A stretch of 36,052 nt of DNA from an uncultured Clostridia bacterium (lineage in GTDB: Bacteria > Bacillota > Clostridia > Christensenellales > Borkfalkiaceae), in assembly GCA_946055105.1 (NCBI GenBank), contig CAMGEK010000006.1:1-36052 (forward strand). Direction: 5' to 3'. Within the stretch, counting starts at the first letter, position 1. The number at the start of each line of letters is the position of its first letter. The notes beneath the pieces are model-generated. The model was given only the letters and a program-made list of their open reading frames with translations, was not told the origin of the DNA and searched no databases. Made by a program: the position numbers and the translations under genes. Positions 1-36,052 of this stretch are shown here, one piece after another.

Positions 1-2
1 AT

Positions 3-1301
3 TGGCGCGGCGACGAAAAGAAAAAGATGCTCACGAGAATCTACGGGACGGCGTTCGCCAAGAAAGAGGAAATGGACGCCTATTTCGAGATGCTCGAAGA
101 GGCGAAAAAACGCGATCATATCAAGCTCGGCAAAGAACTCAAACTTTTCGCGCTTCTCAACGAAGGGAAGGGCTTCCCGTTCTTCCTGCCCAACGGCATG
201 GTGCTCAAAAACACGCTCGTGGACTATTGGCGACAGCTCCACAAGCGGGAAGGGTACGTCGAAGTACAGACGCCGATCATCATGACGCGCACGCTCTGGG
301 AAAATTCCGGACATTGGGATCACTATAAAGAAAACATGTACACGACGAAGATCGACGGGGAGGATTGCGCGGTAAAACCGATGAACTGCCCCGGCGGCAT
401 GCTCGTCTATAAACTGCAACCGCACAGCTATAAAGATCTTCCCATCCGAATGGGAGAACTCGGACTCGTGCACCGCCACGAAAAGAGCGGTCAGCTTCAC
501 GGACTCATGCGCGTGCGCTGTTTCACGCAGGACGACGCGCACATCTTCATGCTGCCCGAACAGATCACTTCGGAAATCAAAGGCGTCGTGCGGATTATAG
601 ACGAAGTCTATACCCTCTTCGGATTCAAATATCACGTCGAACTTTCCACGCGCCCCAAGGACAGCATGGGCAGCGACGAGGATTGGAACGCCGCGACGGA
701 GGCGTTAAAGACGGCGCTCGAAGAATTAAATCTTCCCTACGTCGTCAACGAGGGCGACGGCGCGTTCTACGGTCCGAAGATCGATTTCCATTTGGAGGAC
801 AGCATCGGCAGGACGTGGCAATGCGGAACCATTCAGCTCGATTTCCAGATGCCGCAGCGTTTCGATCTGGAATATATCGGGGAGGACGGACAGAAACACC
901 GCCCGATCATGATTCACCGCGTCGTATTCGGTTCGATCGAGCGGTTTATCGGGATTCTCATCGAGCATTACGCGGGGAAATTTCCCGTTTGGCTCGCGCC
1001 CGAACAGGTCAAAGTGCTTCCCGTAACCGACCGCGCTTCCGAATACGCGCAGAAGGTGGCGGACGAAATCAACGCGGCGGGCTTGCGCGCCTCCGCGGAT
1101 CTGAGAAAAGAGAAGCTCGGCAGAAAAATACTCGACGCGGAGATGGAGAAGGTTCCGTATAAACTCGTGGTCGGGGATAAAGAGGTCGCGGAAGGGACGG
1201 TGTCCGTACGCCGCAGAGGGGAAGGCGACGTCGGCGCGATGCCGAAGGCGGAGTTCCTTAAAATGTTGCGGGAAGAGAACGATACGAAAAAAATATTCTG
1301 A
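3..1301 (+). CDS. thrS: Threonyl-tRNA synthetase, 3' part (5' end outside window)
   Basis: Charges tRNA-Thr with threonine in the cytoplasm. The reading frame is open from base 3 (W-R-G-D-E-K-K-K) before the first ATG at 27, so the gene enters from the left. The TGS and editing domains lie outside; what remains is the class II catalytic core and the anticodon-binding domain. Visible signatures are MNCPGG (family zinc-site Cys), LVHRHEKSGQLHGLMRVR (zinc-site His), FTQDDAHIF, and IHRVVFGSIERFIGIL with the third zinc-site His. The last hundred or so residues (from FPVWLAPEQVKVLPV) are the HGTP anticodon-binding domain. The frame is intact. A separate promoter for the infC operon begins 16 nt after the stop, so the two are separate units. 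Confidence 0.97.
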   Translation, partial: WRGDEKKKMLTRIYGTAFAKKEEMDAYFEMLEEAKKRDHIKLGKELKLFALLNEGKGFPFFLPNGMVLKNTLVDYWRQLHKREGYVEVQTPIIMTRTLWENSGHWDHYKENMYTTKIDGEDCAVKPMNCPGGMLVYKLQPHSYKDLPIRMGELGLVHRHEKSGQLHGLMRVRCFTQDDAHIFMLPEQITSEIKGVVRIIDEVYTLFGFKYHVELSTRPKDSMGSDEDWNAATEALKTALEELNLPYVVNEGDGAFYGPKIDFHLEDSIGRTWQCGTIQLDFQMPQRFDLEYIGEDGQKHRPIMIHRVVFGSIERFIGILIEHYAGKFPVWLAPEQVKVLPVTDRASEYAQKVADEINAAGLRASADLRKEKLGRKILDAEMEKVPYKLVVGDKEVAEGTVSVRRRGEGDVGAMPKAEFLKMLREENDTKKIF

Positions 1302-1316
1302 AACGGGTGAAAATAC

Positions 1317-1345
1317 TTGACAAACGTTTCCGGAAGTGCTATTCT
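1317..1345 (+). promoter_or_regulatory. Sigma-A promoter of the infC-rpmI-rplT operon
   Basis: TTGACA at 1317-1322, a 17-nt spacer and TATTCT at 1340-1345. Transcription would start near 1352, giving an untranslated leader of about 150 nt before infC. Confidence 0.85.
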
Positions 1346-1351
1346 GTTACA

Positions 1352-1504
1352 GTCAAGCAGAAGTCAGCGCTTCTCGCCGTACGGCAGACGTCGGTACGAG
1401 CCAATAAGATTTGTAAGAAAGCGGCACGGCCGCGTTCTCATACGGATTTTATACGGGTTGCGCTTCTGCGCGGCCCGTTAAATTTTTGTGAGAGGTAAAA
1501 AACG
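1352..1504 (+). promoter_or_regulatory. infC operon leader, probably an L20-type autoregulatory leader
   Basis: The gap between thrS and infC holds a promoter and then about 150 nt of structured leader. GC-rich inverted repeats are visible (around 1378-1400 and the GCGGCACGGCCGC block), ending in a terminator-like hairpin immediately before the infC Shine-Dalgarno. In Bacillus and relatives, ribosomal protein L20 binds the leader of infC-rpmI-rplT and causes premature termination. Position, gene order and the terminal hairpin all match that arrangement. I have not matched the Rfam covariance model, so the L20 ligand is inferred. Confidence 0.7.
1454..1487 (+). terminator. Attenuator hairpin in the infC leader
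   Basis: CGGGTTGCGC (1454-1463), loop TTCT, GCGCGGCCCG (1468-1477): a 10-bp stem with two G-U pairs, then TTAAATTTTT. It lies 2 nt before the infC Shine-Dalgarno, so it can stop transcription or, if it forms, crowd the ribosome site. Confidence 0.75.
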
Positions 1505-2017
1505 ATCAAAACGCAGAATCAGTTAAACGGCGATATTCGCGACCGCGAAATCCGCGTGATTTCGTCCACGGGAGAGATGCTCGGCGTGATGACGCCCGCT
1601 CAGGCGCTCCGCCTTGCCGAAGAGGAGGATCTCGATCTCGTAAAAATTTCTCCGAACGCAGTTCCGCCCGTCTGCAAGATCATGGACTACGGTAAGTTCA
1701 AGTTCGAGCAGGCGAAGAAGGAGAAGGAAAACCGCAAAAACCAAAAGATCGTGGAAATCAAAGAAGTACAGCTTTCCATGACGATCGACGTAGGGGATCT
1801 GAACGTCAAGGCGAAACAGGCGACGAAGTTTCTCGAAGCGGGCAACAAGGTCAAAGTATCCATACGTCTGCGCGGCAGACAGATGGCGCATTCTTCGCTC
1901 GGAAAGGACGTCATGGTGCGGTTCGCGGAGGGCTTGAAGGAGTACGCCGTCGTGGAGAAACCGATCGCCATGGAAGGTCGCAACATCATCATGATTTTAG
2001 GGCCCGTAAAAAAATGA
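1505..2017 (+). CDS. infC: Translation initiation factor IF-3 (ATC start)
   Basis: IF-3 binds the 30S subunit and proofreads start-codon/initiator-tRNA pairing. The 170-residue product shows the N-terminal IF-3 pattern LNGDIRDREIRVI, then ISPNAVPPVCKIMDYGKF and the C-terminal alpha/beta domain ending MEGRNIIMILGPVKK. The first conventional start in frame is GTG at 1556, but this would remove the universally present N-terminal strand. An in-frame TAA at 1496 limits the start to 1499 or later. ATC at 1505 has GAGAGG at 1490-1495 with 9-nt spacing, so it is the best start. IF-3 genes in other bacteria use AUU and similar codons to sense IF-3 level; AUC here fits that logic. First gene of infC-rpmI-rplT. 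Confidence 0.95.
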   Translation: MKTQNQLNGDIRDREIRVISSTGEMLGVMTPAQALRLAEEEDLDLVKISPNAVPPVCKIMDYGKFKFEQAKKEKENRKNQKIVEIKEVQLSMTIDVGDLNVKAKQATKFLEAGNKVKVSIRLRGRQMAHSSLGKDVMVRFAEGLKEYAVVEKPIAMEGRNIIMILGPVKK

Positions 2018-2080
2018 ATTTCGCAGGCGCGGCGCGCCCGGAAGATAAATTTTGAAAAACATAAATTGGAGGATAAAACA

Positions 2081-2281
2081 ATGCCGAAACAGAAATCGCA
2101 CAGCGCGACGAAAAAGCGCTTTTGGCTTACCGGCAGCGGGAAAGTAAACCGCGCGCACGGCGGCAAGAATCACAAAGCCGAAACCAAGAACAGAAAGAGA
2201 AAGAGAAATCTTCGCCAGTCCACGCTCGTTGCTTCCACGCACGAGAACACGGTAAAGAAGATGATTCCTTATAAAGACTGA
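2081..2281 (+). CDS. rpmI: 50S ribosomal protein L35
   Basis: A 66-residue basic protein of the large subunit. MPKQKSHSATKKRF followed by the arginine/lysine-rich HKAETKNRKRKRNLRQ stretch is typical of L35. ATG at 2081 is preceded by GGAGG at 2068-2072. An in-frame TTG at 2066 overlaps this ribosome site and is not the start. It lies between infC and rplT, the standard order, and is presumably controlled by the same leader. Confidence 0.96.
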   Translation: MPKQKSHSATKKRFWLTGSGKVNRAHGGKNHKAETKNRKRKRNLRQSTLVASTHENTVKKMIPYKD

Positions 2282-2297
2282 TGGGAGGTAAGAAGAA

Positions 2298-2648
2298 ATG
2301 CGGATTAAAAGAGGCGTAAACGCAGTCAAGAAGCGTAGAAAGATTTTCAAACTGTCGAAGGGATACTTCGGAAACAAGAGCAAGTCCTACCGTATCGCAA
2401 GAGAAGCGGTAATGAAATCGCTCAACTATGCGTATATCGGAAGAAAGAGAAGAAAGCGCGATATGCGTTCGCTCTGGATCGCGCGGATCAACGCGGGCGC
2501 GAGAGTCAACGGACTTTCCTATTCCAGACTGATGCACGGACTCAAAGTCGCGGGGATCGAGCTGAACAGAAAGGTTCTCGCCGATCTTGCCGTCACGGAC
2601 GCAGCCGCGTTTGCGGAACTTTGCAATAAGGCAAAGGCTGCGATCTGA
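2298..2648 (+). CDS. rplT: 50S ribosomal protein L20
   Basis: A 116-residue early-assembly protein of the 50S subunit that binds 23S rRNA and, in Firmicutes, represses its own operon. It has the usual start [19 protein letters not shown], the central [17 protein letters not shown] helix region and the C-terminal globular part ([23 protein letters not shown]), which in other species is the mRNA-binding repressor part. GGGAGG precedes ATG 2298. It is the last gene of the operon; a strong terminator follows within 10 nt. Confidence 0.97.
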
Positions 2649-2653
2649 GTTAC

Positions 2654-2682
2654 AAAAAGCCTTTTTCAGAAAAGGCTTTTTT
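2654..2682 (+). terminator. Terminator of the infC-rpmI-rplT operon
   Basis: AAAAGCCTTTT, loop TCAG, AAAAGGCTTTT and further T residues: a classic intrinsic terminator straight after rplT. Confidence 0.9.
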
Positions 2683-2693
2683 CCTAATCGGAA

Positions 2694-3440
2694 ATGGTAA
2701 TCGTATCTAAGAACAACGCGCTCGTGAAAGAGTTTGCCGCTCTGAAAGAGAAAAAATTCCGTCGCGAACGGAGGGCGTTTCTCGCAGAGGGCGAAAAGAT
2801 GGTGCGCGAGGCGGTGGCGAGCGGAATGCGCGTATTGCGGCTCGCCGTCCGCGAGGACTATGCGGGCGAAACCTATTCGCTCCCGTTCACCGTATTCGGC
2901 GAGGACGCGTTCCGCGCGATCTGCGACGAGAAAACGCCGCAGGGGATCGTTGCGGAGATCGCGCTCCCGGAGTATCCGCTTCGGGCTCCGGAGGGGAGCT
3001 GTCTCTTGCTCGACGGCGTATCCGATCCGTCCAACGTCGGCGCGATCGTCAGAACGGCGAACGCGGCGGGGTTTCGGGAGATCTACTGCGTCGATTGCGC
3101 GGACGCATATTCCCCGAAGAGCGTTCGGGCGAGCATGAGCGGCGTATTCTTCGTGCGGATCATGCCGTGCGGACGGGAAGAGGCGCTGTCCGTTCTCGAA
3201 GGCGTTCCGCTTCTGGCGGCGGACATGAACGGAATCAATCTATTCGGATACGAACCGCCCGAAAAATTCGCGCTCTGTATCGGAAACGAGGGGCGCGGGC
3301 TTTCCGAAGCGGTGCGTTCTGCGGCGAAGGAGACGGTGCGCGTTCCCATGGAGGAGCGTTCGGAGAGCCTGAACGCGGCGGTTTCCGCGTCGATTGCCAT
3401 GTATCTGCTCAAAAGAAAGCAATTTGAAAGCGAAAAATAA
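2694..3440 (+). CDS. TrmH/SpoU-family RNA 2'-O-ribose methyltransferase (RlmB-like)
   Basis: A 248-residue SAM-dependent methylase of the trefoil-knot (SPOUT) class, most likely acting on 23S rRNA guanosine. The N-terminal part (to about residue 95, with LAEGEKMVREA) is the substrate-binding domain. The catalytic domain has motif 1 DGVSDPSNVGAIVRTANAAG, motif 2 ALCIGNEGRGLS and motif 3 RVPMEERSESLNAAVSASI, all complete. A gene of this family commonly follows rplT in Firmicutes. It starts 45 nt after rplT, beyond a terminator, and ATG 2694 lacks a recognisable Shine-Dalgarno; the sequence before it (CCTAATCGGAA) could be a weak -10, but there is no matching -35. The exact rRNA target is not determinable. 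Confidence 0.9.
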   Translation: MVIVSKNNALVKEFAALKEKKFRRERRAFLAEGEKMVREAVASGMRVLRLAVREDYAGETYSLPFTVFGEDAFRAICDEKTPQGIVAEIALPEYPLRAPEGSCLLLDGVSDPSNVGAIVRTANAAGFREIYCVDCADAYSPKSVRASMSGVFFVRIMPCGREEALSVLEGVPLLAADMNGINLFGYEPPEKFALCIGNEGRGLSEAVRSAAKETVRVPMEERSESLNAAVSASIAMYLLKRKQFESEK

Positions 3441-3451
3441 GGAGAAAACAG

Positions 3452-4192
3452 ATGTCCGGACACAGCAAATGGCATAACATTGCGGCGAAAAAGGGTAAAG
3501 CGGACGCCGCAAGAGGAAAAATCTTCACGAAAATCGGGAGAGAGATCGCGGTCGCGGCTAAGGGAAATCCCAATCCCGCGACGAACTCCAAGCTTGCCGA
3601 CGTCATTGCGAAGGCGAAAGCGGCGAACATGCCCAACGACAACATCGAGCGTTCAATCAAGCGCGCGGCGGGTGAAATGGGCGACAAGGATTATAAAGAG
3701 CTCACCTACGAGGGTTACGGCGTAGCGGGCGCGGCGGTCATCGTCACCACGCTTACGGACAATATCAACCGAACGGCGGGCGACGTTCGCGCGATCATGA
3801 GCAAGCACGGCGGCTCGCTCGGAAATACGGGTTGCGTCTCGTACATGTTCGACACGAAAGGCGTTCTGGTCGTGGAGAGAACTCCCTCGCTCGACGAAGA
3901 CACGGTGACGGAATACGCCATCGAGGCGGGCGCGGAGGACGTCGTTACGCAGGAGGACGCGTTTGAAATTTATACGGACGTTCCTTCCTTCTCCGAGGCG
4001 AGAAAATCGTTGGAAGCGCGCGGACTGAACTTCCTGCAAGCGGAGATCACGATGATTCCGCAGAGCAAGATCACGCTTCCGGACGATAAGTTGGAGACCT
4101 TCCGCAAGATGCTGGACAAGCTCGAAGAGAACGACGACGTTCAGGATATTTATCACAACGTAGAACTTCCCGAGGAAGAAGAGGAAGAATAA
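3452..4192 (+). CDS. YebC/PmpR family protein
   Basis: A 246-residue cytoplasmic protein with the family start MSGHSKWHNIAAKKGKADAA, the N-terminal three-helix domain (IFTKIGREI, NMPNDNIERSIKRA) and the C-terminal acidic domain ending in a glutamate run. Family members are called transcriptional regulators (PmpR) and, more recently, factors that help ribosomes through proline stretches. AAGGAG lies 7 nt before ATG 3452, 11 nt after the methylase stop, so the two are probably co-transcribed. A terminator follows at 4195. Confidence 0.95.
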   Translation: MSGHSKWHNIAAKKGKADAARGKIFTKIGREIAVAAKGNPNPATNSKLADVIAKAKAANMPNDNIERSIKRAAGEMGDKDYKELTYEGYGVAGAAVIVTTLTDNINRTAGDVRAIMSKHGGSLGNTGCVSYMFDTKGVLVVERTPSLDEDTVTEYAIEAGAEDVVTQEDAFEIYTDVPSFSEARKSLEARGLNFLQAEITMIPQSKITLPDDKLETFRKMLDKLEENDDVQDIYHNVELPEEEEEE

Positions 4193-4194
4193 AC

Positions 4195-4218
4195 AAAGAT
4201 CCCCTCGGGGATCTTTTT
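4195..4218 (+). terminator. Terminator after yebC
   Basis: AAAGATCCC, loop CTCG, GGGATCTTT plus TT. The ribosome site of proA (AAGGAGAG) begins only a few bases further on, so proA depends on readthrough or on a promoter I could not identify. Confidence 0.85.
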
Positions 4219-4235
4219 CGTAAGGAGAGAAGAAT

Positions 4236-5471
4236 ATGACCATTCGGGAAACATGTTTGGCGGCAAAACGATCGGCGGGCGCGGTCGCGTATCTGTCGGA
4301 AGAGTCGCGCAACCGCTTGTTGACGCTCATGGCGGACGCCCTGATTGCGCGGGCGGACGAAATTTTGACCGAAAACGCCGCCGACGTCGCCGCTTGCACG
4401 CGCGGAGAGCAGTTCAAAGACAGACTTTCTCTGTCCGTTTCGCGGATTGCGGGCATCGCGGAGGGATTGAAACAGCTTCGCGCGATTCCCTGCCCCGTCG
4501 GAGAGATCATCGAGCGGCATACGACGGAGAGCGGATTGGATATATCGCGCGTGCGCGTTCCGTTCGGCGTGGTCGGGATCATTTACGAGGCGCGCCCCAA
4601 CGTGACTGCGGACGCGATCGGGTTATGCCTGAAAAGCGGAAACGCCGTCGTTCTGCGCGGCAGTAAGGACGCCTACCGTTCCAATGCGGCGGTCGTGAAA
4701 GTACTCAAAGAGGCGATTCGTTCAGACGGAACGGATCCCGAATTTATACAGCTCGTCGAGGACGGAACGCGGGAGGGCGCGCGGGAATTTATGCGACAGA
4801 ACGGACTTCTGGACGTGCTCATTCCGCGCGGAAGCGCGTCGCTCATTCAGAGCGCCTTGGAAAACGCCACCGTTCCCGTCATCGAAACGGGTACGGGGAA
4901 CTGCCATATTTATTTTGAAAAGACGGCGGACGTCGAAAAGGCGATTCCCATTCTCGTGAACGCAAAGACGCAGCGGACGAGCGTCTGCAACGCGGCGGAA
5001 AGTCTCGTCGTCGATCGCGCGTTCGCCGAAAAGTATCTGCCCCGCGCGGTAGCCGCGCTGTCGGAAAAGGGCGTGGAGATCGTCGGAGACGAACGGGCGC
5101 GCGCGATCTGCCCCGAAATCTCTCCCGCGACGGAAGAGGATTTTTACACCGAATTTCTTTCGCTCAAAATTTCCGTCAAGATCGTGGAGAACGCGGACGA
5201 AGCGATCGCGTTTATCAACGAACATTCGACGAAGCACAGCGAGGCGATCGTCACGGAAGACGGGGCGGTCGCGGATCGGTTTCTTCGGGAAATCGATTCC
5301 GCTTGCGTCTACGTCAACGCTTCCACGCGGTTTACCGACGGGTTCGAGTTCGGCTTCGGAGCAGAAATGGGCATTTCCACGCAGAAGCTGCACGCGCGCG
5401 GACCGATGGGACTGCGCGAGCTGACCTCTTATAAGTTTGAAATCCGCGGAAACGGACAAATCAGAAAATAA
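4236..5471 (+). CDS. proA: Gamma-glutamyl phosphate reductase
   Basis: Second step of proline synthesis: reduces gamma-glutamyl phosphate to glutamate semialdehyde with NADPH. The protein is 411 residues, normal family length, aldehyde-dehydrogenase fold. Visible are VPFGVVGIIYEARPN (residues 108-122), LKSGNAVVLRGSKDA, the catalytic-cysteine segment TQRTSVCNAAE (Cys251) and the end FGFGAEMGISTQKLHARGPM. AAGGAGAG precedes ATG 4236. The glutamate kinase gene proB, often adjacent, is absent here, so the pathway genes are split in this genome. Confidence 0.96.
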   Translation: MTIRETCLAAKRSAGAVAYLSEESRNRLLTLMADALIARADEILTENAADVAACTRGEQFKDRLSLSVSRIAGIAEGLKQLRAIPCPVGEIIERHTTESGLDISRVRVPFGVVGIIYEARPNVTADAIGLCLKSGNAVVLRGSKDAYRSNAAVVKVLKEAIRSDGTDPEFIQLVEDGTREGAREFMRQNGLLDVLIPRGSASLIQSALENATVPVIETGTGNCHIYFEKTADVEKAIPILVNAKTQRTSVCNAAESLVVDRAFAEKYLPRAVAALSEKGVEIVGDERARAICPEISPATEEDFYTEFLSLKISVKIVENADEAIAFINEHSTKHSEAIVTEDGAVADRFLREIDSACVYVNASTRFTDGFEFGFGAEMGISTQKLHARGPMGLRELTSYKFEIRGNGQIRK

Positions 5472-5482
5472 GAATGAATAAA

Positions 5483-5525
5483 GCAACCGAGCGGATTCTT
5501 ACGGAATCCGCTCGGTTGCATTTTT
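5483..5525 (+). terminator. Terminator after proA, possibly bidirectional
   Basis: A 16-bp perfect stem: GCAACCGAGCGGATTC, loop TTACG, GAATCCGCTCGGTTGC, then ATTTTT. On the minus strand it is followed by TTTATT, so it may also stop transcripts from the convergent gene at 5657-6925. Confidence 0.92.
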
Positions 5526-5580
5526 CGCCGAAAACGGCGTTCGCGGAACATTGCGCCGAAATAAAAACGTTGGATAGGGT

Positions 5581-5631
5581 GACCGCGTTGCGGGAGCAAC
5601 TTTATAAACAATGCGTTGATAGAGCGCGGTC
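5581..5631. other. Inverted-repeat structure between convergent genes
   Basis: GACCGCG (5581-5587) and CGCGGTC (5625-5631) enclose a small hairpin GTTGC-GGGA-GCAAC (5587-5600). It could fold as a branched RNA on either strand. No gene or known RNA family recognised; it may simply be 3'-UTR structure of the minus-strand gene. Confidence 0.3.
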
Positions 5632-5656
5632 GCATAGTGCAAATCGATTCAGGCGG

Positions 5657-6925
5657 TTATGTATTTTCGATCATGAGACGAATGATTTCTTCGTCCGTTT
5701 CGCGCATGCCGACGCGCGCAAGATCCCCGACGTTTCGGATGGTTTTTTCCACGCCTTTGACCAAAATTCCGTCTCCGCCGTAAAACTGACTGCCGTTGCG
5801 GTACATTTCCCAACCGACGAGACCGGCGTCCACCGCGGAGGCGATTTTCGCGGCGCAACTCGATTTCGCGCCGTCGCAGATGAGCCCCGAATCGATGGCG
5901 AGCGCATTGACGACGGTATGTGCGATCTCGTCGTATTTTCCGCCGTGAAGATAACAGACGCCCGCGCCTGCGCCCGCACCCGCGCTGACGGCTCCGCAAT
6001 AAGCGGAAAGCCGCCCGATTCCCGTTTTCAGATGTATGGTGACGAGATCGGAGAGCAGAACGGAGCGAATCGTCTGTTCGCGAGTAGCGCCCATGCGCTT
6101 CGCATAGACGACGACGGGGAGAGACGCCGTGATGCCCTGGTTTCCGCTGCCCGAAACGATGACGACGGGAAGCGCGCAGCCGTTCATGCGCGCGTCGGAA
6201 CCCGCCGCCGCGGTTGCGCGGGCGAGGTTGTGCAAATCTTTCCCGAACGCTTGCAGAAGGACTTTTCCAACTCGCGCGCCGTAGTCGTTTTTCAATCCCT
6301 CTTCCGCAATCGCGGAATTATAGCGGATCTGACGGTCGATGAGTTCTTCGATTTCCGCAAGGTCGACGCAATCCGCAAATTCGACGATAGAACGGACGGA
6401 AAGCAGACTTCTGTCCGCGCCGCCCGTCTCCGCGACGGCGCGTCCGCTTTTCAGGAGCGTTCCGTTGCGTTCGACCGCGACGACGTTGGTGTGATGCCCT
6501 TCGATGCGGACGAACGCGCTGTCCTGATCGGAGAACACGCGCACGCCGACGTCGAACACGCATTCCGAAGTCGATTTTTTCACTTCAAAAGCGGCTGAGC
6601 GGAGAAATTCTCCGATCTTTTCCCGATCGCGGTCTGTCAGGCGGGAGAGTACTTCCAGACGGAGGGACGCGTCGCCCGCGACGATCCCTGCCGCGGCGGC
6701 GGCGCAAACGCCTTTCATGCCGCCCGTATTGGGCACGATTGCGCTTTTTACGTTTTTGAGAATGTTTCCGCTGACGGAGATCTCCACGCGCGAAGGCGTT
6801 TTCCCGAGCGTTTCGCGGGCAAGCGCGGCGGCGTACGCAAGCGAAATCGGCTCGGTACAGCCCATAGCGGGAAGCAGTTCTTCCCGTAAAATATTCAGAT
6901 AGGTGCGATAGACAAGTTCATCCAT
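5657..6925 (-). CDS. L-cysteine desulfidase / UPF0597 (serine dehydratase-alpha-like) family enzyme
   Basis: A 422-residue cytoplasmic protein of the UPF0597 family, whose studied members (CdsB of Methanocaldococcus, CyuA/YhaM of E. coli) are iron-sulfur L-cysteine desulfidases giving pyruvate, ammonia and sulfide. The key N-terminal GCTEPI motif is present (Cys23), with SGNILKNV, VPNTGG, GSGNQG, and the C-terminal cysteines in the DGAKSSCAAK segment expected for the cluster. ATG at 6925 is chosen because the family begins about 20 residues before GCTEP. A TTG at 6961 in frame is the -35 box and is unsuitable. There is no Shine-Dalgarno: the -10 box ends 7 nt upstream, suggesting a leaderless mRNA. 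It is alone on its strand. The substrate could be serine rather than cysteine. Confidence 0.88.
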   Translation of the reverse strand: MDELVYRTYLNILREELLPAMGCTEPISLAYAAALARETLGKTPSRVEISVSGNILKNVKSAIVPNTGGMKGVCAAAAAGIVAGDASLRLEVLSRLTDRDREKIGEFLRSAAFEVKKSTSECVFDVGVRVFSDQDSAFVRIEGHHTNVVAVERNGTLLKSGRAVAETGGADRSLLSVRSIVEFADCVDLAEIEELIDRQIRYNSAIAEEGLKNDYGARVGKVLLQAFGKDLHNLARATAAAGSDARMNGCALPVVIVSGSGNQGITASLPVVVYAKRMGATREQTIRSVLLSDLVTIHLKTGIGRLSAYCGAVSAGAGAGAGVCYLHGGKYDEIAHTVVNALAIDSGLICDGAKSSCAAKIASAVDAGLVGWEMYRNGSQFYGGDGILVKGVEKTIRNVGDLARVGMRETDEEIIRLMIENT

Positions 6926-6932
6926 AGCCGTA

Positions 6933-6961
6933 ATTATACACGTTTGGAAAAGCGATGTCAA
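6933..6961 (-). promoter_or_regulatory. Perfect-consensus sigma-A promoter placed for a leaderless mRNA
   Basis: On the minus strand: TTGACA (6961-6956), 17-nt spacer, TATAAT (6938-6933), then TACGGCT and the ATG of the desulfidase at 6925. The expected start point (about 7 nt after the -10) coincides with the start codon. Confidence 0.85.
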
Positions 6962-7017
6962 GCGCTTCCGACCGCGCGAAAAAGGTCGGAAAGAGGGAGA
7001 GTGAAAGTAGAAAGTAC

Positions 7018-7046
7018 TTGACTTTCATAGTGTCCGCTGTTATAAT
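7018..7046 (+). promoter_or_regulatory. Sigma-A promoter of the CXXC/ferredoxin-TlpA operon
   Basis: TTGACT at 7018-7023, 17-nt spacer, TATAAT at 7041-7046; start near 7053, with GGGGAG ribosome site before ATG 7083. Confidence 0.88.
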
Positions 7047-7082
7047 AGGGAAGAAGAAAAAGAAAGCGAAGGGGAGTCGCGG

Positions 7083-7880
7083 ATGTCGGAAAAGAGAAAT
7101 AAGAGAATATGTTTCGCATACGACGTTTTTTTCGGCGCGTTCACCGTGGTTTTTGGCGCGCTTCTGATCGCGCAGGCGCTGAAACTGTTCTTTCAGTTTT
7201 CCGCGACCGAGGGCGCGATTTTTACGCGCGAACGCGTAGCGGACGCGCTTTCTCCGCTCGCGGTTCCCGGGGTGCTCTGGATCGTCGCGGCGATTGCGGC
7301 TTTCGTCTTGCGGGAGCTCTTTCCGTTCAAGCCGAGCGCCGTGCGCTTGGGGAACGGATACGCGCTCTACCGCTTAAAAAAACGCATGACCGAACGTCCG
7401 CAAGGGGAGCTGAGCGACGCGCGGAGAGCCGTTCTCCGCGAAGAAAGGATTCTTACCGTAATACGGCTGTTTTGTCTGGCGGTCTGCGCGGCGACGGCGG
7501 TTTATATGATCGTATATCTGTCGATGCCGTCGCATTTTCCCAAGACGGACGTCGTCGGGGAAGTGCGCGATCTCGTATTTCACGTTTTCCCGTGGATCGC
7601 GCTCTCGTTTGCGCTCTGTCTCGGCGCGGCGGCGTATTCCGAATATTCGGCAAAAAAACAGCTTCCCTTCGTCAGACAACTGACGGCGGGCGTCGCCGCC
7701 GAACGTTCTCCGAGCGGCGTTTTTGCGGCGTTGCAGGGAGCGCGGTTCCGTCTCGCCGTCCGGATTGCGATCGGCGTGCTGGGCGTGACGCTCGTGATCG
7801 TCGGAATTTGCAACGGAGACATGCGCGCGATGCTCATTAAGGCGATCAATATCTGTACGGAGTGTATCGGTCTTGGCTAA
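7083..7880 (+). CDS. Multi-pass membrane protein with C-terminal CD1871A-type CXXC motif
   Basis: A 265-residue membrane protein with about five hydrophobic segments (roughly residues 15-38, 62-80, 127-147, 168-185, 224-243). The last 25 residues, ending AINICTECIGLG (Cys258, Cys261), match what I recall of the short clostridial CD1871A-family CXXC proteins, which normally stand alone. Here that segment is joined to a larger membrane body whose remaining sequence I do not recognise. It has its own strong promoter and overlaps the next gene, a ferredoxin-TlpA fusion, by 8 nt, so the products are probably partners. A role passing electrons or a disulfide through the membrane is an inference from the CXXC pair and the neighbour. 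No signal peptide other than the first membrane segment. Confidence 0.8.
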   Translation: MSEKRNKRICFAYDVFFGAFTVVFGALLIAQALKLFFQFSATEGAIFTRERVADALSPLAVPGVLWIVAAIAAFVLRELFPFKPSAVRLGNGYALYRLKKRMTERPQGELSDARRAVLREERILTVIRLFCLAVCAATAVYMIVYLSMPSHFPKTDVVGEVRDLVFHVFPWIALSFALCLGAAAYSEYSAKKQLPFVRQLTAGVAAERSPSGVFAALQGARFRLAVRIAIGVLGVTLVIVGICNGDMRAMLIKAINICTECIGLG

Positions 7881-9549
7881 GGTGAAGAATTTTTTCAGAA
7901 AAATCGGGAAATGGTTTTCGGCGCACCGTCCCACGAAGCGACGGCTCATTCAGCTCTATGCCGCGCTTTTAACGAACGCCAACGTAAAGGGATTTGCGAC
8001 GGGGAAGATCTATCAGGGCGCGACGAAAAACCTCTGCGTGCCCGGTCTCAATTGCTATTCCTGTCCGGGCGCGATCGGAGCCTGCCCGCTCGGTTCGTTG
8101 CAGAACGCGTTGGCGGCGTCCTCGACGCGCGCGCCCGCCTATGTGTTCGGAATCATCGTCCTGTTCGGATTGCTCCTCGGCAGAACGATCTGCGGATTTC
8201 TCTGTCCGTTCGGGCTCATTCAGGAACTGCTCTATAAGATCAAGACGCCGAAAGTCAAGAAAAGCGTATTTACGCGCGTTTTGTCCTATTTCAAATACGT
8301 TCTGCTTGTTCTGCTGATCGCCATTCCGCTCATCTACGCCTCCGTGCCCGCGTTCTGTAAATTTATCTGTCCTGCGGGAACGCTGGAAGGCGCGATCGGT
8401 TTGCTGTCCAATCCGAACAACGCAGACTTTTTCGCCATGCTCGGCGGGTTGTTTACCTGGAAATTCGTCCTGCTCGTCGCGTTCATCGTCGCGTCCGTCT
8501 TTATCTTCCGATTCTTTTGCCGTTTTTTCTGTCCGCTCGGCGCGATTTACGGATTCTTCTGTAAAATCGCCCTGCTCGGCGTAAAACTCGATAAAAGCAA
8601 GTGTATCGATTGCGGACTTTGCCTGAAAACGTGTAAGATGGACGTAAAACGCGTCGGCGATCACGAATGTATCCAATGCGGGGAATGTCTTTCCGTTTGT
8701 CCGACCAAAGCGATTTCCTGGAAAGGCTCGTCGCTCTTCGTGCACGCGTCCTCGGCGGAAGCCGTGTTCGCGCCTGCGGAAGAACCCAGACCGCTCGGCG
8801 CTTTGCTCGCCGCTTCCGCGACCGAAGATCGGACCGACGCGCCCGATTCCGAATGTGCGGCTACGCTCGACGTTTCCGAAACCGTCGGCGCGACGTCGGG
8901 AGAATGCGTGCAAGAGCCCGTATTCGTCGATGCGGAGGAGGGGCGGGAAACGGTTGAAACGGACGCGCCGCGCAGAGGAAGAGCGTTTTGGTTGCGCCTT
9001 TGCGCGATCTGCTGTGCCGGAATCGTCCTCTTGGCGGCGCTCGTCTATTATAATTTTTTCAGCAGCGGCTGGGGCGGAGTCGTCCTCAAAGAAGGGGAAC
9101 GCTGTACGCCGTTTACGCTCGAACTCTATCAGACTGCGAACGAAAACACGGTGTTTTCAATCGAGGCGTCGAAAGGAAAGGTGACGGTCATCAATTTCTG
9201 GGAGACGACCTGCGATCCCTGCGTCGAGGAGCTGCCCTATTTTGAAAAGGTCAATCGGGAATACAACGGCGAGATCGTCATGGTCGCCGTTCACAGCACG
9301 CACGTGACGGAGCCCGTGCAGAAGTTCATCGATAAAGAAGATAGGGAAAAGAATAAAGAAAGTTGGTCGGAATATACGATGATGATGGCGGTCGATCGCG
9401 AAGACGTGAACGCGTATGAGATGCTCGGCGGAAAGGGAGCTTACCCGATTACGGTCATCCTCGATCAAGAAGGCGTGATTACCTGTATAAGACAGGGGAA
9501 AATGCCGGAGACGGAACTTCGTGCGGAAATTATCAAGGCGATGGGATAA
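7873..9549 (+). CDS. NapH-like membrane [4Fe-4S] protein fused to a TlpA-type thioredoxin domain
   Basis: A 558-residue fusion. Residues 1-235 resemble NapH-type membrane iron-sulfur proteins: Cys55/61/64/71 (CYSCPGAIGACPLGS), then several membrane segments with CPFG (111), CPAGT (166) and CPLG (220). Residues 244-276 hold two classical ferredoxin clusters, CxxCxxCxxxC (244/247/250/254 and 266/269/272/276, followed by P277). An acidic, low-complexity linker (about 285-368) leads to a further membrane helix (373-394) and an outward TlpA/thioredoxin domain with CDPC (447-450) and cis-Pro525. The apparent path is cytosolic electrons to clusters to exterior dithiol, analogous in role to CcdA/DsbD; this is inferred. 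TTG 7873 start overlaps the upstream gene; GTG 7882 is possible. Confidence 0.88.
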   Translation: MAKVKNFFRKIGKWFSAHRPTKRRLIQLYAALLTNANVKGFATGKIYQGATKNLCVPGLNCYSCPGAIGACPLGSLQNALAASSTRAPAYVFGIIVLFGLLLGRTICGFLCPFGLIQELLYKIKTPKVKKSVFTRVLSYFKYVLLVLLIAIPLIYASVPAFCKFICPAGTLEGAIGLLSNPNNADFFAMLGGLFTWKFVLLVAFIVASVFIFRFFCRFFCPLGAIYGFFCKIALLGVKLDKSKCIDCGLCLKTCKMDVKRVGDHECIQCGECLSVCPTKAISWKGSSLFVHASSAEAVFAPAEEPRPLGALLAASATEDRTDAPDSECAATLDVSETVGATSGECVQEPVFVDAEEGRETVETDAPRRGRAFWLRLCAICCAGIVLLAALVYYNFFSSGWGGVVLKEGERCTPFTLELYQTANENTVFSIEASKGKVTVINFWETTCDPCVEELPYFEKVNREYNGEIVMVAVHSTHVTEPVQKFIDKEDREKNKESWSEYTMMMAVDREDVNAYEMLGGKGAYPITVILDQEGVITCIRQGKMPETELRAEIIKAMG

Positions 9550-9591
9550 TCCGCAAGACGCAACAGCGAGAATTTGTAACGGAACGCATAA

Positions 9592-9632
9592 AAAGCCGCC
9601 CGCCGATTGCTCGACAATCGGCGGGCGGCTTT
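9592..9632. terminator. Long GC-rich terminator hairpin, bidirectional
   Basis: AAAGCCGCCCGCCGATTG (9592-9609), loop CTCGA, perfect complement 9615-9632. It ends the plus-strand redox operon about 40 nt after its stop; on the minus strand it is followed by TTTTTATG, a better T-tract. Confidence 0.85.
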
Positions 9633-9664
9633 CCGTCAATCTTCTAAAAATCCGTTATGACCGG

Positions 9665-9768
9665 TCGTTCGCGGCGCGTCTCCGCATGCGGCGCGGGAAG
9701 AAAGTCGATTTCACAGGGTACGGGAACGACATCAATCGTTCGCGGCGCGTCTCCGCATGCGGCGCGGG
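9665..9768. repeat. Two identical 33-bp GC-rich direct repeats, 71-bp period
   Basis: Positions 9665-9697 and 9736-9768 are identical over 33 bp. Each contains the palindrome CCGCATGCGG and two copies of GCGGCGCG. The second copy is followed by an inverted match (GACGCGCCGCGAAACG to about 9785), so it can fold into a larger hairpin. The rest of the 365-nt gap (9550-9914) holds the terminator, a second repeat pair and no credible gene. Confidence 0.85.
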
Positions 9769-9794
9769 GACGCGCCGCGAAACGCTCTGCGCGC

Positions 9795-9886
9795 AACGGA
9801 ACAGCGTTTTCCCCGTTGAAAAACCGCCATGATAAGCGCAATCATTCTCGACAGCATAACGGAAAAGCGTTTTTCCCGTTGAAAAA
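9795..9886. repeat. Imperfect 29-bp direct repeats with hairpin potential
   Basis: 9795-9823 and 9858-9886 match at 27 of 29 positions, 63 bp apart. Each can pair AACGGAAAA-type and TTTTCCCGTT-type arms. On the minus strand the second copy, together with the small palindrome AAGCGCAGTGCGCTT (9887-9901), lies just downstream of the 800-residue lipoprotein gene and may serve as its terminator. Confidence 0.7.
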
Positions 9887-9914
9887 GCGCAGTGCGCTTC
9901 GGTTAATCGGTCTT

Positions 9915-12317
9915 TTACAATTTTTCAATGAGGAGCAAAAATCTCTTGTTTTGCGACAGCTCTCCGTCTACGCCCAAACGCAGAGAGTACGTCGTGCTCG
10001 CCGCCGCCGTAAGTTCCAACGAAGCGACTGCGTTTCCGTCGTAAAAAACCCGTCCGTCCTGATCGCCGAAAACGGTGAAGCGGTACGTTCCCGCGCCGAC
10101 GGCTTTCCAATCGATCGAAACGCCCTGCGGATTGCTTGCCGTATCCAAAACGACTTCATAGACGCTTCCCGCAGGCGCGGCGCCGCGCAGCGACAGCGGA
10201 TCGCTTCCCGATAAAACCGCGTTTTCCGCAAACGGCGCGATGGTGAGGGGATAGGAAGATTCGCTTCCGGAAAGAGTAAAGACGTATGATTGCGAGACGG
10301 ACGTTTCGAGGTAGAGTACGCCGTTTCTGACGACGGAAGCTACGTTTTCCGTAACGCAGACGAGGGAGCAGGAGAGATTCTCAGGGGTGATCTGATACCA
10401 ACCCGTGCGCGCGGACGTAAAGCGAACGTACGCCGGCTCGGAGCCGTCCACGCCGACCGTCGATTTTCCGTTTTGCGCCAGATAGGGATCGGACTGCGTA
10501 CCCGAACCGAAGAGGGGAAGTCCGCTTTCGGGTTCGTAATAAACGCAGGCGAGCAGATAACGCAGTTCTTTTGCGCACAGATTTGCGCCGTACAATTTAT
10601 CGCCGAACGCGGTCAGAAAAGTTTTCAAATCTTCGTTCAGGGGATAAAGTCCGTCGGAATTGCAGACAGCCGCGTACCCGTTGACGACGTCCGCATAATG
10701 ATACATCGTGCTGTGGTATTCGTCGCTCGGATCGGGCATCCAGACGTCGTATGCGGACGTTCCGCGGAGTACGTCGCCGTTGGGATCGATCGGTTGCTTC
10801 TGCAACTCGAAAATGGAATATTCGCCGATTCGCGCGGAATTTACGCCTTTCAGATTGACGAATACGACGGGTTCGCCGTCGTCTGCGGCGTCATTCGCAT
10901 TGAGATCGAGCCGATAAAATCCCTCCTCGTCCTGCACGAGCGGCAGAGAACCGTCGAGCGGCATTTCCCGAATCGTCGCGTTTTCCGTTTGATAGGAATA
11001 TTCGACGGGAGTCCGGCTCGGCGATACGTTCCTTTCGTCCTGCGTATATTCGATCGCGTCGCCCGTCCTCGCAACGGTTACGGTGATTTCGCAGGGCGCG
11101 TCCGCCGTAAGATAAAAGTAATAGGTGCGCGAAGAATACAGTCTGCTGTCGATATTGACGCTCAATCCGCTTTCGCCGTTCTGCGTCTCTGCAATCAGCG
11201 AAGAGGGTATCCCGTTCGCGTCTTTTTGAACGAATCCCTCGGTTGCGTTGAATTGGACGAGCGAAACGGTCTTCGGATTGCCCGACCGTACGTCGAACGT
11301 GAGGGTATACGTTCCCGAAGCCGCCGCGCGCGACGCGGCGATTCTCCGATCGATTTCGGAGTAGTCGTCCGTCGTCTTGGGGGAAACGTAAGGACTGAAC
11401 GAAAAATAATAATACTGTTCCGACTTCCGGAACGTTGCGTCCAGAGAATAGGGCTGTCCCGTCACGGAAGCGGACGAATCGAGTTTGGTGCCCTCGTCGA
11501 TTGCAACGGTCGTCGGATCGTCCGACTCGTAGACGAGACGGTTTCCTTCGATCACGGTGCGTTCGTCGGAATATACGGGTTCCGTTCCCGACGCGTCGAC
11601 CGTCGTGCCGTTCGTCGCAAAGGAACCGCGCGCATAGGGCATGACGAAAATCTGATTGTCGGCGATATCGTTGGACAGGGCGACGACGACGGTTGCCTGT
11701 CGGAATGCGTTAAATGCGACTTCCGTCGGCAGAGCGTATCCTTTCGGAACGGACGAAATTTCCGCACGGTATTGCACGGACGCGTCGGGCTGAAGGGTGA
11801 AAACGATCAATCCCGATTCCGTTCCCGTCCTGATTTCACTGCGCGAAACTTCTGTGTTTCCCGAATAGCCGACGATCTGTGCCCGAACGTCCTTGACCGG
11901 AACGCCGAACTCGTCCACGACGGAGAGAAAATAAGACTTCGGCAAGACGACGATTTGCGTACTGCCGTCGAATTTCGTCACGACGAGATCGCCGTCCGAA
12001 TTAACCGTAACGGAAGCGACGCCGTCGTTTCCGCCGTTCGCCCGCACGTCCGTCGTCGTGCCGTTGATGACCCAGAATCCGTTCGCGTCGATCGAGATCG
12101 TGGGGGAGACGCCGTCCTTCCCTCTGATCGATTCCAGCCACTCGTCATAGGAGAGGGCGGGCGAGCCGGAGCTCTCCGCCGCGGCAACGTAGGAATCGTA
12201 GACGGCGCGAAAGGCGCTGTTCGTATCGTCCGACCGATCGCAGGCGCAGAACGCCGCGGCGCCGCCGAAGAGACACGCGGCGGTCAATAATCCGAAAATC
12301 GTCGTTTTCTTTTTCAT
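9915..12317 (-). CDS. Large surface lipoprotein, modular (800 aa)
   Basis: Unrecognised extracellular protein. It has an N-terminal signal peptide with candidate lipid-attachment cysteines near residues 24-26 (AAFCAC), a little unlike a strict lipobox. Then SYDEWLESIRGKDGVSPTI and a stretch of GFWVING/DGVASVTV/LVVTKFDGSTQ, the pattern often seen in clostridial surface proteins after collagen-like GxDG. Residues about 110-220 look like prealbumin-like beta domains (PVKDVRAQIVG...VPKGYALP). The centre has two jelly-roll-like segments. Around residues 550-660 lies a module (GLYPLNEDLKTFLTAFG ... LACVYYE ... GTQSDPYLAQNGKSTV ... RTGWYQI) related to one in the thioredoxin lipoprotein at 12929-15664. 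AGGAG with 8-nt spacing precedes the ATG. It lies behind a smaller lipoprotein gene, separated by a terminator-like hairpin. Substrate unknown. Confidence 0.8.
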   Translation of the reverse strand: MKKKTTIFGLLTAACLFGGAAAFCACDRSDDTNSAFRAVYDSYVAAAESSGSPALSYDEWLESIRGKDGVSPTISIDANGFWVINGTTTDVRANGGNDGVASVTVNSDGDLVVTKFDGSTQIVVLPKSYFLSVVDEFGVPVKDVRAQIVGYSGNTEVSRSEIRTGTESGLIVFTLQPDASVQYRAEISSVPKGYALPTEVAFNAFRQATVVVALSNDIADNQIFVMPYARGSFATNGTTVDASGTEPVYSDERTVIEGNRLVYESDDPTTVAIDEGTKLDSSASVTGQPYSLDATFRKSEQYYYFSFSPYVSPKTTDDYSEIDRRIAASRAAASGTYTLTFDVRSGNPKTVSLVQFNATEGFVQKDANGIPSSLIAETQNGESGLSVNIDSRLYSSRTYYFYLTADAPCEITVTVARTGDAIEYTQDERNVSPSRTPVEYSYQTENATIREMPLDGSLPLVQDEEGFYRLDLNANDAADDGEPVVFVNLKGVNSARIGEYSIFELQKQPIDPNGDVLRGTSAYDVWMPDPSDEYHSTMYHYADVVNGYAAVCNSDGLYPLNEDLKTFLTAFGDKLYGANLCAKELRYLLACVYYEPESGLPLFGSGTQSDPYLAQNGKSTVGVDGSEPAYVRFTSARTGWYQITPENLSCSLVCVTENVASVVRNGVLYLETSVSQSYVFTLSGSESSYPLTIAPFAENAVLSGSDPLSLRGAAPAGSVYEVVLDTASNPQGVSIDWKAVGAGTYRFTVFGDQDGRVFYDGNAVASLELTAAASTTYSLRLGVDGELSQNKRFLLLIEKL

Positions 12318-12336
12318 GCTGGTTTCTCCTGATAAG

Positions 12337-12376
12337 AAAAACGCCGCGCGCGCAGGTTTAGAGCGCGCGAACGGCG
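12337..12376 (-). terminator. Partial terminator between two lipoprotein genes
   Basis: On the minus strand GCCGTTCGCGCGC, loop TCTAAACCT, GCGCGCGCGGC, then GTTTTTCTT. It sits between the 131-residue and the 800-residue lipoprotein genes, so the first is probably made in excess of the second. Confidence 0.7.
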
Positions 12377-12401
12377 CACGTCGTCGCGTTGCGCGACGGG
12401 G

Positions 12402-12797
12402 TTATTTCGCTTTGACGGTAATTACGATTTCTCCGGGCGCGGAGACCTGAGGAACCTCGTAAGTATAAGAATCGGACAGATAGAGAACGTGAACGTCGTA
12501 CTTTCCTTCGCCGAGCGATTTTTGAAGCGATTCCGCGTCGCAGCTCGCCTTGCCGTTCTCGTTGACCGCAACGGGAGTGGAGCACTTACCGTTGTCCGAA
12601 CTCAGGCACCATTGAATGAACACTTCTTTCTCCGTCAGCCCGCCGAGTCCGTCCGTCTTGCCGTTGACGGCGGTTCCGTCTTCGTATTGCAGTTTAACGG
12701 AATAGGCATTGTCGCCGCAGGCGGAAAGGAACGCGCCCGTGCAGACCGTCAGCGCCGCCGCAAGTACGAGCGCCATATTTTTCCATAATTTACGCAT
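12402..12797 (-). CDS. Small lipoprotein (131 aa), function unknown
   Basis: A signal peptide with a good lipobox, LSAC (Cys27), marks it as membrane-anchored and exported. The mature part (about 104 residues) reads like a single prealbumin/carboxypeptidase-regulatory type beta domain: LQYEDGTAVNGKTDGLGG ... GKYDVHVLYLSDSYTYEVP ... ITVKAK. It holds three more cysteines (in QWCLSSDNGKC and KASCDAES) that could form a disulfide; given the nearby thioredoxin-domain proteins it is a possible redox client, which is inference only. GGAGG with 5-nt spacing precedes ATG 12797 and a TTGAAT-17-TATAAT promoter lies upstream. Confidence 0.82.
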   Translation of the reverse strand: MRKLWKNMALVLAAALTVCTGAFLSACGDNAYSVKLQYEDGTAVNGKTDGLGGLTEKEVFIQWCLSSDNGKCSTPVAVNENGKASCDAESLQKSLGEGKYDVHVLYLSDSYTYEVPQVSAPGEIVITVKAK

Positions 12798-12823
12798 AAA
12801 AACCTCCGAATGTGCTTTTTTCT

Positions 12824-12852
12824 ATTATACTATATCTTTGAAAAACATTCAA
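12824..12852 (-). promoter_or_regulatory. Sigma-A promoter of the small/large lipoprotein pair
   Basis: Minus strand: TTGAAT (12852-12847), 17-nt spacer, TATAAT (12829-12824), about 26 nt before the start codon at 12797. Confidence 0.85.
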
Positions 12853-12873
12853 GCGAATCAAAGACCTTTTCGG

Positions 12874-12912
12874 AAAAAAGGGGAGACGGCGCGCGTATCG
12901 CCCCGTCTCCCC
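12874..12912 (-). terminator. Terminator of the thioredoxin lipoprotein gene
   Basis: Minus strand: GGGGAGACGG, 13-nt loop, CCGTCTCCCC, TTTTTT. It lies 17 nt beyond the stop at 12929 and just upstream of the next lipoprotein promoter. Confidence 0.9.
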
Positions 12913-12928
12913 GTCCGTTTGAAGGGCG

Positions 12929-15664
12929 TTACGCCCCGAAGTGCTGATAATAATACGCCATCGACAGCCAGGCGTCTTCCGCCGCGTTCGCATAGTCGGA
13001 AAGTTTGTATTCGATCATCATATTGAGCATATCGACGAGTTCCTGCGTCGCTTCCGTCTTGCCGTACAGCGGATCGGTCGTCTCTTTGTTTTCGATCGAC
13101 CGCTGATAATATTCCGTAATTGCCGCCGTGTAATTGTCGCCGCCGAGATCGGTGAAGTCAAAATACCCGTTTTCGATCATCCAGAGGAGCGTATGTCCGT
13201 TCTGATCGAGGAAGTTTTCGAGCACGAAATCGATATAAATCGGCGAGCCGTAAGAATACGATTCGACCGCGCGGTAATAGCCCTCGAACGCGTCGTAGCC
13301 GACTTCGATCGCGTCATAGCGGCTTCCGATGATGTTCCCGTCGTCGTCGGTGATCCCGATGAACGCGCCGGAACCCGTCGAACACACGCGCAGGAGATCG
13401 TAGGATTCGCCCAGATAGTCGATCGTGAACGGGAACTCGCCCGTTATTCCGCTGCCGCACGCCAACAACAGATAGACCGTCTCTCCCGCCTCGAAATAGC
13501 GGTAGTATTGGAAATCGTTGAGATTCGCGTCCGTAAACTGTTCCTGCGTGATCATATCCTGCGCCTGACCGATCAAATTTCCGTTTTCGTCTTTCACGAA
13601 CAATTCGGGATCGGTCGCACCCGTCGCCTGAGAAAGGACGGCGTACACGCCCGCCTGCGGAGCGGTGAATCTGTAATACGTGCCGCGGTTCGTGGCGAGC
13701 GGATAGGGGACGATCGCCTGATTGCTTCCGACGCGCGCCTCATAACAGTTGAACGTCGCCATGCCTTTGATCGGATCGGTATACGCGAAGCAGTCGTCGT
13801 TCTCGTGCTCGGCGCCGAAGTGTTCAAAATAATAGCAAAGCTGTAACCAATCCTTCTCGGAATACGTTTGATTATGCCGCGAAGCGTACTCCTTGGTGAA
13901 ATCGATCAGCATTTCGCGCAATGCCTGCGTGACGGGCACGAGCCCGTTCGCGGAAAACATCTGATAGTAATAGAAGGAAAAAAGCGTTTCGGTGTAATCT
14001 TTTCCGTTCAGAAGGACGGTTCTGTTTCCGTCGTCGTCCGTGGTTGAAAATTCCCAGAACGAAATGTGGTAGGGCGCGTTATAGTAGGAGGTTTCGTCGG
14101 CGGTCTCCGTGGTTTCGCCGTCGCAGTGCTGCTCCGTCCATTTGGAAGGGTTGAGCAGATCCGCGTAAAGAAGTACGTTCGTCATGCTCCCGTCGCGCGT
14201 CAAGTGGTAATAGCCGTCGCTGAACGACAGAGCGATCGATTCGTTTCCGAGCTCCGTTTTGCGGTCGAAAGGCGCGGAATCGCTCGTCTTGGGCGTAACG
14301 GTCACGTTGCGGATTCCCGCAAATTCGTCGATCGTAACCGCGTCCGCCTGATCTTTATTGTAGAGGAAGGTGAGACGAACGGTTTTCGCGCGGTCCGCGA
14401 CGTCCAATTCGACGCGCACCCAGCCGCCCGAAGCGCCGCTGTACTCCCCGACGATTTTGCCGTCGTAAATCACGTACAGAACGTCGCAATATTGCTCGGT
14501 CGAAATTTTGTATTCAAACGAGAGCGAATCGGAAGGTTGCAGCGACACGTCGACGTGAACGGTCGCGAAAGAATAATCTTTACCGCAGTTGGACGCGGAA
14601 AGATACGCGCCGTCCGCGTCCGAGCCGAGGACAAAGGGCCAGGAATATTCGGCGTCGCCCGTCTCCGTTTCCGCGCGCCATACGCCGTTGAATCCGTCGT
14701 TCGTAATCGCCGCGTTGATCTCGTCGGAAGCGGGCATGACCTCCGTCGGCTTTTCCCGTTCGAGCGTTTCCGATTCTCCGCCGCCCGACGAGGTTTCGTC
14801 GTCCTTCTGGACGTAGGAATCGGAAGTGAACTGATCGAACAACGCCATCCAGGCGCTGACGTTGGGTTGCGCGCCGCTGTCCCGATAGGCGACGACGCCG
14901 TAACGGTCGATCATCACCGTCGTGGGGAAGCCCGTGACGTTGAATTTGTTCGTCAGTCCCGCATAGTCCGCGCCGAGGAAGAAAGATACGCCGTATTCCT
15001 GTTTGAACGATTTGATCGCGTTGACGGAATCCTGCGCGGAGAGCGCGACGATTTTGAGTTTGTTCTGATACGCTTCGTACGCCTCCTGCATTGCGGGGAT
15101 TTCCGATTTGCAGGGATTGCAGGCGATGTACCAGAAATTGAGAACGACCGCTTTGTTATCTTCCAGAAGCGCGGAGAGGGTATAGTTTTCGTTCGTCTCC
15201 GCGTCGGTGAACGCAAAATCGTGCATAACGCTGCCGACGGAATAGACCGTTCCCGAACTCGCGCTCGAAGAGATGACGCGCGACAGGAAGGAACAGTTGA
15301 CCGTCATTTCGTCCGCGGTCGTGCGATAGGGCGTTTCCGGTTGCAGATAGCCTTCCGGAAGATCGTCGAACTGTAATTCGTATTCGTCGGGTTCGAGATC
15401 GAACGTGACTTTCCCGTTTTTCGACACGCCCTGACGGACGGTCGCGCCGTTCTTTTTCGCGCTCACAAGCACGTTGTTCAGCTTCAATCCTCCCACAGAC
15501 GAGACGTTGACGACGTATTTTGAACCGTCGTCCGAGACTTCTCCCTCGGCGTCGGGGTTGATATAGTCGGGCCAGACTTCTCCGCAACCGACCAAAAGCG
15601 CCGAACCGAACGCAAGAATCGCCGTTGCGGTCAGCGAGATGATCGCTTTCGTCTTTTTCCTCAT
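12929..15664 (-). CDS. Modular lipoprotein with TlpA/redoxin domain (911 aa)
   Basis: Exported lipoprotein with lipobox LLVGC (Cys27). Domain order: a prealbumin-like domain (about 48-110, LDLEPDEYELQF-type), a TlpA/thioredoxin domain (about 140-280) with VVLNFWYIACNPC (Cys182, Cys185) and VTGFPTTVMIDRYG (cis-Pro247), a Ser/Gly/Glu linker, a jelly-roll carbohydrate-binding-like domain (about 320-440), then two related modules. The first is centred on GLVPVTQALREML ... DWLQLCYYFEHFGA, the second is C-terminal and ends AWLSMAYYYQHFGA exactly at the stop. A prepeptidase-like beta region with GTYYRFTAPQAGVYAVLS lies between them. GGGAGG precedes ATG 15664; consensus promoter and own terminator. 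Probably a cell-surface thiol reductase or oxidase acting on bound substrates; the plausible electron donor is the ferredoxin-TlpA protein at 7873-9549. Specificity unknown. Confidence 0.85.
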   Translation of the reverse strand: MRKKTKAIISLTATAILAFGSALLVGCGEVWPDYINPDAEGEVSDDGSKYVVNVSSVGGLKLNNVLVSAKKNGATVRQGVSKNGKVTFDLEPDEYELQFDDLPEGYLQPETPYRTTADEMTVNCSFLSRVISSSASSGTVYSVGSVMHDFAFTDAETNENYTLSALLEDNKAVVLNFWYIACNPCKSEIPAMQEAYEAYQNKLKIVALSAQDSVNAIKSFKQEYGVSFFLGADYAGLTNKFNVTGFPTTVMIDRYGVVAYRDSGAQPNVSAWMALFDQFTSDSYVQKDDETSSGGGESETLEREKPTEVMPASDEINAAITNDGFNGVWRAETETGDAEYSWPFVLGSDADGAYLSASNCGKDYSFATVHVDVSLQPSDSLSFEYKISTEQYCDVLYVIYDGKIVGEYSGASGGWVRVELDVADRAKTVRLTFLYNKDQADAVTIDEFAGIRNVTVTPKTSDSAPFDRKTELGNESIALSFSDGYYHLTRDGSMTNVLLYADLLNPSKWTEQHCDGETTETADETSYYNAPYHISFWEFSTTDDDGNRTVLLNGKDYTETLFSFYYYQMFSANGLVPVTQALREMLIDFTKEYASRHNQTYSEKDWLQLCYYFEHFGAEHENDDCFAYTDPIKGMATFNCYEARVGSNQAIVPYPLATNRGTYYRFTAPQAGVYAVLSQATGATDPELFVKDENGNLIGQAQDMITQEQFTDANLNDFQYYRYFEAGETVYLLLACGSGITGEFPFTIDYLGESYDLLRVCSTGSGAFIGITDDDGNIIGSRYDAIEVGYDAFEGYYRAVESYSYGSPIYIDFVLENFLDQNGHTLLWMIENGYFDFTDLGGDNYTAAITEYYQRSIENKETTDPLYGKTEATQELVDMLNMMIEYKLSDYANAAEDAWLSMAYYYQHFGA

Positions 15665-15724
15665 AATGACCTCCCTTACGGCGCCGGAAGCGGCGCTTCG
15701 GAATTTATCGTATGATCCTTCGGT

Positions 15725-15753
15725 ATTGTATCACGAATCCGCCTTTCTGTCAA
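15725..15753 (-). promoter_or_regulatory. Sigma-A promoter of the thioredoxin lipoprotein gene
   Basis: Minus strand: TTGACA (15753-15748), 17-nt spacer, TACAAT (15730-15725), followed by an untranslated leader of about 55 nt. Confidence 0.88.
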
Positions 15754-15834
15754 CTTATTTTCGGCGATCGGGCGCGATTCCGAAGGGCGGACAGGCTTCC
15801 GCGCGGCTTATTTTCTCACAGGGGCGCGGAACAG

Positions 15835-15863
15835 TTGATTTTTTTTCGGAAACGCGCTATAAT
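15835..15863 (+). promoter_or_regulatory. Sigma-A promoter placed for leaderless M50 protease mRNA
   Basis: TTGATT at 15835-15840, 17-nt spacer, TATAAT at 15858-15863, then GGCGAGT and ATG at 15871. The spacing from the -10 box to the ATG (7 nt) is the same as for the gene at 6925. Confidence 0.82.
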
Positions 15864-15870
15864 GGCGAGT

Positions 15871-16557
15871 ATGATAACCAATCTGATTCGCCTTCTGACG
15901 AGTTTTCTCGCGGTGACGGTCGTGCTGACGCTGCACGAATTCGCACACGCGTTCGTCGCTTATAAATGCGGGGACCCGACGCCCAAATGGAACGGCAGAC
16001 TTTCCGTCAACCCCGCCAGACATTTCGATCTGATCGGTCTTATTTGTTTCGCGTTCGTGGGATTCGGTTGGGCGAAGCCCGTGCCCGTCAATCCGAACAA
16101 TTTCCGTAAGTATCGGAAGGGGAGTATTCTGACCGCGGGCGCGGGGATCGTCATGAACTACCTTTCGGCGTTTTTATTTTACCCGCTCCTCATACTCGTC
16201 ATGCGCTTTCCGATCGGGAGCAATACGTATTTTTCCTATTTTCTCTATTCGCTGACCTATCTGCTGTTCGCTTACAGCCTGTCTTTTTGCGTATTCAACC
16301 TTCTGCCGTTCTATCCGCTCGACGGATTCCGTCTGTTTGAAGCCTTCGACCGTCGGCGCGGCAAGGTTTACCGCTTTCTCAGGCAGTACGGATACGGGAT
16401 TTTACTCTTTCTGATCGTTGAAAGCATGATCTGCGATGTGTTCGTCCGGTTCGGCGTGTGGCAGATGGAGTATCTCGATCTTCTGGGATATATCATGCAA
16501 TTCGCCGTCGGAATCGTCGGTTGGCCGATCAGCAAGCTCTGGGGGTTGGTATTTTGA
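15871..16557 (+). CDS. Site-2 protease family (M50) membrane metalloprotease
   Basis: A 228-residue membrane-embedded zinc protease of the short S2P type. HEFAH (residues 22-26) supplies two zinc ligands and the catalytic Glu, and LPFYPLDGFRLFE (Asp151) the third ligand; NPARHFD is also typical. There are about five or six membrane segments. ATG 15871 puts HEFAH where the family has it; an ATG at 15862 overlaps the -10 box and is not plausible. No Shine-Dalgarno. Its last bases overlap the TTG start of scpA, so it is translationally linked to scpAB, a frequent arrangement in Clostridia. Substrate unknown. Confidence 0.9.
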   Translation: MITNLIRLLTSFLAVTVVLTLHEFAHAFVAYKCGDPTPKWNGRLSVNPARHFDLIGLICFAFVGFGWAKPVPVNPNNFRKYRKGSILTAGAGIVMNYLSAFLFYPLLILVMRFPIGSNTYFSYFLYSLTYLLFAYSLSFCVFNLLPFYPLDGFRLFEAFDRRRGKVYRFLRQYGYGILLFLIVESMICDVFVRFGVWQMEYLDLLGYIMQFAVGIVGWPISKLWGLVF

Positions 16558-17348
16558 AACGGGAAGACTTTGAGTCGGTCGTCGATTATACGACCGTTCT
16601 GAATAATTTTGAAGGTCCGCTCGATCTGTTGCTCTTTCTCATCAACAAAGAGGAGATCGAAATCAAAGATATTTTCATCTCGCAGGTGACGGAACAGTTT
16701 CTGCAATACATGAACGGACTTTCCGATCTCGACGTCGATAAGGTGGGGGAGTATCTGAATATCGCCGCGACGATTCTGAAAATCAAGGCGCAGAGTCTCG
16801 TTCCCAATCTCGAAGAGGATCCCGAAATCGACGCGGAGATCGAAGAGGACAAGGCGGAGCTCATCCGCGCGCTCGAAGAGTACCGGCTCATCAAGGAAGA
16901 GATGAAAAAGCTCAAAGAGTTGGAGACGGTCGGATATTATTTCAAAGAGCCGGATAAAAACGTCGGGGAGACGAAAACGGTGTTCCTGCTCGAAAATCTC
17001 ACGCTGGACGGGCTTGTCGGCGCGTTTTCCGCCTTTCTTCTGAAACGGGAAGAAGCGCATGCGGAGAACGAGGTGCGGGAGATTCCGCGCGACGAATTTA
17101 CCGTCGAACAGAAAGTAGGGTTTATTCTGAATTGTCTAGAAGAACGGGAATCCGTGCGCTTCGAGGAACTGTTTACGCGCGATTATACCAAAGCGGAGAT
17201 CATCACGACCTTTCAGGCGATGCTCGAACTTCTCAAACACCAATATCTGAAAGTGAAACAGACGGATCTTTTCGGGGAAATCGAAATTTCGCTCAATCCC
17301 GAACGGGCGGAGGAGGATACTCTTGGAGAAATTGACGAATATCATTGA
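16554..17348 (+). CDS. scpA: Segregation and condensation protein A
   Basis: Kleisin subunit of the SMC-ScpAB condensin, needed for chromosome compaction and segregation. 264 residues. The N-terminal SMC-binding segment NFEGPLDLLLFLINKEEIEI is diagnostic, followed by the ScpB-binding middle and the C-terminal winged helix (FEELFTRDYTKAEIITTFQAMLELLK). The start is taken as TTG 16554, which overlaps the protease stop and has a GGGGG stretch upstream; the frame is open further upstream but inside the protease gene. Overlaps scpB by 26 nt. Confidence 0.94.
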   Translation: MKREDFESVVDYTTVLNNFEGPLDLLLFLINKEEIEIKDIFISQVTEQFLQYMNGLSDLDVDKVGEYLNIAATILKIKAQSLVPNLEEDPEIDAEIEEDKAELIRALEEYRLIKEEMKKLKELETVGYYFKEPDKNVGETKTVFLLENLTLDGLVGAFSAFLLKREEAHAENEVREIPRDEFTVEQKVGFILNCLEERESVRFEELFTRDYTKAEIITTFQAMLELLKHQYLKVKQTDLFGEIEISLNPERAEEDTLGEIDEYH

Positions 17349-18036
17349 AGCGATTCTGTTCGCTTCCGGAAAAAGCGTGGCGGTCGCAGATATTGCGGAG
17401 AAGCTCGGCGTGACGACGGGAGAAGTCAGAAAATCGCTCAAAGAGCTGGGCGAGCGTTACGGGGAAGAGGGCGGGATTCAGTTGCTCCTCTTCAACAACA
17501 AAGCGCAGCTCGGTTCCAATCCGCTCTACAAAGAGGGCGTCGCGGCGGTACTCAATCCCATTCGCGAAAAGGAGCTGACGCGCACCATTCTCGAATGTGC
17601 GGCGATCATCGCTTACAAACAGCCGATCACGAAGACGGACATCGAATTGCTGCGCGGACTGAACAGCGATTACGCCGTCCGCGCCCTGCTCGATCTCAAA
17701 CTCATCTATCCGTGCGGAAGAAAAGACGCGGTGGGGAAACCCATTCTTTACGCGACGACGGACGAGTTCCTGAAACGGTTCAAATTGTCGTCGTTGGAAG
17801 ACCTGCCCGATTACGACGAATTGATGGCGGCGATCGCCCGTCCCGAAGAGGAGAGAGACAGCTATCTGTATGCGCGCGAGGAATACGCCGAAAATCCGCC
17901 CGAGGCGGACGCAAAGAACGCCCCGCGCGCGAAAAAAAGGGACGAAAGCGACGGCGGCGCGTCGGAGGACGGAGGGTACGAAATCCCCGATTTCCTGCGC
18001 GGGCTCGACGACGCGGACATCGTAAAAATCGGTTGA
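17323..18036 (+). CDS. scpB: Segregation and condensation protein B
   Basis: Winged-helix partner of ScpA in the SMC complex. 237 residues. It shows the family N-terminus LTNIIEAILFASGKSV, GVTTGEVRKSLKELGERY, and IIAYKQPITKTDIELLRGLNSDYAVRALLD. TTG 17323 start with GGAGGAGG about 8 nt upstream. The C-terminal 50 residues are an acidic, charged tail beyond the conserved domain. A terminator follows 10 nt after the stop. Confidence 0.94.
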   Translation: MEKLTNIIEAILFASGKSVAVADIAEKLGVTTGEVRKSLKELGERYGEEGGIQLLLFNNKAQLGSNPLYKEGVAAVLNPIREKELTRTILECAAIIAYKQPITKTDIELLRGLNSDYAVRALLDLKLIYPCGRKDAVGKPILYATTDEFLKRFKLSSLEDLPDYDELMAAIARPEEERDSYLYAREEYAENPPEADAKNAPRAKKRDESDGGASEDGGYEIPDFLRGLDDADIVKIG

Positions 18037-18046
18037 ACGGGAAAGT

Positions 18047-18068
18047 CGGCGCGAACGCGCCGTTTTTT
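18047..18068 (+). terminator. Terminator after scpB
   Basis: CGGCG, loop CGAACG, CGCCG, then TTTTTTCTTTTT. Between it and the next promoter (18069-18231) I see only GC-rich sequence without a gene. Confidence 0.85.
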
Positions 18069-18231
18069 CTTTTTGCCGATCGTCGGTCGGGGAAACCGTC
18101 CGCGGGCAGAAAACGGGCGTATCTTACCTTTCACGAGCGGGGGGGTCTTAACGCCCGGAAGGGAAAACGGGCTTATCGCGAAGCGATTCCGCACGGCGCG
18201 CGGGTTCGGAACGGAAAAAATCGGGAAACCG

Positions 18232-18261
18232 TAAATAAAAAAAATTCATTCGCTCATATTA
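18232..18261 (+). promoter_or_regulatory. Possible forespore (sigma-G-like) promoter
   Basis: TAAATA at 18232-18237, 17-nt spacer, CATATTA at 18255-18261, resembling the TGAATA/CATACTA consensus for sigma-G. The -10 is 5 nt before ATG 18267. In Bacillus, ytfJ is expressed in the forespore, which fits. Confidence 0.5.
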
Positions 18262-18266
18262 CGGTT

Positions 18267-18848
18267 ATGGGCGATTTTTTTATCGGCGCGCTCTTTTTCG
18301 GACTGCTGGGATTTCTGTTTCCCGTCTTTGTATATCTGGACGCCTACGGGAACGTGCAAGAAAATAAATGCTGGTTTTCGATCGGGATTTATAAATATTT
18401 CAAACTTGCGGGCGGGTACGCGCAGATCAGAAAGGAAGGGATCGTATTCCATCTTTCCAAGAAAAAAGCGGTGATAGTGCCCTACGCGGATATGACGGCG
18501 ACGCGGAAGAAATTTGAAATCACGAAGGGGTTTCAGCTCTATCGTTTTCATCAGATCGTCGAAACGGGGCTCGTCAACGAGCCTGCGGGAATCACCGTCG
18601 CGGCGGCGATTCAGGCGTTGAGCGCGCAGGTCTTTTCCGTCTTACAGACGGCGCATCCGTTCATATCTCTGAAAAACAGCACCCTGCTTTCGGAAGAGCG
18701 GGGTTTGAAAGTGACCGTACAGGCGGTCGCCGTGTTCAACGGACTCGTTCTCTCGGTCGCATTCGCAAAAAAATTATTGGAGGCATTTCTTAATTGGATA
18801 AGAAGAAAAAAATCGACAGCATCATGGAAAAAACGGCAGAACAACTGA
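18267..18848 (+). CDS. YtfI/DUF2953-like membrane-anchored protein
   Basis: A 193-residue protein with one N-terminal membrane segment (FFIGALFFGLLGFLFPVFVYL) and a mostly beta soluble region, then a basic tail (WIRRKKSTASWKKRQNN). In many spore formers a DUF2953 protein precedes ytfJ; position and shape fit, but my domain match is weak. ATG 18267 lacks a Shine-Dalgarno and lies just after a sporulation-type -10. Its 3' end overlaps ytfJ by 55 nt, an unusually long overlap, supporting co-expression in the forespore. Confidence 0.65.
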   Translation: MGDFFIGALFFGLLGFLFPVFVYLDAYGNVQENKCWFSIGIYKYFKLAGGYAQIRKEGIVFHLSKKKAVIVPYADMTATRKKFEITKGFQLYRFHQIVETGLVNEPAGITVAAAIQALSAQVFSVLQTAHPFISLKNSTLLSEERGLKVTVQAVAVFNGLVLSVAFAKKLLEAFLNWIRRKKSTASWKKRQNN

Positions 18849-19174
18849 CGGGGCTCGTGGACGTGAACACCGTCATCGGCAAACCCGTGTTTACGGCGAG
18901 CGGAACGCAGGTCATTCCGTTCACCAAAGTGACGATGGGGTATCTCTCGGGCGGCGGAGAGTACGGAGACGTCAAGGCGATCAAAGAGGACGAATGTTAT
19001 CCCTTCGCGGGCGGCGCGGGAACGGTCGTCAATATCAAACCGACGGGCTTTCTCGTAGACGACGGAAAGAGCTGCCGTCTGATAAAAGTGACGGAAGAGC
19101 CGTTGGAGGGACTCATCGAAAAGGCGGGCGAACTCATCGCGAAATATACCGACAGGACGGACGGGAATGGATAA
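18794..19174 (+). CDS. ytfJ: YtfJ/GerW family sporulation protein
   Basis: A 126-residue forespore protein; in Bacillus GerW is needed for normal germination. Family motifs present: VDVNTVIGKPV, GTQVIPFTKVTMGY, GGAGTVVNIKPTGFLV. TTG 18794 with GGAGG at 18779-18783 is preferred over the ATG at 18824, which would cut into the conserved N-terminal helix. It overlaps the genes on both sides (55 nt and 8 nt). Confidence 0.9.
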   Translation: MDKKKKIDSIMEKTAEQLTGLVDVNTVIGKPVFTASGTQVIPFTKVTMGYLSGGGEYGDVKAIKEDECYPFAGGAGTVVNIKPTGFLVDDGKSCRLIKVTEEPLEGLIEKAGELIAKYTDRTDGNG

Positions 19175-20159
19175 AAAGGCGTCGGTATTGGCGACCGTCG
19201 TTCTTGCGGCTCTGCTCATTCCCGTCGGCTCGGTGCGCGCGCAAGCCGCAACGGTCAGTCATGCGGAATGCGTCGCGGAGATTACTTCGCGCCGCTTTCT
19301 GTGGGAGGAAAACGCCGCCGAGCGGCTTCCCATGGCAAGCACGACGAAAGTGCTGACCGCGATCATCGTCATCGACGACTGCGATCCGGACGAGGTTGTG
19401 ACCGTACCCGAGGAAGCGGAGGGCGTGGAGGGGTCGAGCGTCTATCTGCGCGCGGGGGAAGAATATACCGTGCGCGATCTCTTGTACGGTCTGATGTTGC
19501 GGTCGGGCAACGACTGCGCCGAAACGTTGGCGTTGCATCACAGCGGCAGTATCGAAAAGTTCGCGCAGGTCATGAACGAGCGGGCGGCGTTTCTCGGCGC
19601 GGAACACAGCCGTTTCGTAAATCCGCACGGCTTGCCGGACAAGCGACATTATACGACGGCGCGCGATCTCGCGCTGATCTCCGCTTACGCGATGGAGAAC
19701 GAATTCTTTCGGGAAATCGTGTCCTGTCAATATTACGAACCGCGCGGCTGGCAGAACAAGAATAAAATGTTGCGCGACTACGAGGGCGCGAACGGCGTAA
19801 AAACGGGTTTTACCGTGAGCGCGGGCAGATGCCTCGTGACGGCGGCGGAACGCAACGGCATGAAGCTCGTCTGCGTGGTTCTGAACAGTCCTGAGATGTA
19901 CGAACGGACGGCGCAGCTGCTCGACGAAGCGTATGAAAAGTACGGAATGGTCTGTCTTTGCGACAGCGCGGTTGCGGTGGAAGATCTTCGCGCGGAGGAG
20001 GACTTTTTCTATCCGCTGGCGGAAGAGGAGCGCGCGCACGTCTCCGTTCAGGTGGAAAAAAGAGAACCGCTTCCCGTCGGGAAGGGGGAATTTGCGGGAA
20101 GAATGAGAATCTATCTCGAAAATGACTTGCTTTTTTCCCAAAATTTATATATCATATAA
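19167..20159 (+). CDS. dacF: D-alanyl-D-alanine carboxypeptidase, DacF type (serine-type PBP)
   Basis: Exported enzyme that removes the terminal D-Ala of peptidoglycan pentapeptides and so sets crosslinking; DacF types act on the spore cortex. 330 residues. Signal peptide 1-27 (…VRAQA|A). Penicillin-binding motifs: S58-T-T-K61, S113-G-N, K212-T-G. The C-terminal part is shorter than in vegetative PBP5 and ends without a clear amphipathic anchor. ATG 19167 overlaps the ytfJ stop by 8 nt. The ytfI-ytfJ-dacF order supports sporulation use, though a vegetative role cannot be excluded. Confidence 0.92.
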   Translation: MDKKASVLATVVLAALLIPVGSVRAQAATVSHAECVAEITSRRFLWEENAAERLPMASTTKVLTAIIVIDDCDPDEVVTVPEEAEGVEGSSVYLRAGEEYTVRDLLYGLMLRSGNDCAETLALHHSGSIEKFAQVMNERAAFLGAEHSRFVNPHGLPDKRHYTTARDLALISAYAMENEFFREIVSCQYYEPRGWQNKNKMLRDYEGANGVKTGFTVSAGRCLVTAAERNGMKLVCVVLNSPEMYERTAQLLDEAYEKYGMVCLCDSAVAVEDLRAEEDFFYPLAEEERAHVSVQVEKREPLPVGKGEFAGRMRIYLENDLLFSQNLYII

Positions 20160-20170
20160 GGCGAAAAACA

Positions 20171-20193
20171 AAGGAGACGGGGATAGCGTCCCC
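20171..20193 (+). promoter_or_regulatory. Distant ribosome site with hairpin before rluB start
   Basis: AAGGAG at 20171-20176 is 26 nt from the likely ATG at 20203, too far for normal use. GGGGA-TAGCG-TCCCC (20179-20193) could fold between them, bringing the effective spacing to about 11 nt. Confidence 0.5.
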
Positions 20194-20202
20194 ATTCGTC
20201 GT

Positions 20203-20907
20203 ATGCGTATCAATAAATTTCTTGCGGAACAGGGCGTCGCTTCGAGAAGGGCGAGCGATCGGCTGATAGAGGAAGGCAGAGTGACTCTGAACGGAAAACT
20301 TGCAAAGGCGGGGGACGACGTTTCTCCTTCCGACGTCGTAGCGGTGGACGGGAAGATTCTGTCGCACAAAGTCAATTACGAATATTATCTTCTGAATAAA
20401 CCGAAAGGATACGTCTGCACCGTTTCCGACGACAAGGGCAGAAAGACGGTGATCGATCTGCTCCCCGCAGGCGCGGGGCGCGTCTTTCCCGTCGGGAGAC
20501 TCGATTACGATACGGAAGGAATGTTGATTTTAACCAACGACGGCGCGCTCGCGTACCGCCTGACCGTTCCAAAAAACGAAATTCCCAAGACCTATCTCGT
20601 GCGGATCGAGGGTACGGTCACGGAATCGCAGCTCAACCGCCTGCGCGCTGGGGTGGAAATCGAAAAGGGCGTCGTGACGAAAAAATGTAAAATCAAGATC
20701 GTCAAGACGGATAAAGAGTATACGAAATTACAGGTCGTTCTGACGGAGGGTAAAAACCGCGAAATCCGTCGCATGTTTGAAGTGATCGGAAAAAACGTCG
20801 ATTTTCTCAAACGGATCAAGATCGGGGAGTTGACGTTGAGCGGACTCGACCGCGGCGCCGTACGGAAATTGACCAAAGAGGAGATTTTTTATCTCGGAAA
20901 TTTATAA
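20203..20907 (+). CDS. rluB: Pseudouridine synthase, RluB/RsuA family
   Basis: Isomerises uridine to pseudouridine in rRNA. 234 residues: N-terminal S4 RNA-binding domain (MRINKFLAEQGVASRRASDR … VTLNGKLA), then the catalytic domain with YYLLNKPKGYVCT, VGRLDYDTEG (catalytic Asp101) and EGKNREIRRMFE. ATG 20203 is where the family begins; the frame is open further upstream, inside dacF, and without homology. Target (23S U2605-like or 16S) not decidable from sequence alone. It follows dacF by 43 nt and ends at a strong terminator. Confidence 0.92.
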   Translation: MRINKFLAEQGVASRRASDRLIEEGRVTLNGKLAKAGDDVSPSDVVAVDGKILSHKVNYEYYLLNKPKGYVCTVSDDKGRKTVIDLLPAGAGRVFPVGRLDYDTEGMLILTNDGALAYRLTVPKNEIPKTYLVRIEGTVTESQLNRLRAGVEIEKGVVTKKCKIKIVKTDKEYTKLQVVLTEGKNREIRRMFEVIGKNVDFLKRIKIGELTLSGLDRGAVRKLTKEEIFYLGNL

Positions 20908-20913
20908 AGAAAA

Positions 20914-20945
20914 ACCGCACGGCGCTCCCGTGCGGTGAATTTTTT
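20914..20945 (+). terminator. Terminator after rluB
   Basis: ACCGCACGG, loop CGCTC, CCGTGCGGT, GAA, then TTTTTT. Between here and the lexA stop (20946-21060) there is GC-rich sequence with short inverted repeats only. Confidence 0.88.
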
Positions 20946-21060
20946 ATCCGTGCGTACTTCGTCTTTTATTCGCTTGTCTCTCTCCGTGCGTAGCGGTTCG
21001 TTGCGGAAAGAACGGGTTTCGTTCTCGCGCCGCAGACGCGCCGAATCATACGCCGCAGGC

Positions 21061-21663
21061 TTATCGGAAACTCCGCAAAAGACCGATCACTTTTCCGAGA
21101 ATGGTCACTTCGTCGAGGACGAAATCGGACATAGAGCTGTTTTCGGGGTGCAGAATGATCTTTCCGTTTTCGCGGAAAAAGCGTTTGACCGTAGCGCCTT
21201 CTTCGGTGCCGTCCATATCGAACATCGCCACGACGATATCGCCGTTGTCCGCGGTCTCCTGTTTTCTCACCACGATTTTATCGCCGTCGTAAATTCCCGC
21301 CTCGATCATACTCTCGCCGTGAACGCGGAGCAGATACAGATCGTCGCCCTTGAATTCCGCGGAGGGAAGGGTATAATATCCGTCGATATTTTCGACCGCA
21401 AGGATCGGCTGTCCGGCGGTGACGGTACCGACGAGGGGAACTTTGACCGTTTCGCCGCTTTTCAGCGTAACGGCGCGTTTTTTATTGTCCGCTTTGTTCA
21501 GAAGCCCCATATCGTTCAAACGGTTGATATAACTGTAAACGGTCGCCGTCGATTTGATGCCGAGTTCCCGACAAATATCCCTGACGGTGGGGGGGAAACC
21601 GTTCTCCTCGCCGTATTGATTGATGAAATCGAGCACGTCGTACAGCTTTTGTTTATCTATCAT
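21061..21663 (-). CDS. lexA: LexA repressor
   Basis: SOS repressor that self-cleaves when activated by RecA. 200 residues: N-terminal winged helix-turn-helix (TVRDICRELGIKSTATVYSYINRL, 26-49); cleavage site Ala83-Gly84 (VTAG); peptidase dyad Ser118 (HGESM) and Lys160 (ATVKRF). All functional residues are intact. ATG 21663 has AGAGGTG upstream. Promoter TTGCAA-17-TATAAT. An expected self-regulatory box is only weakly visible: GAAC-AGAG-GTGT overlaps the region after the -10, whereas the Bacillus-type box is GAACN4GTTC. No other SOS gene is in the window. Confidence 0.95.
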   Translation of the reverse strand: MIDKQKLYDVLDFINQYGEENGFPPTVRDICRELGIKSTATVYSYINRLNDMGLLNKADNKKRAVTLKSGETVKVPLVGTVTAGQPILAVENIDGYYTLPSAEFKGDDLYLLRVHGESMIEAGIYDGDKIVVRKQETADNGDIVVAMFDMDGTEEGATVKRFFRENGKIILHPENSSMSDFVLDEVTILGKVIGLLRSFR

Positions 21664-21681
21664 AGCTACACCTCTGTTCGG

Positions 21682-21710
21682 ATTATATCATATCCCCGTC
21701 AAAATTGCAA
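21682..21710 (-). promoter_or_regulatory. lexA promoter
   Basis: Minus strand: TTGCAA (21710-21705), 17-nt spacer, TATAAT (21687-21682). Confidence 0.78.
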
Positions 21711-21773
21711 GCGAATTTCAAAAATTTACAAACAAATGTTTTAATCTTTTTTCGGAAAAACGTTCGGAAGGGA

Positions 21774-21802
21774 TTGTCTTTTTGCAAAAAGGGGTTTATA
21801 AT
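21774..21802 (+). promoter_or_regulatory. Sigma-A promoter of small Cys-rich protein gene
   Basis: TTGTCT at 21774-21779, 17-nt spacer, TATAAT at 21797-21802, then GAGGTG and ATG 21822. Confidence 0.8.
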
Positions 21803-21821
21803 AAGAACTGCGAGGTGAATT

Positions 21822-22016
21822 ATGGAACGGACGACGTGCGTATTGGACGAAGAAAAAGAATGCGACGGCTGTATGGAGTGCGAGATCTGCGATCTCGATC
21901 GGGGAAAGATCTGCGATAATTGCGGAAAATGTCTTGACGTGAAAGAGTTTGCGACGATCGCGATCGACAGGATTTATACGGATCCGGAGGAATACGAAAA
22001 GAGCGAAAAAAAATAG
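21822..22016 (+). CDS. Small cysteine-rich protein (64 aa)
   Basis: An acidic 64-residue protein with nine cysteines, eight of them as four CxxC pairs: CDGCMEC, CEIC, CDNCGKC. Such spacing suits zinc or an iron-sulfur cluster. Small proteins of this kind occur in Clostridia without assigned function. It has a clear promoter, a GAGGTG ribosome site and no signal peptide, so it is a real cytoplasmic product. Divergent from lexA across a 158-nt spacer. The 249 nt that follow hold only the next promoter. Confidence 0.8.
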   Translation: MERTTCVLDEEKECDGCMECEICDLDRGKICDNCGKCLDVKEFATIAIDRIYTDPEEYEKSEKK

Positions 22017-22166
22017 CAAGACGCCTGACGCGCGCATGCACGAGGACGCGGGGAAAGTCGCCTTTTCCCGCGCTCCCGATCTGACCGGATGCGCCGCGCG
22101 AGGACGGATGGAGAAACGTTCAACGGTTCGGCTAAACGCCCGTAAAAACAATTTTTCGGAAAGGGA

Positions 22167-22197
22167 TTGATTTTTTTTCCTCTCATTATGATATAAT
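22167..22197 (+). promoter_or_regulatory. Possible promoter of small membrane protein gene
   Basis: TTGATT at 22167-22172 and TATAAT at 22192-22197 with a long 19-nt, T-rich spacer; start near 22204. Confidence 0.55.
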
Positions 22198-22265
22198 CTG
22201 ATCGGAAAGTGGCGGACAGACCGTTCGGAAAAAGCGCGTCGGTCGGGCGCGCGGGGGAGGGGAAG

Positions 22266-22661
22266 ATGAAAGCGAGCACGACCGTGAATTTTTTACGTCA
22301 TATCCGTAATATGGTTGCGGCGTCGGGAAAAAAGCGGGTGATTTATGCGATTACGAATATCGTCGTCATGGCGCTCGGCGTATTTTTCGCACTGTGCGTG
22401 AAATGGTGCTGGACGGGTACGTTCGTGGACGGAAGCATGCCGTTCATCGGCGGATTGCTTGGGCTGATCGTAACCATACCTCTTACGCTTTTGACTTTTT
22501 TGCAGGGATTCGTCGCGCAGTTTGCATTGGTTTTCATCACCGCGATCGGAATCGGCAACCGCGAGGAACGCAGACCGAACGTCGCCGCGTTTCTGATCGC
22601 GCTTCTGACGTCCGTGGGATTGATCGTTGCGGGCGTGATTTTACTGAAAACGGTTTTGTAG
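22266..22661 (+). CDS. Small membrane protein (131 aa), function unknown
   Basis: Contains about three hydrophobic segments (approximately residues 26-47, 57-85, 107-130), with a charged NREERRPN turn. No family recognised. ATG 22266 follows GGGGGAGGGG; the open frame extends upstream to 22209 but lacks a ribosome site there. Own promoter-like region upstream and terminator downstream, so probably a monocistronic unit. Confidence 0.75.
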   Translation: MKASTTVNFLRHIRNMVAASGKKRVIYAITNIVVMALGVFFALCVKWCWTGTFVDGSMPFIGGLLGLIVTIPLTLLTFLQGFVAQFALVFITAIGIGNREERRPNVAAFLIALLTSVGLIVAGVILLKTVL

Positions 22662-22745
22662 ACCGCTTTGGCGCGGAGAGGGAAATCCGACTTCAAACGG
22701 CAAAAATCGATTGCTTGCATAGTATTATGCGAGACGTAATATTGA

Positions 22746-22773
22746 AAAGAACGCGAGAAATCGCGTTCTTTTT
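22746..22773 (+). terminator. Terminator after small membrane protein
   Basis: AAAGAACGCGA, loop GAAA, TCGCGTTCTTT, TT: an 11-bp perfect stem with a GNRA loop. A separate small hairpin GCATA-GTAT-TATGC lies just upstream (22717-22730). I see no clear promoter between here and the phage-like gene at 22901. Confidence 0.9.
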
Positions 22774-22900
22774 GCTAAAAAACGGCAGGTAGCGCTCCTT
22801 TTTCCGTTCAAACGAGGTATGATGGAAGCGCCGGAGAAGAGCGGAAGATTCCCGGCTCCGTTCTTCGTTCGGTTTCCCGGAAAACGAAACGGAGGAAATT

Positions 22901-24235
22901 ATGTCACAGACTATCGCAATCACAATTGCGGGAAAAATCGCTACGGCCGCCGAGACGGAAATCGTTTCGTACAACAGCGATTATCGGTTGTCCTTTTCTT
23001 TTGACGGAGAGTGGAACGAATATCAGACGCGCGTCGCCGTCGTGCGTTGGGCGGGAGGGGGCGCGGAGACCTTCTTCGAGGGGAACGAGTGCGCGATGCC
23101 CGTTGTCGACGCGCCGGAAAACGACTGCGTTTACGTCGGCGTCTATGCGTTGAGCGGAGAGAGGCGCATCGCTTCGTCCTTCGTGCGGTTCTATTGCCGC
23201 GCGGGCGCGAACAGAATCCCGGGCAAAGCGCCGTCGAAGAACGTGCAGGAACAGATTCTCGCCGCCCTGAACGAAAAAGACTGGTCGATTTTTGAGGAAA
23301 AGGTACAGGCGGGCGCTTATACGAGCGTTACGGTAGACAAGTACGGATTCGTCGTCGAAGGGGGCGCGGGCGTGGAAGTCGGCGCGGAGGCGCAGAGCGC
23401 GCCGTCCGATTCGCTGGCGGTCGGCGGGCTCTTTTTGCAGAACAACGACGGGATTTATACGTTGAACGAGAAAACGGAAAGCGGCGTGCGGTCGCTTCCG
23501 ATGCAGAGCGCAAAGCTCGCAAACGCGCTGACGGTCGGTGCAAAGGCGTTCGACGGAAGTCAGGCGATCGCGGTCACGAGAGCGGATCTGGGGCTCTCTG
23601 CGGCGTTTATTCCGCAGGGAACGGTGACGTTCGCGCAGTTGCCGACGCCGTCCGCCGCTACGCTCGGATTCGTCTATAACGTGAGCGACGCATTCGTGAC
23701 GAACGCGTCCTTTGCGGAGGGGGCGGGCAAGTCCTACGGTGCGGGCGCGAACGTGACGGTCGTGCAGTCTGGGAGCGCGTATCTCTTCGACGTGCTGGGA
23801 GGATTCGTCGATCTTTCGTCTTACGCGCTCAAAAGCGAGCTCAACGAGATTCCGTTGTCAAAAGTCTATCCGATCGGCAGTATCTATCTGTCGGCAGGCA
23901 GTACCTCGCCTGCAAGTTTATTCGGCGGAACGTGGGCAAGGCTCGAAGGGAAATTCCTGCTCGGCGCGAATTCTTCTTATGCGCTCGGAAGCACGGGCGG
24001 CGAAGCGACGCATACGTTGACGACGGGCGAAATGCCGTCTCACACGCACTCGTTCAACAAAACGCCGACGTTCGGAACGAAGGGAGATTGGGACGGCGGC
24101 TATCAGACAATGTACGACGGCGATTCATTCTACAAAGGCACGAGCGCGCTGTCGATCACGGCGACGGGAGGCGGGGGCGCGCACAATAACATGCCGCCCT
24201 ATCTCGCGGTCAATATCTGGAAGCGGACGGCGTAA
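22901..24235 (+). CDS. Phage tail-fibre / baseplate-type receptor-binding protein
   Basis: A 444-residue structural phage-type protein. N-terminal about 125 residues (ITIAGKIATAAETEIVSYNSDYRLSFSFDGEWNEY …) are a domain seen at the start of tail proteins in clostridial prophages. The middle has Ala/Gly-rich, fibre-like repeats. The C-terminal 120 residues (YPIGSIYLSAGSTSPASLFGGTWARLEGKFLLGA … GEMPSHTHSF … GGGGAHNNMPPYLAVNIWKRTA) are the baseplate/tail-collar-like tip with the HxH metal-binding motif. GGAGG precedes the ATG. No head, tail tube, lysis or integrase genes are nearby. It is followed directly by a second tail-type gene and a terminator. The frame is intact, so it is not an obvious decayed remnant. 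Confidence 0.88.
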   Translation: MSQTIAITIAGKIATAAETEIVSYNSDYRLSFSFDGEWNEYQTRVAVVRWAGGGAETFFEGNECAMPVVDAPENDCVYVGVYALSGERRIASSFVRFYCRAGANRIPGKAPSKNVQEQILAALNEKDWSIFEEKVQAGAYTSVTVDKYGFVVEGGAGVEVGAEAQSAPSDSLAVGGLFLQNNDGIYTLNEKTESGVRSLPMQSAKLANALTVGAKAFDGSQAIAVTRADLGLSAAFIPQGTVTFAQLPTPSAATLGFVYNVSDAFVTNASFAEGAGKSYGAGANVTVVQSGSAYLFDVLGGFVDLSSYALKSELNEIPLSKVYPIGSIYLSAGSTSPASLFGGTWARLEGKFLLGANSSYALGSTGGEATHTLTTGEMPSHTHSFNKTPTFGTKGDWDGGYQTMYDGDSFYKGTSALSITATGGGGAHNNMPPYLAVNIWKRTA

Positions 24236-24246
24236 AGGAGGCGAAT

Positions 24247-24693
24247 ATGAGAATTTTTGACGAAACAAAGACGGCGGAAGTTTACGATCCCGATCTTAAA
24301 AAGGGGTATCTCAGAGCGGACAAACGGTTCATCGCGCATCACGAAGCGGTTGCAGGCGCGGAGGAGCAGGGGCATTACGAGACGACGTGCGAGTACCCGA
24401 ACGGCGGAAAGGACGTGAAATGGGTGATCGACGTTCCCGCCGCGGAGGCGCGGGAGGCGTACGACGAGTACGAAGAAATCCTGATCTACGTTCCGTACAC
24501 GGAAGAGGAAAAGCGCAATCTTCTGCGCTCAAAGCGCGCGCCGCTCTTGTCGGCGTTCGACAAGTGGGAGAAGGCGGTTCTGCGCGGCAGAGAGACGGAC
24601 GACGAAGCGGTGACGGCGTGGTTCCGTTCGCTTCTCGACCTTGACGGGGAAGCGTTTGAATGTGTTCCCGATCGCGTAAAATATTATCTGTAA
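24247..24693 (+). CDS. Small phage-tail-associated protein (148 aa)
   Basis: Resembles the small proteins encoded right after tail-fibre genes in clostridial prophages, with the patterns NPDLEKGYL-like (DPDLKKGYLRADKRFIAHH), EYPNGGKDVKWVIDVP and DEYEEILIYVPYTEEE. The role is probably fibre-associated or chaperone-like; I cannot name it more exactly. Starts 11 nt after the fibre gene with AAAGGAGG. Both genes end at one terminator, making a two-gene cassette. Confidence 0.78.
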   Translation: MRIFDETKTAEVYDPDLKKGYLRADKRFIAHHEAVAGAEEQGHYETTCEYPNGGKDVKWVIDVPAAEAREAYDEYEEILIYVPYTEEEKRNLLRSKRAPLLSAFDKWEKAVLRGRETDDEAVTAWFRSLLDLDGEAFECVPDRVKYYL

Positions 24694-24696
24694 CAA

Positions 24697-24726
24697 GGAA
24701 AAACGGCGCGGATGCGCCGTTTTTCC
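24697..24726. terminator. Bidirectional terminator between phage cassette and AraC gene
   Basis: GGAAAAACGGCGC, loop GGAT, GCGCCGTTTTTCC: 13-bp perfect stem, with A and T runs on both sides, between convergent genes. Confidence 0.9.
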
Positions 24727-24758
24727 ATAAAATTGAATCTGAGTTGCAGACGAACGCT

Positions 24759-25637
24759 CTAACGCTCCCAGGTCGATTCGAGCAGTTCGCAGCCGAAGAG
24801 CGTGGGATCGGACGATTCGCCGCTCGCATACAGGATCGGATTGTTCAAAGAAAAGTCGGAAGGGAGTCCCGTCGGCGTATGTCCCGTCAGCAATTTGAAG
24901 ATTCTATTGAAATTCCGGATCGTTCCGAACCCGCAACGCTCCGCGACGGAAGTGGCGGATGCGTCCCGTTCGGTCTGTAAAATGCGAACCGCGTTCGCCG
25001 TGCGGACGTAGTTGAGGTATCGGGAAAAGGTGACGCCCGTCGTCGCTTTGAAATAGCGGGAAAAATACGCGGGGCTCATGCCCAGAAAGGACACGGCGTC
25101 GTCGAAAGAATAAAATTCGTATTTCTGATTGATTTCTTCCAGCAGTTGACGGAAGGAACTTGATTCCGAATCGGACTTGACGCGCGGAACGAGCGATTCG
25201 TTGCGGAACACGTCGATCATGAAACGGGTAATCGCACACGCCGCTTCCGCGACGGCGAACGGTTTTTTTTGTGCGAGGATCTTGCGGACGTCCTCATAAA
25301 GAGCGGAGCAGGCATAAGCGCGGCTGAGCTTGGGAGAGGCGAGCTGCAATTTATCGGCAAACGCTTCGATCAGTCGGTAGTCGAAGATAAACATTAAAAG
25401 AACGGTATCTTTCTCCGTCGCTTTCATGTAATGCAACTGACCGCTGTCGATGAACAGAGATTGCGAACGGGACAGCGAAAATTTGCGCTTGTCGCAAAAT
25501 ACGTCGATGGTTCCTCTTTCGACGCAGACCAGCTCGCAATCGTAGTGCCAATGGGGCAGATTGTGGGAGTTTTTGTATTTCCCCGCCCAGACTTGTCCCG
25601 AATTCGTATAATTCCAAATTTGTCTCTTGGCGATCAT
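24759..25637 (-). CDS. AraC-family transcriptional regulator
   Basis: A 292-residue sugar-type regulator. N-terminal cupin ligand-binding domain (HWHYDCELVCVERGTIDVFCDKRKF … FIDSGQLHYMKA); C-terminal double helix-turn-helix (SFDDAVSFLGMSPAYFSRYFKATTGVTFSRYLNYVRTANA … VAERCGFGTIRNFNRIFKLLTGHTP). ATG 25637 has AAGGAG upstream; a TTGACT-17-TATAAT promoter precedes it. Divergent from galT-galK, and close to an arabinofuranosidase gene, so it likely senses a galactose- or arabinose-containing sugar and controls these genes. Which sugar is inference. After the second helix-turn-helix there is a 30-residue tail. Confidence 0.92.
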   Translation of the reverse strand: MIAKRQIWNYTNSGQVWAGKYKNSHNLPHWHYDCELVCVERGTIDVFCDKRKFSLSRSQSLFIDSGQLHYMKATEKDTVLLMFIFDYRLIEAFADKLQLASPKLSRAYACSALYEDVRKILAQKKPFAVAEAACAITRFMIDVFRNESLVPRVKSDSESSSFRQLLEEINQKYEFYSFDDAVSFLGMSPAYFSRYFKATTGVTFSRYLNYVRTANAVRILQTERDASATSVAERCGFGTIRNFNRIFKLLTGHTPTGLPSDFSLNNPILYASGESSDPTLFGCELLESTWER

Positions 25638-25655
25638 TCTTTTCTCCTTTTCTCC

Positions 25656-25684
25656 ATTATAGTGTGAAACGATCAAAAAGTCAA
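25656..25684 (-). promoter_or_regulatory. Promoter of the AraC-family gene
   Basis: Minus strand: TTGACT (25684-25679), 17-nt spacer, TATAAT (25661-25656). Confidence 0.85.
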
Positions 25685-25727
25685 TCGAATCATGTCAATA
25701 AATGTCCGTTTTCCGTCAATACGTTAC

Positions 25728-25756
25728 TTGTTTTTTCCGAACCGATGAGATATAAT
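25728..25756 (+). promoter_or_regulatory. Promoter of the galT-galK operon
   Basis: TTGTTT at 25728-25733, 17-nt spacer, TATAAT at 25751-25756; start near 25763, about 175 nt before galT. Confidence 0.78.
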
Positions 25757-25855
25757 AAAACCGACAATCGGGAGTCGGGACGCGGGGATTCCCGTCGAAC
25801 GGCGACGTTGTCAAGAAAACCCTTCTTCATCCCCCCTAATATTATTTGGCAAGAG

Positions 25856-25881
25856 GGCGATATTCCTAATATCGCCTTTTT
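25856..25881 (+). terminator. Attenuator-like terminator in the galT leader
   Basis: GGCGATATT, loop CCT, AATATCGCC, TTTTT: a 9-bp perfect hairpin with T-tract between the galT promoter and its ribosome site. It implies conditional termination, or a small RNA from 25763 to about 25881. I found no convincing antiterminator pairing by eye. Confidence 0.75.
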
Positions 25882-25937
25882 GTCTTGTCAGAAAGAAAAA
25901 CCGTCCGAAGCGGACGCTTCGGAGAGGAGGATAAAAT

Positions 25938-27398
25938 ATGAAAAGCATTTACGCGGCTGTGGAAAAACTCGTCGGCTATGCGCAGGAAAAGCTTTCGCTT
26001 CCCGCGCGGAACGCGCTCTACGTCCGGAATACCGTGCTCGGGATTCTCGGCTCGGACGGCTTCGAGAGTACGGGCGCGGAATATGCGGGAGAGAGCGTTA
26101 CGGAGCTTCTGGGCGGATTGCTTCGCGCGAGCGCGGACGAAAATCTGATTTCGGAAGAGGATTTCGAGCGGATCGGAGACCTGATCATGGGCGTGCTCAC
26201 GCCTGCGCCTCAGGAGATACAGGAGCGGTTTGAAGCCCTGTGCGCGGAAGATTCGCAGAAGGCGACCGATTGGCTCTACGACCTTTCCGTGTATTCCGAT
26301 TACGTGAAAAAGGAAAAGCTCGACTTAAATCCCCGTTTTGAACGGAAAGGACTGATCGTGACGATCAATAAAGCGAAGCCCGAATTTCGCGATTCCAAGA
26401 AAGCGGCGATGGGGAACAGCACGAAGAGCGGATACCCGAAGTGCACGATCTGTCGGGAAAACGAGGGCTATTTCGGGAGGAATAAGCGCACGCTCCGAAC
26501 CGTGTCGATCAAGCTCGGCGGAGAGGATTGGTTCTGGCAGTTCTCGCCCTACGGATATTTCCGTCAGCACGGAATCGCGGTCAATACCAAGCATACGCCC
26601 ATGCACGTGGACGAGGCGACTTTTTATCGCCTGATGGATTTCGTCGACCGGTTTCCGCAGTGGTTTCTCGGCTGTAACGCGGCGCTTCCCCGCATCGGCG
26701 GGAGCGTGCTGGCGCACGATCACTATCAGGGCGGCGGCGAAGTGCTCCCGTTGCAGAAAGCGCGCGTCGCGATCGCAATGAAACACCCGTCCTATCCCGA
26801 CGCGGAAGTTGCGGTGCTCGATTGGCCGGGAACCGCCGTCCGTATCACCGCGCAATCGCGCGAAACGGTGGCAAGTCTTTCGGAAATCGTCCGCAAATAT
26901 TGGGTCGGTTATTCCAACGCCGCAGCGGGCATCGTCGCGGAGGACGCCGACGGAATTCACAGCGCGGTCAGTCCGACCGTCGTCAAAAAAGACGGACGGT
27001 ATGAAATGACGCTGATTTTGCGCAACAATATTACTTCCGAGCAGTATCCGGACGGCGTATTCCATGCGCATCCCGAATTTCACGTCATCAAAAAGGAATC
27101 CATCGGACTGATCGAAGCGCAGGGACTGTTTATTCTTCCCGGTCGGTTGGAGGAACAGATGGGGCGGCTCGCAGTCGCGCTCGAACGCGGAGAGGCGCTT
27201 CCCGCGGATCTTTCCGAGTTTGAAATGATTTTCGGGGAGATGAAAGCGATGCGTCCTTCGTTTAACAAGGAACAGGCGGAAGAGGCGGTGAAAGAGGAGT
27301 TGGCGAGCGTCTGCGAGCGGATTCTCGGCAATACCGCCGTATTTGCGACGGCGGAAGAGACGGCAAATTTCATGAAGGAGGCAGGGTTTGTTTTATGA
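25938..27398 (+). CDS. galT: UDP-glucose--hexose-1-phosphate uridylyltransferase (class II GalT)
   Basis: Leloir pathway: swaps galactose-1-phosphate and UDP-glucose to UDP-galactose and glucose-1-phosphate. 486 residues, the size of the Firmicutes class II family. Features include CTICRENEGYFGR, FSPYGYFRQHGIAVNTKHTP and the histidine-triad-type active site GGSVLAHDHYQGG. GGAGAGGAGG precedes ATG 25938. Its stop overlaps the galK start (ATGA), so the two are one operon, under the divergent AraC-type regulator and a leader with a terminator-like hairpin. Confidence 0.95.
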   Translation: MKSIYAAVEKLVGYAQEKLSLPARNALYVRNTVLGILGSDGFESTGAEYAGESVTELLGGLLRASADENLISEEDFERIGDLIMGVLTPAPQEIQERFEALCAEDSQKATDWLYDLSVYSDYVKKEKLDLNPRFERKGLIVTINKAKPEFRDSKKAAMGNSTKSGYPKCTICRENEGYFGRNKRTLRTVSIKLGGEDWFWQFSPYGYFRQHGIAVNTKHTPMHVDEATFYRLMDFVDRFPQWFLGCNAALPRIGGSVLAHDHYQGGGEVLPLQKARVAIAMKHPSYPDAEVAVLDWPGTAVRITAQSRETVASLSEIVRKYWVGYSNAAAGIVAEDADGIHSAVSPTVVKKDGRYEMTLILRNNITSEQYPDGVFHAHPEFHVIKKESIGLIEAQGLFILPGRLEEQMGRLAVALERGEALPADLSEFEMIFGEMKAMRPSFNKEQAEEAVKEELASVCERILGNTAVFATAEETANFMKEAGFVL

Positions 27399-28522
27399 TG
27401 ACCAAAAAAGACTACGTTTGGAAAGTTTCTGCGGCGGGACGCGTCAATCTGATCGGCGAACACGTCGACTATTGCGGGGGGAAAGTGCTTCCCGCGGCGC
27501 TGTCGCTCTGCAATACCGTATACGTGCGGCCCAACGGCACGGATAAGATCAATCTCGCGTGGACGGATCTGCCCGACCGAATCACCGTAGACCTTACGAA
27601 ATTGGACGAATACAGAAACGTCAAGTATGCGAACTATCCCGCGGGAAGCGCGTACATATGGCAACAGGCGGGGCATAAGCTTGTCGGTTGCGACATGTTG
27701 CACGAATGCACGGTTCCGTTCGGCAGCGGACTTTCGTCGTCTGCGGCGATCGAAGTTTCCACGATCGCGGCGCTCGCGACGGTGGCGGGCGAGCCGATCG
27801 ATCCCGTGGAGATCGCGCTTGCGGCGCAGAAAGCGGAGCGCGAATATACGGGCGTGAATTGCGGAATCATGGATCAGTACGCCTCCGCGTGCGGCAAGAA
27901 GAACCACGCGATTCTGCTCGATTGCAAGACGCTTGAACGCGAATACGTTCCCATTCAGCTCGGAGATTACGCGCTGGTGATTGCAAACTGCAAAAAGCCG
28001 CACAATCTCGTGGAGAGCAAATATAACGAACGGCGCGCCGAAACGGAAGAGGCGCTTCGGCTGTTACAAGGGGAAGCGCGGATCGAATGTCTCGCCGAGC
28101 TCACGCCGGACGAATTTTCGCGCCATGAACGTCTGCTTTCGGGTAAGGTGCGCGACAGAGCGCGCCACGTCGTCGAGGAGTGCGAGCGGGTTCGTCAGGC
28201 GGCGGCGGCGATGAAGCGCGGCGACATGCGCGTGCTCGGACGTCTTCTGAACGCTTCGCACGCTTCGTTGAAAAATCTGTACGAAGTGACGGGCGTCGAA
28301 TTGGATACGCTTGCCGAGACGGCGCAGAAGCACCCCGCCTGTATCGGTTCGCGCATGACGGGCGCGGGGTTCGGAGGCTGTACCGTATCGCTCGTCAAGA
28401 GCGAGGAGGTCGAGAGCTTCAAAGTATTCGTCGCGGAACGTTATCGGAAGGCGATCGGCTACGACGCGGAGTTCTACGATACTTCGATCGGAGACGGGAT
28501 CACGGTCGCGAAAATCAAATAA
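27395..28522 (+). CDS. galK: Galactokinase
   Basis: Phosphorylates galactose with ATP to galactose-1-phosphate. 375 residues of the GHMP kinase family: substrate motif GRVNLIGEHVDY, ATP-loop VPFGSGLSSSAAIEVS, MDQYASACG and C-terminal GAGFGGCTVSLV, all complete. ATG 27395 overlaps the galT stop. It ends at a terminator 26 nt downstream, so the arabinofuranosidase gene is separate. No epimerase gene galE is in the window. Confidence 0.96.
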   Translation: MMTKKDYVWKVSAAGRVNLIGEHVDYCGGKVLPAALSLCNTVYVRPNGTDKINLAWTDLPDRITVDLTKLDEYRNVKYANYPAGSAYIWQQAGHKLVGCDMLHECTVPFGSGLSSSAAIEVSTIAALATVAGEPIDPVEIALAAQKAEREYTGVNCGIMDQYASACGKKNHAILLDCKTLEREYVPIQLGDYALVIANCKKPHNLVESKYNERRAETEEALRLLQGEARIECLAELTPDEFSRHERLLSGKVRDRARHVVEECERVRQAAAAMKRGDMRVLGRLLNASHASLKNLYEVTGVELDTLAETAQKHPACIGSRMTGAGFGGCTVSLVKSEEVESFKVFVAERYRKAIGYDAEFYDTSIGDGITVAKIK

Positions 28523-28547
28523 AATCTCAGTCGTCTGCGGGCTTCCG

Positions 28548-28579
28548 AAAAAAACGGGGAGACGGATTCTCCGTTTTTT
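28548..28579 (+). terminator. Terminator after galK
   Basis: AAAAAACGG...GGAG / CTCCGTTTTTT with two bulged G: an A/T-flanked hairpin with a six-T tail. Confidence 0.82.
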
Positions 28580-28649
28580 CATTTACGCCAAACCGCAGCC
28601 GATCGTCGTTTATTGATCGGGCGCGTCTTTTCAGTCCGACCGTCGGATT

Positions 28650-28678
28650 TTTACGTAAAAATATGCGAACCCTATCAT
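28650..28678 (+). promoter_or_regulatory. Possible promoter of the arabinofuranosidase gene
   Basis: TTTACG at 28650-28655, 17-nt spacer, TATCAT at 28673-28678; weak match, as expected for an activator-dependent promoter. The palindrome TCCGA-CCG-TCGGA (28636-28648) lies directly upstream and could be a regulator site or a small terminator. Confidence 0.45.
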
Positions 28679-28742
28679 AAACGCCGAAAAAATCGTCGAT
28701 ACTTAGCATGCCGCGGAAAAAACGGCGGCGTGAGGTGAAAAC

Positions 28743-31337
28743 ATGATACAGTTTCGATTGGACGCCGAAAAAAAGGGCGTCGCAGTATCCGAGTATTTGT
28801 ACGGATTGTTTTTCGAGGACATCAATCAGGCGGCGGACGGCGGACTGAACGCGGAAATGGTCGTCAACAATTCCTTTGAGTACGCGTATTTTTCTTACGA
28901 CGATCTGAACTGCGAAAGCCCCGTCGAGGTGCGTCGGAACGAGACGCTGTTCTGGGAGATTTCGGGATCGGGCGCGCATCGGATTTCCCGCGAGGGCGGT
29001 ATGAATCCCGCCAATCCGACCTATCTTCTGCTCGAAGTCGGCGGGTATTACCGATTGGAAAACCGCGGCTATCACGCGTGCGGAAGCGATTTATACGGAA
29101 TGACGGTCGAGCAAGGGGAGACGTACCACTTTTCCATGTTCGTCAAACGGCTCGGCTTCGAAGGACGCGCGAAAGTCTTTCTTGCCGACGGTCGGGAAAC
29201 GCTTACGACGGTCTGCGAAATCGGATTGAAGACGGAAGAGGGGGATTGGCGTCAGGTCTGCGGCGAGCTCTCGGCGAAAAAAAGCGGTTCGGCGCGACTG
29301 TATATCCTGTTGGAGGGAGAGGGAACGCTCGGAATCGATTACGTCTCTTTGCTGCCCGAAAACACTTGGGGAAATCCCGACCGATACCGAAACGGAAAAT
29401 TGTCGCCGCGTCTCGTGCAGGCGATCAAAGACTGTCATCCGTCCTTTCTGCGCTTTCCGGGCGGGTGCGTGGTCGAGGGCGATGTCGCGTTTGAATATCA
29501 GTACCGATGGCGGAATACGGTCGGACCGCTCGAACAGAGACGGCAGATTCCCAATCTCTGGCGGTACATGCAGTCGTATGCGATCGGTTTTTACGAATAT
29601 TTTATGCTGTGCGAAGACGTCGGGGCGGCGGCGCTCCCCGTGGTGCATTGCGGCGTGCTCTGTCAGATCAGAATGGGGGAACAGCGCAAGACGGGATACC
29701 GACGGCTGATGCCGGGAACGGAAGAATTTCAGCGCGAAGTCGTCGATAACGTTGCGGAACTCTTCTATTTTGCCAAAGGGAACGCGGACTCGGAGGATGA
29801 AAAGGAAAGCTATTGGGCGAGCATCCGCGCGGAAATGGGGCATTCCGAGCCGTTCGAACTGAAATTCGTCGGAATCGGAAACGAAAATTGGGGACGGGAA
29901 TATTTTGAAAATTTGGACGCCTGTCTGATCGGGCTCAGGAATTATCGTTATTGCGGGCGCGAGACCGATCTGTTACAGCGGTTCGGAATCACCGTCGTCA
30001 CGACGTGCGGCGTAGACATTCGTCCTTCGGACAACAATCCGGCATGGAAGACGATCAACGAACGGTATCGGGAGTGCATCGTCGACGAGCACGTTTATCA
30101 TACCGCGCAATGGTTTTTTGAACATTCAAAGAGGTACGACGGCTATGATCGGCAGGGGGCGAAAGTGCTGGCGGGCGAATACGCCGTCCATACGCTGTCC
30201 GACGGCAGGGGGCGGTTGAACGGGGAGAACAACCTCCGTTCGGCGCTCGCGGAAGCGGCGTTTCTGACGGGTTGCGAACGCAATTCGGACGTCGTAAAGA
30301 TGACCTGTTACGCGCCGCTGTTCGCTTCGACCTTTCATTACCGCTGGACGCCCGATCTGATCTGGTTCAACGCGCGCGACGTCATGTTTACGCCCAATTA
30401 TTACGTTCAGAAAATGTTTGCGGAGAACGTAGGCGAAACGACTCTGACGGACGTCATGCCCGACGACGGGAAGAATGCGGGCGGACTGACGTTCGGCGCG
30501 TGCAGGACGAGGATCGCCGTCTCGTCGGTGGAGGTCAGAGATCTGGCGACGGGAAAGACGCTTTACCGTCACGATTTCAAAGACGGAACGGGCGGCTGGA
30601 AGGTCTGTCCGCGCGGAGTCGGGGGAAAGGTTCAGGACGGCGCGTTGATCGTCGAAGCGGGGAAGTCGTTCAACGGCTTTTATTACGACGCGGAAACGTT
30701 TGAAAATTGCGAAGTCGAGATCGCGTTCAAACGATTGGGCGGCGAGCAGAGTTTCATCGCAGGCGTCGGCGTTTCGGACGTGCGGGACGCGGGAACGTCC
30801 GATTGCGTCGGGTTTTCCATCTGCTGTCACTACGGAAAAAATCGGGACGGTTACCGCGTGGCGTACGAAAAGCGGTCGGATTTCATGCGCGTCGATTGCG
30901 AGGAGACGGGCGCGCCCTTTTCAGGGTACGAAAAGGGCGGCGATCGGATGAAACTCGTCTATACGCGCGACCTGTTCGCCGCGTATCTTTTGCGCGACGG
31001 GAAATGGCGGGAACTTGTGCGGAAAACGGTCTGGAAAGTCAACGGACGAATCTTTCAGAGCGCAACGGTCGGAAAGGACGGTACGGTCTATCTCAAAGTC
31101 GTCAACGCGTCGGAGCGGGACGAGCCGTTCGAGGCGGAGCTTTCGCATTTCGGAAAGCGGGAGCGGGCGAGGATTACGACGCTGTTTCATGAGGACGATC
31201 GCACGGTGAACGAAATCGGCGAAAAGAGCGGCGTCAAAGAGAACGTCGCGCCGACGGTTTCGGAACTTCCGGTCGTCGGGAACCGTCTGAGCGGCGTGCT
31301 GAAAAAAAACAGCGTCAACGTGTTCGTCATCGAATAA
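28743..31337 (+). CDS. GH51 alpha-L-arabinofuranosidase with inserted beta-sandwich domain
   Basis: Releases L-arabinose from arabinan- or arabinoxylan-derived sugars. 864 residues, no signal peptide, so cytoplasmic on imported oligosaccharides. Order: N-terminal strand typical of GH51 (EYLYGLFFEDINQAADGGLNAEMV), a CBM4-like sandwich (about 75-205), TIM barrel with FLRFPGGCVVEGD (237-247), acid/base Glu381 in GIGNENWG and nucleophile Glu479 in VLAGEYAVH. The C-terminal sandwich is interrupted: about residues 595-768 (VEVRDLATGKTLYRHDF … LRDGKWREL) look like a separate LamG/DUF1080-like domain, before TVGKDGTVYLKVVNAS resumes. GAGGTG ribosome site before ATG 28743. Regulated perhaps by the AraC-type protein nearby. 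Confidence 0.9.
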   Translation: MIQFRLDAEKKGVAVSEYLYGLFFEDINQAADGGLNAEMVVNNSFEYAYFSYDDLNCESPVEVRRNETLFWEISGSGAHRISREGGMNPANPTYLLLEVGGYYRLENRGYHACGSDLYGMTVEQGETYHFSMFVKRLGFEGRAKVFLADGRETLTTVCEIGLKTEEGDWRQVCGELSAKKSGSARLYILLEGEGTLGIDYVSLLPENTWGNPDRYRNGKLSPRLVQAIKDCHPSFLRFPGGCVVEGDVAFEYQYRWRNTVGPLEQRRQIPNLWRYMQSYAIGFYEYFMLCEDVGAAALPVVHCGVLCQIRMGEQRKTGYRRLMPGTEEFQREVVDNVAELFYFAKGNADSEDEKESYWASIRAEMGHSEPFELKFVGIGNENWGREYFENLDACLIGLRNYRYCGRETDLLQRFGITVVTTCGVDIRPSDNNPAWKTINERYRECIVDEHVYHTAQWFFEHSKRYDGYDRQGAKVLAGEYAVHTLSDGRGRLNGENNLRSALAEAAFLTGCERNSDVVKMTCYAPLFASTFHYRWTPDLIWFNARDVMFTPNYYVQKMFAENVGETTLTDVMPDDGKNAGGLTFGACRTRIAVSSVEVRDLATGKTLYRHDFKDGTGGWKVCPRGVGGKVQDGALIVEAGKSFNGFYYDAETFENCEVEIAFKRLGGEQSFIAGVGVSDVRDAGTSDCVGFSICCHYGKNRDGYRVAYEKRSDFMRVDCEETGAPFSGYEKGGDRMKLVYTRDLFAAYLLRDGKWRELVRKTVWKVNGRIFQSATVGKDGTVYLKVVNASERDEPFEAELSHFGKRERARITTLFHEDDRTVNEIGEKSGVKENVAPTVSELPVVGNRLSGVLKKNSVNVFVIE

Positions 31338-31377
31338 AAAATGCGGAAACGCCTTAGCGAGGCTTTCACGGAAAAGA

Positions 31378-31400
31378 CCTTCCTTCGGGAAGGCTTTTTT
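31378..31400 (+). terminator. Terminator after arabinofuranosidase gene
   Basis: CCTTCC, TTCG tetraloop, GGAAGG, then CTTTTTT. A small GCCT-TAGCG-AGGC hairpin precedes it at 31351-31363. Confidence 0.87.
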
Positions 31401-31404
31401 ATAC

Positions 31405-31433
31405 TCATAAATCGGGACGGGCGGACATACATT
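31405..31433 (+). promoter_or_regulatory. Sigma-E-like promoter of spoIIIA, leaderless spacing
   Basis: TCATAAAT (31405-31412), 13-nt spacer, CATACATT (31426-31433), close to the mother-cell sigma-E consensus (-10 CATACAnT). The ATG of spoIIIAA is 7 nt after the -10 box. spoIIIA in Bacillus is sigma-E dependent. Confidence 0.75.
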
Positions 31434-31440
31434 ATTAGCG

Positions 31441-32277
31441 ATGTTGGAATTTCTCTCGCCGCGCCTGAAAGAAGCCGTGCGGCACGTCAATCTGAATCGT
31501 CTGTACGAATTGCGTATTCGGACGGACAAACCGTTGCGCGCCAATTTCGGCGGAACGTTCGTGTGGCTCGGAGAAAACGGCGTAACGCTTTCGCCGTCAA
31601 CCGCGCTCGTGCCGACCGCGGAAGAGGTGGAAGAGACGCTCTTCGCCGCAAGCGGGTATTCCGTCTACGCGGTGGAAAACCAGCTTCGCCGCGGTTTCGT
31701 GACGGGAAAATTCGGGGAACGGATCGGAGTGGCGGGAAGCGTGGTCTATGAAAACGGCGGCGTGCTCTCCGTTCATTCGATCACTTCGCTCTGCGTACGG
31801 ATTCCGCACGAAATCAAGGGGTGCGCGGCGGAAATTTTCGAGCGCTGTTTTGATAACGGAATCTGCTCGCTCGTCGTGGCGTCTCCGCCGGGAATGGGCA
31901 AGACGACGATTTTACGCGATCTTTCCCGTCTGGTCAGCGAGCGGTACGCCGTCAATATTTTAGTGAGCGACGAGCGCGGCGAGCTGTCGGCGGGAGATAC
32001 GGGGGCGACTTCCGACGTCGTCCGCTTCGCGGACAAGTTGACGGCGTTTACCGAAGGAATCCGCGCCATGCGGCCGGACGTCATCGTGACGGACGAATTG
32101 CTTCCCGAAGATTACAGAGCGGTCGAACGGGCGCGGAAAAGCGGGATCGTCGTGTTCGCTTCGGCGCATCTCGTGGACGCGGAGGACGTACCGCACGGCT
32201 TGTTCGACCGTTGCGTGCTGCTTGACGGACTCGGTCGGATCGGAAAAATCTGTCGGGGAGCGGACGATGTGGCTTAA
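31441..32277 (+). CDS. spoIIIAA: Stage III sporulation protein AA (ATPase)
   Basis: ATPase of the mother-cell/forespore channel, resembling type II/IV secretion ATPases. 278 residues. Walker A VASPPGMGKTTILRD and Walker B-like region VIVTDE, preceded by SVHSITSLCVRIP. First gene of the complete operon AA-AH. ATG 31441 has no Shine-Dalgarno and follows the sigma-E-like -10 by 7 nt, implying translation from the 5' end of the mRNA. Its end overlaps spoIIIAB by 11 nt. Confidence 0.94.
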   Translation: MLEFLSPRLKEAVRHVNLNRLYELRIRTDKPLRANFGGTFVWLGENGVTLSPSTALVPTAEEVEETLFAASGYSVYAVENQLRRGFVTGKFGERIGVAGSVVYENGGVLSVHSITSLCVRIPHEIKGCAAEIFERCFDNGICSLVVASPPGMGKTTILRDLSRLVSERYAVNILVSDERGELSAGDTGATSDVVRFADKLTAFTEGIRAMRPDVIVTDELLPEDYRAVERARKSGIVVFASAHLVDAEDVPHGLFDRCVLLDGLGRIGKICRGADDVA

Positions 32278-32734
32278 ATTCGCGCTCTGTCTGTGCGTGA
32301 TCGCGTTCGGCGTCCTGCTCGGCTATCTTGCCGCGGGGAAATACCGCCGCCGAAAGAGCTTTTTTACAGGCTTTTATCTTTTGAACGAACGCTATCTCAA
32401 CGAACTCGTCTATCTCCGACGCCCGCTCGACGCGTTTTTAAGGGAAACGCGCTACGAGGGGGATTTCGGACGGACGGTCGCAGAATTTTCGCGCAAACGG
32501 GCGGCGGAGGTCGGGTATCCCTACCTGACGGAGGAGGAAAAGAGTTGGGCGAACGATTACTTTCGCATGCTCGGACGGGGCGACGCGCGTTCGCAGAGCG
32601 GCTTTTTTTCGGCGCAACAGGGGGAATTGAGCGAAAAAAAGAACGCCGCCGAAAAGGAAGCGAAGGCGCGCGGAGAGCTGTATCTCAAACTCGGACTTCT
32701 GGCGGGGCTCGCCGCCGTCATTCTCATCGTATAA
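32267..32734 (+). CDS. spoIIIAB: Stage III sporulation protein AB
   Basis: Mother-cell membrane component of the SpoIIIA-SpoIIQ channel; its fold resembles GspF-type proteins. 155 residues. N-terminal membrane helix LKFALCLCVIAFGVLLGYLAA, charged helical middle, C-terminal membrane helix LYLKLGLLAGLAAVILIV. ATG 32267 has GGGGAG upstream. Slightly shorter than in Bacillus (171). Confidence 0.9.
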   Translation: MWLKFALCLCVIAFGVLLGYLAAGKYRRRKSFFTGFYLLNERYLNELVYLRRPLDAFLRETRYEGDFGRTVAEFSRKRAAEVGYPYLTEEEKSWANDYFRMLGRGDARSQSGFFSAQQGELSEKKNAAEKEAKARGELYLKLGLLAGLAAVILIV

Positions 32735-32736
32735 AT

Positions 32737-32934
32737 ATGGATATTTCAATTATTTTCAAAATCGCCGCAATCGGAATCATCGTCACGATCGTCTGTCAGG
32801 TGCTGAAAAAATCGGACAGAGACGACATCGCGACCGTCGTCTCCATCGTAGGGCTCGTCCTCGTACTCACCGTTACGGTGACGATGATCGGGGATCTGTT
32901 TGAAACGATAAAAACCATATTCGGAGCGTACTGA
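32737..32934 (+). CDS. spoIIIAC: Stage III sporulation protein AC
   Basis: A 65-residue membrane protein with two helices (IIFKIAAIGIIVTIVCQVL and VVSIVGLVLVLTVTVTMIG) separated by KKSDRDDIAT, the normal SpoIIIAC layout. ATG 32737 begins 2 nt after the spoIIIAB stop and lacks a Shine-Dalgarno, so it probably relies on translational coupling. Confidence 0.92.
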   Translation: MDISIIFKIAAIGIIVTIVCQVLKKSDRDDIATVVSIVGLVLVLTVTVTMIGDLFETIKTIFGAY

Positions 32935-32936
32935 CG

Positions 32937-33329
32937 GTGCAGGTGTTTCAACTCGTCGGGATCGCGTTCGTGACGGCGGTCGCGGCGATTCTGCTGAAAA
33001 GCGTCAAACCCGAACTCGCGTTTGTGGTGACCGTCGCGGGCAGTATCATCTTGCTGTTGTTTACCTTCGAGCTCTTTCGGGACAGCGTCGCCATCTTCGG
33101 AAAGATCGCGGACGCGACGGGGATCGATTCTTCGCTCGTAAAAATACTTCTCAAAATGCTCGGGATCGGCTATCTCGTGGAGTTTGCTGCGGGGATCCTC
33201 AACGACTTCGGACAAAATTCCGTAGCGGACAAGCTCGTGTTCTGCGGAAAAATTCTCCTGCTCGTCCTCGCGATTCCCATTCTCGAAAGCGTTTTGACGC
33301 TGATCAATCAATTATTGGAGCTGATCTGA
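32937..33329 (+). CDS. spoIIIAD: Stage III sporulation protein AD
   Basis: A 130-residue integral membrane subunit with three or four helices (QLVGIAFVTAVAAILL, ELAFVVTVAGSIILLLFTF, KILLLVLAIPILESVLTLI). GTG 32937 start, 2 nt after the AC stop; its TGA overlaps the ATG of AE. Confidence 0.92.
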   Translation: MQVFQLVGIAFVTAVAAILLKSVKPELAFVVTVAGSIILLLFTFELFRDSVAIFGKIADATGIDSSLVKILLKMLGIGYLVEFAAGILNDFGQNSVADKLVFCGKILLLVLAIPILESVLTLINQLLELI

Positions 33330-34528
33330 TGCGTTTCTTCCGAACCCGTCGGCGACGCGTTTTCGCCTGTCTGTTTCTGATTCTTGCCATCGTCCTGACC
33401 GTCCTCGCGCCGTCCGCTACGCTTTGCGCGCGGGCGGAGGAGACGGGGGACGGCGAGGCGCGCCTGAGAGAGAGCGTCGAAGCGCTGTTGGATTCGCTCG
33501 ATCTGAACGAATTGCAGACGTATCTCGATTCGCTCTCCGATTTTCGAGGCGTCAGCGTTCGGGAAAAGCTCGCGGGATTGATCGGGGGCGATCTGTCCGC
33601 AGACTATTCGTCTCTGTTGAATTCCGTTCTCGCGCTCGTTTGGAGCGAAGGTGAAGAACTGTTGCCCGCTTTTTCCGTCATTCTCGCGGTAGCGTTGTTG
33701 TGCGGAATTCTCAATTCGGCAAAATCAGGATTTTTGCATAGTTCTATGTCAGACATAATACATTTCGTCGGTTATCTTGCGGTGGGCGGCGTCGTGCTCG
33801 CGTGTCTCGTGACGGTGCTCTCGGCGGGATTCGGGGCGATTTCGCAGATGAAAAAACAGATGGAGCTCGTCTATCCGATCTTATTGACGTTGATGGCGGC
33901 GAGCGGCGGGAACGTCTCGGCGGCGATCTACCGCCCCGCGACGGCGTTCATGAGCGGCGCGATCTGCGAGCTGTTCGCGTCCGTGGTACTGCCCGGCGCG
34001 GTCGTGGTCGTGGTGCTGTGTTTCGTGGGGAATCTGACGGAGGACGTGCGGACGGAAAAGCTTGGGGAGCTGTTCAAAAGCGTCGGAAAGTGGCTGATCG
34101 GGTTGTCGTTGGGGCTTTACGGAATTTTTTTGAGCGTGCAGGGAATCACGGCGGCGCAATACGACGGACTGTCTCTGCGGGCGGCGAAATATGCGGTATC
34201 GTCATCCGTTCCGCTGGTGGGAGGATTTTTGTCGAGCGGGCTCGATCTCGTTCTTGCGGGGAGCTCTCTGATCAAAAATGCGCTCGGCTCGTTCGCGGTT
34301 CTGATGCTGTTCGCGGCGGTGTTCAGACCGCTCGTGCTGCTCGTTGTGTTTCAGCTCTTTTTAAGACTTTCTGCGGCGGCGACGGAGCCCGTCGGAGGAA
34401 AAATTTCCGCATTCTTATCCCATCTGGCGGGCGATCTCGGCTATTTTATCGCAGGGATTCTGAGCGTCGCGTTCATGTATTTCGTGACGCTGCTGTTGCT
34501 GATTTGTTCTTCGGGGGCGATATTCTGA
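33329..34528 (+). CDS. spoIIIAE: Stage III sporulation protein AE
   Basis: Polytopic channel subunit, 399 residues, near normal length. A first hydrophobic segment (FACLFLILAIVLTVLAPSATLCA) looks like a signal sequence. An extracytoplasmic helical stretch (to about residue 105) and six or more membrane helices follow, with QMKKQMELVYPILLTLMAASGG typical of the family. Overlaps by one base with both AD and AF. Confidence 0.93.
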   Translation: MRFFRTRRRRVFACLFLILAIVLTVLAPSATLCARAEETGDGEARLRESVEALLDSLDLNELQTYLDSLSDFRGVSVREKLAGLIGGDLSADYSSLLNSVLALVWSEGEELLPAFSVILAVALLCGILNSAKSGFLHSSMSDIIHFVGYLAVGGVVLACLVTVLSAGFGAISQMKKQMELVYPILLTLMAASGGNVSAAIYRPATAFMSGAICELFASVVLPGAVVVVVLCFVGNLTEDVRTEKLGELFKSVGKWLIGLSLGLYGIFLSVQGITAAQYDGLSLRAAKYAVSSSVPLVGGFLSSGLDLVLAGSSLIKNALGSFAVLMLFAAVFRPLVLLVVFQLFLRLSAAATEPVGGKISAFLSHLAGDLGYFIAGILSVAFMYFVTLLLLICSSGAIF

Positions 34529-34986
34529 TGAAAGCGTACGTATTGAGCATTGCGGGCGTCGTCCTGCTCTCCGCCGTCGTAACGATCGTTTCGCCGGGAG
34601 GGGGAACGGGGAAATTTCTGCGCGGAATCGTAAAATTGGCGTGTGTTGCGGTGCTCGTTGCGCCGTTCGCGCGGTTTTTTGCCGTCGGGGAAACGGAGCT
34701 GTTCCGATCGACGGCGGCGGAAGAGGACGGAGCGTACTTTCTCCGCTGTTCTTCGTTTGCGGAGGAGTGGGAGGCGGAAAAGATCGAGGCGTACCTTTCG
34801 GAGCGGTTTTCGGTCGTCGCGGAGGCGGAAGCGGAGTGTTCGGAGCAATCGCCCTTTTTCGTCAAAAGACTCGTCGTGCGCGTGAAAGATTTCGGAATAA
34901 ACCCGAGCGGCGAACATATAAATATCATAAGAGAAATCGAAAGCGCGTTGCGCGGCGCTTACGGATGCGAGGTGGAGGTGTCATGA
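34528..34986 (+). CDS. spoIIIAF: Stage III sporulation protein AF
   Basis: 152 residues: two N-terminal membrane helices (YVLSIAGVVLLSAVVTIV, FLRGIVKLACVAVLVAPFARFF), then a soluble ring-building-type domain (VVAEAEAECSEQSPFFVKRLVVRVKDFG … HINIIREIESALRGAYG). Shorter than in Bacillus (206), mainly in the linker. ATG 34528 follows an AE stop overlap. Confidence 0.9.
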   Translation: MKAYVLSIAGVVLLSAVVTIVSPGGGTGKFLRGIVKLACVAVLVAPFARFFAVGETELFRSTAAEEDGAYFLRCSSFAEEWEAEKIEAYLSERFSVVAEAEAECSEQSPFFVKRLVVRVKDFGINPSGEHINIIREIESALRGAYGCEVEVS

Positions 34987-35333
34987 AGGGAAAATTGGCG
35001 GCGATCTTCCGCAATCCGACGATCCGCGCCGTCGCGATCGGAGCTCTGGCGCTCCTGTTGCTGTTCGCGGTTCAGATCGCTTTTTTCGGGAAGAGCGAAA
35101 CGCAGAGTTACGCGCCCACGGAGGAAGAGACGCGGCTTTGCGCGCTGTTGGAAAAGATCGACGGCGTGAAGGAGGTGACGGTGATGGTTTCGCGGACGGA
35201 GACGGTCGGCGCGGTCGTGATCTTCGGCGGCGAGGACAGTCTTCTCACGCGGCTGCGCATTCTCGAAGCGACGGCGACCGCCCTCGGCGCGGATCGCAAA
35301 AACGTGAAAATCTATCCCGCCGAGGGCGCGTAA
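34983..35333 (+). CDS. spoIIIAG: Stage III sporulation protein AG, unusually short
   Basis: Forms the large ring of the feeding-tube channel in Bacillus. Here it is only 116 residues, against 229 in Bacillus subtilis. An N-terminal membrane helix (AVAIGALALLLLFAVQIAFF), a short periplasm-side stretch, then RLCALLEKIDGVKEVTVMV and, almost at once, GAVVIFGGEDSLLTRLRILEATATALG…NVKIYPAEGA. These are the two halves of the ring-building fold; the long insertion that separates them in other SpoIIIAG proteins is missing. The frame is otherwise clean and overlaps spoIIIAF by 4 nt, so this seems natural rather than a sequencing error. Confidence 0.88.
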   Translation: MKGKLAAIFRNPTIRAVAIGALALLLLFAVQIAFFGKSETQSYAPTEEETRLCALLEKIDGVKEVTVMVSRTETVGAVVIFGGEDSLLTRLRILEATATALGADRKNVKIYPAEGA

Positions 35334-35461
35334 GCGCCCGCGAGGCGGGAGCGACGCGGAACGGAATTGCTCGAAGGAAAGGCGGCGGCGTATCCGCGCG
35401 AAGCTGAAAGAAGGCGCCGAAACGCGGACGGACGATCGACGGATTTCGTAAAAGGCAAACG

Positions 35462-35486
35462 CCGAGGCGCGGAAAACCGCGCTCGG
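35462..35486 (+). other. Hairpin between spoIIIAG and spoIIIAH
   Basis: CCGAG-G-CGCGG, loop AAAA, CCGCG-CTCGG, followed by AAAAAATATTTTT. It lies in the only sizeable gap (181 nt) of the operon, just before the AH ribosome site, and may tune expression or processing. The rest of the gap shows no gene. Confidence 0.5.
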
Positions 35487-35514
35487 AAAAAATATTTTTG
35501 CAAGGAGAAGAATT

Positions 35515-36000
35515 ATGACAAACGCCAAAAAAATCGCACTGATGTCCACGCTGGTTTTGTTGCTTGCGGTGACGGCAATCTTCAATTTCGTTCTTGCGGG
35601 AACGAGAACGGCAAACGCTTCGGGCGGCGACGTCGCCGTACAGGCGAACTATTTCACGTCCTTCCGCTCCGAACGCTCGACGACGCGCAGCGAAGAATTC
35701 GTACAACTCGACAGCGTGCTCGCCGTATACGCTTCCGACAGCGCGGAATACAAAGAGGCGGCGGCGATGAAGCAGAAGATGGTCGGCATCATGGAGGACG
35801 AACTCGTGCTCGAAACGATGATCAAGTCGCTCGGCTTTTCCGACGCGGTGGTTTCCATCGGATACGATTCGGAAAACGTCAACGTATTCATCAATTCTTC
35901 CGAATTGACCTACGATTCGGCGCTCTCGATTTATACGATGTTGAAAAACGAGACGGGAGTCGTCTCCGGAAATATCATAATTATGCCCGTTTACGCATAA
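35515..36000 (+). CDS. spoIIIAH: Stage III sporulation protein AH
   Basis: Mother-cell half of the SpoIIIAH-SpoIIQ zipper across the intermembrane space. 161 residues, shorter than Bacillus (218). One N-terminal membrane helix (IALMSTLVLLLAVTAIFNFVLA), a linker with FRSERSTTRSEEFVQLDSVL, and a YscJ/FliF-like ring-building domain (KQKMVGIMEDELVLETMIKSLGFSDAVVSI … VNVFINSSELT … VVSGNIIIMPVYA). AAGGAG before ATG 35515. Separated from spoIIIAG by 181 nt, unlike the tightly packed upstream genes. Confidence 0.94.
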   Translation: MTNAKKIALMSTLVLLLAVTAIFNFVLAGTRTANASGGDVAVQANYFTSFRSERSTTRSEEFVQLDSVLAVYASDSAEYKEAAAMKQKMVGIMEDELVLETMIKSLGFSDAVVSIGYDSENVNVFINSSELTYDSALSIYTMLKNETGVVSGNIIIMPVYA

Positions 36001-36015
36001 AGTTAAAAAAAATAG

Positions 36016-36044
36016 TGGTAAAATGGAAAAAGATGTGCTATAAT
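36016..36044 (+). promoter_or_regulatory. Possible promoter of the next gene beyond the window
   Basis: TATAAT at 36039-36044 with a poor -35 (TGGTAA) 17 nt upstream. The gene it would serve is outside the window. Confidence 0.35.
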
Positions 36045-36052
36045 GAAAGCAA

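Follow-up and report, generated by a model that had tools for sequence, protein, structure and literature searches.

The window, the whole 36,052-nucleotide stretch of DNA analysed here, comes from an uncultured gut-type Clostridia bacterium and encodes on its forward strand a two-gene unit that pairs a membrane protein ending in a CXXC tail (P0001) with a NapH-like iron-sulfur membrane protein fused to a thioredoxin domain (P0002). The unit is confirmed as real, and pairs of this type are conserved in many Bacillota. Judging from the encoded parts, we think it probable that the two proteins would act as an Fe-S conduit, driven by ferredoxin, through which the cell exports reducing power in the form of thiols; the likeness to CcdA/DsbD is one of analogy, not of homology. 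Both frames announced in the initial annotation are present, and they overlap by 8 nt. A chance origin of the pair is excluded because the arrangement is conserved: in 29 of 29 fetched family loci and in all 80 loci kept from the named genome collection, the two genes share a strand and the CXXC-tail gene lies upstream. The features concerned are the following.

7018-7046, forward strand: sigma-70-like promoter site upstream of the pair, TTGACT-17-TATAAT with TG, consensus match only
7083-7880, forward strand: P0001, 265 aa, ATG start
7770-7877, forward strand: CD1871A-family tail of P0001, comprising the last helix and a short one ending in KAINICTECIGLG; predicted outside
7854-7865, forward strand: CTEC (CXXC) codons, P0001 residues 258-261
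7873-9549, forward strand: P0002, 558 aa, TTG start; NapH-like [4Fe-4S] membrane protein fused to TlpA/ResA-like domain
8035-8085, forward strand: outer loop 1 of P0002 with C55, C61, C64 and C71 (CVPGLNCYSCPGAIGAC)
8191-8208, forward strand: inner CX3CP motif 1, C107 and C111, both in 145/145 aligned sequences
8356-8373, forward strand: outer CX3CP motif, C162 (141/145) and C166 (145/145)
8518-8535, forward strand: inner CX3CP motif 2, C216 and C220, both in 145/145 aligned sequences
8581-8742, forward strand: two [4Fe-4S] ferredoxin motifs, eight cysteines at residues 244-276, predicted cytosolic (Fer4 match, alignment)
8743-8979, forward strand: acidic linker, P0002 residues 291-369, mostly low AlphaFold2 confidence
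8980-9072, forward strand: fifth helix of P0002, residues 370-400, predicted to lead the chain outside
9085-9546, forward strand: TlpA/ResA-like domain of P0002, predicted extracellular
9211-9222, forward strand: CDPC active site, C447 and C450, both invariant in 55 aligned sequences
12402-12797, reverse strand: 131-aa lipoprotein with a cysteine pair kept in 6/6 aligned copies, window included
12929-15664, reverse strand: 911-aa lipoprotein with its own TlpA domain, clustered relatives in 20/80 loci

The promoter-like site matches 11 of 12 consensus positions as well as the TG, and five such sites were observed in the 3.1 kb scanned, where 1.2 would be expected. The CD1871A tail was found in 33 of 249 phylum genomes, each time with the Fe-S partner co-oriented and within 2.3 kb (33/33), and among 151 family genomes the partner is present in 39/39 of those with the tail; co-occurrence of the two genes, proposed as a check when the pair was first described, thus holds. 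Of the 80 collection loci, 65 have a single TlpA domain fused to the Fe-S gene and eight have two, five have TlpA as a gene of its own downstream, and in two no TlpA was seen; a further TlpA gene lies nearby in 38. A TlpA gene or domain also stands beside the Fe-S gene in 23 of 30 phylum loci (window included), 13 of these being direct cases and ten having a TGA at the first active-site cysteine (one via a wider fetch). In a tree of 145 Fe-S proteins, a single branch (110 rows, SH-aLRT 98) unites the fused types with those that have TlpA downstream; the tree was made by a quick method with architecture labels set by hand and has 47 of its 137 inner branches under 80 and several long-branch rows. 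Neither the wide distribution of the module nor the outer-face cysteines described below figured in the earlier, sequence-only annotation.

P0001 is a five-helix membrane protein (AlphaFold2 mean pLDDT 88) whose residues 230-265 match the 38-position tail model NF040920 (CD1871A_fam) with 35.2 bits against a cut-off of 32. Strong conservation within the protein is confined to this tail, where both CTEC cysteines are invariant in 56 aligned sequences and where the family's invariant pattern, K-A and C-x-x-C-x-G-x-G, is kept. For P0001, searches came up empty in Pfam (E <= 0.1) and in the PDB both by sequence (E <= 10) and by fold (E <= 0.001), so that the original description, a CD1871A-like CXXC tail on an unrecognised membrane body, stands. 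The tail here ends a 265-aa five-helix protein, whereas in the other phylum genomes that have it, it belongs to open frames of 47-125 residues. The name of the NF040920 model gives no function; the string 'CD1871A' is absent from the full-text literature searched, in excerpts of which 'CD1871' denotes a conjugative-transposon locus in one paper and an ABC transporter permease gene in another.

P0002 is built as initially read: a NapH-type region and a pair of ferredoxin motifs lead, through an acidic linker and a helix, to a thioredoxin domain. Fer4_5 (PF12801) matches over three stretches (58.9 bits, cut-off 22), Fer4 with 36.5 bits (cut-off 21.1) and Redoxin (PF08534) with 54.1 bits (cut-off 26.6), the CDPC motif lying at residues 447-450. 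The linker has 79 aa (18 D/E against 5 K/R) with pLDDT mostly <50; the mean for the protein is 74.6, and values <50 also occur at residues 55-61 and 63-70, that is, at the outer cysteines. The membrane part carries the two inner CX3CP and two C-terminal [4Fe-4S] motifs by which excerpts of PMC5928378 describe the TIGR02163 family, with scores under the cut-offs both for TIGR02163 itself (NapH/MauN; 71.1 bits, cut-off 213.05) and for the NapH equivalog PRK09477 (residues 72-284; 51.7 bits, cut-off 234). With the A1 profile, the best 60 of 138 PDB sequence matches include no solved structure for the membrane part, their top stretch running from position 209 of 286 onward, around the ferredoxin part.

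Eight cysteines of the membrane part are invariant in all 145 aligned Fe-S proteins, four on the outer side (C61, C64, C71 and C166) and four on the inner (C107, C111, C216 and C220), while C55 is kept in 135/145; each of six other NapH-like proteins has at most one of the six outer cysteines. This pattern points to one putative cluster site per membrane face, inner and outer. In the initial annotation the NapH-type clusters had been assigned to the cytosolic side.

The TlpA domain matches ResA (NF002854) with 57.7 bits, under the cut-off of 170, and its top fold matches are of the ResA and DsbE types, with Etrx and DsbF also present. Because DsbF proteins, which we take to be oxidants, appear in the same list, the fold alone leaves the direction of electron flow unfixed. 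Etrx and ResA are described in excerpts of PMC3914529 as reductants supplied by CcdA. A hydrophobic signal-type segment precedes the domain in 54 of 63 unfused TlpA-domain frames and a lipobox-like motif is found in 34 of 63, which places TlpA outside; since a single helix lies between TlpA and the ferredoxin motifs, the latter would be inside. The exterior position first assigned to TlpA, for which topology was the suggested check, is therefore supported by these segments and by parity. Ten split-type relatives have an in-frame TGA at the first active-site cysteine of TlpA, which probably encodes selenocysteine, a reading that depends mainly on the position of the TGA. In a SECIS check, nine of the ten carry G(C/T)TGCAGTTGC(A/G)GC at a constant distance 3' of the TGA; but this stretch also codes for LQLQ or LQLR, a peptide that is itself conserved. 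Compared with mononucleotide shuffles, most of the loci have unremarkable fold energies (z from -4.0 to +0.6), and the best z belongs to the single TGA locus that lacks the stretch.

We propose that P0001 and P0002 form one membrane complex through which reducing power would be exported as thiols, and we infer the following order of carriers. Ferredoxin-type donors of the cytosol would feed electrons into the two ferredoxin clusters of P0002, from which these would pass to an inner-face cluster (C107, C111, C216, C220) and on to an outer-face cluster (C61, C64, C71, C166). The outer-face cluster would reduce the CXXC pair of the P0001 tail on the outer surface, and the resulting dithiol, or the cluster directly, would reduce the CDPC cysteines in the tethered TlpA domain, which in turn may act on disulfides or oxidised thiols outside the cell, such as those of neighbouring TlpA-bearing lipoproteins. 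Ferredoxin:thioredoxin reductase converts one-electron chemistry at a cluster to two-electron dithiol chemistry. The outer cluster and the adjacent dithiol could make the same conversion here, and the cysteine pattern would fit it, but that enzyme is soluble and unrelated, and the likeness is one of analogy only. The gap between the inner and outer cluster sites across the bilayer may exceed electron-tunnelling distance. Observations counted against the thiol-export reading include the second Fe-S copies in G015 and G134, which have the outer cysteines and for which no CXXC tail was found in the 4.5-5 kb fetched, as well as the weak hydrophobicity of P0002 helix 1 (mean 0.35) and the mildly positive first outer loop (+2.3). 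We see about an even chance that such units make up a separate class of transmembrane thiol-reduction conduit, with an Fe-S wire, a cluster on each face and a CXXC-tail converter feeding TlpA or seleno-TlpA, powered by ferredoxin and membrane potential, in anaerobic Bacillota of which many lack CcdA/DsbD.

Like DsbD and the CcdA-Etrx1/Etrx2-MsrAB2 system of Streptococcus pneumoniae (excerpts of PMC3914529), the proposed complex would supply an extracellular, ResA-like thioredoxin domain with reducing power from across the membrane, and with these systems it shares the linkage of a membrane conduit gene to a thioredoxin lipoprotein gene. It differs from CcdA/DsbD in that its conduit would be Fe-S based, with no PF02683 match, in that the presumed donor is a set of ferredoxin-type clusters rather than cytosolic thioredoxin, and in its added part, the CXXC-tail membrane protein. 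According to excerpts of PMC8238504 and PMC5928378, the four-helix module with CX3CP motifs on the inner side also occurs in NapH, NosR and PceC, the two C-terminal [4Fe-4S] motifs in NapH and NosR, and a similar modular use with extracytosolic partners in NapH-like systems. Unlike these systems, P0002 has extra invariant outer-face cysteines and a CD1871A partner, and where they use a flavinylated or NapG partner it has a TlpA domain; it also scores far under the NapH cut-offs.

PF02683 (CcdA/DsbD, DsbD_TM) has no match in P0001, in P0002 or in the window's genome (90.65% complete), which bears out the early suggestion of a route without CcdA/DsbD, and it matches in five of 151 family genomes, in four over the cut-off. 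In the phylum set CcdA is rarer with the module, being present in 13 of 33 module genomes (a co-occurrence counted against the thiol-export reading) and in 163 of 216 non-module genomes, an anticorrelation that ignores phylogeny and weakens to 16/36 against 160/213 once three diverged-tail genomes are added. The module is missing from 111 of the 151 family genomes, and in 109 of those CcdA was not found either, so that thiol export is non-essential in the family; with neither system seen in 109/151, we reject the module as a strict CcdA replacement as a general rule. ResB was found in 0/151 family genomes, on which ground we reject cytochrome c maturation as the module's purpose, and a VKOR pathway is likewise rejected for the family (VKOR in 0/151).

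NapH is thought to be a quinol oxidiser (excerpts of PMC5928378), and the NapH model matches would suit a scheme in which menaquinol is oxidised at the membrane part, TlpA outside receives the electrons, and the ferredoxin clusters do no more than store or gate them. Those matches are, however, far under their cut-offs, and MenD exceeds its own (244.2) in 0/151 family genomes; weaker matches occur in 67, including a strong one of 175.5 bits in module genome G314 that would speak for quinol, and the futalosine family matches in four, one over the cut-off and none a module genome. These counts favour another donor, quinol being an unlikely one, though scavenged quinones may still serve, and we regard the scheme as a whole as distinctly improbable. 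We give similarly little credence to a redox sensor or assembly factor, which would report the extracellular redox state or mature one surface protein with no bulk electron export. NosR, a transcriptional regulator in NCBIfam, does match the pair weakly (33.6 bits, cut-off 1000), RdhC was initially proposed, in the excerpts consulted, as a transcriptional regulator, and the large TlpA lipoprotein is clustered nearby in 20/80 loci; but neither P0001 nor P0002 has a regulator or kinase domain over cut-off, and tandem TlpA domains (8/80) and extra TlpA genes nearby (38/80) suit electron delivery better.

Reverse flow, in which the unit would oxidise extracellular thiols, move electrons inward and make disulfides, is in our view very unlikely. 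An alternative disulfide-forming route could be wanted in a family with no VKOR, and DsbF proteins, presumably oxidants, are in the TlpA fold list, but it is energetically uphill to pass thiol electrons to clusters of the ferredoxin type against the membrane potential. Moreover, the ResA and DsbE types lead that list, Etrx and ResA being reductants (excerpts of PMC3914529), and the apparent active-site selenocysteine in ten relatives suits reduction. It also seems unlikely that the outer cysteines are structural or redox disulfides with no cluster, leaving thiol-disulfide exchange alone to cross the membrane, as in CcdA. C162 is lost only where C55 is lost (C55/C162: 135 CC, 6 PC, 4 PS, 0 CS), as in a disulfide pair, and excerpts of PMC5928378 leave open whether CX3CP serves as cluster ligand or disulfide in other NapH-like proteins, favouring the disulfide, which is held likelier for RdhC. 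Yet exactly four outer residues (C61, C64, C71, C166) are invariant, the usual number of [4Fe-4S] ligands, and the C55/C162 pair is lost in 10/145.

The matches listed from the full-text literature (titles and abstract starts, with most subscription papers and all preprints outside the scope) include no description of a CD1871A/Fe-S/TlpA module, and the excerpts examined do not explain by what route extracellular thiols stay reduced in anaerobes that lack CcdA or DsbD. If the ferredoxin-driven Fe-S conduit is correct, a common gut and rumen module would draw directly on the low-potential ferredoxin pool for thiol chemistry at the surface, an Fe-S answer to a task done elsewhere via thiol exchange within the membrane; the CD1871A family would gain a function, and extracellular redox in these bacteria a genetic handle.

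Two lipoproteins encoded on the opposite strand may belong to the same chemistry: the 911-aa TlpA protein is a conserved neighbour and a possible partner or client, and the 131-aa protein, with its cysteine pair, is a possible disulfide-bearing client.

Both open frames proposed in the initial annotation are real, and they overlap by 8 nt with a single promoter-like site ahead of both:

7083-7880, P0001: five predicted helices and a short C-terminal helix ending ICTECIGLG
7873-9549, P0002: NapH-like part, ferredoxin motifs, linker, helix and TlpA/ResA-like domain

P0001 had been described as a CD1871A-like CXXC tail on an unrecognised membrane body, and its match to the named family (NF040920; 35.2 bits, cut-off 32) is indeed confined to the tail. 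All of the parts ascribed to the single chain of P0002 were also present: a four-helix NapH-like part, two ferredoxin motifs, an acidic linker of 79 residues (18 D/E, 5 K/R), a helix and a thioredoxin-type TlpA/ResA-like domain with the active site CDPC, in that order. A perfect sigma-70 consensus (12/12; 6933-6961, minus strand) sits where the serine-dehydratase-alpha-like gene (5657-6961) is called to begin, so this gene probably starts further in.

The CD1871A-tail gene and the Fe-S gene are consistently found together, the check on the unit that the initial annotation had put forward. Among 249 phylum genomes, NF040920 matched 33 (26 above the family cut-off), and all 33 are among the 36 genomes that match our Fe-S protein profile (A1) at E < 1e-70; by their coordinates, tail and Fe-S gene share a strand and lie within 2.3 kb of each other. 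On reading the DNA, the remaining three (G036, G078, G114) have a diverged tail directly before the Fe-S gene; three further genomes match A1 at about 1e-31 to 1e-33 through other NapH-like proteins. Of 151 family genomes, 40 encode the Fe-S protein (E < 1e-100) and 39 the tail by model, the fortieth (G385, locus L058) having it by inspection, and none has only one partner by these criteria. In a named genome collection, which holds at least 592 relatives, the tail gene is directly upstream of the Fe-S gene in 80/80 of the best-matching loci; going by their titles, nearly all belong to Clostridia that are uncultured or were assembled from metagenomes, often of animal gut or rumen origin, with Butyrivibrio sp. 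VCD2006 the sole isolate.

The architecture of the module varies while its parts are constant. In 65 of the 80 named-collection loci the Fe-S gene carries one fused TlpA domain, in 8 it carries two, and in 5 a separate TlpA gene comes after it; no TlpA was seen in L086, which runs off its contig, or in L136. Tandem proteins with two TlpA domains occur in G397 (L047), G330 (L052), G288 (L050), L063, L069, L105, L125 and others. Elsewhere in the phylum, the open frame that encodes the tail is 47 to 125 residues long, with TlpA in a neighbouring gene. Of the 33 phylum matches, 30 loci were covered (L003-L032, among them the window). A TlpA gene or domain adjoining the unit was detected directly in 13, twice only weakly (E 6e-4 to 9e-4), and 10 more came to light only when TGA was translated as an amino acid; the available flank of the other 7 showed none. 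In all ten TGA-type domains (UxxC; L008, L010, L011, L012, L015, L016, L018, L019, L020 and, through a wider fetch, L147) a single TGA replaces the first active-site cysteine, and judged from their sequences these genes appear to encode a selenoprotein TlpA. A hairpin-forming stretch at equal distance after the TGA is common to 9 of the 10. In a tree of 145 Fe-S rows, the fused and downstream-TlpA types fall in one branch of 110.

In an alignment of these 145 sequences (137 once redundancy at 95% is removed; the sets from the family and the named collection overlap in part), the inner cysteines C107, C111, C216 and C220 of P0002 are invariant, as are C61, C64, C71 and C166; C55 is found in 135 and C162 in 141, the latter absent only where C55 is absent. 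The eight ferredoxin cysteines are kept in 144/145, the other row being gapped there. In a comparison set of six further NapH-like proteins (the three weaker phylum A1 matches and three picked weaker family matches), the inner and ferredoxin cysteines are kept, but each protein has at most one of the outer six (C55, C61, C64, C71, C162, C166). On this sample, the outer set marks the CD1871A-linked group rather than NapH-like proteins generally. The link is not absolute, since second Fe-S copies in G015 and G134 (L145, L146) keep the whole outer set with no match to a CXXC-tail or TlpA gene beside them in the fetched stretch.

A cytoplasmic TlpA domain would have spoken against the proposal, and the evidence points the other way: among 63 TlpA frames unfused to the Fe-S gene, a set in which some frames are truncated and which also takes in nearby TlpA lipoproteins of larger size, 54 have a hydrophobic signal-type segment before the domain and 34 a lipobox-like motif, which places TlpA outside. 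As one helix (370-400) parts TlpA from the ferredoxin motifs, the latter are placed inside. Tracing the chain back from there across three clear helices assigns C107/C111 and C216/C220 to the inner face and C55-C71 and C162/C166 to the outer face, regardless of helix 1. Agreement with the positive-inside rule is partial, with a mean net charge of +3.1 for the C107/C111 loop and about 0 for the C162/C166 loop; the mildly positive first outer loop (+2.3) fits less well. The tail of P0001 is predicted to be outside from its odd number of helices and its charges.

Electrons would then pass from ferredoxin to extracellular thiols, by way of two ferredoxin clusters inside, four invariant cysteines on each face, and the CXXC tail and tethered TlpA outside. 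By established thermodynamics, electrons leaving low-potential clusters for TlpA would run downhill, and a negative-inside membrane potential aids this outward flow. We infer the individual transfer steps, of which the crossing of the bilayer is the weakest because the P0002 model has low confidence around the outer cysteines. A quinol donor instead of ferredoxin is argued against by the family genomes, where MenD is over cut-off in 0/151 and the futalosine family matches 4, only one over cut-off and none a module genome; 67/151 do have weaker MenD matches, led by one of 175.5 bits (cut-off 244.2) in the module genome G314. Cytochrome c maturation is ruled out as the purpose of the module, as ResB is found in 0/151.

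The initial prediction had the route work without CcdA/DsbD, and no PF02683 was found in the window's genome. Among the phylum genomes, 13/33 with CD1871A (G061 marginally) have PF02683, against 163/216 without the tail (Fisher p 6e-5, ignoring kinship). Counting diverged tails gives 16/36 against 160/213 (p 5e-4, likewise ignoring kinship), and the family has PF02683 in 5/151 (3/40 with the module, 2/111 without). Genomes that lack CcdA thus often contain the module in its place among those that carry it, yet many relatives show neither. Its task resembles that of pneumococcal CcdA-Etrx, going by the available part of PMC3914529. The membrane part of P0002 resembles NapH, NosR and PceC, which the portions available of PMC8238504 and PMC5928378 present as modular systems leading to redox partners outside the cytosol; P0002 differs in scoring below cut-off and in its new outer cysteine set. 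Within its available portion, PMC8238504 handles NapH-like and DsbD systems separately and shows no CXXC-tail or TlpA version, and the term 'TlpA' has 0 occurrences in its main text. Within the literature searched, we found no description of a CD1871A/Fe-S/TlpA module.

Lipoprotein and lipoprotein-like genes lie nearby:

9915-12317, minus strand: large lipoprotein-like gene, convergent with the P0001/P0002 pair
12402-12797, minus strand: small lipoprotein with a cysteine pair (QxC...C), adjoining the TlpA lipoprotein
12929-15664, minus strand: large TlpA lipoprotein, also convergent, with CNPC in its TlpA domain and a weak sub-cut-off SpaA-like match

Clustered relatives of the first lie near the unit in 4/80 named-collection loci and those of the large TlpA lipoprotein, itself a possible outside partner, in 20/80. 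A further TlpA gene is present within the available flank of 38/80, and such genes may be partners more generally. The small lipoprotein could be a thiol client; its cysteine pair is kept in 6/6 aligned copies.
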